Assembly: GCA_900068845.1 (NCBI GenBank)
Contig: CEFQ01000008.1
Coordinates: 455,358 to 519,357 of the forward strand
Length of the DNA: 64,000 nucleotides
DNA from: Enterobacter ludwigii
GTDB taxonomy: Bacteria; Pseudomonadota; Gammaproteobacteria; Enterobacterales; Enterobacteriaceae
Reading direction: 5' to 3'
In this document: positions 1 through 64,000 of the stretch, in pieces
Layout: every line of letters begins with the position of its first letter
How positions within the stretch are numbered: position 1 is the first letter of the stretch
Program-made: the position numbers and the translations under genes
The notes under the pieces: generated by a model
Told to the model about the DNA's origin: nothing
Database searches by the model: none
Seen by the model: only the letters and a program-made list of their open reading frames with translations

Positions 1-666
1 CGGGCGCCGGGCACCGATCAGGAAACCCTTCAGGCCTTACGCCGCGAAAGCCGCGCGAAGGGACTCGACTTCCCAGAAATGCTGGACGAGTTGCAGCATT
101 ACCTGGCGCCTTCTCGCCCTGGTCAGCGCGTAACCGCGGTTCCGGGTGCTGGACTCAATATCCCACTCTGGTTGCTGGGCTCCAGCACCTTCAGCGCACA
201 ACTGGCTGCAACGAAAGGCCTGCCACTGGTGTTCGCCTCGCACTTTGCACCCGACGCGATGCTGGCGGCGATTGATACTTACCGCTCCGGCTTCAGGCCG
301 TCTGCAACCCTCGCCGAACCTTATGTCATGGTGTGCGTTAACGTGGTTGCGGCTGACACTCAGCAGGAAGCCGATCGACTGGCAACCACTGAATTGCAGA
401 AATTCGTCAATCTGGGGCGTGGCGTTGAAGTGAAGCTTCCCAAGCCGGTTGATGACATGAATGCGTTGTGGCCCCCCATTGAGGCACAACGCGTGCTGAG
501 TCAGTTGCGCGAGTCGATCTGGGGTAACCCCGAGACAGTACGCGAAAGCATTAGGGATCTGGTGCGCCGTACCGGGGCAGATGAAATTATGGTGAACTCC
601 TGGATCCATGACGCTGACGCGCGAATTCGTTCCCATCAGCTGATTGCTGAATGCTGGAAACGGTGA
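1..666 (+). CDS. LLM class flavin-dependent oxidoreductase, C-terminal part (5' end outside window)
   Basis: The reading frame is open from base 1, so the gene begins upstream; the first in-frame ATG at 79 is internal. The visible start R-A-P-G-T-D-Q-E-T followed by an arginine-rich helix is the loop typical of the MsnO8-like branch of luciferase-like monooxygenases, and the later stretch LNIPLWLLGSST and the ASHFAP segment fit the flavin-binding TIM barrel of that group. These enzymes use FMNH2 and oxygen on small organic or organosulfur substrates. The stop is 9 bases before the old yellow enzyme gene, with which it probably forms an operon. The substrate cannot be read from the sequence. 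A second protein of the same branch is encoded at 22135-23130. Confidence 0.8.
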   Translation, partial: RAPGTDQETLQALRRESRAKGLDFPEMLDELQHYLAPSRPGQRVTAVPGAGLNIPLWLLGSSTFSAQLAATKGLPLVFASHFAPDAMLAAIDTYRSGFRPSATLAEPYVMVCVNVVAADTQQEADRLATTELQKFVNLGRGVEVKLPKPVDDMNALWPPIEAQRVLSQLRESIWGNPETVRESIRDLVRRTGADEIMVNSWIHDADARIRSHQLIAECWKR

Positions 667-675
667 GGAGGCGAT

Positions 676-1764
676 ATGAAACAGCTTTTTGCCCGTCATC
701 AGCTCGGGAATATTCAGCTCAACAATCGCTTTGTGATGGCGCCCATGACCCGTTCGCGCGCCAGCGACGAACATGCCGATGAGCTGACCACTCTTTATTA
801 TGCGCAGCGCGCCAGCGCCGGGCTGATCGTCTCCGAAGGTCTGCCCGTTTCACGTGAAGGGATGGGATATCTTTTTACACCCGGCATTTATCTCGACAGC
901 CAGGTGACAGCATGGCAGCCGGTTACGGATGCCGTGCATGCGCGGGGAGGTAAAATCTTTGCTCAGCTCTGGCATGTTGGCCGCGTGTCACATACTAGCC
1001 TGCAATCAGCGGGGCAAGATCCCGTTAGCGCAGTCGCTATTCAGGGCGGCAATGCGTTTGCCTGGGATCAAAATGGTCAGGCAGCAACGGTAACCGCCAG
1101 CAAACCGCGAGCACTTAAGACGGATGAAATTGCCCGTGTAATTAACGATTTTCGTCGTGCGGCAGCAAACGCCATGGCGGCGGGATTCGACGGTGTCGAA
1201 ATTCATGCGGCAAATGGCTACCTCATCGAGCAGTTTATCAACCCCGTATTTAATACCCGCACCGACCTCTACGGTGGTGCCACGCTTGAGAACCGAACTC
1301 GCCTGCTGCTGGACATTACCGATGCGGTTATTGCTGAGATCGGTGCCGGACGCACCGGCGTACGTCTCTCACCCTGCAATCAGTTGCAGGACATGCCGTC
1401 ATATAACCAGACATCAGAAACGTATCTGCACATAGGCCGACAGCTTAATCGTCGTGATATTGCCTATGTTCATCTGATGGCTCAGGGGCCAGTGATGTTC
1501 AACGGCCTGCTACGAGAGTTCAGACACACCTGGCGTGGCACCTTGATTCTCGCAGGCGGTCTGACAGCCACCCAAGCCGAAAGCCTGATTAAAGATGGTC
1601 TGACCGATCTCGCGGCCTTTGGCAGTCCCTTTATTGCCAATCCTGATTTAGTAGATCGGATCAGAAACGGTTGGCCGCTAACGATGGCGAAAAAGAGCTC
1701 GTATTACGGTGGTGGTGCCGACGGTTACACCGACTACCCGTTTTATGGCGAAGACCATGCCTGA
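676..1764 (+). CDS. Old yellow enzyme family NAD(P)H:flavin oxidoreductase (alkene reductase)
   Basis: A 362-residue protein of normal length for the family. It shows the FMN-barrel start (FVMAPMTRSRA), the QLWHVGRVSH strand, the substrate-binding HAANGYL motif (His and Asn that hydrogen-bond the carbonyl of the acceptor) followed by EQFINP and YGG, and the C-terminal GYTDYPF end typical of NemA/OYE enzymes. Such enzymes reduce activated C=C bonds or nitro groups using NAD(P)H. The start has a strong ribosome site (gaggag, 676 ATG). It sits in a tight row with an LLM monooxygenase, an EthD protein and an NTF2-like protein, pointing to redox processing of one unknown compound. Confidence 0.9.
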   Translation: MKQLFARHQLGNIQLNNRFVMAPMTRSRASDEHADELTTLYYAQRASAGLIVSEGLPVSREGMGYLFTPGIYLDSQVTAWQPVTDAVHARGGKIFAQLWHVGRVSHTSLQSAGQDPVSAVAIQGGNAFAWDQNGQAATVTASKPRALKTDEIARVINDFRRAAANAMAAGFDGVEIHAANGYLIEQFINPVFNTRTDLYGGATLENRTRLLLDITDAVIAEIGAGRTGVRLSPCNQLQDMPSYNQTSETYLHIGRQLNRRDIAYVHLMAQGPVMFNGLLREFRHTWRGTLILAGGLTATQAESLIKDGLTDLAAFGSPFIANPDLVDRIRNGWPLTMAKKSSYYGGGADGYTDYPFYGEDHA

Positions 1765-1799
1765 ATGCAGGCTTACTGAAAAAACAAGCGGAGATCGAT

Positions 1800-2126
1800 A
1801 TGACAACGGTAAAAGGCTTTAAGCATGTGGGTTTTATTACCCGGAAGAAGGGACAGCGTTTCGAAGATTTCGTCAAACACTGGGATGAAGTCCATACCGA
1901 AATTGCCCTGCGTTTACCAGGATTGCGTGGTTATGTGCTCAATCCTATTGATCGCGAACGTTATCCTGACTCGCCCGTCGATGGGTTTTCAGAACTGTGG
2001 TTCGACTCCCTTGAAGATGCTATGGCTGCGTTTAGTTCACCGACCGGCGTTGAGGCCTATGATGATGTGCCCAATTTTGCCGATCACGTAGCCGTCACTT
2101 ACATCACTGAGATCAAAAAACGTTGA
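1800..2126 (+). CDS. EthD domain-containing protein
   Basis: A 108-residue protein beginning MTTVKGFKHVGF. The pattern of a short ferredoxin-like alpha/beta protein with RxxGQRFEDFVKHWDEVHTEIALRLPGLRGYVLN is that of the EthD family (dimeric alpha-beta barrel), named after a protein needed for ETBE degradation and often found beside oxidoreductases that make or break ethers, polyketides or aromatic compounds. I start it at the ATG at 1800, preceded by a purine-rich gcggaga; the frame is open further upstream but overlaps the end of the reductase. Its exact reaction is unknown. Confidence 0.8.
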   Translation: MTTVKGFKHVGFITRKKGQRFEDFVKHWDEVHTEIALRLPGLRGYVLNPIDRERYPDSPVDGFSELWFDSLEDAMAAFSSPTGVEAYDDVPNFADHVAVTYITEIKKR

Positions 2127-2155
2127 GTCTTCCGGACACCAATCAGAGTGAATAT

Positions 2156-3109
2156 ATGAGCCAGATAATAAGCCGCGCTAAAGCGCTTGGCTTCCTTGAC
2201 GCGTTTCGTCGCAGTTGGGAAACCGGCGATTGGCAGGACGCCTCACGCTTCCTGTCCGCTTCTGTCACGCTCAGAAGTAGCCATAAAGGCACATTGAAAG
2301 GTGATGAAACCGTTATCGCGGCATTTCGTGAAGATACGGATTCTGGTCAGCATCGCAATCTGATCACCTCGAATTATTATGCTGCCGATAACGGTCAGGG
2401 TATGGCGATGGTCAGCGCCTACCTCTACGGAGAGGTCGCGTCAGATATAAAGTCTACCCCAGCCGCGCTTTTTGGTGCCGTTGTCCGTCTAACGCTAAAT
2501 TTAATCGATAGTGAGTGGAAAGTGACGGAAGTGCTGGTCAATATCAGCTGGGTAGAAGGAGACCGTCACGCCCTATCCGGCTGGACGCTGCCGCCAGGTC
2601 AGCAGGGTTGGCGGCCGGGTGATGCACCGCCGGTGTTGGTCAGTGAACTTGATTCACCCTGGGCCTGTATACCGCATAACCAGATTGTTTCCACAGTAGA
2701 AGAGCAGATTGAAGAGGCTTACTCTCGCTACTCATGGGGTATCGATCAGAATGATTTTGGCCAATTTCGCACATGTTACACCTGGGATGCTAATGGGGAA
2801 TTTCCGCCTTTAGGGCCGCTGAGCGGACACCACAATATTGTCGGCTCGCTAAAGGAATTTCGACGTCACTGGCCGTGGATGCAGCATTACGGTGTAGCGC
2901 TTAAAATCACAGTAGGTTCAGACGGTGAAAGCGCCGAGATGTGGACTGGCCGCTTGATACCCGGACAGTTCAAAAATCAACAGGGCGAATGGATGTACGG
3001 AGCGCATTATCGTATTGAGCTTCGTAAAGAGGAGGGATACTGGAAGTTCTCCTGGAGCGAATATGTTCCGGGTTGGTTTTCTGAAAATACCCTGCCGTTC
3101 AACGCATAA
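2156..3109 (+). CDS. Two-domain NTF2-like (SnoaL-like) protein
   Basis: About 317 residues. The first half (to about residue 140: WETGDWQDASRFLSASVTLRSSHKG ... WKVTEVLVNISW) and the second half (from about 175: IEEAYSRYSWGIDQNDFGQFRTCYTWDANGEF ... YWKFSWSEYVPGW) each read as a SnoaL-like/NTF2-like alpha+beta cone, so this is a tandem duplication of the fold. Such proteins include hydrolases, isomerases and ring hydroxylase small subunits. The start is ambiguous: a TTG at 2123 overlaps the stop of the EthD gene, whereas the ATG at 2156 is the first ATG. It is the last gene of this row and may be a substrate-binding isomerase or a hydrolase. Confidence 0.65.
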   Translation: MSQIISRAKALGFLDAFRRSWETGDWQDASRFLSASVTLRSSHKGTLKGDETVIAAFREDTDSGQHRNLITSNYYAADNGQGMAMVSAYLYGEVASDIKSTPAALFGAVVRLTLNLIDSEWKVTEVLVNISWVEGDRHALSGWTLPPGQQGWRPGDAPPVLVSELDSPWACIPHNQIVSTVEEQIEEAYSRYSWGIDQNDFGQFRTCYTWDANGEFPPLGPLSGHHNIVGSLKEFRRHWPWMQHYGVALKITVGSDGESAEMWTGRLIPGQFKNQQGEWMYGAHYRIELRKEEGYWKFSWSEYVPGWFSENTLPFNA

Positions 3110-3176
3110 CATACTGATTAGAAAAACTCTCTTTCAGCACAATGCAGATGAATGAGAAATTCTCTTTGGCCCAAAA

Positions 3177-3213
3177 TGGCATTGTTCACTTTACCGATAG
3201 GTGCACAATGCCA
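3177..3213. terminator. Hairpin between two convergent genes
   Basis: Arms TGGCATTGT (3177-3185) and ACAATGCCA (3205-3213) are perfectly complementary, and CAC (3187-3189) pairs with GTG (3201-3203) after one mismatch, giving a 12-pair stem with an 11-base loop. It lies between the stop of the NTF2-like gene (3109) and the stop of the TetR gene (3216), where a bidirectional terminator is expected. There is no run of T on either side, so intrinsic termination is uncertain. Confidence 0.4.
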
Positions 3214-3215
3214 GA

Positions 3216-3836
3216 TTACTCCCCTGTCAGCGCACGCGACGCATCCCACAATCGCATCATCTGCGCGATTCCCCGCTCAATCTCCGCGAGGGGAACGTCA
3301 TCCCGCGCCAGCGTTGAGATGCCCAGCATAAAACTGTTAAAGCTCACCGCCAGGGAACGCGTCTCCTCATCATTCCTCAACTCTCCGCTGGTGATACCTC
3401 TCTGCACGCATTGCTTGATGCCTTCACGGGTGCGCGTTCGTGATGCCTCAAGCGGTTTAAGTACGTGGCGGTTTTCATCGGAGCAGGACGACATCACGCT
3501 GAGCGCTACCATGCAGCCGCGCGGATGCGAAGGATCGTACTGCATTCTGGCGGAATTGAGCAGCGCAGTCTCCAACGCCTGACGTGCTGGCAAGCGGGTA
3601 TCCCACAAAGCTTCCGTAACCTGAGCATGCGTTTGCAAATAACAGCTCACCGCTTCAGCAAAAAGCGCCTCTTTCGATCCAAATGCGGCGTAAAAGCTTG
3701 GCGCGGTGATCCCCTTGCCTATCGAGGCTTTGAGTTGCGCCAGCGAGGTTGATTCGTAGCCATTTTCCCAGAAAAGGTGCATGGCGTTGATAACCGCTTC
3801 ATCCCGGTCAAATTGTCTTGGTCTGCCTGTTCTCAT
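3216..3836 (-). CDS. TetR/AcrR family transcriptional repressor
   Basis: A 206-residue protein. The N-terminal helix-turn-helix is clear: RPRQFDRDEAVINAMHLFWENGYESTSLAQLKASIG followed by SFYAAFGSKEALF, the classic TetR recognition-helix region, and a C-terminal ligand domain similar to the TetR_C family with a conserved PRGCM motif. The ATG at 3836 is chosen because an ideal ggagg lies 7-8 bases upstream; a GTG at 3842 would be too close to it. It is divergent from an MFS exporter with two operator-like sites between them, so it very likely represses both itself and the exporter and responds to an exported compound. Confidence 0.9.
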   Translation of the reverse strand: MRTGRPRQFDRDEAVINAMHLFWENGYESTSLAQLKASIGKGITAPSFYAAFGSKEALFAEAVSCYLQTHAQVTEALWDTRLPARQALETALLNSARMQYDPSHPRGCMVALSVMSSCSDENRHVLKPLEASRTRTREGIKQCVQRGITSGELRNDEETRSLAVSFNSFMLGISTLARDDVPLAEIERGIAQMMRLWDASRALTGE

Positions 3837-3856
3837 CTTCACCTCCTCCGCTATTT

Positions 3857-3924
3857 ATACTAATCGATACAGAATTCATTGACAACGCATGGTTCGCCTC
3901 CGCAATATAAATACCGATCAGTAT
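3857..3924. promoter_or_regulatory. Paired TetR-type operators in the divergent promoter region
   Basis: ATACCGATCAGTAT (3911-3924) is a near-perfect palindrome (ATAC-GATC-GTAT core). The reverse complement of 3857-3870, GTATCGATTAGTAT, matches it at 11 of 14 positions. The two copies are in inverted orientation 40 bases apart, between the TetR gene (start 3836) and the MFS gene (start 3974), in AT-rich DNA suited to two promoters. The geometry is that of a TetR-family repressor controlling a divergent pair. Confidence 0.65.
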
Positions 3925-3973
3925 ATATATCAGCGCCACGCTATGGCGATGCTACCCATCTCAGTAAGGTTTA

Positions 3974-5200
3974 ATGATGAAATCACAGTTTAAAAATGGC
4001 GAGGCGCAACAACTGCCCGTGTTGGCGCTGCTTGCCCTGGCAATGGCAGGTTTTATCTGCATCCTGACAGAAACCATCCCGGCTGGCTTGCTGCCGCAAA
4101 TCAGCCAAGGCCTGGCTATTTCACCCTCGCTGGCTGGCCAGTTAGTGACAGCTTATGCCGCTGGTTCACTGCTGGCGGCAATTCCTCTGACATTGATGAC
4201 CCGAACCTGGTCGCGTCGGAGTGTGCTGTTAAGTACGGTATGCGGATTTCTGGTTTTTAACACGCTCACCGCCGTGTCCTCCCATATTGGCATTATTTTG
4301 ACCGCGAGATTTTTGGCGGGTGCTTCCGCAGGTTTGGCATGGAGTCTGATTGCGGGTTATGCGCGAAGAATGGTGATTCCGTCACTGCAGGGACGCGCAT
4401 TAGCGCTCGCCATGGTAGGAACGCCCATCGCCCTTTCCCTCGGCGTACCCGCAGGTACCTGGATGGGATCGTTACTGGGATGGCGCCTGACGTTTGCCGT
4501 CATGTCCGGACTTTCCATCATCCTTATTGGCTGGATTCTGTTGGCCGTACCGAATTACCCCGGTCAATCCGCCACGCAAAAAATGCCGCTCGGCGCGGTA
4601 TTGCGGATCCCGGGCGTCAGTGCCGTGCTCGGCGTGGTGCTGACATGGATGATGGCGCATAACATTCTCTATACCTACATCGCGCCATTCATTGCTTCTG
4701 CCGGTCTGGCGGATCGCGTGGATAGCGTGCTGCTGATTTTTGGTATTGCGGCATTGGGCGGCATATTCATTACCGGCAAGATCATCGATACGCATCTGCG
4801 CAAAGCGGTGCTGCTTTCTCTGGCAATTTTTGCTGCGGTGTCGGTCGTTTTTGGTTTGCGTACGCCAACACCCGCCGTCATCTACGTGGGAATTGCCGTT
4901 TGGGGCGTGACGTTTGGAGGGGCTGCAACGCTGCTGCAAACGGCTTTAGCCGATGCAGCCGGTGACTATGCCGATGTGGCGCTCTCGATGAATGTTGTCA
5001 CCTGGAACAGTGCCATTGCCCTCGGCGGTGTGACGGGCGGATTGCTGCTGCAGCATGCCGGTTCCCAATCCTTCCCGTGGGCGATTCTGATATTGCTGTT
5101 GGTGGCGCTGGCTACGGCGGCGTGTGCAAAGCGGGGTTTCCCGGCAGTCAACAGCCGAGCCAAAACCGCGCTCAGCCCGGCCAGCGAGATTGACAGATAA
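3974..5200 (+). CDS. MFS transporter, DHA1 (sugar/drug efflux, AraJ/SotB-like)
   Basis: A 408-residue hydrophobic protein with about 12 predicted membrane segments. The start LALAMAGFICILTETIPAGLLPQISQGL and SPSLAGQLVTAYAAGSLLAAIPL are characteristic of the DHA1 group that includes E. coli AraJ, SotB and YdhP, which export sugars or drugs by proton antiport. A TAAGG lies upstream; ATG codons at 3974 and 3977 are both possible. The divergent TetR repressor with operators in the shared promoter suggests substrate-induced efflux. The compound is unknown. Confidence 0.88.
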   Translation: MMKSQFKNGEAQQLPVLALLALAMAGFICILTETIPAGLLPQISQGLAISPSLAGQLVTAYAAGSLLAAIPLTLMTRTWSRRSVLLSTVCGFLVFNTLTAVSSHIGIILTARFLAGASAGLAWSLIAGYARRMVIPSLQGRALALAMVGTPIALSLGVPAGTWMGSLLGWRLTFAVMSGLSIILIGWILLAVPNYPGQSATQKMPLGAVLRIPGVSAVLGVVLTWMMAHNILYTYIAPFIASAGLADRVDSVLLIFGIAALGGIFITGKIIDTHLRKAVLLSLAIFAAVSVVFGLRTPTPAVIYVGIAVWGVTFGGAATLLQTALADAAGDYADVALSMNVVTWNSAIALGGVTGGLLLQHAGSQSFPWAILILLLVALATAACAKRGFPAVNSRAKTALSPASEIDR

Positions 5201-5237
5201 TCGACTTCACGCCAGCGGCCGAAACCAGCCACAACGT

Positions 5238-5263
5238 TAAAAAGCCGGACAGCATGTCCGGCT
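5238..5263 (-). terminator. Rho-independent terminator of the alpha/beta hydrolase gene
   Basis: Perfect 9-pair stem AGCCGGACA / TGTCCGGCT with a 3-base loop (5243-5263). Read on the minus strand the stem is followed directly by TTTTT-A-A-C, and it begins 15 bases after the stop of the hydrolase gene at 5278. It may also stop transcripts arriving from the MFS gene, which ends at 5200, though no T-run follows on that strand. Confidence 0.85.
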
Positions 5264-5277
5264 CATCAAGCTGCTAT

Positions 5278-6114
5278 TCAGGATTTCGCAAACGCCAGCA
5301 GATCAGGGTTAATTTGCTCAGGATGGGTGGCGAACATACCGTGTGACAAGCCTGGATAGGTTTTCAGGGTGCCATGTTTCAGCAGTTTGATCGCCTTATG
5401 TGCCGAGTCATCAATCGGAACCACCTGATCGTCTTCCCCGTGCAGCACCAACACCGGTACCGTAATCGCGGTTAAATCGTCGGTAAAGTCGGTTTCAGAG
5501 AAGGCAGTAATACAGTCGTATTGCGCTTTAGCCCCGCCCGCCATGCCCTGACGCCACCAGTTATCGATCAAACCCTGGCTGACTTTTGCACCGGGACGGT
5601 TAAATCCATAAAACGGGCCCGCTGGCACATCGATAAAGAACTGCGCGCGGTTGGCTGCCAGTGCAGAACGGAAGCCGTCAAATACCGATTTTGGTAAACC
5701 TTCCGGATTCGCGGCGGTTTGCAGCATGATGGGTGGTACAGCGCCCATTAATACTGCTTTCGCCACCCGGCCTTGCTCAGCCTGCGCCACATAACGCGCC
5801 ACTTCACCGCCGCCGGTTGAGTGGCCGATATGGATAGCGTTGCGCAGATCCAACGCTTTAGCGAGTTCTGCCACATCGGCGGCGTAAGTGGTCATATCGT
5901 TGCCGCTATCGGTTTGATCTGAACGACCATGTCCACGACGGTCATGAGCGATAACGCGGTAACCTTCCGCCAGGAAGAACAACATTTGGTTGTCCCAGTC
6001 ATCGGCGCTTAACGGCCAGCCGTGGTGAAACACGATCGGTTGGGCGTTTTTTGGACCCCAGTCTTTGTAGAAAATCCGGGTACCGTCTTGGGTAGTGATG
6101 ATGCCGTTGCTCAT
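5278..6114 (-). CDS. Alpha/beta hydrolase, non-haem chloroperoxidase / perhydrolase family
   Basis: A 278-residue protein of the usual family length. It has the oxyanion segment [12 protein letters not shown], the [15 protein letters not shown] strand, the nucleophile elbow GHSTGGGE (Ser is the nucleophile), the acid region [13 protein letters not shown] and the final catalytic His in YPGLSHGM. These are the signatures of the bacterial non-haem haloperoxidase (perhydrolase) branch, cofactor-free cytosolic esterases. The ATG at 6114 has agagga at the right distance; a longer frame reaches 6222 but would overlap the regulatory palindrome. It is divergent from a DJ-1/AraC regulator and ends at a strong terminator. 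Confidence 0.9.
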
Positions 6115-6186
6115 ATGCGTGTCCTCTGAATGGGATGGTTTATGTTCGATGGGCTTATTGTCAGGGAAAGCAATAGCCGCTAACAT

Positions 6187-6200
6187 TGTCATATATGACA
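6187..6200. promoter_or_regulatory. Perfect palindrome, probable operator of the divergent hydrolase/regulator pair
   Basis: TGTCATATATGACA is a perfect 14-base palindrome located 26 bases before the start of the AraC-type regulator gene (6226) and 73 bases before the hydrolase start (6114). A further TGAC repeats at 6216-6219. The position between divergent genes suggests a binding site for a dimeric regulator, most simply the adjacent DJ-1/AraC protein. Confidence 0.6.
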
Positions 6201-6225
6201 CATTAAGGGCCGTAAGTGACAATTC

Positions 6226-7221
6226 ATGGAAACTGCAAAAAATAACGTTGTGGCGGAGATTGGCTTAGTGATCTATCCCGATTGCCAGCTCGCGGCAATC
6301 TATGGCTTAACCGATATGTTCCGTATTGCCGCTGAATGGGCGGAGAATATTTCCGGAGAGGAGCGCAAGCGAGCCATTCGGGTATCGCATTGGCAGATCG
6401 ATCCCCATAGCGAAAAAATGACCTGCGTTTGGGACAGCCATCCCACAATGCCACATCGATTAAGCTACGTGATTGCGCCGCCAAGTCTAGTGGTGCCGGC
6501 GAAAATGGTGCCGATGAAGGTGCCCGCCAATTGGATGAGCGAACTTTATGATCAAGGCGTCACGCTCTGTTCGATCTGCGCCGGTGCCTTTGTACTGGCA
6601 GAAACTGGCCTGATCGATCACCGTCGCGCCACTACGCACTGGGCGTTTGCGCAGACGCTGTCGGAACGTTTTCCTGCGGTCGAGGTAGCGGTGGACAATA
6701 TGGTGATCGACGATGGCGATATAATTACCGCCGGAGGCATTCTGGCGTGGACCGATTTGGGGTTAACGCTGATTGAAAAGGTTCTGGGTACCGGCACCAT
6801 GCTGGCGACCTCGCGCTTTTTGCTGATCGATCCGCCGCGACGCGAGCAAAGCACCTACTCCGCGTTTATCCCCAATTTCGATCATGGCGACGCCCAGATA
6901 CTGCGCGCGCAGCATCATCTTCATGCCCATGTTGCCGAACAGCACAGCATTGACACCATGTCGGCGCTGGCGAACATGACACCACGTACTTTTCTGCGCC
7001 ATTTCCAGAAAGCCACCGGCTTGCGGCCAACAGATTACCTGCAGCAGGTACGCATCATGAAAGCCCGCGATGCGCTGGAGTTGAGCAGTCGTTCTGTCGA
7101 TCACATCGCGTGGGAAATCGGCTACAGCGATCCTTCCGCCTTTCGCAAAATTTTCCGCAAACTCACCGGCGTCACGCCCGGACAGTACCGCCAGCGTTTT
7201 GGCACCCGTCACAATGATTAA
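6226..7221 (+). CDS. GlxA family (DJ-1/PfpI plus AraC HTH) transcriptional regulator
   Basis: A 331-residue protein. Residues about 8-200 form a DJ-1/PfpI-like domain ([25 protein letters not shown] ... [27 protein letters not shown] ... [14 protein letters not shown]), where the ICAGAF elbow carries the Cys position of the family. Residues about 225-325 form the AraC double helix-turn-helix ([34 protein letters not shown] ... [28 protein letters not shown]). GlxA-type proteins activate or repress neighbouring catabolic genes. It is divergent from the hydrolase across a perfect palindrome and very probably controls it. Confidence 0.9.
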
Positions 7222-7319
7222 CAAGGTTTACTGCGCGTCACAACAGGCAAATCGCCGTTTTCCTGCCATGATTATCGTCGTCCCGTTCCGCGCGCTTCAC
7301 TTAATCATTGAGGATTGCT

Positions 7320-8537
7320 ATGCCACTGCGTTCGCTTCAGGCTTTGTGTCTGGTTAACTTTTTTATGGCTGACGTACGAGATGGTCTCGGGCCTTTTCTG
7401 GGCATATTTCTGACGGAACGGCACTGGAATGCCGGAGATATTGGCTGGGTCATGACCGCGGGAGGCCTGGCGGGGCTTGTTGCCACCTTACCGGCGGGTT
7501 TAGCCACGGACGCCACGCGTCATAAACGATCGCTACTGATCATCGGTTCAATCCTGATCACGCTTTCCACCTTGCTGCTTTGGTATTTCCAACAGAGTTG
7601 GATCGTCGTTTTATCGCAGATTGTGACCGGCCTTTCAGCCGCCCTCATCGCGCCAGTATTGACCGGGATCACCCTCGGCTTAGCAGGACCTCAAGGGTTT
7701 GGTCATCAAATGGGGAGAAATGAAGCCTTCAATCACGGTGGAAATATGACGGCCGCGATCATTGCTGGCGCTTCAGTGTGGTATTGGGGAACGGGTGCGG
7801 TGTTTGTATTGATGACCACGATGGCGCTTTGCGCGGGTGCAGCGGTATTGGCTATTCGCCATAACGATATCGACAATCTCGCGGCGCGCGGGCTTTCTGG
7901 GCCGGAATCGGCCGGTAACGTTCCGCGTCTTTACCAGATTGCCCGCGAACCTGCGATCATTGTCGCGGGCGTAACGTTATTGCTCTTTCATCTGGGCAAT
8001 GCTGCGCTGTTACCCATGCTGAGCCTGCGTGTTGCGGCGGCACATAACGGTGCCATCAGTCCGGGGCTTTACGCTGCCGCCACCGTGGTTATTTCACAAT
8101 GCGTAATGATCCCCGTGGCGCTGTATGCCGCACGCCGCGCAGCGCGCTTCGGCTATCCGGCACTGATTACCGCCGCGCTGCTGGTGCTGCCGGTTCGCGC
8201 GGTGATCGCCTCAGCCTTTGACGGCGCTTATTTCATGATTCCGGTACAAGTGCTTGATGGCCTGGCGGCGGGTCTGCTGGGCGTGGCGGTGCCCGGTTAT
8301 ATCGTGAAAGTTCTTCAGGGCAGCGGCCATACGAATGCCGGTCAGGGTTTTATTATGCTGATGCAGGGCATCGGCGCGGCAATGAGTCCTGCGTTAGCGG
8401 GAAACATTGCCGCAGCCTACTCCTATCAAAGTGCGTTTGCGGTGCTGGGCGCGATCGCGCTAGCGGCGCTGATCATTTGGTGGATCGGCAGCCGTTATTC
8501 AGCAAAGAGAGGTGTGCCACGTTCAGCGCGTTCATAG
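7320..8537 (+). CDS. MFS transporter of unknown substrate
   Basis: A 405-residue integral membrane protein with about 12 hydrophobic segments. The start LQALCLVNFFMADVRDGLGPFLGIFLTERHW and the loop PAGLATDATRHKRSLL between helices 2 and 3 fit the major facilitator fold; QMGRNEAFNHGGNM in the middle is a recurrent motif of a subgroup that I cannot assign to a substrate. I start it at the ATG at 7320, preceded by TTGAGGATTGCT; an in-frame TTG at 7308 lacks a ribosome site. It stands alone, convergent with the chemoreceptor gene. Confidence 0.82.
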   Translation: MPLRSLQALCLVNFFMADVRDGLGPFLGIFLTERHWNAGDIGWVMTAGGLAGLVATLPAGLATDATRHKRSLLIIGSILITLSTLLLWYFQQSWIVVLSQIVTGLSAALIAPVLTGITLGLAGPQGFGHQMGRNEAFNHGGNMTAAIIAGASVWYWGTGAVFVLMTTMALCAGAAVLAIRHNDIDNLAARGLSGPESAGNVPRLYQIAREPAIIVAGVTLLLFHLGNAALLPMLSLRVAAAHNGAISPGLYAAATVVISQCVMIPVALYAARRAARFGYPALITAALLVLPVRAVIASAFDGAYFMIPVQVLDGLAAGLLGVAVPGYIVKVLQGSGHTNAGQGFIMLMQGIGAAMSPALAGNIAAAYSYQSAFAVLGAIALAALIIWWIGSRYSAKRGVPRSARS

Positions 8538-8559
8538 CTAATCCGTGGCCATTGACCGA

Positions 8560-10500
8560 TTAGCTCAGTTGGAAACGCCCAACGGTGTTCGTCAGCTGTG
8601 AGGCCTGATCTTCCAGCGAACTGGCGGCGGCAGACATCTCCTGCACCAGCGCGGCGTTCTGCTGCGTAGTGCTGTCCATCTCGTTCACCGCGATAGTCAC
8701 CTGACTAATGCCGCGCGCCTGCTCATCAGATGCAATGACGATTTCACCAATAATGGTGCGCACCGAATTCACCGCCTGCGTCATCTCCTGCATGGTTCGG
8801 CCCGCATCCTGCACCAACTGCACGCCGCTGCCGACGCGCTGCGTTGATTCCTCAATCAGCGCGCCGATATCTTTCACCGCATTGGCGCTGCGCTGGGCCA
8901 GATTACGCACTTCCGAAGCCACCACGGCGAAGCCGCGCCCTTGCTCACCGGCGCGTGCCGCTTCCACTGCGGCATTAAGCGCCAGAATATTGGTTTGGAA
9001 GGCAATGCTGTTGATGATGGCGGTGATGTCGCCAATTTTCTTCGCACTGTCGTCGATCTGTGCCATGGTCTGCACCACCTCGCCCACCAGCGTTTCACCG
9101 CGGCTGGCAATGTGCGTGGCGTTGTCGGTGAGTGTCGTCGCCTGATGGGCGTTGGTGGCATTATGTTTCACCGTGGCGGTGATCTGCTCCATGCTGGCAG
9201 CCGTTTGCTCCAGTGCGGCAGCTTGTTGTTCAGTGCGTGAAGCCAGATTCAGGTTGCCGCTGGCGATTTCACCCGCGCCCTGACGTACCGACGAGCTGGC
9301 ATCCTGAATCTGTCCCACGATATCACGCAGCTGGTTTTGCATGGTATGCAGTGCAAAGAACAAGCTGCTGTTATCGCGCCCCTTCAGCGTAATGACGTTA
9401 TCCAGTTTGCCGTCGGCCACCGCCAGCGCGATGGTTGCGGCTTCCAGCGGTTCGCCACCAATCGGTTTCAATACTTTGCGGCTGAACAGCATGCCAAGCA
9501 GCGTACACACCACCAGAATGCTGATGACCATCAGGATCACCGCATTGATCAGCTGGCGATGTGCGGCGGCCATTACCTGGCTCACTGGCGCAACCACGCC
9601 GAGATACCATTTTTGATCGCTGTTACCAATCACCACCGGCTGCCATGTCACCAGTGCATCTTCACCGAGCAGCGCATCGTGTTGTTCCGTTACGCTATGG
9701 CTGAAGTTGTGCGTATCCCCCTTCCACGCTTTGCTGGTCTGGCTTTTATCCGGATATGACACCACATTGCCGGCGCTGGAGAGCAACATCGCATAGCCGC
9801 TGCCTTCCCAGGGTTTGATTTTATTCACCTTCTCCTGCAGTGAAGCCAGCGAAATATCGGATGTGACCACGCCCCACAGTTTGCCCTGGCTGACAATCGG
9901 TGCCGCCACTGAGGTCAGCAGTGTTGGCACGCCGTTATAGGCGTAGCTGTACGGCTCAATCAGCGTGTCTTTCTGGCTTTTTTGCGGCAGCAGATAGTAA
10001 TCGCCCTGACCCGGCGTAAAGATTGAGGTCAGCGGATGCATGTTGAAACTGCCGGCCTGATCGCGATCGACGAAGAAAGCGTAGCGACCTTTCGGCGCTG
10101 CATTGGGCTGGGTGGCGAACTCCGCGTCGCGTCCATCGAAGGCGTTCTCTTCGAAGATGACGGATATCGACAGATAATCCGGATTATCACGCAGCGCCGA
10201 TTCCATCAGCTTGTCCGCGACTTTGCGGTCCTGAATGCCCGCCGCGGGCAGCGCAATCAGGCTGTGACCGAGGTTGTGCGCCACATCACGCGCGTAGCTA
10301 AGTTGATGCTGAATTTGCAGCGCCTGGCTTTGCGCAATCTGCTGCAAATAGTTTTCGGCCAATGACTTTTGTTCGTTACTGGATTGCCAGCTAAGGACGC
10401 CGATGGTCACGGCAAAGCCGAGCGTAATGGTTAAGGCGCCCGTCAGCAGCATCTGCGTGCGGGTGCTCATGGTTTTCTTAGGTGATGCGTGTTTGGCCAT
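8560..10500 (-). CDS. Methyl-accepting chemotaxis protein with periplasmic dCache domain
   Basis: A 646-residue receptor. There is a membrane segment at about 15-35, a periplasmic region of about 270 residues containing a dCache fold ([20 protein letters not shown] ... [17 protein letters not shown]), a second membrane segment at about 318-340, a HAMP linker, and the signalling domain with the invariant hairpin [20 protein letters not shown]. The dCache amino-acid motif (RxWY) is not evident, so the ligand is probably not a plain amino acid. It lacks the C-terminal NWETF pentapeptide. An AGGAG precedes the ATG at 10500. It is monocistronic. Confidence 0.92.
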
Positions 10501-10661
10501 TATGGCGCTCCTGGAGTTGACACTTATCGGTATTCACAACCACTCCCTGTGCGCGTACATCCCTTTGAACACTCTATCGGCGCGCAGAGTGGGAACTTGA
10601 TGGCTATAAATCGATCGGAAACCAGACGATTGGGCGGTTTTTTCGTCTGAGGCTGGTCGTT

Positions 10662-10723
10662 GAGCCGAATACGGGCTATTATTCAGCTCTTATATCGAGC
10701 CGAATAATCTCGCTATTTAGCTC
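10662..10723. promoter_or_regulatory. Two tandem imperfect inverted repeats upstream of the Fic gene
   Basis: Two adjacent elements, 10662-10689 and 10697-10723, each start with GAGCCGAATA and end with TATTCAGCTC or TATTTAGCTC. The two arms of each element are inverted complements (9 of 10 and 8 of 10), and the two elements are direct repeats 35 bases apart, so a dimer could bind each one on nearly the same helical side pattern. They end 21 bases before the Fic start codon, an operator-like position. The Fic protein itself has a C-terminal winged helix, so autoregulation is plausible but inferred. Confidence 0.55.
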
Positions 10724-10744
10724 ATTGGCTAGCGGAGAAAACCT

Positions 10745-11851
10745 ATGTGGATTTGGCAACGGCCAGAATGGCCGCAGTTCCACTGGCAGGACGACAAAAT
10801 ATTGCCGCGCCTGCGTCAGTTGCAGCAACAACGTGGCGTTTTGCTGGGGCGTGCCAGCGTGCAGGAGAATAGCGAACAACAAACGCTGGATACGCTGCTG
10901 AGCAACATCCTTTCATCCTCAGCGATTGAGGATGAACGCATCAATGCGCAATCGGTAAGATCTTCTCTCGCACGGCGTTTGGGCGTTTCGCTCGATCAAC
11001 CTTATCCGGTTTCAGAACGTTCAGAAGGGCTGGCTACCATGATGATGGATGCCATCACACAACGCGATGAAACCCTTACCCTGGCGCGATTGTATCAGTG
11101 GCATCGCTGGTTATTCCCGGAAGGTGAGTGGACGATCAAGCGATTGAATGTAGGAACGTTGCGTGGTGATGAGCCGATGCAGGTGGTTTCGGGGCGTATC
11201 GATCGACCAACGGTGCATTTTGAAGCGCCGCCGCGTGCCGGTCTGAAAGCTCAACTCGATGAATTTGTTGCCTGGTTTAATCACAGTCGCGAGGATCCGC
11301 TGCTCGATCCGCTATTGCGCGCCGCGCTTTGCCATCTGTGGTTCGTCACGCTGCACCCGTTTGAGGATGGAAATGGGCGCATCACCCGCGCACTAACCGA
11401 TTTGGCGTTAGCACAGGCTGATAGCAAAAGCATCCGTTTGTATGCCATGTCCGCATCGATCCTGGCGCGACGTGCGGATTATTACCGCATCCTGCAGGAG
11501 ACGCAGCGCGGTGCAATGGACGTCACAGATTGGCTGCTGTGGTTTTGCGATGTGATGAATGACAGCCTGGAACACGCGTTGAAAACCGTTACGCGCACGC
11601 AAGATAAAGCGCGTTTCTGGCTGATGCATAACGCTGCTGAGCTTAGCGCGGAGCAAACCCGCGTGCTGAATCGCTTGCTGGATGGCGGTGAACACGGTTT
11701 TAGCGAAGGCATCAGCGCAGGTCAGTACCAGAAGGTGGCGAAAGTGAGTAAAGCCACGGCCACACGGCATCTGACCGAACTGCTGGCGAAAGGTTGTCTG
11801 CAGAAATTACCCGGCGGCGGACGCAGTACCCGCTACCAGATTAAATGCTGA
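10745..11851 (+). CDS. Fic family AMP-transferase with DUF4172 N-terminus and C-terminal winged helix
   Basis: A 368-residue protein. The N-terminus (MWIWQRPEWPQFHW) is DUF4172. Residues 57-63 (S-S-S-A-I-E-D) match the class II inhibitory helix, in which Glu62 blocks ATP binding. The Fic active site HPFEDGNGR at 204-212 is complete: catalytic His204, the D/E-GN-G-R phosphate loop and the metal ligand. The last about 70 residues (VSKATATRHLTELLAKGCLQKLPGGGRSTRYQIK) form a winged helix. Such enzymes transfer AMP from ATP to a hydroxyl side chain of a target protein. The target is unknown. A ggagaaa precedes the ATG. It is followed by a palindromic repeat. Confidence 0.92.
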   Translation: MWIWQRPEWPQFHWQDDKILPRLRQLQQQRGVLLGRASVQENSEQQTLDTLLSNILSSSAIEDERINAQSVRSSLARRLGVSLDQPYPVSERSEGLATMMMDAITQRDETLTLARLYQWHRWLFPEGEWTIKRLNVGTLRGDEPMQVVSGRIDRPTVHFEAPPRAGLKAQLDEFVAWFNHSREDPLLDPLLRAALCHLWFVTLHPFEDGNGRITRALTDLALAQADSKSIRLYAMSASILARRADYYRILQETQRGAMDVTDWLLWFCDVMNDSLEHALKTVTRTQDKARFWLMHNAAELSAEQTRVLNRLLDGGEHGFSEGISAGQYQKVAKVSKATATRHLTELLAKGCLQKLPGGGRSTRYQIKC

Positions 11852-11903
11852 AGGGGGCAGATTACAAAACGGCGCACTTTGGCATTAAATTTAATCACCG
11901 CAT

Positions 11904-11984
11904 ATACCGGAGCGGCGCGATTTATCGCGCAATAAATTGCGCCGCTACGGTATGTGCAAAGTGATAAGGCCAATCATGGCGACC
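11904..11984. repeat. Palindromic intergenic element, copy 1
   Basis: Arms ATACCGGAGCGGCGC (11904-11918) and GCGCCGCTACGGTAT (11939-11953) are complementary apart from one base, with a 20-base AT-rich centre. ATGGCGACC follows at 11976-11984, the same right-end sequence seen at other copies. It lies between the convergent ends of the Fic gene and yebG and could act as a REP-type transcript stabiliser or terminator. Confidence 0.85.
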
Positions 11985-11992
11985 TAGCCCAA

Positions 11993-12346
11993 TTAGGCCG
12001 CTTTAACCGCGCGCACTTTCTTTTCCGGCGCCGCAGCTTCTGTTTCAGCATCCGATGCTGTAGAGGCTTCAGCAGGTTCCTCAGCGTCCGCTACGTCACG
12101 CTTGACCACGTCAGGGCGTTTACTGGTGCGCAAAATATGCTGCACCGCATCTTTCTGTTCAGCCAACAACAGACCCAATGCTTCAGCCTGCGCTTCACCC
12201 AATTCTGGCTGATGTTGCTGCAACCAATCGGTGAAGGCGTCTGCCATATCGAGCATTTTGTCCCAGGCATCCGCGTCTTTTTTATTGGCAAACGTCATCT
12301 TTTCTTCACCCTTTCTGACTACAACATATTTGGTTTCGACTGCCAT
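11993..12346 (-). CDS. yebG: YebG family DNA damage-inducible protein
   Basis: A 117-residue protein whose first about 75 residues (MAVETKYVVVRKGEEKMTF ... KKDADAWDKMLDMADAF ... EALGLLLAEQKDAVQHIL) match E. coli YebG almost position for position. The C-terminus is an acidic then lysine-rich tail (DAEEPAEAS ... EKKVRAVKAA), longer than in E. coli. YebG is an SOS-induced protein of unclear biochemical role. A perfect LexA-type box lies just upstream, and an AGG-rich ribosome site precedes the ATG at 12346, so regulation by LexA is well supported. Confidence 0.95.
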   Translation of the reverse strand: MAVETKYVVVRKGEEKMTFANKKDADAWDKMLDMADAFTDWLQQHQPELGEAQAEALGLLLAEQKDAVQHILRTSKRPDVVKRDVADAEEPAEASTASDAETEAAAPEKKVRAVKAA

Positions 12347-12362
12347 GATGCACCTCGGTTAA

Positions 12363-12378
12363 CTGTATTTATATACAG
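12363..12378 (-). promoter_or_regulatory. LexA (SOS) box of yebG
   Basis: CTGTATTTATATACAG fits the enterobacterial LexA consensus CTG-N10-CAG with an AT-rich centre. It ends 16 bases upstream of the yebG start codon and overlaps the expected promoter, as in E. coli. No second gene on the other side is close enough to share it in the right orientation: the SIR2 gene at 12420-13214 ends here. Confidence 0.93.
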
Positions 12379-12419
12379 TATATTCTGATCAAACTTTTCC
12401 AGGCAATGACTTTCTGCTG

Positions 12420-13214
12420 TTAAGCGAGTAATTCTTCCAGGAACAGCGCCAGGGCTTTACGCGGATCGTCCTCTTCCGAGACGATCATCTCAATGCCCCA
12501 CTGTCCCAGCACCTCTTTCGCCACCGGATTATTGCGGTTAGTGAACAGATAAGATTTGGGACGTGCGGTAGCCAGCCCAGTGCGGCCCCACATTTTTGTC
12601 AGGCGGTAGAATAACAGACGAATATTGAAATCGCTGATGCTATAGCCGACGAACAACACCGAATTGCCCATCACGTCGTGCGTGAGTTTGATATCAAGCG
12701 GCGAATCAAAATAGAGGCGCTCAAAGTAGCTGCTCTCATCGAGCACGATTGAGGTATCGTCGTCGAAATCACCATGAAGTTTGATGATATGCCGCTTATC
12801 TTCGGTCAGAGACACCAAATCTGCTGCATTTGCCACTTTGCTGTAAGGTACATTGTGCGCCTCGTGCGCCATCTCCAGCCAGCGATCGTAATTGGTGGTG
12901 TAGATGCGAGAGAAGTTACCTTGCGTAATCATGGTGTGGATTTCAGAACTGCGCACATCAATATCCGGACGATGCCATTCGCGATCCATCCAACTGCGCA
13001 GCGGCCCCAGCGAGCCTTTACGCTGTTTGTAATATTCCGCCAGCGACAAATGCGTACCGTAGGTATTGAAGATTTTCGGGTCGTAGCCGAGTTCTTTGGC
13101 CAGATGAGCAATCAGCTCATGCCACTCAGGCAGGCCAAGATTGCGTGAAATGCCCGCCCCCGCAAACAAGATCAGTTTACCGGCGTCGTAGGCGCGTTTA
13201 AGCTCCGGTTTCAT
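12420..13214 (-). CDS. SIR2-like domain protein (predicted NAD-consuming effector)
   Basis: A 264-residue stand-alone SIR2-family domain. The NAD-binding motifs are all present: GAGIS at 19-23, TTNYD at 106-110 (Asn of the T-N-x-D motif), LHGDFD at 146-151 (catalytic His147) and VGYSISDFNI at 189-198. There is no zinc-binding Cys tetrad, as in the SIR2_2 type found in anti-phage NADases rather than in deacetylases. It overlaps the upstream Ham1-like gene by 4 bases (ATGA), so the two are co-translated. A role in stress or phage defence by NAD depletion is inferred from family knowledge, not shown by sequence. Confidence 0.85.
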   Translation of the reverse strand: MKPELKRAYDAGKLILFAGAGISRNLGLPEWHELIAHLAKELGYDPKIFNTYGTHLSLAEYYKQRKGSLGPLRSWMDREWHRPDIDVRSSEIHTMITQGNFSRIYTTNYDRWLEMAHEAHNVPYSKVANAADLVSLTEDKRHIIKLHGDFDDDTSIVLDESSYFERLYFDSPLDIKLTHDVMGNSVLFVGYSISDFNIRLLFYRLTKMWGRTGLATARPKSYLFTNRNNPVAKEVLGQWGIEMIVSEEDDPRKALALFLEELLA

Positions 13215-13771
13215 GCCAGTCCTCGCGACGTTTTCAAAAAGGTAGCAAAGCGATCCAACGCCAAACGGCGCATAGAAATCTCATTTTTTAGTTCGCCCAT
13301 TTCGGCGAAAGTTTGCGTGTGCCCTTCCGGGATAAATACGCAGTCCCACTGAAATTCGCGTGGGCCAGCAGGCTCAGTGGCGATGGTGCCGCGCAGTTCG
13401 CCTTCAAACTGATACATTTTTTGCCCGTCACAATAACCTAATACCGTTTTCGCCGTAACGCAGGGGCTATCCAGACCGTTAACCAGCTTGGTAAATCGCT
13501 CGGCGTTCAGACGGCTCCAGAAGATGCGTGTGAGCCCGGCGGGTAAGCCGTTCAAGCCATCCAGATAGAGCCCGGTATGTTCAACAAACAGTGGACGACC
13601 GATAATCGAGAACGCTTTGGTGAGCTTGTCGCGCACCAGCTCAACCTCATTTTCAGTCTGAATCTCTTCGATACGGCGCGCGATAGGGAGTACTTCGACA
13701 CCTACTGGCCCAAGGATTGTACGGACCTCGGCCAGCTTTAGCTCATTTGCAGATAGGAAACGTATTTTCAT
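13211..13771 (-). CDS. Divergent Ham1/RdgB-like nucleotide pyrophosphatase domain protein
   Basis: About 186 residues with the Ham1 (inosine triphosphate pyrophosphatase) layout: SANELKLAEVRTIL at 7-20 for the substrate-gripping N/K motif, a loop at 63-80, and WDCVFIPEGHTQTFAEM at 142-158 matching the conserved FxPxG-TFAE strand. Two canonical motifs are altered: the usual DSG acid is EHTG (His65 in place of Asp) and the usual SHR-x-A is SMRRLA (166-171). It may therefore bind a nucleotide without ordinary dITP/XTP hydrolysis. It is upstream of and overlaps the SIR2 gene. A GTG at 13780 is an alternative start; neither start has a strong ribosome site. Confidence 0.75.
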   Translation of the reverse strand: MKIRFLSANELKLAEVRTILGPVGVEVLPIARRIEEIQTENEVELVRDKLTKAFSIIGRPLFVEHTGLYLDGLNGLPAGLTRIFWSRLNAERFTKLVNGLDSPCVTAKTVLGYCDGQKMYQFEGELRGTIATEPAGPREFQWDCVFIPEGHTQTFAEMGELKNEISMRRLALDRFATFLKTSRGLA

Positions 13772-13985
13772 TGCAATCACTAAGTTAAGAGTGAATTTAC
13801 GTGCTGTTTGAGACTTTCCATTTCGATTTCATTCTAACGCGTGGAGAGATAACTGGATAGGAACAATCTCTGATGGTAATAAAAGTATAATACGAAAAAA
13901 ATTTATGACACTCGCCTCGCTTAACTCTAGAATAGCGATGAAAAGAAATGTGATTAATATGAAAGTAAAGAAATGAGAACTACAG

Positions 13986-15347
13986 ATGAACTCTTATTTT
14001 AATTCACGATATTCTATGGTAAAGGATCTACCCTTCGCAATGAAGGGGGATAATCCAGAGAAGAAATTACGTTTAACCTTGTTAATTGCTGGATTCTCCA
14101 GCATTTTAGCAGGCCTCTATATGGTGATAAGCAATGTATCCAGTGGCCGGAATGGCGTCGCGGGATTATATTGCATCAGCCTATCATTAGGGTTTTATAT
14201 TGCTGCTGTGGCTTTTAGTGACAAACTGTCTAAGCACCTCTATATCATCGTCCACGCTTTGTTACTGATCATTATATTGTTGTTCCTGCTGGATAACGGT
14301 CATGCCATTGAAAAGCATTCAGAGTACAATTATCTGGTGGCATTAACCGTTGGTTCAGTATTGGTATTGCGGCAGCAATCACCCTACTTAAGTAAAATAT
14401 TTCCGATAATCTGTCTGGTCGTTTATCTGTTTTTTATATCAACCGGTTTGACATGGCAACTTAAGCACTTTCAATTCAATATTCCGCAAGAGTCTGGATT
14501 CTATATCGTTAACTGTGCGGTACCGATGATCGCGTTACTGTTAACCGCCTTCACGCTGCGCGGCAACTATTCTGAAACCGATTTGATTAAGCGTGAACTC
14601 TCACAGGCCATTGAAAAAAACGCGCTGGAACTCTATTACCAACCACAGGTCGATAGCGATAAAAATCTCATCGGGTTTGAAGCTCTGCTGCGTTGGAAGC
14701 ATCCGGCGAAAGGTTATATCTCACCCGAAGTGTTTATTCCCGTGGCAGAAAAAAGCGGCTTGATTATTGAAATTGGGAAATGGGTGATGGAGCGCACCTT
14801 ACAACAAATCGCTGAATGGGATCGTGCGCAGTACCTCGGTGACTTGGTGTTTTCCGTTAACATCAGTCCGCTACAATTGATGCACCATGATTTTACTCAG
14901 GAAACCTTACTGACGCTCTCGCACTATAAAATCCGCCCGGAACGACTGAAATTCGAGATCACTGAAACCACCTTTATCTACGATCAAAAGCGTATTGGTG
15001 AGGTGATCAATCACTTTAGCCAATTAGGTGTTAAGTGGGCGATTGATGATTTTGGCGTTGGCTATTCGTCGCTTAAATCGATCAGTGATTTTGCCATTGA
15101 TGATATTAAAATCGATAAATCACTCACCCTGCAAATTTTCAAAAATGAGTCATCGGCCATTGTGGTACAAAAAACCATCGAGTTATCGCGCGAAATGGGC
15201 ATAACCGTCCTCGCCGAAGGCATCGAAAGTGAAGAGTATTTCACTTACCTGCGTGATAAAGGTTGTCATCTTTTTCAGGGCTACCATTTCGCCCGCCCGC
15301 TGCCAGCCGCTGATGCATTGGTATGGATTAAAAAAGCGAAAATATAA
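13986..15347 (+). CDS. Membrane-anchored EAL domain cyclic-di-GMP phosphodiesterase
   Basis: A 453-residue protein. Residues about 28-192 contain six hydrophobic segments that may form an integral sensory domain. The EAL domain spans about 203-450 with every active-site motif in place: EALLRW (232-237), VNIS (Asn292), FEITET (Glu324), DDFGVGYSS (354-362), DIKIDK (373-378), EGIES (411-415) and QGYHFARPLP. It should hydrolyse c-di-GMP at the membrane and lower biofilm-promoting signalling. There is no GGDEF domain. The upstream about 200 bases are AT-rich and may hold its promoter; it is followed by a palindromic repeat. Confidence 0.92.
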   Translation: MNSYFNSRYSMVKDLPFAMKGDNPEKKLRLTLLIAGFSSILAGLYMVISNVSSGRNGVAGLYCISLSLGFYIAAVAFSDKLSKHLYIIVHALLLIIILLFLLDNGHAIEKHSEYNYLVALTVGSVLVLRQQSPYLSKIFPIICLVVYLFFISTGLTWQLKHFQFNIPQESGFYIVNCAVPMIALLLTAFTLRGNYSETDLIKRELSQAIEKNALELYYQPQVDSDKNLIGFEALLRWKHPAKGYISPEVFIPVAEKSGLIIEIGKWVMERTLQQIAEWDRAQYLGDLVFSVNISPLQLMHHDFTQETLLTLSHYKIRPERLKFEITETTFIYDQKRIGEVINHFSQLGVKWAIDDFGVGYSSLKSISDFAIDDIKIDKSLTLQIFKNESSAIVVQKTIELSREMGITVLAEGIESEEYFTYLRDKGCHLFQGYHFARPLPAADALVWIKKAKI

Positions 15348-15352
15348 TCTAC

Positions 15353-15410
15353 GCATATACCGTAGCGGCGCGATTTATCGCGCACTACATTGCGCCGCTA
15401 CAATGTGTGC
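15353..15410. repeat. Palindromic intergenic element, copy 2
   Basis: GTAGCGGCGC at 15362-15371 and its complement GCGCCGCTAC at 15392-15401 with a 20-base centre (GATTTATCGCGC then ACTACATT). It sits just after the stop of the EAL gene and before the convergent end of the amino-acid transporter operon. Confidence 0.85.
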
Positions 15411-15465
15411 GCTCGGTAATGGGAATTGTTGTCTCTTAACTATCAAACCAATCCCCTTTAAACAA

Positions 15466-16371
15466 TTACTGATAAACAATTCCCGGTGGATTCACCTGCG
15501 AGGTTTCAACCGCCTCTTCCTGTTCACCCCAACGCGCCAACACCTGTTTGTACTCGCCGCTGGCGATCGCCCCATTGATCGCCTGCTGCAGCGCCACATC
15601 CAATCCGTTGCCTTTTTTGGTGGTCACCGCCACCCACGCGCGGAATGGGCCGTGGCCGACAATTTTGGTTTGCCCGCGCGAGGCGACTTTCCATGCCGCC
15701 ATCGCCTGCGGGCCAAACGATGCGTCGGCACGCCCAGAAAGCAGCGCCAACGTGGCCGCAGCATCATCGTTAAGATAAATCGGCTGCACCGGCGCTAAAC
15801 CTTGCGCGCGATTTTTCTCATCCCAGCTGAGCAAAATCCTTTCCTGATTGGTGCCGGAACCGACAATAATGCGTTTGCCCGCCACGTCTTCCCGCCCTTT
15901 AATCGCGGTAATCGCACTGGTAGTTTTCACTGCAAACGCATGGTTATCGGCGCGATAGGTGGCGAAATCGAACTTTTTCTTCCGCTCTTCGGTGACGGCA
16001 ATATTAAACATCGCCACGTCATAGCGCCCGGCGGTGATACCCAGCGGCCAATCTTCCCAAGCCGCCGGCACCAGTTTTAATTTCAGGCCAAGGCTATCTG
16101 CCAGCAAACGCGCAATATCCGGATCGCTGCCAATCAACGTTTTATTATCTGATGCCCACAAACCAATCGGCGGCGAATTCATCGACGTGGTGGCAACGGT
16201 TAAATAGCCTGGATTAACGAAATGAAAATCCGGCGGAATTTTAGCGATAGCCTGTGGATTCGCCGCAATATTGATCGGCGTTTCGTTATTTTTAGCATCC
16301 AGCGTTTCTGCTGCAATGGCTGGCGCGGCTAACATCACTGTCAGTAACGCGGTGATCATCACTCGTTCCAT
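15466..16371 (-). CDS. Polar amino-acid type ABC transporter substrate-binding protein (paralogue A)
   Basis: A 301-residue exported binding protein of the SBP_bac_3 family. The N-terminus is a signal peptide (hydrophobic core ITALLTVMLAAPAIA, cleavage near AAET). The mature protein shows GSDPDIARLLADSLGLKLKLVP, the AAWEDWPLGITAGRYDVAM lobe and VTEERKKKFDFATYR, typical of glutamine/cystine-type binding proteins. It is the last gene of a minus-strand operon; its ATG overlaps the stop of the ATPase gene (TAATG). It is a close paralogue of the protein at 18610-19542, and the two probably feed the same permease. Confidence 0.9.
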   Translation of the reverse strand: MERVMITALLTVMLAAPAIAAETLDAKNNETPINIAANPQAIAKIPPDFHFVNPGYLTVATTSMNSPPIGLWASDNKTLIGSDPDIARLLADSLGLKLKLVPAAWEDWPLGITAGRYDVAMFNIAVTEERKKKFDFATYRADNHAFAVKTTSAITAIKGREDVAGKRIIVGSGTNQERILLSWDEKNRAQGLAPVQPIYLNDDAAATLALLSGRADASFGPQAMAAWKVASRGQTKIVGHGPFRAWVAVTTKKGNGLDVALQQAINGAIASGEYKQVLARWGEQEEAVETSQVNPPGIVYQ

Positions 16372-17168
16372 TAAAGTACCCGCGCCAGAAAGCGTTTAGT
16401 GCGCTCGTGGCGCGGTTGATTAAGCACCTGAGTGCTGCTGCCCTGCTCCACAATGCGGCCATCGACCATAAACACCACGTTGTCCGCGACTTCACGCGCA
16501 AAACCGACTTCGTGCGTCACAATCACCAGCGTAGTGCCTGAACGCGCCAGTTTTTTGATCACATCCAGGACTTCGCCCACCAACTCAGGATCGAGCGCTG
16601 ACGTCGGTTCATCAAACAGCATCACGCGTGGATTGAGCATCAGGGCACGCGCAATCGCGATACGCTGCTGCTGGCCGCCCGACAAATGGCGCGGCCAGGC
16701 ATCGGCTTTATGGCGCAGGCCCACCACATCCAACAGTTTACCGGCGCGATCAATCGCTGCTCGGCGTGACAGCTGGCGATGCGCAATCGGTGCTTCAATC
16801 AGGTTCTCCAGCACCGTTAGATGCGGGAACAGATTGAAGTTCTGAAACACGTAGCCGACATTGATGCGCTGACGCAGAATCGCCTTCTCTTTCAGCTCAT
16901 ACAGCTTGTCGCCACGGCGCTGATAACCGATGTAATCGCCATCGATCTGGATATAGCCTTCATCGACACGTTCGAGATGATTAATGGTGCGCAGCAGCGT
17001 CGATTTGCCCGACCCGGAAGGGCCGAGGATCACCGTCACCGATCCCGGTTCAAGCTCCAGCGACACCTCATCCAGCGCTTTCAGTTTGCCGAACGACTTG
17101 CTCACGCCGGTGATGCTAATGGCGCCAGCAGTATGCAGATTCTTGCGGTAATCAATGGCTTCGGACAT
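16371..17168 (-). CDS. Polar amino-acid ABC transporter ATP-binding protein
   Basis: A 265-residue ATPase. It has Walker [10 protein letters not shown], the Q-loop [16 protein letters not shown], the signature [15 protein letters not shown] and Walker [15 protein letters not shown], the exact pattern of the GlnQ/HisP group. The start at 17168 ([11 protein letters not shown]) has a gaggag ribosome site; a longer frame upstream lies inside the permease gene. It overlaps the permease gene by 17 bases and is followed with overlap by the binding protein gene, so subunit stoichiometry is probably set by translational coupling. Confidence 0.92.
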
Positions 17169-18078
17169 GGGAAAGCTCCTCGGTGACAGGTTTGGCGCTA
17201 CGGTTGCGCCATTGACGCCAGCGCGATGGCTGCGGTTCACGGGTGACGCTGCGCGCCAGCCAGCGCTCAACGCTGTGCTGCAGCAGGGACAGCACGGTGG
17301 TGATAATCAGATACCAGGCCGCGCCCACCATCAGCAGTGGAATCACCTGCTGCGTGCGGTTGTAGATCATCTGGATGGTGTAAAACAGTTCCGGCATCGC
17401 CAGCACGTACACCATTGAGGTACCTTTGGCGAGGCTGATAATTTCATTAAAAGTGGTTGGCATAATCGCGCGCAGCGCCTGCGGCAGAATGATGCGGAAG
17501 GTGCGACGCGTGGAGGATAATCCCAGCGCCGAAGCCGCTTCAAACTGGCCGTGATCGACGCCCAAAAAGCCGCCGCGAATGATTTCGGCGCTGTAGGCGC
17601 TCTGCACCAGCGTCAAACCAATCACCGCCGCCGGGAACTGGCCGAGTACGTTAATGGTCTGGAAATGGCCCCATGACAGCGCGGTAAACGGAATGCCGAG
17701 CGACAGCATGTCGTAAAGATAAGAAAAGTTGTAGAGGATGATCAGCACCACAATCAGCGGCAGCGAGCGGAACAGCCAGATATAGCCGAATGCCAGCGTA
17801 CTCAGCAGCCACGATGACGAAAGCCGCGCCAGCGCCAGCAGGCCGCCGAAGATCAGGCTGAGGATAGTGCCGAACAGCGTCAGCAGCAGCGTTTGCCCTA
17901 AACCGCTGAGGATCACCGGATCAAAAAACCATTTGGCGAACACGCCCCATTCCCAGCGCGGATTGAAGGCAACAGAATCAATCACGCTGGCCAGAATAAA
18001 CAGCGCGACAATCGCGCCGACGGTACGTGCCGGATATCGCGCCGGCACTACGGTTAAACGTTGTTGTTCATTACGCAT
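17152..18078 (-). CDS. Polar amino-acid ABC transporter permease (HisM/GlnP type)
   Basis: A 308-residue membrane protein. The segment [27 protein letters not shown] is the standard N-terminal permease motif of the His/Glu/Gln/Arg family, and [29 protein letters not shown] is the cytoplasmic EAA loop that docks the ATPase. One permease gene only, so it presumably forms a homodimer. The N-terminal about 50 residues form an additional hydrophobic segment seen in the YxeN/TcyL branch. Strong ribosome site (aaggag) before 18078. Confidence 0.92.
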
Positions 18079-18087
18079 TGCAACTCC

Positions 18088-18600
18088 TTAACTGGCCTGC
18101 GCCACGCTATGCACATCAATCACTTTCAGGAAGCGCAAGCGTCCATCGTGTGGCGGCTGGCTGTAGACTTCCATATCCTCCAGCAGCTCAAACTGCGGCT
18201 GATAACCGTGGCCGATATATAACTTCACCGCTTCCGGCTGGCGGAAACCGGTGGTGAGAAACACGCGCTGGTAACCAGCACGCAGCGCACGGCGCTCCAG
18301 TTCCTGCAGGATCAACAACGCCAGCCCCTGACGGCGAAGATCGCTGCGCGTCCAGATGCGTTTAAATTCGGCGGTCACCGCGTCATAGGGTTTGTACGCG
18401 CCCATCGCGATGATTTCGCCGTCACGCTCCAGCACGATAAATAGCCCGCGCGGCGGCAAATACCATTCGGTCAACTCAACCTCTTTTTGGCTGGTGAAGA
18501 ACGCGCCGTAGCGCGCGGTGTATTCACCAAACAGCCCGGTCAAAATCGGCTGCAGCTCAGGCGCTTCCGGTGACACTTCGCGGAACAGTTGCTCGCTCAT
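18088..18600 (-). CDS. GNAT family N-acetyltransferase
   Basis: A 170-residue GNAT protein. The acetyl-CoA binding motif A region is RIWTRSDLRRQGLALLILQELERRALRAGYQRVFLTTG, with the R/Q-x-x-G-x-A loop as RRQGLA, followed by motif B around PEAVKLYIGHGYQPQ. It is embedded in the operon for an amino-acid transporter, an LLM monooxygenase and an M20 deacylase. In the Bacillus yxe and ytm operons the equivalent acetyltransferase N-acetylates S-substituted cysteines before oxidation. The same role here is inferred from that gene arrangement. An aaggagg ribosome site precedes the ATG. Confidence 0.88.
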   Translation of the reverse strand: MSEQLFREVSPEAPELQPILTGLFGEYTARYGAFFTSQKEVELTEWYLPPRGLFIVLERDGEIIAMGAYKPYDAVTAEFKRIWTRSDLRRQGLALLILQELERRALRAGYQRVFLTTGFRQPEAVKLYIGHGYQPQFELLEDMEVYSQPPHDGRLRFLKVIDVHSVAQAS

Positions 18601-18609
18601 GCGGCCTCC

Positions 18610-19542
18610 TTAATCACCCAATCCGGCCGGATTGATTTCTGAACTGTCGATACGCTCAACGCCTTCACCCCAGCGCTTCAGCACCTTGTCGTAATCGCCG
18701 TTCTTGATCACGCCATTCAGCGCGGTGTTGATCGGCTGCACCAGACCGCCATCCTTCTTCACCGTCACCGCGATGTGCGCCGCTTTCGGCCAGCCGCCAT
18801 CGACGCTGCCGACTAAACGCGTTTGCCTGGTTAGCGCCGCTTTCCAGGCACCAATTACGTTCGGACCGAAGAAGGCATCCGCGCGACCCGACTGCAACGC
18901 CAGCGTTTGCGCCGCATCGTCTTTGGTATAGACCGGCGTAAACGGCTTCAACCCTTTGGCCTGATTCTCTTTATCCCAGGCCAACAGGATCGACTCCTGA
19001 TTGGTGCCGGAGCCAACGATAATGCGCAGTCCGGCGATATCTTCGGCTTTGGTCAGCGACTTAATCGGGCTGCTGGCTTTGACGTAAAAACCGAGTGAAT
19101 CTTTGCGATAGGTAGCGAAATCGAAGCGCTCTTTGCGCTCTTTGGTGACGGTTACGTTACTGATCGCCGCATCATATTTGCCCGATGCCACGCCAAGCGG
19201 CCAGTCTTCCCACGAGGTTGGCACCACGTTGAGTTTCAAACCCAGGCTGTCGGCGACCAGGCGGGCGATATCCACTTCGCTGCCAAGCAGGGTTTTGTTG
19301 TCATCACTGAACACCGTCAGCGGCGGTGAATTCAGCGCGGCGACCGCCACGGTGAACGAGCCCGGCACGGCGAAGCGATGTCCGGCCGGAATCTGCGCCA
19401 CAGCGGCATTATTTTTCGCTGTATTGATAGGCGTTTTATTGGCTTCAACACTGATGTTCTGCCCGTTAACCGCCACCTCTTCGGCGAATACCGCGCTGCT
19501 CATGCCCAGTAGTAACAGCGCGATAAGGGATTTTTTCTGCAT
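18610..19542 (-). CDS. Polar amino-acid type ABC transporter substrate-binding protein (paralogue B)
   Basis: A 310-residue exported protein with a signal peptide (KKSLIALLLLGMSSAVFA, cleavage near AEE). It shares long stretches with paralogue A at 15466-16371: NKTLLGSEVDIARLVADSLGLKLNVVP, SWEDWPLGVASGKYDAAIS, KERKERFDFATYRKDS and GLRIIVGSGTNQES. The two differ at binding-lobe positions, so they may present related but different substrates to the one permease. It lies directly upstream of the acetyltransferase gene and downstream of the LLM gene. Confidence 0.9.
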   Translation of the reverse strand: MQKKSLIALLLLGMSSAVFAEEVAVNGQNISVEANKTPINTAKNNAAVAQIPAGHRFAVPGSFTVAVAALNSPPLTVFSDDNKTLLGSEVDIARLVADSLGLKLNVVPTSWEDWPLGVASGKYDAAISNVTVTKERKERFDFATYRKDSLGFYVKASSPIKSLTKAEDIAGLRIIVGSGTNQESILLAWDKENQAKGLKPFTPVYTKDDAAQTLALQSGRADAFFGPNVIGAWKAALTRQTRLVGSVDGGWPKAAHIAVTVKKDGGLVQPINTALNGVIKNGDYDKVLKRWGEGVERIDSSEINPAGLGD

Positions 19543-19558
19543 AGCGTATTCTCGACTC

Positions 19559-20872
19559 TTATTGTTGTGTGAACTGGTTAACGGGATCTTTCAAACCAAA
19601 GCTGGCGCGCAGCGTGGTGCCGGGATACTCAGTGCGGCTTAAGCCGCGCGCTTGCAGAATCGGTACCACGCGATCGACAAAGCGTTCGAAGGTATCGGGC
19701 GTGCCGCCCTGAATGATGAAGCCATCGGTGGCTTCGCTCTCGAACCACAGCTGCAAACCATCGGCTACCTGCTCTGGCGTGCCGTGGAACAGCGGACGCG
19801 GCGTCGCCGCTTCCAGCGCCGCCTGACGCAGCGTGTGGCCGTGCTCGCGCGCTTTGCGTTTGATTTCGTCGGTGGTGCTGCGGAAGCTGTTTTGCCCGAT
19901 ATCGCCCAGCTCCGGGAACGGCGCATCCAGCGGATATTGCGAGAAGTCATGATGATCAAAGAAGCGACCGAGATAATTGAGCGCATCTTTGATGGAAACC
20001 AGCGCGGCGGTGTTTTGATACTGCTGCTCCACATCTTCTGCGCTGTCGCCAACCATCACGCCGACGCCCTGGAAAATGTGCAGGTCGCCTGGTTCACGGC
20101 CGTTTTCCACCAGCTGTTTTTTCACATCGCGGTAGAATGCCTGTGCTTCTTCACGCGTCGGCTGATGGGTAAAAATGGCATCGGCATGACGCGCCGCCAG
20201 CTTTCTGCCATCTTCCGAAGCGCCCGCCTGAAACACCACCGGACGCCCTTGCGGCGTGCGTTCGATGTTCAGCGGCCCCTGCACCTGGAAGAAATCACCG
20301 TGGTGATTTAGCGTGTGCAGCTTCTCGGGATCAAAGAACTGGCCGCTCTCTTTATTGCGCACGAAAGCATCGCTCTCCCACGAATCCCACAGCCCTTTCA
20401 CGACTTGCAGATATTCATCGGCGATGCGGTAGCGCAGCGCGTGTTCAGGATGCTGCTGGCGCGAGAAGTTTTTCGCCGACCCTTCCAGTGGCGAGGTCAC
20501 CACATTCCAGCCCGCGCGACCGCCGCTCAAATGATCGAGGCTGGCAAACTGACGCGCCACGGTGAAGGGTTCGCTGTACGAAGTGGAAACGGTGCCGACC
20601 AAACCGAGATGCTCGGTAACGCCCGCCAGCGCCGACAGCAAGGTCAGCGGCTCGAAACGGTTAAGAAAGTGAGGAATCGATTTTTCGTTGATAAACAGGC
20701 CATCGGCGACAAACAGGAAATCCAGCTTGCCCGCTTCCGCTTTGCGCGCAATGTGTTTGGCGTAATCGAAATTGATACTGGCATCAGCCAGCGCCGCCGG
20801 ATGTCGCCATGCGGACATGTTGCCGGATGCGCCATGCAGGATGGTGCCCAATCGCAGTTGTCTTGCAGTCAT
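19559..20872 (-). CDS. LLM class FMNH2-dependent monooxygenase, NtaA/SnaA/DszA (YxeK-like) family
   Basis: A 437-residue protein of the length and pattern of the NtaA/SnaA/DszA monooxygenase family: [39 protein letters not shown] near the start, [55 protein letters not shown], and [26 protein letters not shown]. These enzymes use reduced flavin from a separate reductase and split C-S or C-N bonds. In the Bacillus yxe operon the homologue oxidises an N-acetyl-S-substituted cysteine. No flavin reductase gene is present in this operon, so a housekeeping reductase must serve. Confidence 0.9.
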
Positions 20873-20954
20873 AATGTTCTCTCTTTTGCCAAGGCGCAGC
20901 CTGACGGCGACATCGTGTCGCCGTACAGAATCGGTATTTAATGCGTGAATCGAG

Positions 20955-22112
20955 TTAGTTCAGAATGGCGTCACGACATCGCACGTTGAGGTGCTGCAAC
21001 GCGTGTTGAGCCAATTGCGCAAAGTATTGTGCAGCGGGGGCAATCAGCGCTTCATCAGGATTGAAGCCGCCATGATGCAGACCAAATTCGCTTGCGCTGC
21101 CAATGCTGACAAACGCGCCAGGGATCTGCTGTAAGTAGTAGGCGAAATCTTCGCCGCCAAGATGCAACTCCGCGGTTTGCACGCGGTAGCCCGCTTGCAG
21201 CGCCACGTGGCTGGCAAACTGCGCCCAACGCGCATCGTTCTCCAGCACTGGCGGACCCGGATGCCAGCTAAAAGTGGCGCTGGCACCGTTGGCCGCCGCG
21301 ATGTTCTCCACCAGCGTGCGGGCGCGCTGCTCCAGCTCGGCGCGCACCTGTTTGTCGTGGGTGCGCACCGTGCCACCAAATTCTGCCTCGCCGGGCAGCA
21401 CGTTCCAGGTTTTGCCGGCGTCGATGCGCGTAACGCTGAGCACTAAGCTGTCCAGCGTATTGAAGCTACGGCTGGTGAGCGATTGCAGCGCCTGAATGAT
21501 CTGGCTGGCGACCACAATACTGTCCACGCCCTCTTCCGGATGCGCTGCGTGCGCACCTTTGCCAGCAACGTGCACGATAAATTTATCTGCATTGGCATAA
21601 AACGCACCGCCGCGTGTCGCGAAGGTGCCGGTCGGCAAACCGGGTTCATTGTGCATCCCGAAAATCGCCTGCACACCGTCCAGAACCCCAGCGTTGATCA
21701 ACTGGCGTGCGCCGGTGGCGTTCTCTTCTGCCGGTTGGAACAGAATGCGGATGCGGCCAGGCAATTGATCTTCAATCGCTTTCAGCTGTAATGCCGCGCC
21801 AAGCATCACGGCGCTGTGTACGTCATGCCCGCAAGCGTGCATCACGCCGCTGTTGCGCGAACGGTAAGCAAGTCCGGTGGCTTCGTGAATCGGTAACGCA
21901 TCGATATCGGCGCGCAGCGCAATCAGCGTGTCGCCGCTTCCCACTTCCACTATCACGCCGGTTTCCAGCGGATAATCCAGCAGACGCAAACCGGCGTCCT
22001 GTAACCAGCGACGTAGGCGTGCGGTGGTTTCGACTTCGCGACCGGACAACTCCGGCCAGCTGTGCAGCTCGCGTCGCCAGTCAATCAGCTGATGTTCGCT
22101 AAATTGCGTCAT
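20955..22112 (-). CDS. M20 family metallo-amidohydrolase (N-acyl-amino acid deacylase)
   Basis: A 385-residue M20D-type hydrolase. Metal and catalytic motifs are visible: [28 protein letters not shown] (Cys/His ligands), [16 protein letters not shown] (Glu pair), [16 protein letters not shown], and the final [16 protein letters not shown]. These proteins deacylate N-acetyl amino acids or split amino-acid conjugates (YxeP, HipO, AmaA). In an operon with a GNAT enzyme and an LLM monooxygenase it fits the deacetylation step that releases free cysteine. It is about 50 percent like the protein at 33917-35074 by eye in the conserved blocks. Confidence 0.92.
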
Positions 22113-22134
22113 ACCTGCCTCCGGAAGCGGCGAA

Positions 22135-23130
22135 TCATGCCGTCACTAAACGATGCGTGGCTAACAGTTCGAGTGATTTCACCCGCGCCTGCTCTTCTGC
22201 CACTGGCGTATCAATCACGAACTCTTCAATACCGAAATGCTGATGCAGCGCATCCAGTTTGGCATGCACCTGCGCGGCGGTGCCTTTCAGCAGCGATGGC
22301 GTGCGCGGTTCAATCACGTAATCGGTGTAACCGCCCTGACGCACATAACGTTCGGCTTGCTCGACGCTGCCGACGTTAACGCTGGGGCCCTCTTTCACGC
22401 TGACGTGATACACGCGCAGGTTATCCACCAGCAAATCGGCTTCCGCTGGAGAATCTGCCACCACCACTTGCACCGCCACCAGCGCGCGCTGGCCGTTGCT
22501 ATGCTGGCGATAGCCGTTGAGCACTTTTTCCATTAATTGCGGATCGCCGTTGTGGTGTGCGGCGAACACCAACTGCCAGCCCAGTTCCGCTGCCAGTTTG
22601 GCGCTCTCTTCACTGGCCCCCAGCAGGAAGCGATTCGCCGGACGCGGCGGCTGCGGCGTGGCGCGCAAAATCTCTTCATCACCCACCGGCGGCACGTGCA
22701 GCCAGCTATCCAGCAGCGTCAGTTGCTCGGCGAAGCTGCCTTTCTCCTGCAGATGCACGCCGAGCTGCAGCGCACGCGTCGAGAGCGGCAAGCCGCCCGG
22801 CGCTTTGCCAACACCGATATCGATTCGTCCCGGCGCTAATGACGCCAGCAAGTTGAAATTTTCTGCGACTTTGTACGGGCTGTAGTGCTGCAGCATCACG
22901 CCGCCGGAGCCGACGCGAATATGCTGTGTCTGGCCAATGATCCAGGCGATCAGCAGTTCCGGCGAGGGACTCGCCAGACGATCGGTATTGTGGTGTTCCG
23001 CTAACCAAAAACGGTGATAGCCCCAGGCTTCCGCCTGCTGCGCCAGCTGTAAAGTGCGATGAAGCGCGTGGCTGGCCGTCTCTCCATCGGCAATCGGCGA
23101 TTTATCCAGCAAACTCAGTCGGTATGACAT
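22135..23130 (-). CDS. LLM class flavin-dependent oxidoreductase, MsnO8 family
   Basis: A 331-residue protein starting MSYRLSLLDKSPIADG, the highly conserved N-terminus of MsnO8-type LLM proteins. It continues with HRTLQLAQQAEAWGYHRFWLAEHHN, the IWVGSGGVMLQHYSP-like block (RVGSGGVMLQHYSPYKVAENF) and PGRIDIGVGKAPG. The ATG at 23130 is chosen over an upstream ATG at 23148 because GGATAAGG precedes it. It is the first gene of the minus-strand eight-gene operon and divergent from the TRAP transporter. Substrate unknown; an organosulfur compound is likely from context. Confidence 0.88.
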   Translation of the reverse strand: MSYRLSLLDKSPIADGETASHALHRTLQLAQQAEAWGYHRFWLAEHHNTDRLASPSPELLIAWIIGQTQHIRVGSGGVMLQHYSPYKVAENFNLLASLAPGRIDIGVGKAPGGLPLSTRALQLGVHLQEKGSFAEQLTLLDSWLHVPPVGDEEILRATPQPPRPANRFLLGASEESAKLAAELGWQLVFAAHHNGDPQLMEKVLNGYRQHSNGQRALVAVQVVVADSPAEADLLVDNLRVYHVSVKEGPSVNVGSVEQAERYVRQGGYTDYVIEPRTPSLLKGTAAQVHAKLDALHQHFGIEEFVIDTPVAEEQARVKSLELLATHRLVTA

Positions 23131-23312
23131 GCGCCTTATCCTTATCAAAGTGAATATGGCGAGTAGTGTGGTGCGGTAATCACTGATTCGTAAAACATCA
23201 TATTGTCGTATCTATATTTACTTTATGCATATCAGATAGATAGGCTATATGCACCGGGTTTAATTCCTTTTAAAACACACAATTAAGTAAAACCCGCAGG
23301 AATTGTTAAGGC

Positions 23313-23381
23313 GATGCTTTGAAAATGTGACACTCAATATAAAATTATTAAAACATCGTTTCAAAATGTGACGCAATTCAT
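23313..23381. promoter_or_regulatory. Direct repeats in the 369-base divergent promoter region
   Basis: The region 23131-23499 separates the organosulfur-type operon from the TRAP operon. It is AT-rich and holds two similar elements: ATGCTTTGAAAATGTGAC (from 23314) and ATCGTTTCAAAATGTGAC (from 23355), 41 bases apart, i.e. four helical turns. An inverted pair GCATAT (23227-23232) / ATATGC (23247-23252) lies nearer the minus-strand gene. These may be sites for an activator such as a CysB/Cbl-type LysR protein, but no consensus was proven. Confidence 0.4.
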
Positions 23382-23499
23382 CCAATCGCAATTGCCTTAT
23401 TTTTCCGCGAAGTAATTTCTCTATGCTGGCACCACGCGGCCCCCCTCTGGAAAGTCATTGTGCCGCACCTCTGCTTCATCCTTTGCTGGAGAAAAAAGA

Positions 23500-24477
23500 A
23501 TGACGTTTAAAAAATTACTCTTGGTAGTTTCGTTATCCTCCGCTGCAGCATTTTTCCCTGCCGCGGTGTCCGCTAAAGTCATCAAAGTGGCGGAAGTGCA
23601 ACCCGCAGGCTATCCGACCGTCGTGGCACTTGAGCACATGGGCGAGAAGCTGAAAAAAGCCACTAACGGGCGCTTAGAAATGAAAGTTTATGCCGGTGGT
23701 GTGCTGGGGGATGAAGACCAAACGCTGCAGCAGGTACAACTCGGGGCCATCGATATGATTCGCGTGTCGCTGGCACCGGTCACCACCATCGCGCCAGAGA
23801 CCAGCGTCTTAACCTTGCCGTATGTTTTTCGCGATGAGAATCATATGCATCAGGTGTTGGACGGCGATATCGGCAAACAGATTGTCGACAAATTCGATAA
23901 CGATCCCAACGCCCGCATGATTTTCCTCGGTTGGACCGACGCCGGTGTGCGGAACATGATCACCAAAAAACCGATTACTAAACCCGACGATCTGAAAGGC
24001 ATGAAGATTCGCGTGCAAAACAGTGCTATCTCACTGGCCACCTTGAAAGCGATGGGGGCCAATCCCGTGGCGATGGGGGTGAGCGAAGTGTTTAGCGCCA
24101 TGCAAACAGGGGTTGTAGATGGCACCGAAAACAATCCACCGACGTTTGTCGCCCATAACTATATGCCCGTCACCAAGTACTACACCCTGACTGGGCACTT
24201 CATTCAGCCCGAAATGATCCTCTACTCCAAACCGTTGTGGAATCGGCTATCGGCTGACGATCAGGCGCTGCTAAAGAAACTCGGCAAAGAAGCGCAGGAT
24301 GAGGAACGTCAGTTATGGGCAACCTACACCCAGCAATCGATTGAAAAAATGAAAGCCGGCGGCGTGACCTTCCAGGAAACCGATCGTGAAACATTCATCA
24401 AGGCGACTCAGCCGGTGCGCGATCAGTTTGGTGGAAAATATCAGGACCTGATGAAACAGATTGCTGATGTGAAGTAA
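23500..24477 (+). CDS. dctP: TRAP transporter substrate-binding protein DctP
   Basis: A 325-residue exported protein with a signal peptide (KKLLLVVSLSSAAAFFPAAVSA). The mature part shows the DctP family pattern: GEKLKKATNGRLEMKVYAGGVLGDEDQTLQQVQLGAIDMIRV, FLGWTDAGVRNMITKKPITKPDDLKGMKIRVQNS (with the Arg that binds the substrate carboxylate) and GVVDGTENNPPTF. DctP proteins capture C4-dicarboxylates, sugar acids or other organic acids in the periplasm. The ATG at 23500 follows GGAGAAAAAAGA. The gene is first of a dctPQM operon and is followed by a hairpin that may raise its yield relative to the membrane subunits. Confidence 0.92.
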   Translation: MTFKKLLLVVSLSSAAAFFPAAVSAKVIKVAEVQPAGYPTVVALEHMGEKLKKATNGRLEMKVYAGGVLGDEDQTLQQVQLGAIDMIRVSLAPVTTIAPETSVLTLPYVFRDENHMHQVLDGDIGKQIVDKFDNDPNARMIFLGWTDAGVRNMITKKPITKPDDLKGMKIRVQNSAISLATLKAMGANPVAMGVSEVFSAMQTGVVDGTENNPPTFVAHNYMPVTKYYTLTGHFIQPEMILYSKPLWNRLSADDQALLKKLGKEAQDEERQLWATYTQQSIEKMKAGGVTFQETDRETFIKATQPVRDQFGGKYQDLMKQIADVK

Positions 24478-24485
24478 CCCTTTCC

Positions 24486-24511
24486 ACGCCACGTCTCAAC
24501 GTGGCGTTTTA
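24486..24511 (+). terminator. Attenuator-type hairpin between dctP and dctQ
   Basis: ACGCCACGT (24486-24494) pairs perfectly with ACGTGGCGT (24499-24507) around a CTCA loop and is followed by TTTATT. It begins 9 bases after the dctP stop and ends 15 bases before the dctQ start. It is likely an intrinsic terminator that is partly read through, or a 3' stabiliser, giving excess binding protein over permease. Confidence 0.75.
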
Positions 24512-24525
24512 TTCAGGTAAACACT

Positions 24526-25032
24526 ATGACTGCATATTCTCGTCTGATGGATGGGCTTTATTTACTGTGCATGGCGATTGCCGCTGTGGCGCTATTAATT
24601 ATGGTGACGGTCATCCCCATCGGGATATTTTCACGCTACGTGTTAAACGATGCGCTTTCCTGGCCAGAACCGGTCGCCATCATTTGCATGATCATCTTTA
24701 CCTTTATTGGTGCGCCGGTGGGATTTCGTGCCGGTACGCATATCTGTGTATCAATGATGACCGACAGGCTCTCGCCCACCAACCAGCGTTGGCTGCTGAA
24801 ACTGTCTGACATCTTAATGATCATCACCTGTCTGGTGATTTTCCGCGCCAGCTACAACCTGTGTGAAGCGATGTGGGTTCAAACGCTGGCCTCACTGCCG
24901 GTGGTGACGTATGGCGAAATGTATTTACCCATCCCGGTCGGCGCGGTGTTTACGCTGTTATTTGTAGCTGAGCGATTAATTAATGGCGATCAAAGCCAGC
25001 GAGCAATCGTCACTCTTGGTGGCACCCATTAA
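24526..25032 (+). CDS. dctQ: TRAP transporter small permease subunit DctQ
   Basis: A 168-residue protein with four hydrophobic segments (about 12-35, 47-68, 88-105, 130-150), as is normal for the DctQ family. The motif WPEPVAIICMIIFTFIGAPVGFRAGTHI between segments 2 and 3 is the conserved region of the subunit. It pairs with DctM and helps couple the binding protein to sodium-driven transport. AGGTAA precedes the ATG. Confidence 0.92.
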   Translation: MTAYSRLMDGLYLLCMAIAAVALLIMVTVIPIGIFSRYVLNDALSWPEPVAIICMIIFTFIGAPVGFRAGTHICVSMMTDRLSPTNQRWLLKLSDILMIITCLVIFRASYNLCEAMWVQTLASLPVVTYGEMYLPIPVGAVFTLLFVAERLINGDQSQRAIVTLGGTH

Positions 25033-25044
25033 GCGGAGCAAAAA

Positions 25045-26331
25045 ATGGACGCACTCATTTTAATTGGCAGTCTAGTGGTATTGCTGTTGCTGGGTTTTCC
25101 CGTGGCGTTTGCCGTTGGGTTAAGCGCATTTATTGGCGCATGGTGGATCGAATTACCGTTGGAAGCAGTAGTGATACAAATTACCAACGGGATCAACAAA
25201 TTTTCTCTGCTGACTATTCCCTTCTTTATCCTGGCGGGCGCCATTATGGCGGAAGGCGGCATTGCCCGACGGCTAGTCAACTTTGCTTATATTTTTGTCG
25301 GATTCATTCGGGGCGGATTGTCGCTGGTTAATATTGTCGCCTCAACCTTTTTTGGCGCTATTTCCGGATCTTCGGTCGCGGATACCGCGTCAATTGGTTC
25401 AGTCATGATTCCGCAGATGGAGGAGAAAGGTTATCCCCGTGATTTTGCTGCGGCAGTAACGGCCAGCGGGTCGGTGCAAGCGGTTTTAACTCCGCCCAGT
25501 CACAACTCGGTAATTTATTCACTCGCCACCGGCGGTATCGTCACCATCTCTTCGCTGTTTGTCGCCGGCATTATTCCCGGTCTGTTACTGGGATTATGCT
25601 TAATGGTGATGTGTCTGATCTTTGCGCGTAAACGTGGTTACCCTAAAGGTGAGCGCATCCCTTATAAGCAGGCGGTGAAAATCTTCTTCGATGCGTTTTG
25701 GGGCCTGTTCACTATTTTTATTATTCTCGGCGGGATTCTCTCAGGTATTTTTACCGCCTCTGAGTCAGCAGCAATCGCCTGTATTTGGGCGTTCTTCGTC
25801 ACGATGTTTATCTACCGCGATTTCAAATGGAATCAATTGCACATTCTGGTTTTTCGCACCATCAAGACGGTGACGATTGTGATGGTGCTGATTGCCTTCG
25901 CAGCCGGTTTCGGTGCGGTGATGACCTTTATGCAACTGCCCACCATCATTACCGAGGCCTTTACCCAGTTCTCCAGTAACAAATATGTGATTTTGATGTG
26001 TATTAACCTGCTGTTGCTGGTGGTGGGAACATTAATGGATATGGCGCCGCTGATCCTGATTCTGACGCCAGTATTACTACCTGTGGCCACCGCACTGGGC
26101 GTTGACCCGGTGCATTTCGGCATGATTATGCTAACCAACCTTGGCATTGGTTTAATTACCCCGCCGGTCGGCACGGTGTTATTTGTGGCCAGCGCAGTGA
26201 GTAAGCAGAAAATTGAGCAAGTGGTTAAGGCCATGCTGCCGTTCTATGGCGTGTTGTTTATTGTGCTGATGCTGATTACCTATATTCCGGCATTGTCGCT
26301 CTGGCTACCGCAATTAATGGGGGTGATGTAG
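25045..26331 (+). CDS. dctM: TRAP transporter large permease subunit DctM
   Basis: A 428-residue protein with about 12 hydrophobic segments, the normal length for DctM. Family motifs include FPVAFAVGLSAFIGAWW, IPFFILAGAIMAEGGIARRLVNFA, the IANIVASTFFGAISGSSVADTASIGSVMIPQM-like block (GAISGSSVADTASIGS), and NLGIGLITPPVGTVLFV. It is the transport channel that uses a sodium gradient. Downstream of the stop come a palindromic repeat and a possible terminator. Confidence 0.93.
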   Translation: MDALILIGSLVVLLLLGFPVAFAVGLSAFIGAWWIELPLEAVVIQITNGINKFSLLTIPFFILAGAIMAEGGIARRLVNFAYIFVGFIRGGLSLVNIVASTFFGAISGSSVADTASIGSVMIPQMEEKGYPRDFAAAVTASGSVQAVLTPPSHNSVIYSLATGGIVTISSLFVAGIIPGLLLGLCLMVMCLIFARKRGYPKGERIPYKQAVKIFFDAFWGLFTIFIILGGILSGIFTASESAAIACIWAFFVTMFIYRDFKWNQLHILVFRTIKTVTIVMVLIAFAAGFGAVMTFMQLPTIITEAFTQFSSNKYVILMCINLLLLVVGTLMDMAPLILILTPVLLPVATALGVDPVHFGMIMLTNLGIGLITPPVGTVLFVASAVSKQKIEQVVKAMLPFYGVLFIVLMLITYIPALSLWLPQLMGVM

Positions 26332-26371
26332 CAACGCGCATTTATAAGGCGTGAGCAGGTTATTTAATATT

Positions 26372-26430
26372 CGCACATTGTGTAGCGGCGCGATTTATCG
26401 CGCAATAAATTGCGCCGCTACAATACATGC
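26372..26430. repeat. Palindromic intergenic element, copy 3
   Basis: GTAGCGGCGC (26382-26391) and GCGCCGCTAC (26412-26421) with the centre GATTTATCGCGCAATAAATT. It lies 40 bases after the dctM stop, inside the 282-base gap before the peptide-type ABC operon. Confidence 0.85.
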
Positions 26431-26458
26431 GATAAGCACTATCGTTGTTCATATCAAC

Positions 26459-26498
26459 AAAGAGGTAAAGAAGCGCCACGACATCTCTTCACCTTTTT
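26459..26498 (+). terminator. Possible terminator ahead of the peptide-type ABC operon
   Basis: AAAGAGGTAAAGA (26459-26471) can pair with TCTTCACCTTTTT (26486-26498) with one mismatch and one G-T pair. The stem ends in five Ts. It would end transcripts from the TRAP operon before the next gene at 26614. The rest of this gap (26499-26613) is AT-rich, with no clear promoter box that I could assign. Confidence 0.4.
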
Positions 26499-26613
26499 CA
26501 ATCCTATTTATCTTTTTCAGAAAAGCTTAGTGCAATTCCTTGGTTCAACTCACGGGTGCGGCATTCAATGATGAAAACCGCCCGTCGGGCTATTGATAAA
26601 AAAAGGAATCACC

Positions 26614-28236
26614 ATGACTAAGCACTTTCACTTGCAGGCTCTGAGTTTGGCCCTGCTATCAGGGATATTTAGTGCCCACGCGGCGGATACGCCGGTCAAA
26701 GGCGGCACGCTGATTTATCTCGAACAACAGGCGCATACCAACCTTTATCCACCCGCCGGTGGCTTTTATCCCAATGGCGGTATTCTGAATCAAATCACCG
26801 ATAAACTGACGTGGCAGAATCCGGAAACCTTAAAAGTGGAACCGTGGATTGCCGAAAGCTGGAGCAGTAACGCCGATAAAACCGAATATACCTTTAAAAT
26901 TCGTCCCGGCGTCACGTTCTCCGACGGCACGCCATTAGATGCCAATGCGGTAGCAAAAAACTTTGATACTTACGGTCTGGGAAATAAAGCCCAGCGCCTG
27001 CCGGTTTCCGAAGTGATTAATAATTACGATCACAGTGAGGTTATTGATCCGCAGACGGTGAAATTCTATTTCAGGAAACCGTCACCCGGTTTTTTACAGG
27101 GCACGGCAACCATTGGTTCAGGTCTGGTTTCCCTCAGCACCCTGCAGCGTAGCTTCGACCAACTCGGCGATGCGCGCCATATTATTGGCTCCGGCCCGTT
27201 TGTCGTCAGCGATGAAAAACTCGGGCGCGAAGTCGATTTAACCGCGCGCAAAGATTACCAGTGGGGCCCGAAAAACAGCGCCCAGCAAGGTCCTGCCAAT
27301 CTCGACGGCATCAAGTTTATTGTGACGCCAGAAGACAGCGTGCGCATCGGCGCGCTGCTGGCCGGCCAGGCCGATTTTATTCGTCAGGTGCAAGCCTATG
27401 ACGAGAAGCAGGCGCAGCAGCAAAACTTCCCGATTTATGCCGCCCCCACGCGCGGTGTCAACGACAGCATCAGCTTCCGCCCGGATAACCCGCTGGTCAG
27501 CGATGTGAACGTGCGTCAGGCGCTGCTACACGCCACCAACGCGCAGCAAGTGGTGCAAACCCTGTTCTCACCCAACTATCCGCAAGCCACCTCGGTGATC
27601 GCCACATCGGCCGCCGGTTACGTCAACCTGGCCGACAAGCTGAAATTCGATCCCGCGTTGTCGAAAAAACTGCTGGATGACGCGGGTTGGAAACCGGGTA
27701 GCGACGGCATCCGCGAGAAAGATGGCAAAAAACTGGCGTTAACCATTTACGAATCACTACCGCAGCCGCAGAACAAAGAAGTGCTGCAGCTGGTGGCGCA
27801 GCAATGGCGTCAGGTTGGCGTCGCGCTGGCGGTCAAAGCCGGTGACGCTGGCAGCCGCGTACTGGATAACCTCGATCCGCTGAAAACCCCGCTGGTGGTA
27901 TCCGAAGTGGGCCGCGCCGATCCTGACGTGGTGAAAAGCCAGTTCTATCCGACAAACCGCGATGCGCTGCTGCAAAAAGGCGGCTCCAGCGACAAAGTGC
28001 AGAACTTCCGCGACGACAAGCTCAACACGCTGTTGTTGAGTATCTCCTCCGAAGTCGATGCGGCAAAACGCCTGGCGGTGACCGGTGATGCGCAGCGTTA
28101 TCTGCTCGACCAGGCGTATGTGATTCCGATCTTTGAAGAGCCGCAGGTGTTTGCTGGTGCGCCGTGGTTGAAAGGGGTGAATTTTGAAGCCGTGGGTCGT
28201 CCATCGTTCTACGGCGCGTGGCTGGAAAAACACTAA
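26614..28236 (+). CDS. ABC transporter substrate-binding protein, peptide/nickel type (KPN_01854-like)
   Basis: A 540-residue exported SBP_bac_5 protein. It has a signal peptide (LQALSLALLSGIFSAHA), the KGGTLIYLEQQAHTNLYPP start of the mature protein, the family stretch WIAESWSSNADKTEYTFKIRPGVTFSDGTPLDANAVAKNFD, and GSGPFVVSDEKLGREVDLTARKDYQWGP. The arrangement with an LLM monooxygenase and an AhpD-like protein matches the cluster known from Klebsiella loci such as KPN_01854, whose substrate is not established as far as I know. AAGGAA precedes the ATG at 26614. It leads a tight operon of five genes. Confidence 0.88.
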   Translation: MTKHFHLQALSLALLSGIFSAHAADTPVKGGTLIYLEQQAHTNLYPPAGGFYPNGGILNQITDKLTWQNPETLKVEPWIAESWSSNADKTEYTFKIRPGVTFSDGTPLDANAVAKNFDTYGLGNKAQRLPVSEVINNYDHSEVIDPQTVKFYFRKPSPGFLQGTATIGSGLVSLSTLQRSFDQLGDARHIIGSGPFVVSDEKLGREVDLTARKDYQWGPKNSAQQGPANLDGIKFIVTPEDSVRIGALLAGQADFIRQVQAYDEKQAQQQNFPIYAAPTRGVNDSISFRPDNPLVSDVNVRQALLHATNAQQVVQTLFSPNYPQATSVIATSAAGYVNLADKLKFDPALSKKLLDDAGWKPGSDGIREKDGKKLALTIYESLPQPQNKEVLQLVAQQWRQVGVALAVKAGDAGSRVLDNLDPLKTPLVVSEVGRADPDVVKSQFYPTNRDALLQKGGSSDKVQNFRDDKLNTLLLSISSEVDAAKRLAVTGDAQRYLLDQAYVIPIFEEPQVFAGAPWLKGVNFEAVGRPSFYGAWLEKH

Positions 28237-28245
28237 GGCGGTTCA

Positions 28246-29193
28246 ATGATGCAACGTTCACTGCTGCGAAGAGTGGGTCAAAGCGTATTGGTGCTGTGGG
28301 CCGCGTTTACCCTGTCGTTCTTTCTGCTGCAGGTGCTGCCCGGCGATGCGGTGCTGATCAAGTTTCAGAACCCGGATCTGGGCCTCAGCCCGGATCAAAT
28401 CGCCGAAATGCGCCTTGCTTACGGCGCGGATAATCCACTCTGGCAGCAGTACGTGCACACGCTGCTGGCGATGCTGCGCGGCGATTTTGGTTACTCGGTG
28501 CAGGCGGGCGTGCCGGTGAGTGAACAGCTGATCAGCAATCTGCCCGCTACGCTGCAACTGGCACTGCTCGGCTTTGCGCTGGCGACGCTTATCGCCTTTA
28601 CGCTGGCGGCGTTATCACGTTTGCCTGCGCTGCGTTTCCTGCGTTCGCTGCTGCAATCGGTGCCGGCGCTGTTTATCTCGCTGCCCACCTTCTGGCTTGG
28701 CATCGCGTTGATTCAGCTGTTCTCTTTCCAGCTGCGCTGGATTCCAGTGATCAATCCTTCAGCCCTGCAAGGCCTGATCCTGCCAGTGATTACCGTGGCG
28801 ATTCCGATTTCCGCCCCGCTGGCGCAAATTCTGTTGCGCAGCATCGATCAGGTCTCAACCCAGCCGTTCGTGGCGGTGGCGCGTGCCAAAGGCGCCAGCG
28901 AAAGCCACGTGCTGTGGCATCACGTGATGCGCAATGCGCTGCTACCGGTGCTGAATGTCGCGGGCTTGCTACTCGGTGAGCTGATTGCCGGTGCGCTGAT
29001 AACCGAAACCGTGTTTGGCCTGAGCGGCGTCGGACAGTTGACGCAGCAGGCGGTGAATAATCAGGACGTCGCGGTGTTACAGGCGGTGGTGATGATCTCT
29101 GCGCTGGCGTTTGTGCTGATTAACCTGCTGGTCGATGCGTTGATGCCGCTGTTCGATCCGCGTCTGCAATCTATTGCCGGAGGCAACCGATGA
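28246..29193 (+). CDS. Peptide-type ABC transporter permease (DppB-like)
   Basis: A 315-residue membrane protein with the DppB pattern: LLRRVGQSVLVLWAAFTLSFFLLQVLPGDAV at the start, PLWQQYVHTLLAMLRGDFGYSVQAGVPV in the first loop, and PFVAVARAKGASESHVLWHHVMRNALLPVLN as the EAA loop that contacts the ATPase. About six membrane segments. Its last bases overlap the start of the next permease gene by four bases (ATGA). Confidence 0.92.
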   Translation: MMQRSLLRRVGQSVLVLWAAFTLSFFLLQVLPGDAVLIKFQNPDLGLSPDQIAEMRLAYGADNPLWQQYVHTLLAMLRGDFGYSVQAGVPVSEQLISNLPATLQLALLGFALATLIAFTLAALSRLPALRFLRSLLQSVPALFISLPTFWLGIALIQLFSFQLRWIPVINPSALQGLILPVITVAIPISAPLAQILLRSIDQVSTQPFVAVARAKGASESHVLWHHVMRNALLPVLNVAGLLLGELIAGALITETVFGLSGVGQLTQQAVNNQDVAVLQAVVMISALAFVLINLLVDALMPLFDPRLQSIAGGNR

Positions 29194-30047
29194 GTCTGGT
29201 CGATTACTCAACTGCGCGTCAAAGCAATGGCAACGCGCGTGCGTTACGCGTGCTCCCCCTCCAGCCGGGGTTGTGGCTGGCGTGGGGCGTGATGCTGCTG
29301 GCGCTGCTGGCGGCGTTTGCGCCTGGCTTGTTTACCCATTTCAGTCCAACTGAAGGCGTCCCCGGCGCGCAGCGTCTGCCGCCACAGGCCGCTTACTGGC
29401 TCGGCACCGATCAGCTAGGCCGCGATCTTTACGCGCGCATTATTTACGGTGCGTCTCAGTCGCTGTCGGCGGCGGTCGCAGCCGTGGCGATGGGGTTGAT
29501 TGGCGGCACCACGCTCGGCGTTCTGGCGGGCGCGATTGGCGGGCGCACCGAGAACTGGCTGATGCGCTTAGTCGATGTGCTGCTGTCGATTCCCTCGCTG
29601 CTGCTGTCGCTCAGCATTCTGATTCTGCTGGGCTTCGGCACCGTGCACGCCGCGCTGGCGGTAGGCATCGCCTCTATTGCCAGCTTCGCTCGCCTTGCGC
29701 GCGGTGAAGTGGTGCGCGTGCGCCGCAGTGAATTCGTCGAAGCGGCCTACGGCAGCGGCGGCAGTTTCTGGCGCGTATTGTGGCGTCACATTTTGCCTAA
29801 CTCGCTGACGGCGGTGATCGCCTTTGCCGCCTTGCAGTTTGGTCAGGCAATCCTGGCGTTATCTACCCTCAGCTTCCTGGGCTACGGCACGCCGCCGCCG
29901 ACGCCTGAGTGGGGATTATTGATCGCCGAAGGACGCAATTATCTGGCCACTGCGTGGTGGCTCACCACCTTCCCTGGCATCGTGGTGGTCGCCGTGGTAC
30001 TGGCCGCCAATCGCATCAGCCGTCAACTGGCCGGAGGTGACGCATGA
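29190..30047 (+). CDS. Peptide-type ABC transporter permease (DppC-like)
   Basis: A 285-residue partner permease. It shows the DppC signature YWLGTDQLGRDLYARIIYGASQSLSAAVAAVAMGLIGGTTLGVLAGAIGGR and the EAA loop EFVEAAYGSGGSFWRVLWRHILPNSLTAVI. Overlaps of 4 bases with the genes on both sides indicate translational coupling. Confidence 0.92.
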   Translation: MSLVDYSTARQSNGNARALRVLPLQPGLWLAWGVMLLALLAAFAPGLFTHFSPTEGVPGAQRLPPQAAYWLGTDQLGRDLYARIIYGASQSLSAAVAAVAMGLIGGTTLGVLAGAIGGRTENWLMRLVDVLLSIPSLLLSLSILILLGFGTVHAALAVGIASIASFARLARGEVVRVRRSEFVEAAYGSGGSFWRVLWRHILPNSLTAVIAFAALQFGQAILALSTLSFLGYGTPPPTPEWGLLIAEGRNYLATAWWLTTFPGIVVVAVVLAANRISRQLAGGDA

Positions 30048-31654
30048 GCGCGTTATTAGCCATCGAAAATTTAACCCTGAGTTATCGCCAGCGCGGCGAG
30101 TGGCGCGCGGTGGTTCACAACGTTAGCTTTGAGTTACAGCCTGGTGAAATGGTGGCGCTGGTCGGTGAATCCGGATCCGGCAAAACCACCACCGCACAGG
30201 CTATTATTGGTCTGATGGCGGAAAACGGCCGCCGTGATAGCGGCAAGATAGTGCTGAACGGCACCGATATCGCCGGTTGGTCGTCCAAACGCCTTGATAG
30301 CCTGCGTGGCGTCAGCATCAGCTTAGTACCGCAGGATCCCGGCAACTCGCTCAATCCGGTAAAAACGATCGGCGATCAGGTCGGTGAAATGCTGCAGCTA
30401 CACCTGAGAATCAGCAAAGCCGAACGCCAGCAGCGCGTGCTCGAGCTGTTGCAGAAGGTCGGTCTCAGTCATCCGGAACAGCGCTTAAAACAGTATCCGC
30501 ATCAGCTCTCCGGCGGCATGAAACAGCGCGTGCTGATTGCCATCGCCCTCGCCCTACGTCCGCAGATCATTATTGCCGATGAACCCACCAGCGCGTTGGA
30601 TGTGACGGTGCAAAAACGCATTCTCGATCTGCTGGATGTGCTGCGCCGCGATTCCGGCACGGCGGTGCTGTTTGTCACGCACGATTTGGCATTGGCAGCA
30701 GAACGTGCCGATCGTCTGCTGGTATTTCGTCATGGCGAAGTGCAGGAACAAGGCCCGGCAGCGCAGGTGATCACCGCGCCGCAACATCCCTACACGCGAC
30801 AACTGTTACAAGACGCCGATCCGGGCCACAGCGCGCTGACGGTGCCCGCCAAAGCCAACTTTTCGTCGCCCGCGATCCAGCTCTCGAACATCAATAAACA
30901 GTTTGCCCTCGGTCGCCAGCAGCAGCTGCAGGTCGCCAAAGCGGTGTGCGTTAGCGTGGCGCGTGGTACCACCCACGCGTTGGTTGGCGAATCCGGTTCG
31001 GGTAAAACCACGCTGGCGCGCATTCTGCTGGGATTTGAGCAGGCCGACAGCGGTCGCGTGGTGATTGATGGGATTGACGCCACCGCGCTGCGCGGTGAAG
31101 CGCAACGTCAACTGCGCCGCAAGATTCAGTTTGTTTATCAGAACCCCTTTGCCTCCCTCGATCCGCGCCAGACGCTGTTCGCCATCATTGAGGAACCGCT
31201 GCGTAACTTTGAGCAGCTAAGCCGTAACGAGCGGCGCGAACGCGTCGAAGCCGTGGCGCAACGCGTGGCGCTGCCGCTGGAATTATTGCAACGCCAACCG
31301 CGCGAGTTGTCCGGCGGCCAGCGTCAGCGTGTAGCCATCGCCCGCGCCCTGATTATCCAACCGGCGATTCTGGTGCTGGATGAAGCCACCTCGGCGCTGG
31401 ACGTCACGGTGCAGGCGCAGATTCTGCACCTGCTGCAACAACTGCAACGTGAGCTGGGCCTCACCTATCTGTTCATCACCCACGATCTCGCAACCGTGCG
31501 CCGCATTGCACACAGCGTCACCGTGCTACGCGCGGGTGAAGTGGTGGAGCAAGGTGACACCGTCACGCTTTTTAACGCGCCTCAGCATCCGTATACCCGA
31601 TCGCTGATTGACGCGATTCCTGCTTTCCGTCCGCTGATTAAGGAGTCTGCATGA
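30044..31654 (+). CDS. Fused peptide-type ABC transporter ATPase with two nucleotide-binding domains (DppD-DppF-like)
   Basis: A 536-residue protein with two complete ABC domains. Domain 1 (about 5-260): Walker A GESGSGKTT, signature LSGGMKQRVLIAIALAL, Walker [12 protein letters not shown]. Domain 2 (about 280-530): GESGSGKTT, LSGGQRQRVAIARAL, LVLDEATSALD. Both H-loops (FVTHD and FITHD) are present. The domains correspond to separate DppD and DppF subunits in most systems; here they are one chain, as in YejF/GsiA. Both ATP sites look active. It overlaps the LLM gene by 4 bases. Confidence 0.93.
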   Translation: MSALLAIENLTLSYRQRGEWRAVVHNVSFELQPGEMVALVGESGSGKTTTAQAIIGLMAENGRRDSGKIVLNGTDIAGWSSKRLDSLRGVSISLVPQDPGNSLNPVKTIGDQVGEMLQLHLRISKAERQQRVLELLQKVGLSHPEQRLKQYPHQLSGGMKQRVLIAIALALRPQIIIADEPTSALDVTVQKRILDLLDVLRRDSGTAVLFVTHDLALAAERADRLLVFRHGEVQEQGPAAQVITAPQHPYTRQLLQDADPGHSALTVPAKANFSSPAIQLSNINKQFALGRQQQLQVAKAVCVSVARGTTHALVGESGSGKTTLARILLGFEQADSGRVVIDGIDATALRGEAQRQLRRKIQFVYQNPFASLDPRQTLFAIIEEPLRNFEQLSRNERRERVEAVAQRVALPLELLQRQPRELSGGQRQRVAIARALIIQPAILVLDEATSALDVTVQAQILHLLQQLQRELGLTYLFITHDLATVRRIAHSVTVLRAGEVVEQGDTVTLFNAPQHPYTRSLIDAIPAFRPLIKESA

Positions 31655-32640
31655 CGCGCAAACGCATTGGTTTTTTCACCCGCCTGCTGGATGACACCAC
31701 CGCACAGCAGCGCTATCGCCTGGCAACCGAGCAGATTCAGCACGCCGAGCGCACCGGTTTTGACAGCGCGTGGATTGCTCAGCATCACTTTCATGAGAAA
31801 GAAGGCGGCTTGCCGTCGCCGTTGCTGTTTCTGGCACACGTTGCCGCACACACCCGCACGATTCGCCTTGGCACCGGTATCATCACGCTGGCGATGGAGA
31901 ATGCGCTGCGCGTTGCTGAAGATGCGGCGGTGCTGGACCTGCTCAGTAATGGTCGCCTGGAAGTAGGTTTAGGATCGGGCGGCACCGCGACCTCGTTTCT
32001 GCCGTTTGGCATCACCATCGACCAACGCACCAGCGTGTTTGCCGATCATCTTCATCAGCTGCTCAGCGCATGGCGCGGCGATACGCTGGGACATCCGGAT
32101 AATCATCTCTATCCAGCTGCACCGACGCTGGCACAACGCGTGTGGATTGCCACTTTCTCGGTGGAAGGTGCCGCGCGCGCCGGGCAAGCCGGGCACGGTT
32201 TGATGTTGTCGCGCACCCAGCCGCGTCCGGCGGGTCAGCCGGATTTAGCGCTCGATCACATCCAGAACCCGATGATCGATGCTTATCTTGCCGCATTACC
32301 GGCGGGCATTGCGCCGCGTATTCTGGCCTCGCGCACCGCCTTTGTCGCCGATTCCAACGACTACGCGCGTCGCCTTGCCGAGCCGGGCTTGCAGCGTCAG
32401 GCGCAGCATTTCCGCGAATCAGGATATGTGGTTGGCCACACGCTGGATGAGCAGGCGCGCCAGTTAGATGCGCACTTCGGCGATGCAGAACGGGTGCGGC
32501 AATCCCTGCTGGCAGACACCGTGTTGCAACGCGTCACCGATATCAGTTTCCAGGTGCACTCCATCGATCCGCCACACGCCGACATTCTGCGTTCCATTGA
32601 ATTAATTGCCGACCATATTGCGCCCGCGCTGCGTGGCTAA
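31651..32640 (+). CDS. Putative FMN-dependent luciferase-like monooxygenase (KPN_01858-like)
   Basis: A 329-residue LLM protein: RIGFFTRLLDDTTAQQRYRLATEQIQHAERTGFDSAWIAQHHFHEKEGGLPSPLLFLAHVAAHT, followed by IRLGTGIITLAMENALRVAEDAAVLDLLSNGRLEVGLGSGG, both typical flavin-barrel blocks. It ends a five-gene operon that starts with the peptide-type binding protein. This subgroup co-occurs with AhpD-like CMD proteins in enterobacterial and rhizobial clusters. Oxidation of an imported compound is the inferred role. Confidence 0.88.
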   Translation: MTRKRIGFFTRLLDDTTAQQRYRLATEQIQHAERTGFDSAWIAQHHFHEKEGGLPSPLLFLAHVAAHTRTIRLGTGIITLAMENALRVAEDAAVLDLLSNGRLEVGLGSGGTATSFLPFGITIDQRTSVFADHLHQLLSAWRGDTLGHPDNHLYPAAPTLAQRVWIATFSVEGAARAGQAGHGLMLSRTQPRPAGQPDLALDHIQNPMIDAYLAALPAGIAPRILASRTAFVADSNDYARRLAEPGLQRQAQHFRESGYVVGHTLDEQARQLDAHFGDAERVRQSLLADTVLQRVTDISFQVHSIDPPHADILRSIELIADHIAPALRG

Positions 32641-32796
32641 GCCGGTGTGCATGAAGGTACACAGATGAATACACACATTACTGAGCGCACACCTTGTAGC
32701 GGCGCAATTCATTGCGCGATAAATCGCGCCGCTACGAAATGTGCGGTGGTTCGATGTTGCGCTTAGCTGAACGGCATTACGCCATTTATGGCGACC
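32640..32796. repeat. Palindromic intergenic element, copy 4 (long composite form)
   Basis: The core is GTAGCGGCGC (32696-32705) and GCGCCGCTAC (32726-32735). Flanking bases on both sides (CTGAGCGCACACCTT before; ATGTGCGGTG, GCTTAGCTGAACGGCATTACGCCA after) match copies at 47267 and 58566, and the right end is ATGGCGACC (32788-32796). The 182-base gap holds nothing else apparent. It interrupts two gene groups that look functionally linked. Confidence 0.85.
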
Positions 32797-32822
32797 TACT
32801 CATGCTTTAACTGGAGAATTTT

Positions 32823-33920
32823 ATGTCTCAACCGACAGATTTACTCGCCGCGCTGGCGGATATCGATCCCGCATCTGAACTGGCGCAAGCCCGCGCCGAG
32901 CGCCATGCTGCCACGCAACATACGCAAGGCAGCTATGACGTTTTGTTTACACAAGATGATGAAGATTTGCCATTGGCTGAACGCTTCGTCCTCGCCGCGC
33001 AGGTGGCGGCCTGGCATGGCGCATCACGCCTCGAAGCACATTACCGGCAGCCGAATCAGCCGCACAGCGCACGCTTCGATGCCGGTTTAACGTTTGCTGA
33101 ACTGCTGAGCCTGCACCCGGTGGATGCCGCGCCGCAGCACATCGCAACGCTGCAACGTGCCGGTTGGTCGCCGCGCGGTATCGTCACGCTGGCGCAGCTG
33201 GTTGCGTTTGTCAGCTTCCAGAGCCGCTTACTCGCGGGTTTGCGTTTGCTCAACGGCGAAGAGACCGCCACGCAGCCGCATGCGGTAGCGGGTAAATGGC
33301 ATGATGCGCCGCTCACGGTGACGGGTAAAACCGCCCTCACCGCATTTACCCAACAGGAACTCGGCTGGGAGCCGTGGCTGGCGGCGAAACCGTTGCATGA
33401 ATTTAGCCCTGAAGAGCAGAGCACACTGGCCAAATTCGGCCATAGTGATTCCGATTACTTCCGCCTGCTAGGCCGTAATCAGCCGCTGCTTGAGCAACGC
33501 ACCCTGACCGATAAAGGCATCTTCTATACCGCCGGTGGCCTTTCGCGTGCCGAACGCGAACTCGCCGCCACGGTAGTGAGCAAGGTCAACGGCTGCATCT
33601 ACTGCGCCTCGGTGCATGCGCGTAAAGCCAGCCAGCTCTCCAAAGATGAACCCGCGGTGCAGAAGCTGCTGAATGTCGCGCCCGGCGCTGAGCTGGCGCA
33701 CGGACAATCGGCCCGCTGGGCAGCGCAGATTGAACTGGTTGCCACCTTATCGATCACACCCGCCGCCACTAGCCTGAAACAGCTGCACGCGCTGCGCGAT
33801 CAGGGATTCAGCACGCTAGAGCTGCTGGACCTGATTCAGTCCGCCGCCTTCTTCGCCTGGGCGAACCGTCTGATGCTGACGCTGGGCGAACCTTTTTTAC
33901 CTGCACAAACACAAGGATGA
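32823..33920 (+). CDS. Two-part CMD/alkylhydroperoxidase domain protein (Avi_7170/Avi_7169-like)
   Basis: A 365-residue protein. The N-terminal half (about 1-170) resembles the CMD-like Avi_7170 family; the C-terminal half (about 185-360) is an AhpD-like peroxidase-related domain carrying the redox motif C-I-Y-C-x3-H (Cys258, Cys261, His265). AhpD proteins reduce peroxides through this CxxC pair. Fusion of the two parts into one chain is known for this cluster type. It is separated from the LLM gene by a palindromic repeat and overlaps the M20 gene by 4 bases. GGAGAATTTT precedes the ATG. Confidence 0.82.
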   Translation: MSQPTDLLAALADIDPASELAQARAERHAATQHTQGSYDVLFTQDDEDLPLAERFVLAAQVAAWHGASRLEAHYRQPNQPHSARFDAGLTFAELLSLHPVDAAPQHIATLQRAGWSPRGIVTLAQLVAFVSFQSRLLAGLRLLNGEETATQPHAVAGKWHDAPLTVTGKTALTAFTQQELGWEPWLAAKPLHEFSPEEQSTLAKFGHSDSDYFRLLGRNQPLLEQRTLTDKGIFYTAGGLSRAERELAATVVSKVNGCIYCASVHARKASQLSKDEPAVQKLLNVAPGAELAHGQSARWAAQIELVATLSITPAATSLKQLHALRDQGFSTLELLDLIQSAAFFAWANRLMLTLGEPFLPAQTQG

Positions 33921-35074
33921 CCATGACGGATCTTTCCCATCAACAGTTGGTGCGCTGGCGACGCGAGCTGCATCAGCATCCCGAGCTGTCGGATCAGGAA
34001 TTTGCCACCACCGAGCGACTTACCCGCTGGCTGCAGGAATTGAACGTCAAGCTGCTGCCGCTGGCGTTGAAAACCGGTGTGGTGGCAGAAATCGGTCACG
34101 GCCAACCGCTGATTGCGCTGCGTGCCGACATCGATGCCCTGCCGATCGACGAGCAAACCGACCAGCCGTGGCGCTCCCAGCAGCCGGGCGTGATGCACGC
34201 CTGCGGCCACGATCTGCACAGCAGCGTGATGCTGGGCGTCGCACAGCAGCTAAAACGCATCGAATCTGAATTACCCGGTCGCGTGCGTATTCTGTTTCAG
34301 CCTGCCGAGGAGATTTTTACCGGCGCGAAACAGCTGCTGGCGGCAGGCGCGCTGCAAGATGTGCAGGCGATTTTCGGGCTGCATAACGCGCCAGATCTGC
34401 CCACGGGCACACTGCGCACGCGCGGCGGCGCCTATTATGCCAATGTCGATCGCTTCCAGATCACTATTACCGGCAAAGGCGCACACGCCGCGCGTCCGCA
34501 TGAAGGCATCGATAGCATCGTGATTGGCAGCCACATCGTCACCGCGCTGCAAACGCTGCCGAGCCGCGTATTCAGTTCGCTGGAATCGGTTGTCGTCAGC
34601 GTGACGCGCTTCACCGCAGGCAACAGCTGGAACGTGCTGCCACAAACGGTGGAACTGGAAGGCACGGTGCGCACCCATAACGCAGCGATTCGCGCGCAAA
34701 TCCCGCAGAGAATAGCAGCGCTGATTAATGGGATCGCCGCCGGATTTGGCGCGCAGGCGCAGCTGGTGTGGCAGGAAGGCCCGCCCTCGCTGGTGAACAC
34801 ACCGGAATGGGCCGATTTCGCGCTAGATGTGGCAGCGGATCACGGCTATCAAACGTTAGTTGGCACACCGCAGATGGGGGGTGAAGACTTCGCCTTCTAC
34901 CTGCAACAGCTACCCGGAGCGTTCGTGAGCATTGGCAGTGCCAGTGAATTTGGCCTGCATCACGCCGGTTTCGATCCGGATGAAGCAATGCTGGAACCGG
35001 CGGTGCATTACTTCACCGAGCTGGCCCAGCGCGCGCTACACATGCTGCGTCAACAACAGGCGCTGGCATCGTGA
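33917..35074 (+). CDS. M20 family metallo-amidohydrolase, paralogue of the protein at 20955
   Basis: A 385-residue M20D hydrolase with [58 protein letters not shown] and [21 protein letters not shown], all metal and catalytic motifs intact. It has exactly the same length as the enzyme at 20955-22112 and shares its C-terminal SASEFGLHH-x-GF block. It overlaps the AhpD-like gene by four bases; an alternative ATG lies at 33923. It likely deacylates a conjugate delivered by the upstream transporter. Confidence 0.92.
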   Translation: MTMTDLSHQQLVRWRRELHQHPELSDQEFATTERLTRWLQELNVKLLPLALKTGVVAEIGHGQPLIALRADIDALPIDEQTDQPWRSQQPGVMHACGHDLHSSVMLGVAQQLKRIESELPGRVRILFQPAEEIFTGAKQLLAAGALQDVQAIFGLHNAPDLPTGTLRTRGGAYYANVDRFQITITGKGAHAARPHEGIDSIVIGSHIVTALQTLPSRVFSSLESVVVSVTRFTAGNSWNVLPQTVELEGTVRTHNAAIRAQIPQRIAALINGIAAGFGAQAQLVWQEGPPSLVNTPEWADFALDVAADHGYQTLVGTPQMGGEDFAFYLQQLPGAFVSIGSASEFGLHHAGFDPDEAMLEPAVHYFTELAQRALHMLRQQQALAS

Positions 35075-35097
35075 CCATGAGAGCAAGGAGAAAAGCG

Positions 35098-35946
35098 ATG
35101 GCGATTTCAGTACCTGTTCCACGTCTCGACCATGTGGTGATTAACGTTGCCAACCAGCTGGATGATGCCAGCGCACTGTTTCGTCGACTCGGATTTCAGT
35201 TGACCGAGCGCGGCCATCATTCGCTCGGCTCCAGCAATCATCTGGCGATATTTGGTGATAACTATCTGGAGTTATTAGGTTTTGAAGTCGGGCGTGGCAA
35301 TTTGCGCCAGGATTTGTGGCAGTCACCGATGGGTCTCAGCGGTTTAGTGTGGAAAACCGAAGATGCTGATGCGGTGTGGCGCTATCTGGAGAGTCAGGAC
35401 ATTGACGGCGATCTGCCGGCGAGCTTTTTCCGTCCGGTGACCTTGCCGGATGGCACCGAGCAGGAAGCGCGCTTCCGCACCGTGCGGCTGCGCCCGTCGC
35501 TGGTTGCAAATGGTCGCAGCTTCTTTTGCCAACACGACACGCCGGATTCGGTATGGCAGGACGCGTGGCGCGCTCATCCCAATGGCGTGAGCGATATCGT
35601 TGAATTTGTGGTGGTTGCTCAGGATCCCGCTGCTGCCGCGCAACCTTACAGCCGTTTGTTTGGCGCCGATAAGCTCACCGCCTGTCAGGAAGGTGCGTTT
35701 GTACTCAAAGCGGGCGTAGCGACGGTACGCTTTGCCGCCGCAGAATACGTGACGCAGCGCTTCGCTGGTTTACCGATCGATTACGATGGCAGCGCGCGCA
35801 TGGCGGGATTGAGCTTGCGTACCACGGATCTGCGCAAGGTGAAAGCCAGCCTGCTGCTCGGCGACGTACCGTTCCGCGAAGAAGAGTCCGCGATCATCGT
35901 CGGTGCCGGGCAGGCGTTTGGCGTGGCGTTACGGTTTGAGCAATAA
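35098..35946 (+). CDS. VOC (glyoxalase-like) superfamily protein
   Basis: A 282-residue protein of two VOC modules. The first begins VPRLDHVVINVANQLDDASALFRRLGFQLTERGHHSLGSSNHLAIFGDNYLELLGFE, with His and Glu at metal-ligand positions; the second covers about residues 165-280. Large VOC proteins include dioxygenases, lyases and isomerases. The start at 35098 follows AAGGAG; a longer frame to 35071 overlaps the M20 gene. It is last in the M20 gene pair and possibly acts on the same substrate. It is followed by a palindromic repeat. Confidence 0.8.
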   Translation: MAISVPVPRLDHVVINVANQLDDASALFRRLGFQLTERGHHSLGSSNHLAIFGDNYLELLGFEVGRGNLRQDLWQSPMGLSGLVWKTEDADAVWRYLESQDIDGDLPASFFRPVTLPDGTEQEARFRTVRLRPSLVANGRSFFCQHDTPDSVWQDAWRAHPNGVSDIVEFVVVAQDPAAAAQPYSRLFGADKLTACQEGAFVLKAGVATVRFAAAEYVTQRFAGLPIDYDGSARMAGLSLRTTDLRKVKASLLLGDVPFREEESAIIVGAGQAFGVALRFEQ

Positions 35947-35979
35947 AAAATCCGCGTATACCGAGCCTGGTACAAATCC

Positions 35980-36057
35980 GTAGCGGCGCGATTTATCGCG
36001 CATAGCAAAGGCGACTCCGCGCACCTCCAGATGATGCGCAATAAATTGCGCCGCTAC
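35980..36057. repeat. Palindromic intergenic element, copy 5 (split centre)
   Basis: GTAGCGGCGC (35980-35989) and GCGCCGCTAC (36048-36057) are the usual arms, but the centre is 58 bases rather than 20: about 37 bases (AGCAAAGGCGACTCCGCGCA and onward) separate GATTTATCGCGC from GCGCAATAAATT. This could be an insertion into a standard copy or two half elements side by side. Confidence 0.8.
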
Positions 36058-36113
36058 GTTAAGTGCGTTCTAAAATAGGTTCATCCTCCTTGTCCTGTTA
36101 CCGAAGGTGAACA

Positions 36114-36674
36114 TTGCCTACGAAACTGCATCTTGAAACCTCCAGACTCACCTGCTCGCAGATTGAGGAGGCCGACTGGGCTTTCTTCCGTCAACTCCAG
36201 CTCTCGCCAGACGTTATGCACTACGTCGCTGACCAAAAAACAGAAGAAAAAATTCTCGCAGACTTTTCAGCCAGATTGCCGATCTGGTCGCCGCAGAGCG
36301 AGCATTGGCTTTGTCTGGTGGTGCGTGAAAAACAGACGGGAAAGCGCATCGGTGTCAGCGGCTATATCCATCGTGAAAATGACTGCGCCGAAGTCGGCTT
36401 TCTGTTCGCGCCAGAAGCGCAAGGCAAAGGCTATGCGCGCGAGTCGCTTCAGGCGATTTGTGACTATGCATTCAGCGACGGCGGCATGCGACGACTGATC
36501 GCCACCGTCACTGCAGGCAATATGCCGTCACGTCGACTGCTGGAAAAAGTCGGTTTCGTGTTGGAAGGTGAACTGCGCGAAAGTTACTGGCTGAGAAATG
36601 CATGGCATAACGATTGGCTGTTTGGGTTGCTGCAGTGTGAATATCGCTCCATGAGAGAGGTGTTAATCACTTAG
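36114..36674 (+). CDS. GNAT family N-acetyltransferase, RimJ/RimL-like
   Basis: A 186-residue acetyltransferase. LETSRLTCSQIEEADWAFFRQLQLSPDVMHYV is the usual start of the RimJ/RimL-like group; EVGFLFAPEAQGKGYARESLQAICDYAF carries the acetyl-CoA loop Q-G-K-G-Y-A, and RRLLEKVGFVLEGELRE is motif B. The start is a TTG at 36114, supported by AAGGTGA 6-12 bases upstream; no ATG fits. It lies alone between a palindromic repeat and a convergent operon. The substrate could be a ribosomal protein, another protein or a small amine. Confidence 0.85.
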   Translation: MPTKLHLETSRLTCSQIEEADWAFFRQLQLSPDVMHYVADQKTEEKILADFSARLPIWSPQSEHWLCLVVREKQTGKRIGVSGYIHRENDCAEVGFLFAPEAQGKGYARESLQAICDYAFSDGGMRRLIATVTAGNMPSRRLLEKVGFVLEGELRESYWLRNAWHNDWLFGLLQCEYRSMREVLIT

Positions 36675-36778
36675 CCTGCAATCATGAATACCTCGAAGTA
36701 ACTTTGTAGCCTTTAACTACGCACGCTCGTTTGTGTAGCCATGAAGATGTTATGGTCCTCCTGATATCGTTTCTCTAA

Positions 36779-36808
36779 TTTCTGGTACGCATCAATGCGC
36801 ACCAGAAA
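36779..36808 (-). terminator. Hairpin after the envelope operon
   Basis: TTTCTGGTACGCAT (36779-36792) pairs with ATGCGCACCAGAAA (36795-36808), 13 of 14 pairs with a 2-base loop. It lies 20 bases beyond the stop of the VWA-like gene (36829). There is no long T-run, so termination strength is uncertain. The rest of 36675-36828 shows nothing else. Confidence 0.45.
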
Positions 36809-36828
36809 ATGGTGCTTTTCAAAACCCT

Positions 36829-37665
36829 TTATTGCAAATCAACATTCAACGCCGGCGCCCCAAAGCTGACTAATTCCGCATTCGACGCCGTAAAATAACC
36901 TCGCCAGAATATCTCAAGCTGCTGAATAATTTTCCCTGAGCGATAATTGTTTTTCGCATCGGTATCAATCAATCCTGCACCTGCGACAAACACCTTAGCG
37001 CCGGCAAAATTCGCTAATAAATTCTGCTGTTTAACCTGCTGCAACTCTTTCTCTGGCGAAAGCAAACGCAGCGCGTTATTGCGGTAGAAGCTATCGAAAG
37101 CGCTGTTCTCCAACATATCGGAGATCAGAAACAGAGTACGTGACGCTTTTTCATCCTGCTCAAGATCATGACTAATGCGTTTAAGGCTATCAAGGATCTC
37201 ACTTTTAGCGATGTTATCGCCCTTCTCCGCGAAACTTTTTGCCATTAGTCCACCGAAGGCGCTGGCGAAATATTGCTTCTGCTCGCTCAGGCATTTGTCG
37301 AGGTTCTTCAAACTCTCCATGCCTTGATTGTCGCGGATTTTCTTGTCCGTGAGTAACGGCTCCAGACGACCATCAAATAAGCGCTGCATGAAATTGTTCT
37401 GCAACAACGCCGAGAACTGATACAGCACCACATGATCGCCGGGGTGACTAAAACGCATGATCTGCTGCCAACTGGCATTTTTGATCTGCAGCGGCACTTT
37501 AACCGTTTGATCAATAATCACCACCAGCTCACGACCGCTGTTGGCCGGGCGATATTGACTGAGTTTGGCATAGTCATAACAGCTCGGAATATCGTTGCGA
37601 TCCGCAGCCTGCGCCAGGGCACTCACCCCGGCTAACAGCAGCAAACACCATTTGCTGATCTTCAC
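36829..37665 (-). CDS. Exported protein with VWA-like features, unknown function
   Basis: About 278 residues from a GTG at 37665, chosen because AGAGGG lies 7 bases upstream and the resulting N-terminus is a signal peptide (KISKWCLLLLAGVSALAQA, cleavage before ADR). The mature protein has a Rossmann-like alternation starting ELVVIIDQTVKVPLQIKNASW and later SRTLFLISDMLENSAF, resembling a von Willebrand A fold with a degraded MIDAS site (D-Q-T instead of D-x-S-x-S). It should be periplasmic or lipid-free envelope-associated. It follows the membrane protein gene by 4 bases. I do not recognise the family. Confidence 0.6.
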   Translation of the reverse strand: MKISKWCLLLLAGVSALAQAADRNDIPSCYDYAKLSQYRPANSGRELVVIIDQTVKVPLQIKNASWQQIMRFSHPGDHVVLYQFSALLQNNFMQRLFDGRLEPLLTDKKIRDNQGMESLKNLDKCLSEQKQYFASAFGGLMAKSFAEKGDNIAKSEILDSLKRISHDLEQDEKASRTLFLISDMLENSAFDSFYRNNALRLLSPEKELQQVKQQNLLANFAGAKVFVAGAGLIDTDAKNNYRSGKIIQQLEIFWRGYFTASNAELVSFGAPALNVDLQ

Positions 37666-37669
37666 CTGA

Positions 37670-39244
37670 TTACCCTCTGGCCTTATTGAGCACGCGCTGC
37701 ACTTTACGACGACTGAGCAGCGCTTCATTTGACAGACCCAAATCCTCAGCTACCAAAAGCAGTTCTTCATCATCTAAGGCTGTCAAATCACCTAACTCCG
37801 CAATGCGCGCCTTTTCATCGGCGTAAGCAGCAGGTGCCGTTTCCAGTGCCACCGGTGCAGGCGTTGGCGTTTTAGGTTCAAATACCAAAGCCGGTTCTGG
37901 CTGATGTACCGGGCGCTCTGGAGCAACGGTTGCACGTGTGGCGTTAAATTGCTGATGCTGATCGTCGGCCAGTGCTTTATCGCGCTGCTTACCGCGCACG
38001 TAATCGTCGAAGGTCCGAACATCAGTTTGTGCAATGCTGGCGCTACTGGCGCGTTGCATCGCCATACGATTCTGCAAGCTTGCCAGTTTATCCTGCGCAT
38101 CACGCTCTACGCGCTCACGGCGCATGGCGTACCACGCGGCAAACTCTTCAGAGCTACTGAAATTACCAATATATTTCGCCGCCAAGCGAGATTCGATGCC
38201 GACCAGAGAACGGTAATAACCAATCAAAATACCGATAATTTGCACGCCAATGAAAATCACCGACAGAATAATGAAGGTCAATTTGGAGGCGAACACGCGG
38301 TTGTCACTGACCTCTTTCGCCGCTTGCTTATCAGCCTGCTGATTATCTTCCACCGCTTGCTGTGGCAACTCAAAAGGTGAAGCGTTGCTCGCCGCGCTGG
38401 TTTGGCTAAACGGCGTACCATTGACGGCCTGGGTTTCGGCGGCATTGATGGTTGCCGCACGAATGAAATAGGCACCTACCGCAAAGGTGACGATCAGCAA
38501 CAGCGTCACAACCGTTTGTACATATTGCGGTTTTGCACCAATACCGTGGTTCACACGGTTGAGCATTTGCAAATAGCTGGGTGCGTCATCATCAATGCGG
38601 CTGTTTTCCAGCGAGACGCGGTTGTCTTTAACCAACGCCTGCGCGTGGCCTTCCAGACGTGCTTCTTTATGCCAGTAGCGGATTTTGCTCAGCAGCGTAT
38701 TTTTGTGTAACTGCGTGCCCATTAAATGCGTTGCGGGCACCAAAATCACACCAATCAGCACCGAAACCACAATCGCCGATAGCTCCGCCTGGTTCGCAGA
38801 GATGTTGTTGGCAATGAATGGCGAAAGTACCAGCGCAAAGATAAAGGCTTCCAGAATGACGAGGGCGATACTGCATAACCACAACACCACGCTGGTCGGT
38901 TTGCGGCCCCGCTCATCCACTTTGTTCAGATAGTTAACGCAGCGCAGATAAAAATCGGCATCGCGGTTGGAGATGCTATGAAACTGATAGAACTTGCCAC
39001 ACAAAGCTTCTTCTGCCGGGTGCCAGATGCGTCCGCCGGTGCCTGTACGGCGAGATTCATGGCTGCGTGACAAGCGGGTGATATGGCCAAAAAGTGGCAG
39101 GGAACAAAACAGGTTGAGGAAGAAGTAACGAACCTGATCCCACCATTTGATCACGCCAAGTGTTAGCGCCAACAGCCCGAAAAGCGGCCAAAAGATGTAG
39201 CGATAGGTGGCGATCGCCTGCATTAAGGTATCTAAAATTTCCAT
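37670..39244 (-). CDS. Multi-spanning inner membrane protein with long cytoplasmic C-terminus, unknown function
   Basis: A 524-residue protein. Hydrophobic segments are seen at about 12-32, 118-140, 152-175, 248-268 and 326-346, with an initial domain containing HESRRTGTGGRIWHPAEEALCG. After the last segment a charged helical region (AAWYAMRRERVERDAQDKLASLQNRMAMQRASS) suggests a coiled coil, followed by a Pro/Ala-rich linker and a small C-terminal helical end (LDDEELLLVAEDLGLSNEALLSRRKVQRVLNKA). It lies between an OmpA-like lipoprotein and a VWA-like exported protein, so it may be the inner-membrane part of an envelope-spanning complex. I do not recognise the family. Confidence 0.6.
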   Translation of the reverse strand: MEILDTLMQAIATYRYIFWPLFGLLALTLGVIKWWDQVRYFFLNLFCSLPLFGHITRLSRSHESRRTGTGGRIWHPAEEALCGKFYQFHSISNRDADFYLRCVNYLNKVDERGRKPTSVVLWLCSIALVILEAFIFALVLSPFIANNISANQAELSAIVVSVLIGVILVPATHLMGTQLHKNTLLSKIRYWHKEARLEGHAQALVKDNRVSLENSRIDDDAPSYLQMLNRVNHGIGAKPQYVQTVVTLLLIVTFAVGAYFIRAATINAAETQAVNGTPFSQTSAASNASPFELPQQAVEDNQQADKQAAKEVSDNRVFASKLTFIILSVIFIGVQIIGILIGYYRSLVGIESRLAAKYIGNFSSSEEFAAWYAMRRERVERDAQDKLASLQNRMAMQRASSASIAQTDVRTFDDYVRGKQRDKALADDQHQQFNATRATVAPERPVHQPEPALVFEPKTPTPAPVALETAPAAYADEKARIAELGDLTALDDEELLLVAEDLGLSNEALLSRRKVQRVLNKARG

Positions 39245-39259
39245 AAGAGAGTTATCCGT

Positions 39260-40744
39260 TTATCCACGCTGAGGTGCGTAACTGGCCAGCCACGGCTGAC
39301 GATGATTGCTGTAGAAGAGTTGTCCTTGTTGCGCAGGCTTGCCGGATTTTGGCAGCAGGAGATCAACGCAAGAGATAGGGTGTTGCTGGGCATCGGCGAT
39401 ATAGACGCGATAAAGAATGCTGTCTTCACCTTCCCAACTGTTAGCAACCGTCGCCATGCCTTGTAGCGTTTTGCGATTGCCTTGTGCGTAGTTCGGCGTG
39501 ATCAGTACTTGTGGGTTTTGCGTCACCACCGCACCGTCTTTGAGAACAAACACCGGCGTCAACGTCACCAAATTGCCATTGACCAATCCCGCCCACGCGC
39601 GCCCGTTCATATTAGGTAGATATTCCAGCGTATCATGCTGTTCGATCGCCTTACCGCTGGCTAAATTCTTTGCCAGTCCGCTGACGCGCGGAAGATCGGT
39701 GAGACAGCTGCTGCTAACGCTGCTGGCTTGCGCCTGGCTAATCAGGCTGAAACCCTGCGACAGCGGCTTTAAGTTACTGGCCAGGCCAGATACCTGTGTA
39801 CTGGTGGGCTTGCCACCAAAATCGACAAAGTTAGCGGGGTTGCTCGCGGCAATGGCTTGGGTAGGTTGGGTCACAACTGCCGTGGCTTTTGCTTCAGCCG
39901 GTGTTGTCACTGCCGCATTAGCAGGCTTTGTGCTTGTCTTACGCGCTGCGGGTTTCGTCACTGAACTGTGTGCCAGGCCGCTTTCCGCCGCCGAACTGTG
40001 GCGCAAATAAAGGGGATTATTGCTTTCCAGCGCCAGGAGCTGTCGCAATAAGGCTGCGTTCGCCAATGCCACAATCTCAACCCGACGGTTCTGCGCCCGA
40101 CCGGTCGCCGAATCGTTATCCGCTAAGGGCCGCGAAGAGCCTACGCCCTGGAAATAGAGCTGGCTGGCGTTGATCCCACTTTGCTCCAGCACCCGTCCCA
40201 CGTTGCGCGCACGGGCTTCTGAAAGCTGCTGATTATACCCGGCATTCCCGCTGGCATCGGTATGTCCCACGACCAGCAACACATCCGAGGTTGCCTGCTG
40301 GCCACCTTTCATGGCTGCCGCGATTTTCTGCACCTGACGCAATCCGCTGGTGGTCAATTCTGCGCTATCGACGCCAAACATGCTGCCGTCTTCAACCTGT
40401 GCAACAATCCCCACCGGCTCCTGCTTGCTGTTCTCCTGCGCCTTAAGTGCCTGAGTGCTGATGCGAATTTTTTCTTCCTGCGCGACTTTAGCCAGCGCCT
40501 GTTCACGATTCTGCCAAACATTCCCGACAACGCATCCTGCCACGCCGCCCGCCAGTCCACCTACCAGGGCTTTTTTTGCGTCATGGGTGACCAGATAAGT
40601 AATGCCGCCGCCTAATGCGGCCCCGCCAATACACCCGGCGGCGGTTCCGTAATCCCGGGCGAAGTCATTCATTGATGCGCAGCTGGAAGTCAGTGACGCA
40701 GCGATCACTATCGATGCTGCCTTTCTTGAAAAGGGTAAATTCAC
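39260..40744 (-). CDS. OmpA-family lipoprotein with glycine-zipper region, unknown function
   Basis: A 494-residue lipoprotein. A lipid signal is suggested by the N-terminus with ASLTSSC and Cys22 or nearby. Next comes a glycine-rich zipper segment (CIGGAALGGGITYLVTHDAKKALVGGLAGGVAGCVVGN). Residues about 115-230 are an OmpA_C peptidoglycan-binding domain with DSAELTTSGLRQVQKIAAAM, VVGHTDASGNAGYNQQLSEARARNV and GRAQNRRVEIV (the Asp and Arg that grip meso-diaminopimelate). After this a long Thr/Ala-rich linker leads to a C-terminal domain (about 330-490) of unknown type. It is the first gene of the operon. Confidence 0.75.
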   Translation of the reverse strand: MNLPFSRKAASIVIAASLTSSCASMNDFARDYGTAAGCIGGAALGGGITYLVTHDAKKALVGGLAGGVAGCVVGNVWQNREQALAKVAQEEKIRISTQALKAQENSKQEPVGIVAQVEDGSMFGVDSAELTTSGLRQVQKIAAAMKGGQQATSDVLLVVGHTDASGNAGYNQQLSEARARNVGRVLEQSGINASQLYFQGVGSSRPLADNDSATGRAQNRRVEIVALANAALLRQLLALESNNPLYLRHSSAAESGLAHSSVTKPAARKTSTKPANAAVTTPAEAKATAVVTQPTQAIAASNPANFVDFGGKPTSTQVSGLASNLKPLSQGFSLISQAQASSVSSSCLTDLPRVSGLAKNLASGKAIEQHDTLEYLPNMNGRAWAGLVNGNLVTLTPVFVLKDGAVVTQNPQVLITPNYAQGNRKTLQGMATVANSWEGEDSILYRVYIADAQQHPISCVDLLLPKSGKPAQQGQLFYSNHRQPWLASYAPQRG

Positions 40745-41052
40745 ATCAAATCCTTGATTGAAAATTCCTCAGTAAAGCGGAGGAAAACATGATTTTTACG
40801 TTTTGATGATTGATAAAAAAAATTCACAGGTTTGTATCGGCAGGAATGCCGATGGCTTTAGGTATCCGCGACGAATTTTTTCTATTCAAGGAGATAGGGA
40901 ATGATGGCGTGTTGTTATGAGAGGATGTGTCATAACTTACCTTACCAATGTTGTTCAATCGCTGGTGCATTTTTGATAGGTCTGATTCAAAGGTGAGAAG
41001 AACGCCTGTAAAAAGCGTAGGGCCGCTAGAAAATGCATTGTTGTGCCGCCCA

Positions 41053-41069
41053 CCTAAGGTTCACTTAAT
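41053..41069 (+). promoter_or_regulatory. PmrA-box-like sequence upstream of the PmrR-like peptide
   Basis: CCTAAG-GTTCA-CTTAAT matches the PmrA (BasR) consensus YTTAAK-N5-YTTAAK with one mismatch. It lies 42 bases upstream of the small ORF at 41111. The wider sequence AAGGTTCACTTAATCTTCA is repeated in near-identical form at 41207-41225 ahead of eptA. The gap 40745-41052 on its left must hold the promoter of the minus-strand envelope operon, which I could not place. Confidence 0.7.
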
Positions 41070-41110
41070 CTTCAGAAATGAAAATGTCCTCAACCTAAGA
41101 GGAAATTTTT

Positions 41111-41203
41111 ATGAAATCGATGATATCCCGACCCTTCAGTGAATTTTTGGCCGTCGCTGTAACTGTGTTCACCGTAGTGAGCTTTCTGGCCATCTGGTTC
41201 TAA
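41111..41203 (+). CDS. pmrR: Small membrane peptide resembling PmrR (LpxT inhibitor)
   Basis: A 30-residue peptide, MKSMISRPFSEFLAVAVTVF followed by TVVSFLAIWF, with agaggaaa 5-12 bases upstream of the ATG. It has one membrane segment and ends F-L-x-I-W-F. Compared with E. coli PmrR as I remember it, 10 of 20 residues match from the common Glu to the W-F. PmrR is made under PmrA control and inhibits LpxT, reducing phosphorylation of lipid A. Its place directly before eptA with a PmrA-box-like site upstream supports the assignment. It could alternatively be an unrelated leader peptide. Confidence 0.75.
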   Translation: MKSMISRPFSEFLAVAVTVFTVVSFLAIWF

Positions 41204-41220
41204 ATTAAGGTTTACTTAAC
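41204..41220 (+). promoter_or_regulatory. PmrA-box-like sequence upstream of eptA
   Basis: ATTAAG-GTTTA-CTTAAC resembles YTTAAK-N5-YTTAAK with two mismatches at outer positions. The stretch AAGGTTTACTTAACCTTCA is a near copy of the one at 41057-41075. It starts one base after the stop of the PmrR-like peptide and ends 46 bases before the eptA start, so eptA could have its own PmrA-controlled promoter. Confidence 0.6.
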
Positions 41221-41266
41221 CTTCACTGCTTAAGCTAGGCCCATCTGAGCTTTTATGGATGGACCA

Positions 41267-42910
41267 ATGATATTTTCGCTGCGCAAAAGACCGACGCTAA
41301 GTCGGCTGACCTTTATTACGCTATTTTCACTTTATATTGCGGTGTTCCTGAATATTGCCTTTTATCGTCAGGTGATTGAAGCGATGCCGCTTGATACGCT
41401 GCGCACAATAGCCGTCTTCGCCTCCATGCCGCTAGTGGCCTTTAGCGTAATCAATATTATTGCCACGCTGGCCTCCTTTGTGTGGCTCGATCGGCTGATT
41501 CTCGCGCTGTTTATATTGGTTGCGGCTGCGGCGCAATATTTCATCTGGACCTTCGGTATCGTTATCGATCGCTCGATGATCGTGAATATTCTGGATACCA
41601 CACCGTCAGAATCCTTGGCCTTATTGTCATCCAAGTTAATTATTACCCTGGGTGGCAGCGGCTTGCTCGCGGCCCTGTTGGTTTTCTGGATTGGGATCAA
41701 TAATAGCCAAACTCTCTGGAAAAACATTGCCAAACGCGCTGCGTCCATCGTCGTGTCGATAATCTGCATCGCCCTGGTGGCGACGTTTTTCTATAAAGAT
41801 TACGCCTCGCTGTTCCGTAATCAAAAAGAGCTGATTAAGTCGCTCAGTCCTTCCAATTCGATCGTGGCGACGCTTTCCTGGTACCACCACAGCCGCACCG
41901 CTAATTTGCCGCTGGTAAAAATTGGTTTAGACGCCAAACAACAACCAGCAATGTTGGCCGGTGCAAAGAAAAACCTGACGATTTTAGTGGTGGGTGAAAC
42001 CACGCGCGCGGTGAATTTTCAGCTGAATGGTTATGGCCGTGAAACCACGCCGTTGCTGGCGAAAGACGATGTCTCTTATTTTCCGAATACCCAGTCTTGC
42101 GGCACGGCTACTGCGGTCTCTTTGCCTTGTATGTTCTCTAATATGCCGCGCGCACATTATGATGATCAGCTCGCTGATCATCAGGAAGGCATGCTCGATA
42201 TTATCCAGCGTGCCGGTGTGCAGGTTTTATGGCATGACAATGACGGCGGCTGTAAAGGTGCCTGCGACCGCGTGCCGCATCAGGATATGACCAGTCTGAA
42301 TCTGGCGAATATGTGTCACGATGGGGAATGTTATGACGAGGTGTTATTCCACGGCATTGAGGATTATATTAAAAACCTCAAAGGCAACGGCGTAATTGTT
42401 TTGCATACCATTGGCAGTCACGGCCCAACCTATTACAACCGCTATCCGCCACAGTTTAAAAAATTCACGCCGACGTGCGATACCAATCAAATTCAGGATT
42501 GTTCGCAACAGCAACTGGTGAATACTTATGACAACACTATTCTGTATATCGATTACATTGTCGATAAAGCGATTAATGTGCTGAAAGCGCATCAGGATCA
42601 CTATACCACCAGCCTGGTTTATCTTTCCGATCACGGTGAATCTTTAGGTGAAAACGGTGCCTATTTGCACGGTATGCCGTATGCAATTGCGCCTGATGTG
42701 CAGAAACATGTGCCGATGCTGATTTGGTTATCACCGGATTATCAACAGCGCTATGGCGTGAGTAAAAGCTGTGTCGATAAGCTCGCGACGCATCAGGGTT
42801 ATTCGCAGGATAATCTGTTCTCCACCCTGCTGGGATTAACGGGGATTCAGACCCGTGAATATCAGCCTGCGGATGATATTCTGGCCAGTTGTCGGGCCAC
42901 GCAGGGTTAG
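41267..42910 (+). CDS. eptA: Lipid A phosphoethanolamine transferase EptA (PmrC)
   Basis: A 547-residue protein, the same length as E. coli EptA and alike almost throughout. Five membrane segments in the first about 180 residues, then the periplasmic sulfatase-fold domain with VVGETTR (about 242-248), the nucleophile Thr280 in SCGTATAVSLPCMF, HTIGSHGPTYYNRYP, and DHGESLGENG (zinc ligands Asp, His). It adds phosphoethanolamine from phosphatidylethanolamine to lipid A phosphates, lowering negative charge and giving polymyxin resistance. The ATG at 41267 follows GGATGGACCA; an upstream ATG at 41255 would add 4 residues. The pmrAB genes are not adjacent. Confidence 0.95.
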   Translation: MIFSLRKRPTLSRLTFITLFSLYIAVFLNIAFYRQVIEAMPLDTLRTIAVFASMPLVAFSVINIIATLASFVWLDRLILALFILVAAAAQYFIWTFGIVIDRSMIVNILDTTPSESLALLSSKLIITLGGSGLLAALLVFWIGINNSQTLWKNIAKRAASIVVSIICIALVATFFYKDYASLFRNQKELIKSLSPSNSIVATLSWYHHSRTANLPLVKIGLDAKQQPAMLAGAKKNLTILVVGETTRAVNFQLNGYGRETTPLLAKDDVSYFPNTQSCGTATAVSLPCMFSNMPRAHYDDQLADHQEGMLDIIQRAGVQVLWHDNDGGCKGACDRVPHQDMTSLNLANMCHDGECYDEVLFHGIEDYIKNLKGNGVIVLHTIGSHGPTYYNRYPPQFKKFTPTCDTNQIQDCSQQQLVNTYDNTILYIDYIVDKAINVLKAHQDHYTTSLVYLSDHGESLGENGAYLHGMPYAIAPDVQKHVPMLIWLSPDYQQRYGVSKSCVDKLATHQGYSQDNLFSTLLGLTGIQTREYQPADDILASCRATQG

Positions 42911-42918
42911 TGGTATAA

Positions 42919-42975
42919 GGTCGCCATAAATTGCGCCCCTATGGAGCCGTTGTAAGGTCGCCATTGCTGGCGACC
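42919..42975. repeat. Degenerate short intergenic element with GGTCGCCA arms
   Basis: GGTCGCCAT at 42919-42927 and GGTCGCCA-TTGC-TGGCGACC at 42956-42975, a perfect 8-pair hairpin. It contains the terminal sequence of the composite palindromic elements but only a remnant of the core (AAATTGCGCCCCTA). It lies between the stop of eptA and the convergent ATPase gene. Confidence 0.7.
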
Positions 42976-42979
42976 AACG

Positions 42980-43756
42980 TCACGCCGCCGCCCGATCCGC
43001 CCCCAATAAATCCAGAATACGGCTACGCAGCGCCACCAGTTGTGGATCGTCGCGACGGCGTGGCCACGGCAGATTAACCGCGATCACATCCACCACTTTT
43101 GCCGGTCTTGGGCTGAACACCACCACGCGATTAGCCATCACCAACGCCTCTTCCACGTCGTGCGTTACCATCAGCGTGGTGAACTGCTGCTCCTGCCACA
43201 GATCGACAATCTCCTGCTGCATACGCAACCGCGTCAGTGAATCAAGCTTGCCGAGCGGTTCATCGAGGATCAGCAAACGCGGCACATTGACCAGCGCACG
43301 AGCCAGCGCTGCACGCTGCGCCATCCCGCCGGAGAGCTGATGCGGCCAGGCGCGGGCAAACTGCCTGAGCCCAACGCGATCCAGCATGGCATTAATGCGT
43401 TGTTCACGCAGGGGGCGACTTTCACCCCGAATCTGCAGGCCGAGGCCAACGTTGTCATAGACATTGCGCCACGGATAGAGTGTTGGGTCTTGAAACACCA
43501 CCACGCGCGACGGATCGGGCGCGGTGATCGCCTTGCCCTCTTCCGCCAGTAAACCGCTGGTCGGGGGTTCCAGTCCGGCCAGCAGACGCAAAAGCGTCGA
43601 TTTGCCGCAACCGGACGGCCCCAGCAGTGCGACAAATTCTCCGGCCTTGACCTGCAAATTAATATTCTCCAGTACCGGCAACGCTTCGCCTTCTAAGATG
43701 AAGTGATGATTAACCTGCTCAATCGCTATATTCACACCCGCCGAGGTGGTGGCCAT
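42980..43756 (-). CDS. Nitrate/sulfonate/taurine-type ABC transporter ATP-binding protein (SsuB-like)
   Basis: A 258-residue ATPase: Walker A GPSGCGKST, signature LSGGMAQRAALARAL, Walker B LLILDEPLGKLD, and H-loop MVTHDVEEAL. The -GGM-QR- signature and the P-L-G-K-L-D sequence are typical of the SsuB/TauB/NrtD group. CAGGAG precedes the ATG at 43756. It is divergent from the binding protein and permease genes of what must be the same transporter, an unusual split arrangement over a 194-base promoter region. Confidence 0.9.
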   Translation of the reverse strand: MATTSAGVNIAIEQVNHHFILEGEALPVLENINLQVKAGEFVALLGPSGCGKSTLLRLLAGLEPPTSGLLAEEGKAITAPDPSRVVVFQDPTLYPWRNVYDNVGLGLQIRGESRPLREQRINAMLDRVGLRQFARAWPHQLSGGMAQRAALARALVNVPRLLILDEPLGKLDSLTRLRMQQEIVDLWQEQQFTTLMVTHDVEEALVMANRVVVFSPRPAKVVDVIAVNLPWPRRRDDPQLVALRSRILDLLGADRAAA

Positions 43757-43865
43757 ATTTATGCTCCTGCAAGATATGCTAAGAAATAAAGCATAAGCCG
43801 CACCTTTGCCTGCTCGAAATAGCCATTTCGGCAAACTTATCCGTAAATATTCATAATGAAAAATT

Positions 43866-43879
43866 GCATGATGTCATGC
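43866..43879. promoter_or_regulatory. Inverted repeat in the promoter region of the split transporter
   Basis: GCATGA-TG-TCATGC, a palindrome with 6-base arms, lies between the divergent ATPase (start 43756) and binding protein (start 43951) genes. It could be an operator shared by both. Another short pair, ATGCT/AGCAT, is at 43777-43795. Confidence 0.4.
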
Positions 43880-43950
43880 GGGAATGTTATTTGGTCGCGC
43901 TTATTGCCTTTGCCATAGTGCCTGTAAAATTTATCTACAAGGAAGACAGG

Positions 43951-45024
43951 ATGGCATTTCAACAATTCTCTCTGAGCCGTCGTGCATTATTACGTGGCCT
44001 GGGTCTCTTTAGTGCCGGCGTGGCGGTGAATCCGTTGCTGAGCAGCAAGGTGTTTGCCGACGATAAATCCCTCAAAACCATCAAGCTGGCGTGGGGACAA
44101 ACCGCAGTGTGTCAGTCACCGATTTCGGTGGCGCTGAAACAAGGTTTCTTTAAAAAGTACGGCCTGAATGTGGAACCGGTGAACTTCAGTGGCCCAACCG
44201 ATGCGCTATTACAGGCGATTGCCACTGGACAGGCCGATGGCGGGATTGGCATGGCGTTGCGTTGGCTGAAGCCGCTGGAGCAAGGCTTTGATGTTGACCT
44301 CACGGTCGGCACGCACGGCGGCTGCATGCGTTTACTCGCCCCGCAGAACAGTGGTATCCGCGATGTGAAAGATTTAGTGGGTAAATCGGTGGCGGTCAGC
44401 GATCAGGCCAGTCCGATTCGCAACTTCTTCGCCATTCAGCTGGCGAAACAGGGCATCGACCCCGATAAACAGGTTAACTGGTTACAATATCCACCTGACC
44501 TGTTTGGCGAAGCGCTGCGCAAAGGCGAAGTGCAGGCGCTGGCCACTGATGATCCGCAGGGCTGGCTGCTGAAGAAGCAGCACGACCTGGTGGAAGTGGA
44601 TAACAACCTAAAAGGCGAATACGCCAACCTAACCTGCTGCGTGCTGGGCCTGCGCGGCTCGCTGGTGCGTGACGATCCCGCCACTGCGCGCGCCATCACG
44701 CAGGCAATTGTCGATGCGCAGCAGTGGACCGCCGAGCATCCGGAGGAGACAGCGAAAATCTTCCAGCCGTTTGTGCCGGGCTCAGTGGCTGTTGAGGATA
44801 TAGCCGCGATGCTAAAAGAGCACACACATAGTCATCACTCCACTGGCGTGCAGCTGCGCAAAGAAGTGGCGGTGTATATCAATGAGCTAAAACAAATCAA
44901 CGTGATCCGTCCGGATACCGATGCGCAGCGCTTCGCTGAGCACTATGTGCCAGAGCTGCTGCCCGCCGAAGCGGCCCATCAACACGCCAGCAACATGGCG
45001 CACATGAGCAACATGTCCAGCTAA
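43951..45024 (+). CDS. Tat-exported NMT1/SsuA-type ABC transporter substrate-binding protein
   Basis: A 357-residue protein with a twin-arginine signal (LSRRALLRGLGLF) and cleavage near VFADD. The mature part has the SsuA/NrtA pattern (LAWGQTAVCQSPISVALKQGFFKKYGLNVEPVNFSG ... GIGMALRWLKPLEQGFDVDLTVGTHGGCMRLL). Two conserved His stretches stand out: EHTHSHHSTGV near residue 290 and a His/Met-rich tail ending AAHQHASNMAHMSNMSS. It resembles the protein at 47404-48462. The start at 43951 follows AAGGAAGACAGG. The permease gene is 10 bases downstream. Confidence 0.88.
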   Translation: MAFQQFSLSRRALLRGLGLFSAGVAVNPLLSSKVFADDKSLKTIKLAWGQTAVCQSPISVALKQGFFKKYGLNVEPVNFSGPTDALLQAIATGQADGGIGMALRWLKPLEQGFDVDLTVGTHGGCMRLLAPQNSGIRDVKDLVGKSVAVSDQASPIRNFFAIQLAKQGIDPDKQVNWLQYPPDLFGEALRKGEVQALATDDPQGWLLKKQHDLVEVDNNLKGEYANLTCCVLGLRGSLVRDDPATARAITQAIVDAQQWTAEHPEETAKIFQPFVPGSVAVEDIAAMLKEHTHSHHSTGVQLRKEVAVYINELKQINVIRPDTDAQRFAEHYVPELLPAEAAHQHASNMAHMSNMSS

Positions 45025-45034
45025 GGAGACGAGA

Positions 45035-46042
45035 ATGGCCAGTGAAACCCTGACGATTGCCCGCAACCACGATGTGCCGCGCCGCATTCAACCCGCGGTT
45101 TGGGGGGCACTCCTGCTGTGGTGGGCGCTGGTAGCGCTGATGGTGGCGGTGCCGGATAAACCGCAGGGCTTTGCCGCCCCGCGCTTTGTTAATGAAACGC
45201 ACGAGCTGTTCGCCGCCATCGCGCTCATTCTCACCGGGCTGACGATTGCCTCAGGCCTGTTCCCGCGACTGACGCTGCGCGCACCACTCAAGCGCAGCGG
45301 TCCCTGGCTGATGGTGCTGGCACTGCTGATTGGCCTGTGGGAAACCGTCACCGGCAAACTGGGGTTGCTGCCCGCGCCCTTCTTCGCCCCGCCGCGTGCG
45401 CTGGTAGAAGCCTACGCCACCGACTGGCCGCGCCTGCTGGATAGCGTGCTCAATTCGCTGCGTCTGCTGGCCTTCGGCTTTATCTACGGCAGCGTGGTCG
45501 GCTTCATTACCGGCGTGGCGATTGGCTGGTCGCGCGGATTGGGTTATTGGGTGCATCCGATTCTGCGCTTTCTTGGTCCGGTGCCTTCAACTGCGCTGCT
45601 GCCGTTGTCGCTCTACTTCTTCCCGTCGAGCTTCTCGGCGGCGGTATTCCTGATTGCGCTGGCGACCTGGTTCCCGGTAACGGTGCTGACGTGGTCAGGT
45701 GTCTCCAGCGTTGATACCCGTTATTACGATGTGGCGCGCACGCTGGGTGCCAATTCGCTGTTTCTCGTCTTGCGCGTGGCGGTGCCTGCCGCACTGCCGC
45801 ATCTGTTTGTAGGCCTGTTTATGGGTTTGGGCGCATCGTTTTCGGTGCTGGTGGCGGCGGAGATGATGGGCGTGAAGTCCGGGCTCGGCTGGTATCTGCA
45901 GTGGGCACAAGGTTGGGCGGCTTACGCCAATATGTACGCCGCGTTGATCGTCATGGCACTGCTGTTCTCATCACTGATCTCCCTGCTGTTTCTGGTGCGT
46001 GACCGCCTGCTGTCGTGGCAGCGCAGCGCGGTGAAATGGTAA
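45035..46042 (+). CDS. Nitrate/sulfonate/taurine-type ABC transporter permease
   Basis: A 335-residue membrane protein, longer than typical SsuC (about 260) because of an N-terminal extension with two hydrophobic segments (about 25-45 and 58-80). The core has LLDSVLNSLRLLAFGFIYGSVVGFITGVAIGWSRGL and the EAA loop DTRYYDVARTLGANSLFLVLRVAVPAALPHLFVGLFMGLG, both typical of the family. AAGGAGACGAGA precedes the ATG. With the ATPase at 42980 it makes a complete importer. Confidence 0.9.
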   Translation: MASETLTIARNHDVPRRIQPAVWGALLLWWALVALMVAVPDKPQGFAAPRFVNETHELFAAIALILTGLTIASGLFPRLTLRAPLKRSGPWLMVLALLIGLWETVTGKLGLLPAPFFAPPRALVEAYATDWPRLLDSVLNSLRLLAFGFIYGSVVGFITGVAIGWSRGLGYWVHPILRFLGPVPSTALLPLSLYFFPSSFSAAVFLIALATWFPVTVLTWSGVSSVDTRYYDVARTLGANSLFLVLRVAVPAALPHLFVGLFMGLGASFSVLVAAEMMGVKSGLGWYLQWAQGWAAYANMYAALIVMALLFSSLISLLFLVRDRLLSWQRSAVKW

Positions 46043-46050
46043 GCACACAG

Positions 46051-46115
46051 ATTGCGCAATAAATTGCGCCGCTACAGTATGCGCACGCATCCGTAGCGGC
46101 GCGATTTATCGTGCA
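46051..46115. repeat. Palindromic intergenic element, copy 6 (outward arrangement)
   Basis: Here GCGCCGCTAC (46066-46075) comes before GTAGCGGCGC (46093-46102), with short GCGCAATAAATT and GATTTATCGTGC on the outside, so two half elements face away from each other. It fills the gap between the permease gene and the cysteine-synthase-like gene. Confidence 0.8.
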
Positions 46116-46153
46116 ATTAATCAGGTTCAACTCATCTATTTCCGAGGTCGATT

Positions 46154-47203
46154 ATGGCTGCAAAAATCTCTGCTTCTATCACCGAACTGATTGGTAACAC
46201 ACCGCTGCTTCGTCTGTCGCGCTATGCGCAGCAGCAGGAGATTCAGGCTGATTTAATCGCCAAACTGGAACTGTTCAACCCTAATCACAGTGTGAAAGAT
46301 CGCATTGCCCTCAGCATGATTGAAGCCGCAGAACGCAACGGCCTTATCCAGCCCGGCGATACACTGGTTGAAACCACCAGCGGCAATACCGGTATTGGTT
46401 TAGCGGCGATAGCGGCGGCAAAAGGCTACAAGTTCCGCGTCTACATTAATGATTTCGTCAGCATCGAACGCAGCCAGATCATTCAGGCCTACGGCGCCGA
46501 AGTGGTGCCGTTTAGCACCATTGAAGGCTCTAAAGAATTTTACGATGCCAGCAACGGCGATTTCGTCGCCGCCACCAAATGGCTGGCCGAGCAGGTCACC
46601 GCCGCAGAGCCGGAAGTGCATTTTCTGCTGCAACTGGATAATCCGGCCAATCCGGCGGTACACGAGCGCACTACCGGGCCGGAAATCTGGCGCGACAGCG
46701 GAGGCGAGCTGGATATCTTTATCGCCGCCGTCGGCACCGGCGGCACGCTCTCTGGCACCGGACGTTATCTCAAACAGCAGCATCCGGGCTTACAGGTGAT
46801 TGCCGTGGAACCGGGTGTGGGTTCACAGCCGAGCGAGCTGCGTCCGGATCCGCTGGAGATCACCGGCGTCCATGCGTTTAGCAACCAGACGCCGGAGCGC
46901 ATTCCTGCCAATCTCGATCACCGGGTTTACGATGAGGTGATTGCGGTGGAAACCTGGCAAGCCTATGCGGCGGCGCGTCAGCTGGCGCTGAGCGAAGGCG
47001 TGCTGGTTGGGGATTCGTCGGGTGCCGTGTTGTGGGCGGCGCAACAGGTCGCGGCGCGACCGGAGAATCGCGGCAAGCGCATCGTGGTGTTACTGGCCGA
47101 CGGCGGCAGCAGTTATTTGACCACCCAGCTGTTCGCTCATCAGGTGCCCGCGGAATCGCTGAAGCTGGCGAGCGCCGTGCAAACCTCCAGGAAAATCGCC
47201 TAA
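46154..47203 (+). CDS. Cysteine synthase family PLP-dependent enzyme
   Basis: A 349-residue fold-type II PLP enzyme. It shows TELIGNTPLLRLSRYAQQ, the PLP lysine motif N-H-S-V-K-D-R, the substrate loop TSGNTGIGLAA, phosphate loop GTGGTLSGTGRYLKQ and GDSSGAVLWAAQ near the end. These are hallmarks of O-acetylserine sulfhydrylase and cystathionine beta-synthase-like enzymes. The segment YINDFVSIERSQIIQAYGAEVV replaces the usual CysK MPETMSLERR block, so the substrate may be not sulfide but another thiol or amino acid. Its neighbours (sulfonate-type transporter) support a sulfur link. Confidence 0.88.
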   Translation: MAAKISASITELIGNTPLLRLSRYAQQQEIQADLIAKLELFNPNHSVKDRIALSMIEAAERNGLIQPGDTLVETTSGNTGIGLAAIAAAKGYKFRVYINDFVSIERSQIIQAYGAEVVPFSTIEGSKEFYDASNGDFVAATKWLAEQVTAAEPEVHFLLQLDNPANPAVHERTTGPEIWRDSGGELDIFIAAVGTGGTLSGTGRYLKQQHPGLQVIAVEPGVGSQPSELRPDPLEITGVHAFSNQTPERIPANLDHRVYDEVIAVETWQAYAAARQLALSEGVLVGDSSGAVLWAAQQVAARPENRGKRIVVLLADGGSSYLTTQLFAHQVPAESLKLASAVQTSRKIA

Positions 47204-47266
47204 AAATAATGCGCAATACATTGCGTAATGCGCGTCAGTTAAGAGATGAAAACCCCAACTACCTGG

Positions 47267-47376
47267 CGCACATTCCGTAGCGGCGCAATTTATTGCGCGA
47301 TAAATCGCGCCGCTACGGAATGTGCGGTATTTAATACGGGGCTTAACTGATCGGCATTACGCCACGAATGGCGACC
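47267..47376. repeat. Palindromic intergenic element, copy 7 (perfect 20-base arms)
   Basis: CGCACATTCCGTAGCGGCGC (47267-47286) and GCGCCGCTACGGAATGTGCG (47307-47326) are exact complements around AATTTATTGCGCGATAAATC. The right flank to ATGGCGACC (47368-47376) matches the composite copies at 32640 and 58566. It lies between convergent genes and is the best-preserved copy in the window. Confidence 0.9.
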
Positions 47377-47403
47377 TTACGGAAGTTATCGCGCGCTTTC
47401 AAT

Positions 47404-48462
47404 TTAAACCAACACGTTGCTGGTAATCCCTTTGGCGAACAACATCGGATCGGTTTCCGGTCGTAACACGTTGATCGCTTTCAAATCGCGTGCATACACG
47501 TCGATCTCATTCACAAACGCGTGACCCACCGAATAGTGCCCATGTGTATGGGTTTTCAACACGCTGGCGATCTCCTGCGGCGTGGTGTTGAGCGCATGGC
47601 CGTTAAACTCGCTGCCAATCGCTTCCGGATGCTGCGCCGCATAGGCATGCGCCTGCAGAATGGCGTGAGTAATGGCGGCGGCCACTTCCGGCTGCTCGCG
47701 AATCAGGCTGCCGCGCGTGCCCACCACGCAGCAGCTCAGTTTGGCGTACTCGTCCATTAAGTTGGTGCCAATCTCGCGATAGCCCGGCTTCTGGGTTAAG
47801 CGCCACATCACCGGATCGGAACCGCTGGCGGCCTGAATCTCGCCCTTCTCCAGTACCATCGGCAGCAAATCCTGCGGGAACACGCGCCAGTCGACGTCAG
47901 TGTTGGGATCGACGCCGTGCTTTTTCAGCATTAGCGAGAAAAAGTTCTTATCCGCGCCGGCCATGTCGGTGACGCCTATGGTTTTGCCTTTCAACTGTTC
48001 CAGCGTGGTTGGGCCACCCTCGCGCGCCAGCAGGCGCATACAGCCGCCGTGCGTACCGGCGGTGAGTTTAACGTCAAAGCCCTGTTCCAGCGCTTTGAGC
48101 CAACGCAGCGCCATACCGATGGCAGCTTCGGCTTTGCCAGTGGCGATGGATTCCAACAGCAGTTCGGTTGAGTTGCCGAAGTTAACAAACTCTACGTCCA
48201 GGTTGTGCGCTTTAAAGAAGTGATGTTGATCGGCCACGACCACCGGCGCGAGGCAAATCGCGTTGAGATTCACCGCCAGACGCACGTGCGTCGGCTTCGC
48301 CAGCGCCCATTTTCCTGGGCCATCTTGCAGTAAATCGCCGGGCATCGACATGCCTGCCCGATGATCGTCAGCAAATACGCGGCCCGGTAACGTTGCCGCC
48401 ATCGCCGCCGCGGCGGAATATCCCAGAAAATGCCGACGGGAAACTAAATAATTATTTGGCAT
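47404..48462 (-). CDS. Tat-exported NMT1/SsuA-type ABC substrate-binding protein (orphan paralogue)
   Basis: A 352-residue protein with a twin-arginine signal (SRRHFLGYSAAAAMAATLPG) and cleavage near VFADD. It shares many blocks with the protein at 43951-45024: GMALRWLKALEQGFDVKLTAGTHGGCMRLLA, LSCCVVGTRGSL, and a His stretch (KTHTHGHYSVGH). It has no permease or ATPase on its own strand, so it may use the transporter at 42980-46042. HRAGMSM near the mature N-terminus is another His/Met patch. Divergent from the acyl-CoA-dehydrogenase-like gene. Confidence 0.88.
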   Translation of the reverse strand: MPNNYLVSRRHFLGYSAAAAMAATLPGRVFADDHRAGMSMPGDLLQDGPGKWALAKPTHVRLAVNLNAICLAPVVVADQHHFFKAHNLDVEFVNFGNSTELLLESIATGKAEAAIGMALRWLKALEQGFDVKLTAGTHGGCMRLLAREGGPTTLEQLKGKTIGVTDMAGADKNFFSLMLKKHGVDPNTDVDWRVFPQDLLPMVLEKGEIQAASGSDPVMWRLTQKPGYREIGTNLMDEYAKLSCCVVGTRGSLIREQPEVAAAITHAILQAHAYAAQHPEAIGSEFNGHALNTTPQEIASVLKTHTHGHYSVGHAFVNEIDVYARDLKAINVLRPETDPMLFAKGITSNVLV

Positions 48463-48662
48463 TAAATGACTCCCAAAAATAAATGCAGGTGAAGTTGTTA
48501 ACCCTAATTAAAAAGTTGCGCAGAAGTAGCCATGGCAAATTAACACTTCAACTGGCCGCAGAATTATGCCGATTACGCATGTATATAGCCGATTTATTGC
48601 TTTTACAGCGGTAGCAGAAAAGCAAACAATTAAGTCTGATTGGATTGAGGAATTAATAGCGC

Positions 48663-49802
48663 ATGGCAAATAACCCGCCCTTTCTGGCTGAAATATTGCC
48701 GGTGATTATTCAAGCCTTAGAAAAAGACGCAGAAGAGGTTGATCGCAGCGGCGAATTTCCCAGGCAGGCTTTTAATGTGTTGCAGCAGCATGGCTTGCTG
48801 CATTTCGTATTACCGACGGCGTCAGGCGGCAGCGGCGGCGATCTGCTGGCTAGCCAGACGATTATCCAGGCCGTGGCGCGCGGCGAACCTTCCGCCGCGC
48901 TGATCCTCATCATGCAATATCTTAATACGCGTCGGCTCGACGACACCTCAAACTGGCCAGATGCCGTGCGCCGCAAGGTGGCGGAGAGCGTAATTCGTGA
49001 CGGTGCGCTAATCAACGCACTGCGCGTCGAACCCGAATTAGGCACGCCTGCGCGCGGTGGATTGCCCGCCACCCGCGCCCGCCGCAGCACTGAAGGCTGG
49101 CGCATCAGCGGCGAGAAGATTTACTCCACCGGCAGCCATGGATTGAGTTGGTTTTTGGTCTGGGCCAGCAGCGATGATGCCGATCCGCTGGTGGGCGGCT
49201 ATCTGGTGCCGGCCAACGCGCCCGGCGTTCAGATTATTGATGAGTGGGATCACCTCGGCATGCGCGGCACCTGCAGTCACCGCGTGGTGCTGGATGACGT
49301 GCTAATCCCGCTCGATCACGCGGTGAACGTAGCGCGGTGGAGCACGCCACGCCCGGGTCTGAATGAAGAGGAATCGGTGTGGATGGCGGTGCTGCTCGGT
49401 TCGCTGTATGACGCGATTGCGCACAGCGCGCGCGACTGGTTTATCTCCTTCTTGCAGCAGCGGGTACCCGCCAATCTTGGCGCACCGCTGGCATCGCTGC
49501 CGCGTTTTCATGAGCTGGTGGGTCGCATTGATACGCTGCTGTTCACCAATCAAACGCTATTAAGCAGCGCTGCGCATGGCCACATCGCCAGCGGACATGC
49601 CGCACAAATCAAACAGGTGGTGACCGAAAACGCCATTCGCAGCGTGCAGCTGATGGTGGAGAGCATCGGCAATCACGCCTTGACGCGCCACCATCCGTTA
49701 CAACGTCACCTACGCAATGTGCTGTGCGGTCGCATTCACACGCCGCAGGACGACGCCATCTTCACTTCCGTGGGAAAAGCGGCGCTTGCAGCAGAGAGAT
49801 AA
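48663..49802 (+). CDS. Acyl-CoA dehydrogenase family flavoprotein (SfnB/DszC-like)
   Basis: A 379-residue protein. The N-terminus (EVDRSGEFPRQAFNVLQQHGLLHFVLPTASGGSGGD) and the middle flavin-binding strand (GWRISGEKIYSTGSHGLSWFLVWAS ... WDHLGMRGTCSHRVVLDDVLIP) fit the acyl-CoA dehydrogenase fold. Members of the SfnB/DszC/SoxC branch are monooxygenases or dehydrogenases in organosulfur metabolism, rather than beta-oxidation enzymes, and here it sits among sulfonate-type transport genes. The fatty-acid catalytic Glu was not evident. The 200-base gap 48463-48662 is AT-rich and holds the divergent promoters. Confidence 0.82.
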   Translation: MANNPPFLAEILPVIIQALEKDAEEVDRSGEFPRQAFNVLQQHGLLHFVLPTASGGSGGDLLASQTIIQAVARGEPSAALILIMQYLNTRRLDDTSNWPDAVRRKVAESVIRDGALINALRVEPELGTPARGGLPATRARRSTEGWRISGEKIYSTGSHGLSWFLVWASSDDADPLVGGYLVPANAPGVQIIDEWDHLGMRGTCSHRVVLDDVLIPLDHAVNVARWSTPRPGLNEEESVWMAVLLGSLYDAIAHSARDWFISFLQQRVPANLGAPLASLPRFHELVGRIDTLLFTNQTLLSSAAHGHIASGHAAQIKQVVTENAIRSVQLMVESIGNHALTRHHPLQRHLRNVLCGRIHTPQDDAIFTSVGKAALAAER

Positions 49803-49806
49803 AAAG

Positions 49807-49872
49807 TGCGCGATAAATCGCGCCGCTACGGATAGGTGCAAAGTTCTGTAGCGGCGCAATTTATTGCGCGAC
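49807..49872. repeat. Palindromic intergenic element, copy 8 (outward arrangement)
   Basis: GCGCGATAAATCGCGCCGCTAC ends at 49829 and GTAGCGGCGCAATTTATTGCGC starts at 49848, so, as in copy 6, the half elements point outward. It fills the gap between the flavoprotein gene and the convergent M20 gene. Confidence 0.8.
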
Positions 49873-49878
49873 ATCGTG

Positions 49879-51201
49879 TCAAACGGCGGTTCCACACCAA
49901 CGCACTAACGTCAACGCAATTGCTTTGGTGCAGGCCACCAGATCGGCGATTGCGACATGCTCGTTCGGTTGATGTGACATCGCCGGATCGCCGGGGCCGA
50001 AGTTCACCGTCGGCGTCTGCCCCAGCGTGCTCGGCAAACCAATGTCGCTGTGTGCGCCGAATCCAGCCAGTTGCGGATTGAGTGCGGCATCGGTCACGCC
50101 CTGCTGGAAAGTGGTGACGAACGGATGTTCCGCGGCGATTTCTGCGCAATCAGCATCCAGAATCCATTCGACTTTAGCCGGGTGTGTTGCCAGATAAGGA
50201 TCGAGCGCGCAGACTTTGGCAACGTGCGCCTCAATCTCTTTTTTGACGTTACCGCCCAGCCCCATCTCATCCTTCTCGGCTGGCAAATACTGCACATCAA
50301 TCACAATCTCGGCGCGGCCAGCAATGGAGGCCGGGTGTTCACCGACTTTCAGCTGCGTAACGATGATCTGGTTCGGCAATGCCATTAGCGGATGGTTTTT
50401 GCTCGGCTGCGTCTGCCAGCGGCGGTTGAGCACATCGAGGCCATCAAGCATCTGGCGACACAGCATCACTGCATCCACCGGCCCGCTGCTGTCCCAACTG
50501 TTTGGCGTCAGCTCCGCGTGACCACCAATGCCGTCGAGAATAATGCGGCCCCATAAAATGCCGTGGCAGATCGGTGAAATGCGATTAGCCGTGGGTTCCG
50601 TCATGATACCCGCATCGGCTTTAAATCCGCGATCGACCATCGCCAGCGATCCCATGCCGCCGATCTCTTCATCCACCACGGTGGTAAACACCACATCGCC
50701 CGCCAGACGGATGTTAAGATCCTGCAACAGCTCCACCGCCATCAACATGCAGGCGACGCCGCCTTTCATATCGACGGCGCCGCGACCGTACACCGCCGCG
50801 TTTTTAATCTCCGGTACAAAGGGATCGGTATGCCAATGTTCCGGCGGACCCGGCGGCACCACGTCAATATGGCCGGTGAGCATCAGCGATTTTCCACCGC
50901 CCGCGCCCGCTAACGTGCCGCCGAGATTGGGTCGGCCTTCAAAGGTGCGGCCTTTATTGGCGCCGGGTCGGCCTTGATACTTGGCGAAAAGCGCCGGACC
51001 ATCGGGATCCCACAGATCGGTCTCCATGCCCAACGATTCAAGACGCTGTTGCAGGTAAAGCTGGCAATCACGCTCGCCTGGCCCAGCTTCACGCGGATCG
51101 ACTTTGACGATGGAGGGAAACGCCAGCAGATCGCACAGCGTGTTGGCGATGCGTTCGGCGCTCGCTTCAACGTGCGCGCTGATTTGTTCAGTCAGATTCA
51201 T
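49879..51201 (-). CDS. M20 family ArgE/DapE-type amidohydrolase (possible YlmB-like)
   Basis: A 440-residue M20 hydrolase with LMLTGHIDVVPPG (His, Asp ligands), YGRGAVDMKGGVACML, VVDEEIGGMGSL (catalytic Glu pair), GAEIMTEPT-like IMTEPTANRISP and the final MSHQPNEHVAI with the last His ligand. It closes the minus-strand operon with permeases, binding protein, ATPase, TenA-like and BtpA-like proteins. In Bacillus, YlmB of this family deformylates a thiamine degradation product ahead of TenA. Acting similarly here is inferred from the gene set. GGAGATAACCA precedes the ATG. Confidence 0.85.
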   Translation of the reverse strand: MNLTEQISAHVEASAERIANTLCDLLAFPSIVKVDPREAGPGERDCQLYLQQRLESLGMETDLWDPDGPALFAKYQGRPGANKGRTFEGRPNLGGTLAGAGGGKSLMLTGHIDVVPPGPPEHWHTDPFVPEIKNAAVYGRGAVDMKGGVACMLMAVELLQDLNIRLAGDVVFTTVVDEEIGGMGSLAMVDRGFKADAGIMTEPTANRISPICHGILWGRIILDGIGGHAELTPNSWDSSGPVDAVMLCRQMLDGLDVLNRRWQTQPSKNHPLMALPNQIIVTQLKVGEHPASIAGRAEIVIDVQYLPAEKDEMGLGGNVKKEIEAHVAKVCALDPYLATHPAKVEWILDADCAEIAAEHPFVTTFQQGVTDAALNPQLAGFGAHSDIGLPSTLGQTPTVNFGPGDPAMSHQPNEHVAIADLVACTKAIALTLVRWCGTAV

Positions 51202-51204
51202 TGG

Positions 51205-52149
51205 TTATCTCCGATAGATAAAAAGTCGTTGTGCCATCAACACGATAATTAACAAAATGCCCACCACGCCGAGCTGCCAGACGCTGTTCAATCCCAGTTG
51301 CAACATGCAGGTTTTGATGGTGACCAGCATCAGTGCGGCGGCTAATACACCGATCACGCTGCCGCGTCCGCCAAAGATGGCGATGCCGCCGAGTAATGCG
51401 GCGGTGAGGGATTCGAGCTCCAGATTGACGCCAATTTCCGGTCGCGCGCTGCCCAACCAGCTGAGCGAGATGAATCCTGCGCAGCCCGCCAGCATGCCGC
51501 TCAGGCAGTAAGTAAGAAAGCGCAGGCGATCGACCGGAATCCCCACCAGCCGCGTGGCGTGTTCATTGAAACCACAGGCGTAAATCCATTTTCCCCACGC
51601 ACTTTTGCTGAGAATCAGCCAGGCAATCAGGAAGGCTGGAATCACGCAGGTGAGGAACGGTAAGGGAACAAAGAATTGCGTACCGCGCCCCCACTGCGTG
51701 AGTTCAGCGGGCACACCGGCAACCGCTGCGCCACCGGTTAGCGCCAGCGCCAGCCCGGAAAACAGATAGAAGCTGCCGAGCGTGACGATCAGCGGCCAAA
51801 GGCGCAGCCGCGCGATCAACCAGCCGTTTATCGCACCCGCCAGCGTGCCGGTGATCAGGCAGATCAGCGGTAGCCAAAGCGGATTGATGCCCTGATGAAG
51901 CGCCAGCATGCCCATCACCGCCGAAAGCGAAACGTTGCCGCCTACCGAGAGATCGATGCCGCCACCGCCGCTCATCACCACGAATGATTGACCGAGCGCC
52001 ACCAGCGACAGTAAGGTCGCGAACTGCAGAATCGAGGTGATCGACCAGGATGCCAGCATCTGCGGCAACACCAGCACAATGCCAATGGCCAGCAGCAGCC
52101 ACAGCGCGCTCAACAGCGTTAAGTCAGGAGATTTGCGCCACCAACTCAT
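51205..52149 (-). CDS. Ribose-type ABC transporter permease (RbsC family), second of a pair
   Basis: A 314-residue membrane protein with the RbsC pattern: ILQFATLLSLVALGQSFVVMSGGGGIDLSVGGNVSLSAVMGML, GAINGWLIARLRLWPLIVTLGSFYLFSGLAL and GIPVDRLRFLTYCLSGMLAGCAGFISLSWLGSARPEIG, followed by LLGGIAIFGGRGSVIG. It overlaps the upstream permease gene by 4 bases (ATGA) and probably forms a heterodimer with it. Strong AGGAGG before the ATG. Confidence 0.92.
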   Translation of the reverse strand: MSWWRKSPDLTLLSALWLLLAIGIVLVLPQMLASWSITSILQFATLLSLVALGQSFVVMSGGGGIDLSVGGNVSLSAVMGMLALHQGINPLWLPLICLITGTLAGAINGWLIARLRLWPLIVTLGSFYLFSGLALALTGGAAVAGVPAELTQWGRGTQFFVPLPFLTCVIPAFLIAWLILSKSAWGKWIYACGFNEHATRLVGIPVDRLRFLTYCLSGMLAGCAGFISLSWLGSARPEIGVNLELESLTAALLGGIAIFGGRGSVIGVLAAALMLVTIKTCMLQLGLNSVWQLGVVGILLIIVLMAQRLFIYRR

Positions 52150-53087
52150 GCGGTCCTCCTGAAAGCAATAACGCGACCGCTTGCCGCTTCACTGCTCAGC
52201 ACGATGAGCAGCACCGCGCCGGTGACCACGGTTTGCCACAGCGAGGGAATGCCCACCAGCAATAAGCCGTTTTGCAGGATGCGCAGCAGCAGCACGCCGA
52301 GCAGCGTGCCCAACAAACTGCAGGCACCGCCGGTAATGCGCGTTCCGCCCAGCACCACCGCGGCGATGGCTTCCAGCGCCAGACTGCCGCCGACCGTCAT
52401 CTCAACGTTGCGATAGGTGGCGATGTAGCAGGTCGCGGCGATGCCGCACAGCAGGCCGCTGATCATGAAGGTCGCGATACGCACCTGTGTGACAGGAATG
52501 CCCGCCAGCCGCGCTTTCTCCTCCGAGTTACCCGCTGCCAGCAGCCACAAACCGTAAGGCGTGTGACGTAACACCAGCCAGACGCAGGCCCAGACCAGCA
52601 CGATGATCCACGCCATCACCGGCAGTCCCAGCAGGGGATGCATGAGGCCGCTGGTTAAGCTACCGGGCAATCCGGATAACCACTGTCCACCGAGCAGCGC
52701 AAACAGCCCGGTACGCCACACGCCGAACAGACCGAGCGTGCCAACGATAGCCGGAATGCGGCCCATTACCACCACCAGTGCGGTAATCAGCCCGAGCAGC
52801 AAGCCGAGCAGCGGACCGGCCAACGCCGCCAGCCACGGCGAGTTGACCAGCAGCAATTGGCCGACGCCCCATGCGGCAACGCCCATCACCACGCCGACCG
52901 ACACATCCACGCCGCCCATGGCGATCACCAACGTCATACCTAGCGCGATGAGCAGCAGTTCGCTGCTGTTGCGCAGAATGGTGAGCAGGTTATCGACCGT
53001 CGCGAACCAGGGTGAAAACCAGGAAAAACCGGCGATGGCTAACAGGGCAATCGCCAGCAAGGCGATCTCCCGTGAAGTCATGTGCAT
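52146..53087 (-). CDS. Ribose-type ABC transporter permease (RbsC family), first of a pair
   Basis: A 313-residue permease paralogous to the next gene: ILRNSSELLLIALGMTLVIAMGGVDVSVGVVMGVAAW, GRIPAIVGTLGLFGVWRTGLFAL and LAGIPVTQVRIATFMISGLLCGIAATCYIATYRNVEMTVGGSLALEAIAAVVLGGT. Two different permease genes in one sugar-type system are typical of AI-2 (LsrCD) and similar transporters rather than of ribose. A second ATG codes for Met3 at 53081. Confidence 0.9.
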   Translation of the reverse strand: MHMTSREIALLAIALLAIAGFSWFSPWFATVDNLLTILRNSSELLLIALGMTLVIAMGGVDVSVGVVMGVAAWGVGQLLLVNSPWLAALAGPLLGLLLGLITALVVVMGRIPAIVGTLGLFGVWRTGLFALLGGQWLSGLPGSLTSGLMHPLLGLPVMAWIIVLVWACVWLVLRHTPYGLWLLAAGNSEEKARLAGIPVTQVRIATFMISGLLCGIAATCYIATYRNVEMTVGGSLALEAIAAVVLGGTRITGGACSLLGTLLGVLLLRILQNGLLLVGIPSLWQTVVTGAVLLIVLSSEAASGRVIAFRRTA

Positions 53088-53098
53088 GTGAAGCCCCG

Positions 53099-54070
53099 TT
53101 AGAATTTGAACTGATCGACATTCTCTTTGGTGAACACCGCAGGCGAACCGAGCAGCAACACGCCGGTTTTGCTATCAAACTTCACCGGTTCGGTGAAGCC
53201 TGGTACGCGGTTTTCGGCACTGAAGGCTTTGCCGTCAATCAGCTGTTTGCCCGCCCACACGGTGAGATAGCCGAGCTTCTCGGGGTCCCACAACACGGTG
53301 TAACCAAAAGCACCGCTTTTCAGATAGACGCGCGCGGTGTTTGGGCTACAGAAACCGCTGCCGATCACCTTGCCATTTTTACCTGCGGTCTCAATCGCCT
53401 GCGCCACGCCTGGGCACGTGGTCGATGCCATGGCGATCAGGCCTTTAATATCCGGATTGGCGGACATCAAATCGGTAGCAATCTGTGCCGCGCGACTGGC
53501 GGATCCGCCGGCATACTGCGGTTTGAGCAACGTGATGTTGGGATATTTGCTTTTGACCCGCTGCTGCATAAAGCCAATCCAACTGTTGAGGTTGGAGGCG
53601 GTGGCCTCGCCGGAGACGATGCCGATTTTGCCGTGATCGCCCACGCGCTTAACCATTTCATCAATAATGGCGTCACCTAGACCCTGATCGGTGGCCTGCG
53701 CCACGTAAACCGGGCGTCCGCTGTCGGGTGCGTCGCTGTCACTGGTGAACAGATGCACATTGTTGGCTTTCGCCTGCGCCAGCACCGGCGCGATGCTTGA
53801 TGCATCGAGCACGCTGATGCCAATCGCATTCACCTTCTGCGCGATCAGGTTCTGCACAATCTGCAACTGATCCATTGGATTGGTATCCACCGGGCCGCTG
53901 TACACGAACTCGACGCCCAAATCGCTGGCTGCACGTTTACCGCCCGCCTCCATCGCCTGAAAATAGGGAATACCGATGATCTGCGGCACAAAGGCCACTT
54001 TCTCGGCGGCAAGGGCATAACCTGAAAACAGTAATGAGAGAGAACAGACTGCAGTGGTAATTCGACGCAT
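53099..54070 (-). CDS. Sugar-type periplasmic binding protein (Peripla_BP_4, LsrB/RbsB-like)
   Basis: A 323-residue exported protein with signal peptide (RRITTAVCSLSLLFSGYALA, cleavage near AAEKV). The mature part reads VAFVPQIIGIPYFQAMEAGGKRAASDLGVEFVYSGPVDTNPMDQLQIVQNLIAQKVNAIGIS, with VSGEATASNLNSWIGFMQQRVKSKYPNITLL and GLIAMASTTCPGVAQAIETAG, close to rhamnose- or AI-2-type binding proteins. ATG 54070 follows AGGGGAAATAAAG. The ligand may be a nucleoside, pyrimidine or sugar; the sequence does not decide. Confidence 0.88.
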   Translation of the reverse strand: MRRITTAVCSLSLLFSGYALAAEKVAFVPQIIGIPYFQAMEAGGKRAASDLGVEFVYSGPVDTNPMDQLQIVQNLIAQKVNAIGISVLDASSIAPVLAQAKANNVHLFTSDSDAPDSGRPVYVAQATDQGLGDAIIDEMVKRVGDHGKIGIVSGEATASNLNSWIGFMQQRVKSKYPNITLLKPQYAGGSASRAAQIATDLMSANPDIKGLIAMASTTCPGVAQAIETAGKNGKVIGSGFCSPNTARVYLKSGAFGYTVLWDPEKLGYLTVWAGKQLIDGKAFSAENRVPGFTEPVKFDSKTGVLLLGSPAVFTKENVDQFKF

Positions 54071-54101
54071 CTTTATTTCCCCTGGGTTAATGGCATAACA
54101 A

Positions 54102-54869
54102 TTACTGATTCTCAAACGCGCGCGCATCGGGATGCGCGCCGGTAATGAGTGAAACGATTTCATCGGGTGAGGTTTCGGCATGACGGCGCTCGGCAATTTT
54201 TCGCCCACGGCGGAATACCACCATGCGATCGGCCACCGCGAACACATCGCTGATGTTGTGGCTGATCAGCACCACCGCGCAGCCGCGTTCAGCGAGTCGG
54301 CGTGTAAGCTGCAAAACCTTCTGCGTCTCGGCCACCGCCAGCGCGGCGGTGGGTTCATCCATGATCACCAGTTGCGCGTTAAGGTTGAGCGCGCGACAGA
54401 TCGCCACCGCCTGACGCTGTCCGCCGGAGAGACTGCCGACCGAGGCTTCGGCATCGGAGATGTGTGCATCCAGATCCTTTAACAGTTGATCAACCTGCTC
54501 GCGCATCTCCCGGCGTCGCAGGAAAGGAATGCCCAGCACGCGCCGCTTGAGCTCACGACCAAGAAACACGTTTTCCGCAATGCTGAGGTTCTCCGCCAGC
54601 GCCAGCTCCTGATAAATGGTGGCGATACCGTGTTCGGATGCCTGGCGCGGCGAACTGAATTTCACCGCTTTACCCTCGATCCATAACTCGCCGTCGCTGG
54701 CGCTGTATGCGCCCGACAGCACTTTGGTGAAGGTGGATTTGCCCGCGCCGTTGTCACCCAGCAGCGCGAGAACTTCACCGCGATGAATACTGAGATTCAC
54801 CTGATTGAGGGCGGTTAAGGCGCCAAAGCGTTTGCAGATGTTGCGCGCTTCAATAAAACACGTCGTCAT
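54102..54869 (-). CDS. Single-domain sugar-type ABC transporter ATPase
   Basis: A 255-residue ATPase with Walker A GDNGAGKST, Q-loop IYQELALAENLSIAENVFLGREL, signature SLSGGQRQAVAICRAL and Walker B VIMDEPTAALAV, all typical of the N-terminal half of RbsA/XylG ATPases (which normally have two ABC domains, about 500 residues). Here a single domain stands alone, as in FrcA-type systems. A TGACG overlap links it to the TenA-like gene (ATGA). GGGAGGCAAG precedes the start. It is similar to the ATPase at 60099-60881. Confidence 0.9.
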   Translation of the reverse strand: MTTCFIEARNICKRFGALTALNQVNLSIHRGEVLALLGDNGAGKSTFTKVLSGAYSASDGELWIEGKAVKFSSPRQASEHGIATIYQELALAENLSIAENVFLGRELKRRVLGIPFLRRREMREQVDQLLKDLDAHISDAEASVGSLSGGQRQAVAICRALNLNAQLVIMDEPTAALAVAETQKVLQLTRRLAERGCAVVLISHNISDVFAVADRMVVFRRGRKIAERRHAETSPDEIVSLITGAHPDARAFENQ

Positions 54870-55525
54870 CTTGCCTCCCCGGCACTCAGATAGGCGGCGC
54901 TGTGGAAATCGATCTCCCACTGCAGTACCTGCGCGTAGAGATCGGATAAACGCTGCTTTTCCTCTTCCGCCAATGCCAGCGCGCTGCGGTCCAATTCGGC
55001 TTTCAACCATAACGCCTGTTGGTGAAACGCTTCTTCGGCATGCATATCGACCCAATGACGAATGTCATCATCCAGCAGCGGCTGAGCGCTGACGCGGGCG
55101 CACCAGTGGTAATACATCCACTCGGCACCAAACATTAGGGTCAGAATTTCGGCAAAACTGCCCTGCTTTGCCACGTGAAACATGCCATCGCGAAACGCGG
55201 TGACGCCGGGCAGATCATCGGGATAATCCAATGGGTTGATGTGGCGGCGCGCCAGCACCTCCTCAAACCAGGCGATTTGCGTATCCACCAGCGCATTCAG
55301 CACGCCGATTAGCCAGCGTTGCTGACGAATATCGGGCGCTTTGCTCACCGCCAGCGCGAAGATATTGATAGCGGTGGCGACGAAGTTACCTTCAAACACC
55401 AGATAGCGGTTAAACACCGCGTCGGGCAGCTGATTGCGCTCAATATCTCTCACAAACGGATGTTGTTGCATCGCCTGCCACAGTGCGTGGTGCTGCTGCA
55501 GAAGCTGGTCAGTAAAGCTGTTCAT
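54866..55525 (-). CDS. TenA family protein with altered active site (TenA_E-like)
   Basis: A 219-residue all-helical TenA/thiaminase II-family protein. HPFVRDIERNQLPDAVFNRYLVFEGNF aligns with the TenA substrate helix, where Asp44 of B. subtilis is Glu45 here. The nucleophile Cys135 region is FGAEWMYYHW with Ala134-Glu135 and no Cys. The C-terminal WEIDFHSAAY keeps the catalytic Glu (Glu204). Cys-lacking TenA_E proteins are known in plants and act as aminohydrolases on thiamine degradation products. The ATG overlaps the stop of the BtpA-like gene (TAATG). Confidence 0.82.
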   Translation of the reverse strand: MNSFTDQLLQQHHALWQAMQQHPFVRDIERNQLPDAVFNRYLVFEGNFVATAINIFALAVSKAPDIRQQRWLIGVLNALVDTQIAWFEEVLARRHINPLDYPDDLPGVTAFRDGMFHVAKQGSFAEILTLMFGAEWMYYHWCARVSAQPLLDDDIRHWVDMHAEEAFHQQALWLKAELDRSALALAEEEKQRLSDLYAQVLQWEIDFHSAAYLSAGEAR

Positions 55526-56370
55526 TACGCTTCCTCCAGCGCCGCTTGCGCCACGGACATAAAGTGCTTCACGCGCGCGCGTTCTACCTCGTTCCACCAC
55601 ACGCCATCGACTTTCAGGGTGCTGGCAACAATCACGCCTTGCGTGCGGCCAAGAATCTGGCACACGTTGGCGGGCGTGACACCGGAACCGACCAGCAGCG
55701 GCAGCTCGGTGGCGGCGCGGATTTCGTCGATCTCATCCAGCGTGGCGCTGTCGCCGGTGCGTTGCCCGGTGGCGATCACTGCATCGGCTTCGAAGAAATC
55801 AACGTCGCGTGTGAGCTCCTGAATCGAGCGGTCGGCCACGATGGCGTGGCTACCGTGTTTGACGTGGCTATCGGCAAACACACGGATATGTTCGGCGCGA
55901 AGCTGGCTGCGGTAGCGCAGCGCTTTCGCTGCCGCACCCTCAATAAAGCCTTCGTTGGCGATATAGGCGTTCGCCCATTGATTGACACGCACAAAATCTG
56001 CGCCGCCCGCTAAGGCGGTAGCAAAGGCAGGAATGGCGGCGTTCGCCAATACGTTAATCCCCAATGGCACGCCAAAACGTTCGCGAATCTTCTCCGTTAT
56101 CACCGCCATAAAGGCTGCGGTTTCCGGGCCAATATCGTCTGGTTTAGCAAAAGGAATATCGCCGTGGTTTTCGATAATCAAACCATGCACGCCACCAGAA
56201 ATATAATTTTCAGCATCGCGTAGCGCACGCTCAATAATATCTGACAGTGGTTTCCCACGATATTTAGGCGCCCCTGGAAAAGCATCGCAATGCACGACGC
56301 CAATCACTGCTTTCTTTCTGGAAAAAATATCTTGTATTGCGCTAACTTTTCCTGCTGATATAGAAACCAT
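55525..56370 (-). CDS. BtpA/SgcQ family TIM-barrel protein
   Basis: A 281-residue protein of the BtpA family: KKAVIGVVHCDAFPGAPKYRGKPLSDIIERALRDAENYISGGVHGLIIENHGDIPF, then LGINVLANAAIPAFATALAGGADFVRVNQWANAYI, FADSHVKHGSHAI, AVIATGQRTGDSA and LPLLVGSGVTPANVCQIL. BtpA-like proteins are (beta/alpha)8 barrels; some act in sugar catabolism (SgcQ), and a cyanobacterial member affects photosystem I. The molecular role here is unknown. The ATG at 56370 follows GGTGGAGAAG; an in-frame ATG at 56397 is possible. First gene of the minus-strand operon. Confidence 0.88.
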   Translation of the reverse strand: MVSISAGKVSAIQDIFSRKKAVIGVVHCDAFPGAPKYRGKPLSDIIERALRDAENYISGGVHGLIIENHGDIPFAKPDDIGPETAAFMAVITEKIRERFGVPLGINVLANAAIPAFATALAGGADFVRVNQWANAYIANEGFIEGAAAKALRYRSQLRAEHIRVFADSHVKHGSHAIVADRSIQELTRDVDFFEADAVIATGQRTGDSATLDEIDEIRAATELPLLVGSGVTPANVCQILGRTQGVIVASTLKVDGVWWNEVERARVKHFMSVAQAALEEA

Positions 56371-56398
56371 CTTCTCCACCTTATTAACGAGAACCATT

Positions 56399-57268
56399 AT
56401 GCAAATTTATGTTGCAGGGAATATTGTTGTTGATGAAACCTGGTCGATTATCGATCTTCCGCAAAAAGGCGCCTCTATTCACGGCGTTAAAGTCTCGCAG
56501 GATATTGGCGGCAAAGGCGCTAATCAGGCGATTGTTATTGCACGCTGTGGTATCGATACGCGATTAATTGCTGCCATCGGTGACGACAGTAATGGCCAGT
56601 GGCTGCGTGAAAAAATAGCGCAAGAGCCGGTTACGCTACTCCCCACTGAATATTCATCATCGCCTAGCGACGCCTCAATTATTTTAAACAGCCGCGATGG
56701 CGATAATGCCATTATTACCACGACGGCGGCGGCAGACACATTAACCGTTGAGCAGATGCTGCCTTATTTAGCCGATGCTCAAGCAGGCGATATTTTGTTG
56801 CAGCAAGGCAACTTCTCTATTGAGAAAACGCGCCTCCTTTTCATGTGGGCAAAAGCCAACGGCTTGAAAACAGTTTTTAATCCCTCGCCGGTCAATGCTG
56901 ACTTCGCGCAACTTTGGCCACTGGTCGATATCGCGGTTGTCAATCAGCTGGAAGCGGAGTTGCTGCAACCCGCTGGCGTGAGCAGCTTAATCATCACCCA
57001 GGGCGCGGCGGGCGCCTGGCTAATCAATGAAACGGAACGCCACTTCTGCCCGGCAGCGCCGGTGCGCGCGGTGGACAGCACTGGCGCGGGTGATACCTTC
57101 CTCGCCGTGCTGCTCGCGTCCTCGCTGTTACGCGGCGTGGAACCCGATGCACTTGCCTTACACCACGCCAGCCTGGCCGCCGCGATGACGGTAGGTCGCA
57201 CCGGCACCGTTAACGCTTTTCCCAGCCAGCAAGAACTCGCTGCGCTGCTTGCCACGCGCAGCGAGTAA
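56399..57268 (+). CDS. PfkB/ribokinase family sugar or nucleoside kinase
   Basis: A 289-residue kinase. Both PfkB signatures are present: IGGKGANQAIVIARCG (about 35-52) near the start and the anion-hole DSTGAGDTF (about 220-228) with the catalytic Asp. AIGDDSNGQWLREKI and LITQGAAGAWLINE are typical of ribokinase. It is divergent from the BtpA-like gene by only 28 bases and ends 4 bases from the convergent binding-protein gene. The substrate could be a sugar, nucleoside or hydroxymethylpyrimidine-like alcohol, since ThiD belongs to the same superfamily. Confidence 0.88.
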   Translation: MQIYVAGNIVVDETWSIIDLPQKGASIHGVKVSQDIGGKGANQAIVIARCGIDTRLIAAIGDDSNGQWLREKIAQEPVTLLPTEYSSSPSDASIILNSRDGDNAIITTTAAADTLTVEQMLPYLADAQAGDILLQQGNFSIEKTRLLFMWAKANGLKTVFNPSPVNADFAQLWPLVDIAVVNQLEAELLQPAGVSSLIITQGAAGAWLINETERHFCPAAPVRAVDSTGAGDTFLAVLLASSLLRGVEPDALALHHASLAAAMTVGRTGTVNAFPSQQELAALLATRSE

Positions 57269-57272
57269 TCTG

Positions 57273-58223
57273 TTACTTAAACAGCGGACGGTAGCTATCG
57301 ACGTTCGCTTTGGTTACCACGGTGGCCGGGACCAGAATGGTTTTGCTCACCGTTTTGCCTTCAGAAAGCGCGTTCAATGCTTTCAACGCCTCTTCACCCA
57401 TCTTTTTTGGATCCTGCTGCAACACGGCGGTGACGTAGCCGCCATCAATACCGCTGATGGCTTTTGCCGTCAGATCCCAGCCAAATACTTTGATATCTTT
57501 CTGGCGGCCCTGATTTTCCACTGCCGCAATCGCTCCGAGCAATGCCGGTTCACCGGTGGCGTAAATTGCGGTTAAGTCAGGATTGCCGGTGATCAGGTTT
57601 TCCGCTGCCGTCATGGCGTTGTCCTGAATATTCTGCCCATCCACCACATCGGCGACGGTGATATTGCTGTTACTTTTAATCGTCTCTTCGAAGCCTTTCT
57701 GCCGCTGGTTCTGAATTGCCGAATTTAATGCGCCAACAATACCGACACGCGCTTTGCCGCCCATCTCTTTCGCCACGTAATCGACAAAATATTTACCGAG
57801 GATTTTGCCGCCTTCGAGATTATCCACGCCGACCTGTGCCGCTTGCGGACCGGCGGGTAATACCGCATCAATGGCAATGACGGGAATTTTTGCGGCGGCG
57901 GCTTCTTTAATCGCTGGCATAATGCCATTGACGTCAATGGCATCAACTAAAATACCTTTCACACCTTGCTGAATATAGTTTTCAATCGCATCGTTCTGCG
58001 CCACAGGATTATCGGTGGCATTGAAAATAACCAACTCTTTACCGCTGGCTTTTGCCGCTTCTTGCGCACCCTGATTCATGAGATTAAAGAACAGCGCCTG
58101 CTGATTAATTTGTACCAACGCATAAGTCGGCGCGGCCTGCGCCAGGGAGAAAAATGAACCCGCAGAAATTAAGGTGGAAGCCAAAACCAATGAACGCAGT
58201 TTTCCGGTGAAAGATAACATCAT
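57273..58223 (-). CDS. Ribose-type periplasmic binding protein (RbsB family)
   Basis: A 316-residue exported protein: signal peptide LRSLVLASTLISAGSFFSLAQA, then YALVQINQQALFFNLMNQGAQEAAKASGKELVIFNATDNPVAQNDAIENYIQQGVKGILVDAIDVNG, GVDNLEGGKILGKYFVDYV and ATGEPALLGAIAAVENQGRQKDIKVFGWD. This is the Peripla_BP_4 pattern of the ribose/allose family. GAGGAACACC precedes the ATG codons at 58223 and 58220. It probably serves the ATPase and permease at 60099-61901, across the regulator gene. Confidence 0.9.
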   Translation of the reverse strand: MMLSFTGKLRSLVLASTLISAGSFFSLAQAAPTYALVQINQQALFFNLMNQGAQEAAKASGKELVIFNATDNPVAQNDAIENYIQQGVKGILVDAIDVNGIMPAIKEAAAAKIPVIAIDAVLPAGPQAAQVGVDNLEGGKILGKYFVDYVAKEMGGKARVGIVGALNSAIQNQRQKGFEETIKSNSNITVADVVDGQNIQDNAMTAAENLITGNPDLTAIYATGEPALLGAIAAVENQGRQKDIKVFGWDLTAKAISGIDGGYVTAVLQQDPKKMGEEALKALNALSEGKTVSKTILVPATVVTKANVDSYRPLFK

Positions 58224-58319
58224 GGTGTTCCTCGTCGGGAATAAAGAATAATCAGCGTTTCCCAGCCTTAAGACACTGAGATTATTTTTTGGCGGGCAAA
58301 TATCGATAGCGTGATGTAC

Positions 58320-58339
58320 ACACGGCAACGTTGCCGTGT
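58320..58339. promoter_or_regulatory. 20-base perfect palindrome upstream of the ribose-type binding protein
   Basis: ACACGGCAACGTTGCCGTGT is fully palindromic with a central CG and lies 97-116 bases upstream of the start at 58223. This fits an operator of a LacI-type or other dimeric regulator. It differs from the palindromes at 59835 and 60007. On the plus strand it is followed by TTTT, so a hairpin terminator is a less likely reading, as no plus-strand gene ends here. Confidence 0.55.
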
Positions 58340-58565
58340 TTTTACAGCGACCTGCTTAAGTTTTTTTCGGTAACCCATCCGCTAGGAATACCTGGTGAAA
58401 TAACTTAAGTCGGTTTGGGAATGGATTCCCGGTAATGCGGTAAACTGTGCATACAATTCGCTGAGTGACTTTTTTTGTCAAGTGTTTATTTACGCGCCAG
58501 TGAATACAGGAAAGCGCTGTATCAGCTGTGCTTATGTGTGTTACAGATATTGCGGCGCTTAGTGA

Positions 58566-58723
58566 GGTCGCCATTTTTGGCGCAATGCTTGTCAGTTACT
58601 TCAATAACCGAGCGCACACATTGTAGCGGCGCAATTCATTGCGCGATAAATCGCGCCGCTACGGAATGTGCGGTGTTTTGATGCGGCGCTTAAGTGAACG
58701 GTATTACCCCATTTATGGCGACC
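58566..58723. repeat. Palindromic intergenic element, copy 9 (complete composite form)
   Basis: A 158-base element bounded by the inverted ends GGTCGCCAT (58566-58574) and ATGGCGACC (58715-58723). The core is GTAGCGGCGC (58623-58632) and GCGCCGCTAC (58653-58662) around AATTCATTGCGCGATAAATC. The right flank CTTAAGTGAACGGTATTACCCCATTT matches the copies at 32640 and 47267. This is the only copy here with both ends intact. Confidence 0.85.
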
Positions 58724-58746
58724 AATAACTCAATATGGCGAGGACT

Positions 58747-59763
58747 ATGAATACCAAACGCGTGCTGTTATCCGACGTGGCACAGTTAGCCGGGCTTTCC
58801 AAAGCCACGGTCTCTCGCTATATGAATCACAGCATTGTATTGCCGCAGGAGACGATTGATCGCATCGAAGCAGCGATACGTCAGCTCGATTATCGCGGCA
58901 ACAGCCTGGCGCGGCGCCTGAGCAAAGGCGGCAGCGAAACCCTCGGCCTGGTGCTACCCGATATCACTAACTCCTTTTTTGCTGAACTGGCCGATGCCGC
59001 AGAAGAAGCGGCGTCAGCGCGGGGTTACAGTTTGGTGCTGTGCATCACCCGCAACAATCCCGACAAAGAAGCACAGTTCATTCGCTGGCTGGATACACGT
59101 CAGGTTGATGGTCTGCTGTTCACCACCAACCGCCCGGATAACGGCCTGTTGCGTAAAGAGATCCAGCGCCATCAGCATATTGTGTTACTTGATGAAGATA
59201 TTCCCGGCAGCAGCGTACCAAAAGTGTTTGCCGACAACGTGCAAGGTGGGCGTATCGCCACGGAACACCTCATCGCCGCTGGACATCGTCATATTGCGTT
59301 TATCGGTGGCCCGGAACAGTTAATGAGTGTGCGCGAACGTTATCTCGGCTTCTGCACCGCAATGAAGCAAGCCGGTTTGGCGATACCGGACGAATGGGTG
59401 ATGTACGGCAACTACGCACGCGAGTTCGGCCAGCAGGCCTTGCAGCAACTGTTTAGCCAGTCGTCACGCCCTTCAGCGGTATTTGCGGCCAGTGATTATT
59501 TGGTGCTGGGATTGCTGGATGGTTTACGCGCCAGTGGATTACAGGCACCAGATGCCCTTTCACTGGTTGGCTTTGATGACGCCAACTATACCGACCTGAC
59601 GCAGCCGCGTATCTCGACCATCCGCCAGCCCGCACGGCAACTGGGTTATACCGCAGTGGACATCATGCTACGCCTGCTCAATAACGACACCACTATCCCG
59701 CTGGAAACGCGCCTGCCCGTCGAATGGGTGGGACGCGATTCAATCCAGATTTGCCTTAGCTGA
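58747..59763 (+). CDS. LacI family transcriptional regulator
   Basis: A 338-residue repressor. The first about 60 residues contain the LacI helix-turn-helix and hinge: TKRVLLSDVAQLAGLSKATVSRYMNHS ... RIEAAIRQLDYRGNSLARRLSKGGSETLGLVLPDITNSFF. The sugar-binding core follows with HRHIAFIGGPEQLMSVRERYLGF and SLVGFDDANYTDLTQPRISTIRQPARQLG. The ATG at 58747 has a GAGGA just upstream; an in-frame ATG at 58735 would add four residues. It lies directly before two identical palindromes and the ABC operon at 60099, which it most likely controls. Confidence 0.92.
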   Translation: MNTKRVLLSDVAQLAGLSKATVSRYMNHSIVLPQETIDRIEAAIRQLDYRGNSLARRLSKGGSETLGLVLPDITNSFFAELADAAEEAASARGYSLVLCITRNNPDKEAQFIRWLDTRQVDGLLFTTNRPDNGLLRKEIQRHQHIVLLDEDIPGSSVPKVFADNVQGGRIATEHLIAAGHRHIAFIGGPEQLMSVRERYLGFCTAMKQAGLAIPDEWVMYGNYAREFGQQALQQLFSQSSRPSAVFAASDYLVLGLLDGLRASGLQAPDALSLVGFDDANYTDLTQPRISTIRQPARQLGYTAVDIMLRLLNNDTTIPLETRLPVEWVGRDSIQICLS

Positions 59764-59834
59764 ACCACGATGGCGCAAAATTGCACAACATTGGCGCAAA
59801 TGTTGATCAATGCAGTGACATTGAGCGGCGTGAG

Positions 59835-59848
59835 GTAAACCGGTTTAC
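59835..59848. promoter_or_regulatory. LacI-type operator 1
   Basis: GTAAACCGGTTTAC is a perfect 14-base palindrome with a central CG, the normal layout of LacI/GalR-family operators. It lies 72 bases after the stop of the LacI-type gene and 250 bases before the ABC operon. The same 14 bases recur at 60007. Confidence 0.85.
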
Positions 59849-60006
59849 TAAACATTAAATTATTAACCTGCTGAATTTGAATCAGTTTTACGCTTGCCAA
59901 ACTGTCTATATTCTAACCTGGCACAGAAGCTGCAACGTTCCCAGCGGCAAACAAATATCGTTGTAACCTATTGCTCTGTAAGTTCGGATAATAATTTATC
60001 TGGCAG

Positions 60007-60020
60007 GTAAACCGGTTTAC
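60007..60020. promoter_or_regulatory. LacI-type operator 2
   Basis: A second exact copy of GTAAACCGGTTTAC, also followed by TA-GAC/TA-AAC. The centres of the two sites are 172 bases apart. It lies 78 bases before the ATPase start and probably overlaps the promoter. The rest of 59764-60098 is AT-rich, without any gene. Confidence 0.85.
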
Positions 60021-60098
60021 TAGACTGTAAATGGTGTCAGATAAGGCATTTTTCGCGCTAACAGAGCCTGTTCCCGGCAACCGATTGGGAGTGTTCAG

Positions 60099-60881
60099 AT
60101 GCTGCAGCCACACGCTACCTCAGCGCGGGTAGAGATGATTAACATCACCAAAACTTACGGTTCAATACGGTCCCTGCGCGGCGTCAATCTGCAATTGGCG
60201 CCGGGCGAAGTACTGGGCTTAGTCGGCGATAACGGCGCGGGTAAATCGACGTTAACCAAAGTGCTCTCTGGCGCGGTAGTGCCCACCAGCGGCACCATTC
60301 GCATTGATGGTGAACAACAGCACTTCACTAATCCGGCCGATTCGCGCCGCTGTCACATTGAAATGGTCTATCAGGATTTGTCGCTGTGCGACACCGTAGA
60401 CGTCGCAGGAAATCTGTTTATGGGTCGCGAGCCCATGAAAAGCGTGCTCGGTATTCCCTTTCTCGATCAAGCCAAAATGCACGCTGAGGCGCGCGAGATG
60501 CTGAAAGGCTTAGGCATTTCAATTCCGGATACGCGTTTACTGGTGCGCAATTTGTCTGGCGGACAACGTCAGGCGATTGCGATTGCGCGTGCCGCCGCGT
60601 TCGAGCCCAAGGTGCTGATCATGGATGAACCGACTGCCGCATTAGCGGTAGCGGAAGTCGAAGCGGTGCTGGAACTGATCCGCCGGGTCTCGGCACGCGG
60701 AGTCAGCGTCATCCTCATCACCCATCGCCTGCAGGATCTGTTCCTGGTGTGCGATCGCATCATGGTGATGTACGAAGGCACCAATGTGGCGGATCGGCGC
60801 GTAGCGGATACCAGCCTGAGCGATATCGTTAATTTGATCGTAGGTGAGAAGTTTACCGCTCACTCAGCGGCGGCACACTGA
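60099..60881 (+). CDS. Single-domain sugar-type ABC transporter ATPase
   Basis: A 260-residue ATPase with Walker A GDNGAGKST, Q-loop VYQDLSLCDTVDVAGNLFMGRE, signature NLSGGQRQAIAIARAA and Walker B LIMDEPTAALAV. As with the protein at 54102-54869 it is only half of a usual RbsA. GGGAG lies before the ATG. It is the first gene of an operon of at least five genes under two LacI-type operators. Confidence 0.92.
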   Translation: MLQPHATSARVEMINITKTYGSIRSLRGVNLQLAPGEVLGLVGDNGAGKSTLTKVLSGAVVPTSGTIRIDGEQQHFTNPADSRRCHIEMVYQDLSLCDTVDVAGNLFMGREPMKSVLGIPFLDQAKMHAEAREMLKGLGISIPDTRLLVRNLSGGQRQAIAIARAAAFEPKVLIMDEPTAALAVAEVEAVLELIRRVSARGVSVILITHRLQDLFLVCDRIMVMYEGTNVADRRVADTSLSDIVNLIVGEKFTAHSAAAH

Positions 60882-60890
60882 GGTAACGGG

Positions 60891-61901
60891 ATGAGCATCA
60901 TGAATTTAAGCAGTTCGCGCATGATCCAGCATTCGCTACCGCGTCGCCTGCTGCACAACCATTCGGGCGTGGTGAGCATTGCGCTGTTTTTCATCTTTTG
61001 CTGCGTGGTGTTTTCACTGATCACCAGCAACTTTCTCTCCAGCACTAACTGGCTGAATATCATTCGCCAGAGCGCCCCACTGCTGATCGTCGCCACCGCG
61101 ATGACGCTGGTGATCACCACCGGCGGCATTGATCTATCGGTGGGTTCGACGCTGGCGCTGGTGGGTGCGCTTTCGGCTATCGCGCTGAATAACTGGGGAT
61201 TGCCGTGGCCGGTGGTGTTGATTGGCGGGCTGTTGCTGGGCGGATTGGTTGGCGCGATTAATGGCTTCTTTATCGCCTTTGAGGGGATTCCGGCGTTTAT
61301 CGTCACCTTAGCCACCTTAGCCGTGGTGCGCGGTATCGCGCTGCTGGTCACTCAGGGTTACTCAATTCCGGTCCCGGCTGACAGCCTGTTTACCTTTATG
61401 GGCCGCGCGTGGGTGCTGGGCATCCCGATGCCCGCACTGATCGGCATCGTGGTGCTGTTCGCCGGGCATATAGTGCTCAATCATATGCGTTTTGGCCGCT
61501 ACGTTACGGCGATTGGTTCGAATGCCGAAGGCGCGCGCCGCAGCGGCATCAATACCAAAGCGGTCACCATGAAGGTCTACATTATCAGCGGCATGGCGGC
61601 GGCGCTGGCCGGGATGATCATTACCGCGCGTCTCGGTAGCGGTTCATCTAATCAGGGCGAAGGCTTTGAGTTGCAGGTGATCGCAGCTGTCGTTCTAGGT
61701 AGCACCAGCCTGTTTGGTGGCTTCGGCACCATTATCGGTACGCTACTGGGCGCGCTGTCGATAGCGATTATTCAGAACGGGCTGATCCTGTCGCACATCT
61801 CACCGTTCTATACGCAAATCGCTACCGGCACCATCATCCTGCTCGCCATCTGGCTTAACACCCGCATTCTCAATCCCACCCGCGCGCCGGCAAAAGGATA
61901 G
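60891..61901 (+). CDS. Ribose-type ABC transporter permease (RbsC family)
   Basis: A 336-residue membrane protein with the RbsC blocks: LNIIRQSAPLLIVATAMTLVITTGGIDLSVGSTLALVGALSAIAL, GAINGFFIAFEGIPAFIVTLATLAVVRGIALLVTQG, RRSGINTKAVTMKVYIISGMAAALAGMIITARLGSG and VIAAVVLGSTSLFGGFGTIIGTLLGA. Only one permease gene, so it should form a homodimer, unlike the paired permeases at 51205-53087. AGGTAACGGG precedes the ATG; ATG 60900 is an alternative. Confidence 0.92.
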   Translation: MSIMNLSSSRMIQHSLPRRLLHNHSGVVSIALFFIFCCVVFSLITSNFLSSTNWLNIIRQSAPLLIVATAMTLVITTGGIDLSVGSTLALVGALSAIALNNWGLPWPVVLIGGLLLGGLVGAINGFFIAFEGIPAFIVTLATLAVVRGIALLVTQGYSIPVPADSLFTFMGRAWVLGIPMPALIGIVVLFAGHIVLNHMRFGRYVTAIGSNAEGARRSGINTKAVTMKVYIISGMAAALAGMIITARLGSGSSNQGEGFELQVIAAVVLGSTSLFGGFGTIIGTLLGALSIAIIQNGLILSHISPFYTQIATGTIILLAIWLNTRILNPTRAPAKG

Positions 61902-61904
61902 CTC

Positions 61905-62984
61905 ATGAAAGGATCGATTTTTCGTCATGCGGATCCGTTACCGCTCGGCGTACGCAGTGGACAGGTGATGACAGTTTTGGGGCCGCTGCCCTTGAGCGAG
62001 ATGGGCGTCACTTTAATGCACGAACACATTCTGCTGGATGCGTCCGGCAAATGGGTGCCGCCCTGCTGCTGCAGCGATCGTCATCTCGCTGAGATGCCGG
62101 TCAAAATGGAGAACCTCGGCGAACTCAATATGAATCCGTTGATGAGCCGCGACAACTGCCAGCTGTTTGACGTCGAGATGGCGATTGACGAGTTGATGAA
62201 GTACCGCGCATTGGGCGGCGAAACCATCGTCGATCCTACCAATATCGGCATTGGCCGCGATCCACAAGGCTTGCAGCGCATCGCGCGTTTAACCGGACTC
62301 AACATCGTGATGGGCACCGGCCTGTATCTGGAACCGTCACATCCGGAATGGGTGAAGCGCATCAGCGTCGAGCAACTCGCTGAGAAGTTGATTTTTGACC
62401 TCGGCGGTGCAGCGGAAAAACCCGAGGTGATCGCCGGATTGATCGGCGAGATCGGCATCTCCAGCCGCTTTACCGCCGATGAAGAGAAGTCGCTGCGGGC
62501 TGCCGGGCGCGCCAGTGCGGCGACCGGCGTACCGATTCAGGTGCATCTACCGGGTTGGGAGCGTTTAGGTCACAACGTGCTGGATATTCTGCAGCAGGAA
62601 GGCGCCGATTTGCGTCATACCGTGCTGTGCCATATGAATCCCAGCTTTGCCGATAAAACCTATCAGCGTGAACTGGCCGACCGCGGCGTGTTCCTTGAAT
62701 ACGACATGATCGGTATGAGTTATTACTACGCCGATGAATCCGCGCAATCGCCTTCCGATGAAGAGAACGCGCGCGCCATCTGCGAACTGATCGATGACGG
62801 CTACATCCAGCAGATTTTGCTGTCGCAGGATGTGTTCCTGAAAACCATGCTGACGCGCTTTGGCGGTCACGGTTATGGCTACATCCTCAAACATTTTGTC
62901 CCGCGCCTGAAACGTCACGGTGTTAGCGGCGAACAACTCGAAACCTTAATGATTGCTAACCCGCAGCGCGTATTTGGCGGGTAA
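61905..62984 (+). CDS. Phosphotriesterase-related (amidohydrolase superfamily) protein
   Basis: A 359-residue (beta/alpha)8 hydrolase. The metal motif HEH is in LMHEHILLDASG; the bridging residue is probably Glu in IAGLIGEIGISS rather than the carboxylated Lys of true phosphotriesterase; further ligands are His in IQVHLPGWE and CHMNPS, and Asp in LLSQDVF. This is the pattern of the Php-like lactonase/esterase group. AAAGGATAGCTC precedes the ATG, 3 bases after the permease stop. It pairs with an amidotransferase-like protein, as in Salmonella loci around STM3548. Confidence 0.88.
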   Translation: MKGSIFRHADPLPLGVRSGQVMTVLGPLPLSEMGVTLMHEHILLDASGKWVPPCCCSDRHLAEMPVKMENLGELNMNPLMSRDNCQLFDVEMAIDELMKYRALGGETIVDPTNIGIGRDPQGLQRIARLTGLNIVMGTGLYLEPSHPEWVKRISVEQLAEKLIFDLGGAAEKPEVIAGLIGEIGISSRFTADEEKSLRAAGRASAATGVPIQVHLPGWERLGHNVLDILQQEGADLRHTVLCHMNPSFADKTYQRELADRGVFLEYDMIGMSYYYADESAQSPSDEENARAICELIDDGYIQQILLSQDVFLKTMLTRFGGHGYGYILKHFVPRLKRHGVSGEQLETLMIANPQRVFGG

Positions 62985-62996
62985 AAGGGAAATATT

Positions 62997-63752
62997 ATGC
63001 AGAAACAAGTCTTGCTGGTGGGCGAATCCTGGACCAGCACCTCGAACCATATTAAAGGCTTTGACCAATTTTCCACCGCGACCTGGCACAGCGGTGCCAA
63101 CGATTTTATCGCGGCGCTGAAGGATAGCGATTACGCCATTACCCACATGCCGGCGCATGCCGCCGCCACGGATTTCCCGCTGACGCTGGAAGGGCTGCAA
63201 AAATGGGATGTGATTATCCTGTCGGATATTGGCGCCAATACGCTGCTGCTGCATCCTGATACCTGGCTGAAAAGCCGTCGCACCGCCAACCGCTTGTCCT
63301 TGATCCACGATTACGTTGCCGCCGGCGGCAGCCTGATGATGATCGGCGGCTACTTCAGTTTTCAGGGCATCAATGGCGGCGCGCGTTTCCGCAATACGCT
63401 GGTCGAGAAAGTGTTGCCGGTGCGCTGCCTCGCCTGGGATGACCGCATCGAAACGCCGGAAGGTTCCACGCTGGAGATAACACAATCACACGCGCTGTTC
63501 GATGATATCTCTGGCGAATGGCCGTGGATGCTGGGCTACAACGAAGTGGAGATGCAGCCCGAAGGCACGCTGCTGGCGACCGTCGCCGGCACTTCGCATC
63601 CTTTATTAGCGGTGCGCGAATATCAGCAAGGCCGCTCGCTAGTGTGGACCAGCGATATGTCGGCGCACTGGTTGCCGGAAGAGTTTACCCAATGGCCTGG
63701 CTATCGCCAGCTGTGGATTAACTGCTTTGACTGGCTGACGGAGCGCGCCTGA
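62997..63752 (+). CDS. Glutamine amidotransferase-like protein (COG5426, STM3548-like)
   Basis: A 251-residue protein: KQVLLVGESWTSTSNHIKGFDQFSTATWHSG, WDVIILSDIGANTLLLHP, YVAAGGSLMMIGGYFSFQGINGGARF and DMSAHWLPEEFTQWPGYRQLW. The fold is that of class I glutamine amidotransferases, but the catalytic Cys elbow is GGYFSFQG with Tyr, so glutaminase activity is unlikely. The pairing with a phosphotriesterase-like protein is known from Salmonella STM3548. Function unknown. Its stop overlaps the next ATG (TGATG). Confidence 0.82.
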   Translation: MQKQVLLVGESWTSTSNHIKGFDQFSTATWHSGANDFIAALKDSDYAITHMPAHAAATDFPLTLEGLQKWDVIILSDIGANTLLLHPDTWLKSRRTANRLSLIHDYVAAGGSLMMIGGYFSFQGINGGARFRNTLVEKVLPVRCLAWDDRIETPEGSTLEITQSHALFDDISGEWPWMLGYNEVEMQPEGTLLATVAGTSHPLLAVREYQQGRSLVWTSDMSAHWLPEEFTQWPGYRQLWINCFDWLTERA

Positions 63753-64000
63753 TGCAGCCGGCTTCACTCGCACTCGCCCAGCAACTGCTCGGCTTCGACA
63801 CCATCAATCCGCCGGGCAACGAAGCCGCCTGTATGGCGTTTTTTGCCGCATGGCTGAGCGAGCAGGGTTTTGACGTGCAGCTATCATCGTTTGGCGAAGG
63901 TCGCAGCAATCTCGTGGCGCAGATGCGCGGTACTGCTCCGGGCAAATCGCTGGCGTTTACCGGACATATCGATACCGTGCCGCTCGGCAATCAGCCGTGG
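63752..64000 (+). CDS. M20 family ArgE/DapE-type hydrolase, N-terminal part (runs off the window)
   Basis: The 83 visible residues begin MQPASLALAQQLLGFDTINPPGNE and reach LAFTGHIDTVPLGNQPW, the first metal motif (His, Asp) of M20 enzymes. The ATG overlaps the stop of the amidotransferase-like gene, so it belongs to the LacI-controlled operon. It appears to be the fourth M20 protein in the window and the second attached to a sugar-type ABC system. Confidence 0.88.
   Translation, partial: MQPASLALAQQLLGFDTINPPGNEAACMAFFAAWLSEQGFDVQLSSFGEGRSNLVAQMRGTAPGKSLAFTGHIDTVPLGNQPW

What the first reader, a model, noticed from the sequence alone, without database searches (positions are those of the whole stretch)
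36829..40744. Unrecognised three-gene envelope operon: OmpA lipoprotein, multi-spanning membrane protein, exported VWA-like protein
The three genes are spaced 4 and 15 bases apart in one direction. Their features put one product in the outer membrane bound to peptidoglycan (lipoprotein signal, glycine zipper, OmpA_C), one in the inner membrane with a large cytoplasmic coiled part, and one in the periplasm with a degraded VWA fold. This is the layout of an envelope-spanning apparatus or stress sensor. It lacks MotA/MotB features, so it is not Zorya or a Tol/Ton-type motor.
Basis: partly seen in the sequence, partly recalled or inferred. Interest (0 to 1): 0.75.

Follow-up and report, generated by a model that had tools for sequence, protein, structure and literature searches.

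The report
New conserved three-gene envelope complex
Three neighbouring genes in a Pantoea-type bacterium, kept together in distantly related bacteria, most likely build an undescribed machine that links the outer membrane and cell wall to the inner membrane; relatives of two of its parts occur beside a wall-binding motor-like protein and a nuclease in other bacteria.

Summary
In detail: minus-strand operon A (OmpA lipoprotein, 494 aa), 15-base gap, B (five-helix membrane protein, 524 aa), 4-base gap, C (exported VWA-fold protein, 278 aa). B and C reach no curated Pfam cut-off. All 23 loci opened through a B hit carry A and C in order; 10 more found through C do too (33, a few counted twice), in three proteobacterial classes and Campylobacterota. 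In 398 Pseudomonadota genomes A's C-terminal domain occurs in 8, exactly those with the operon. It is sparse: 3 of 36 genomes of the genus, its own included.

'Envelope-spanning' is supported. 'Not Zorya' is right, but C (firmly) and B (through an intermediate family, moderately) have relatives in alphaproteobacterial operons with a MotB/ZorB-like wall-binding protein and, in 5 of 8, an SNase or HNH nuclease; whether those operons hold a true motor is unproven. Stand-alone C relatives lie beside flgT and an LPP20 (flgP-type) gene in 8 of 9 testable loci.

Best reading: A anchors to wall and outer membrane, C is a periplasmic VWA adaptor, B relays a signal to its variable cytoplasmic tail. Anti-phage defence is the likeliest role, unproven.

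The parts
39260..40744 (-). Gene A: OmpA-type lipoprotein, 494 aa (GTG start)
   Evidence: ORF; OmpA Pfam 77.2 bits; upstream of B in the relatives opened
40679..40744 (-). Lipoprotein signal of A, up to Cys22 (LTSSC-A)
   Evidence: sequence; Cys kept in 10 of 10 rows with letters there; Ala at +2 suggests outer-membrane sorting (recalled Lol rule)
40505..40648 (-). Glycine zipper of A, aa 33-80
   Evidence: Gly-zipper_Omp 21.5 bits, under the curated cut-off of 25
40085..40381 (-). OmpA peptidoglycan-binding domain of A, aa 122-220
   Evidence: Pfam PF00691 E 1.3e-21; Asp163 in 12 of 13 and Arg178 in 13 of 13 rows
39260..39829 (-). C-terminal domain of A, aa 306-494, no known family; paired Cys347/Cys459
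   Evidence: no Pfam match; found in 8 of 398 genomes, all with the operon; both Cys in 12 of 13 rows, both absent in the 13th
37670..39244 (-). Gene B: five-helix inner-membrane protein, 524 aa
   Evidence: no Pfam match at the cut-off, no NCBIfam or PADLOC match; charge pattern of loops; Glu132 and Arg262 in 14 of 14, His173 in 13 of 14 rows
37670..38212 (-). Cytoplasmic tail of B, aa 345-524, variable between lineages
   Evidence: 26 Lys+Arg; ends in zinc ribbons in Aliarcobacter; last 50 aa a fairly confident helical stretch of the model
36829..37665 (-). Gene C: exported VWA-fold protein, 278 aa (GTG start)
   Evidence: ORF; no Pfam match; structure comparison
37606..37665 (-). Signal peptide of C (ends near AQA)
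   Evidence: sequence, by eye
36829..37542 (-). VWA domain of C with partial MIDAS (Asp52, Thr54, Ser155, Asp183) and paired Cys29/Cys125

Best explanation
A, B and C form one trans-envelope complex. A is lipid-anchored in the outer membrane and holds the wall through its OmpA domain; its unique C-terminal domain presents a docking face in the periplasm. C, a soluble periplasmic VWA protein, is the adaptor that couples wall-anchored A to the periplasmic face of B. B, with a conserved Glu132/His173 pair in its second and third helices and Arg262 at the periplasmic end of the fourth, passes a conformational or ion-linked signal to its large, lineage-variable cytoplasmic tail. The system reads the state of wall and outer membrane and signals inward; the likeliest occasion is attack on the envelope, phage entry above all, as relatives of B and C sit in operons with a MotB/ZorB-like wall-binding protein and a nuclease. 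Shown: operon, linkage, C kinship; well supported: locations, VWA fold; moderate: B kinship. Inferred: physical contacts, signal direction, defence role (about 0.3 on its own).
For: Linkage: 23 of 23 loci opened through B carry A and C, and 10 found through C carry A and B; A's unique domain in 8 of 398 genomes, the same 8 that hold C of this type and B (chance overlap 3e-15 if genomes were independent, which related genomes are not). Placement of the products. VWA fold of C. C against the alphaproteobacterial C': hhalign 98.8 per cent, E 1.3e-16. B against the intermediate family B'' (five strict members): 65.6 per cent, E 5.8e-5; B' against B'': 93.9 per cent, E 1.5e-7; six control membrane families at most 1.4 per cent. 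B' and C' followed by a membrane/coiled-coil protein and a ZorB-like protein in 8 of 11 loci opened, with a nuclease fused or next door in 5 of those 8. Stand-alone C beside flgT and an LPP20 lipoprotein gene in 8 of 9 testable loci; FlgO, FlgP and FlgT make up the Vibrio H-ring (PMC7990780, passages). Sparse, accessory spread: 3 of 36 genomes of the genus, own included; 18 records of the plasmid collection.
Against: No interaction, phenotype or usable model of B (pLDDT 50, pTM 0.25). Direct B against B' is weak (13.9 per cent; best control 7.9 per cent) and a score-rank test was not significant (p 0.11 and 0.57). The protein in the ZorA position is not shown to be a motor subunit: only one of four scanned matched PF01618, and under its cut-off (E 0.0071); hhalign to PF01618 proteins 0.7 per cent; no MotA, ExbB or ZorA chain among PDB matches of its membrane part. 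The A-B-C form has no recognisable effector. Of seven A-B-C neighbour genes that I picked for PADLOC, one matched strongly (PtuA-like, 2.3 kb from A in Paraburkholderia caribensis), two weakly, four not. B had no match in 50,697 phage records.
Confidence: 0.46

Rival explanations
1. A passive structural tether: A-B-C is a mechanical bridge that strengthens the envelope (a Pal-like link with an inner-membrane clamp) and does not signal.
For: Placement of the parts and wall-binding residues; A's best NCBIfam matches are YiaD-type lipoproteins.
Against: Sparse distribution, invariant Glu and Arg and near-invariant His in B, and a big variable cytoplasmic tail with zinc ribbons in one lineage are odd for a passive tether.
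Confidence: 0.2
2. A scaffold for another machine (motility, secretion or adhesion): C recruits or positions a larger assembly, as its relatives may do near the polar flagellum.
For: C relatives beside flgT and LPP20 genes in 8 of 9 testable loci and beside a ZorB-like protein; the H-ring is needed for stator assembly (PMC7990780, passages). Two Paraburkholderia loci have a two-partner secretion pair nearby and one P. agglomerans locus a chemoreceptor gene next door.
Against: No flagellar or secretion gene is shared by the annotated A-B-C neighbourhoods read; two further records had no annotation.
Confidence: 0.16
3. An envelope-stress sensor of housekeeping type (not defence), reporting wall or outer-membrane damage to a cytoplasmic regulator.
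For: Same anatomy as the best explanation; a phosphoethanolamine transferase gene lies next door in the window and in Pantoea sp. SO10.
Against: The neighbour differs in P. agglomerans; no regulator gene was seen to travel with the operon across genera (and the part that was shown).
Confidence: 0.13
4. The three genes are merely co-transcribed and act separately.
For: C-family proteins exist without A and B (10 of 14 strong class hits).
Against: A's C-terminal domain and B were not found apart in the samples searched; same order in three proteobacterial classes and Campylobacterota, where identity to the window proteins falls to 19-35 per cent.
Confidence: 0.04

Closest known systems
Zorya (ZorA/ZorB with ZorC-D, ZorE or ZorF-G)
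   Same: Wall-binding OmpA domain; membrane partner with a large cytoplasmic part; relatives of B and C recur next to a ZorB-like gene in Alphaproteobacteria
   Different: No ZorA/MotA homologue here; A is a lipoprotein and not a single-helix ZorB; no recognisable effector; extra VWA protein C
Tol-Pal / Pal and YiaD lipoproteins
   Same: Outer-membrane lipoprotein with OmpA domain
   Different: A scores under the curated cut-offs of YiaD (142 against 175 bits) and Pal (51.7 against 125.35) and has an extra C-terminal domain; B is not TolQ-like
FlgO/FlgP/FlgT H-ring and MotX/MotY T-ring of polar flagella
   Same: Stand-alone relatives of C lie beside flgT and LPP20 (flgP-type) genes; both are periplasmic or outer-membrane scaffolds
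   Different: No FlgT or LPP20 match in the operon; a role of the C relative in flagella is not tested
FtsZl1/VWA/OmpA gene clusters (Makarova and Koonin 2010, PMC2875224, passages read)
   Same: VWA and OmpA-domain proteins encoded together, proposed to remodel membranes
   Different: Built around an FtsZ-like protein, often with kinase and GTPase genes; none is annotated in the A-B-C neighbourhoods read
TonB/TolA-like force transducers with a VWA C-terminal domain (PMC12204202, passages read)
   Same: A periplasmic VWA domain coupled to an inner-membrane motor is proposed there
   Different: Their VWA domain is fused behind a helix and linker; C is a separate exported protein and A-B-C has no motor

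Membership tests
Zorya | ZorA: MotA/ExbB-type motor subunit | tested here: not met
   No Pfam cut-off reached and no PADLOC match of B; hhalign against seven PF01618 proteins 0.5 per cent
Zorya | ZorB: one transmembrane helix plus OmpA domain | tested here: not met
   A has the OmpA domain (PADLOC ZorB3 E 2.4e-15 over aa 121-229 only) but a lipoprotein signal instead of the helix
Zorya | Cytoplasmic effector ZorC-D, ZorE or ZorF-G | tested here: inconclusive
   No PADLOC match of B or C; none annotated in the A-B-C regions read; the window's neighbours were not all scanned
Tol-Pal | Pal equivalog score | tested here: not met
   TIGR02802 51.7 against 125.35 bits
YiaD lipoprotein family | NF053611 equivalog score | tested here: not met
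   142 against 175 bits
VWA superfamily (protein C) | VWA (Rossmann-type) fold | tested here: met
   50 rows shown dominated by VWA-type domains by description, Z 8.7-10.3, 133-180 residues aligned; the model is moderate and no Foldseek match is counted at E 0.001 or less
VWA superfamily (protein C) | Complete MIDAS (DxSxS, T, D) | tested here: not met
   Four positions kept in 14 of 14 rows (Thr or Ser at 54, Ser at 155), the last Ser of DxSxS in 1 of 14
FtsZl1/VWA/OmpA clusters | FtsZ-like 1 gene in the cluster | tested here: inconclusive
   None among annotated neighbours read; no profile search for FtsZl1 was made
MotA/TolQ/ExbB (protein B) | PF01618 match | tested here: not met
   Not among the 25 families shown of 33 weak ones for 14 B proteins; hhalign 0.5 per cent

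The most novel reading that the evidence does not exclude
A-B-C is one member of an undescribed superfamily of envelope sentinels built on a B-C core (membrane transducer plus periplasmic VWA adaptor) that plugs into a wall-anchored protein. In Alphaproteobacteria the same core works with a divergent Zorya-like motor (its ZorB-like subunit with an invariant Glu in the helix where ZorB has Asp) linked to a nuclease that would act in the periplasm, cutting phage or foreign DNA as it enters; in the Pantoea type the breach signal goes through B's exchangeable cytoplasmic tail instead.
Probability: 0.22. Interest if true: 0.87.

Novelty: new variant of a known kind. Interest (0 to 1): 0.6.

Why it matters
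If right, it adds a family of wall-anchored trans-envelope machines to Tol-Pal, Mot and Zorya, with a VWA adaptor as the shared part, and gives a testable role to two protein families that the records read call hypothetical. The alphaproteobacterial relatives could be a Zorya-like system with a nuclease facing the periplasm, which would allow the question of how wall-anchored machines sense phage entry to be tested with a second, independent design. The relatives beside flgT offer an untested candidate component of the polar flagellar scaffold.

Tried and rejected
B as a MotA/TolQ/ExbB homologue: suggested by its helix layout; not supported at profile level. One protein that reads like MotA (L125) matched the B'' query at E 5.6e-6 and 3.3e-6 in reverse; I treat it as a contaminant, so the B-B'' test was repeated with five strict members, and those lower figures are the ones I rely on.

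The alphaproteobacterial protein in the ZorA position as a MotA/ZorA homologue: PF01618 at E 0.0071, under the cut-off, in one of four proteins scanned, PADLOC ZorA2 at 1.3e-5 in the one scanned, partly over its coiled part. The ZorB-like profile does match MotB and PomB chains (best E 2.5e-6).

Fold search with the model of B: not run, since pTM 0.25 would give meaningless matches. Profiles of B, C and B' against the PDB gave chance-level or coiled-coil rows. Weak sub-threshold family matches of single members (B: Tetraspanin E 0.001, Ni_hydr_CYTB 0.0049, DUF2207_C 0.013 in three; C: HROB 0.0024, DUF58 0.012; NCBIfam SAG1386 0.0021 in two B) were taken as chance.

Phage or prophage cargo: no relative of B in viral contigs (one pattern scan) or phage records, nor of a Rhizobium B' in phage records. 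E. coli: no DNA match of B in the genome collection (DNA search only). Direct B against B' comparison: not significant alone.

Literature: listings for OmpA, VWA domain, three-gene operon, envelope, FlgT-FlgP-von Willebrand (none), Zorya-von Willebrand-OmpA (20 of 74 listed), ZorA-ZorB-thermonuclease (none), staphylococcal nuclease-MotA-OmpA-phage (one unrelated) and OmpA family lipoprotein-von Willebrand-Pantoea-envelope showed no description of this operon; the library lacks most subscription papers and preprints.

Rows not followed: two marginal C hits (G407, G062); 11 of 18 plasmid-collection records; 21 of 24; G854, a fragment at a contig end. The B search missed G274, where a B was found only by looking next to C, so B counts are lower bounds. 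The output was cut.


Full report
What is there. The window lies on contig 8 of a 5.08-Mb assembly; the closest named relatives are Pantoea, with about 98 per cent identical B on three Pantoea plasmids of 744-779 kb and on a Pantoea endophytica contig. The three genes stand as described: A 40744-39260, B 39244-37670, C 37665-36829, minus strand, gaps 15 and 4 bases.

A carries a lipoprotein signal, a weak glycine zipper, an OmpA domain and a C-terminal domain of 189 residues with no known family. The wall-binding Asp and Arg of OmpA domains (recalled from OmpA work) are kept in 12 and 13 of 13 rows, and two cysteines of the C-terminal domain are kept together in 12 and lost together in the 13th, which suggests a disulphide. 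B has five helices, the charges of its loops giving N-out/C-in; Glu132, Gly176 and Arg262 are kept in 14 of 14 rows and His173 in 13 of 14. Its tail varies; it ends in zinc ribbons in Aliarcobacter. C has a signal peptide and a VWA fold; four of five MIDAS positions are kept, and a Cys pair (29/125) is kept in 13 and lost together in 1 of 14 rows.

Unit, not coincidence. I opened 23 loci found through B: 11 from genome contigs, 3 of the genus search, 7 of 18 plasmid-collection records and 2 of the class search (G388, G308). All carry A upstream and C downstream in the same direction. Ten more found through C carry A and B: two plasmid records, G274 and seven of the phylum search. Blemishes: A is cut by the contig end in L011; an extra ORF lies between B and C in L029; A in L030 starts inside the OmpA domain. 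In 369 class genomes B was found in 3 and C in 16, of which 14 strong; 4 of these 14 are A-B-C and 10 have C without A or B. In 398 phylum genomes C was found in 10: 8 A-B-C and 2 of the third type below; A's C-terminal domain was found in 8, the same 8.

Three settings of C. (1) A-B-C. (2) Alone: 10 loci; in 8 a flgT gene and an LPP20 lipoprotein gene (flgP-type) lie divergently next door, 1 is cut by the contig end, 1 lacks them; C there is plainly the same family (hhalign 100 per cent, E 1.6e-61). FlgO, FlgP and FlgT make up the H-ring of Vibrio polar flagella (PMC7990780, passages). (3) In Alphaproteobacteria C' follows a four-helix protein B' and precedes a membrane/coiled-coil protein (ZorA position) and a ZorB-like protein: complete in 8 of 11 loci opened (L088, L098-L102, L104, L105); in L103 no C' ORF was called, and L106 and L107 show only B' and C'. 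C against C' is homologous beyond doubt (98.8 per cent, E 1.3e-16).

How sure the third setting is. The ZorB-like protein of L088 matches PADLOC ZorB2 at E 1.4e-27, and a profile of six such proteins matches MotB chains at 2.5e-6 to 3.2e-6 and PomB chains at about 3e-4 to 1e-3. OmpA passes Pfam's cut-off in two of the five scanned (L088, L099), is under it in L098 and L102 and absent in L101; L101 and L105 are called ZorB-like only by the shared N-terminal helix motif. That helix holds an invariant Glu in 8 of 8; PMC11890865 (passages) reports that ZorB Asp24, implicated in ion conductance, is crucial for defence; that the Glu takes its place is my reading. The protein in the ZorA position is not shown to be a motor subunit. 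A nuclease is fused behind the OmpA region (GmrSD_C/HNH in L088, SNase in L102) or next door (L099 as annotated, there on the opposite strand; L100; L105) in 5 of the 8. A periplasmic place for it follows from the fusions and from a hydrophobic N-terminus in L100; none was seen in L099 and L105.

B and B'. Directly the match is weak (13.9 per cent, E 0.002; best control 7.9 per cent) and a rank test fails. A third family, B'', found next to C-like genes in five loci (L087, L132, L133, L134, L136), bridges them: with five strict members, B-B'' 65.6 per cent (E 5.8e-5), B'-B'' 93.9 per cent (E 1.5e-7), merged B+B'' against B' 90.8 per cent (E 1.2e-6), six control families at most 1.4 per cent. 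A wider B'' set gives 96.0 and 97.6 per cent but held the likely contaminant. In the strict alignment Glu132 and the His-x-x-Gly of B line up with Glu and His-x-x-Gly of B''. Other B''-like proteins lie without a C: beside OmpA-domain ORFs in L130 and L131, and in L129. I take the kinship of B, B'' and B' as likely, not proven.

Mechanism. Wall and outer-membrane anchoring by A, a periplasmic VWA adaptor C and an inner-membrane transducer B follow from placement. That C bridges A and B is inferred from the linkage and from the recurring theme that C relatives accompany wall- or outer-membrane-anchored assemblies. That the signal runs inward is inferred from B's large variable tail. Defence is inferred from kinship with nuclease-bearing operons, sparse spread (3 of 36 genomes of the genus, own included; a broken remnant in Pantoea piersonii) and presence on plasmids. 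Against it: of seven neighbour genes of A-B-C loci picked for PADLOC one matched strongly (PtuA-like, L016), two weakly (L015, L081) and four not.

Comparison. It fails the tested defining features of Zorya (motor subunit, single-helix ZorB), Pal and the YiaD family, and B is not MotA/ExbB-like at profile level. FtsZl1/VWA/OmpA clusters (PMC2875224, passages) share two domain types but are built around other genes. PMC12204202 (passages) describes proposed motor-driven transducers with a VWA end, a further hint that VWA domains serve envelope-spanning machines. A word search of PMC12505986 found no 'vWA' and no 'nuclease' in its text on Mot-like proteins. I rate novelty as a new variant of a known kind, the kind being wall-anchored trans-envelope transducers; by membership it belongs to none of the named families tested.

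Noticed in passing
L088, L098, L099, L100, L101, L102, L104, L105: Alphaproteobacterial four-gene operon B'-C'-membrane/coiled-coil protein-ZorB-like protein, with SNase or HNH nuclease fused or adjacent in 5 of 8; may be an undescribed Zorya-like system, motor identity unproven.
   Followed up: partly
L070-L079: Stand-alone VWA relatives of C encoded divergently from flgT and an LPP20 (flgP-type) gene in 8 of 9 testable gammaproteobacterial loci; candidate polar-flagellum scaffold component.
   Followed up: partly
L129:6328-8343: A B''-type membrane protein whose N-terminus reads by eye like a TIR domain (not tested by any search).
   Followed up: no
window 12420-13780: SIR2-like protein (PADLOC ThsA1 E 5.1e-27) overlapping by 4 bases a gene that reads like a Ham1-type NTPase (no PADLOC match; name recalled); possible defence pair.
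   Followed up: partly
window 10745-11851: Fic-type protein matching PADLOC SoFic, E 1.5e-41.
   Followed up: no
window 41255-42910: Phosphoethanolamine transferase gene (EptA as annotated in Pantoea sp. SO10) divergent from the operon; the neighbour is different in P. agglomerans.
   Followed up: no
L015:8004-9611: The Aliarcobacter B protein ends in zinc ribbons (best Pfam E 1.8e-13 among the B proteins scanned), showing an exchangeable cytoplasmic tail.
   Followed up: no
L028:8001-8278: A Pantoea piersonii plasmid keeps only a broken remnant of C upstream of the frl genes, where P. agglomerans has the operon.
   Followed up: no
L029:4928-5773: Extra ORF without Pfam match between B and C in genome G388.
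   Followed up: no
L088:8287-10527: Protein with weak HATPase_c and TopoVI/Spo11-type Toprim matches just upstream of the B'-C' operon.
   Followed up: no
L016:2783-4210: PtuA-like (Septu) ATPase 2.3 kb upstream of the A-B-C operon in Paraburkholderia caribensis.
   Followed up: no
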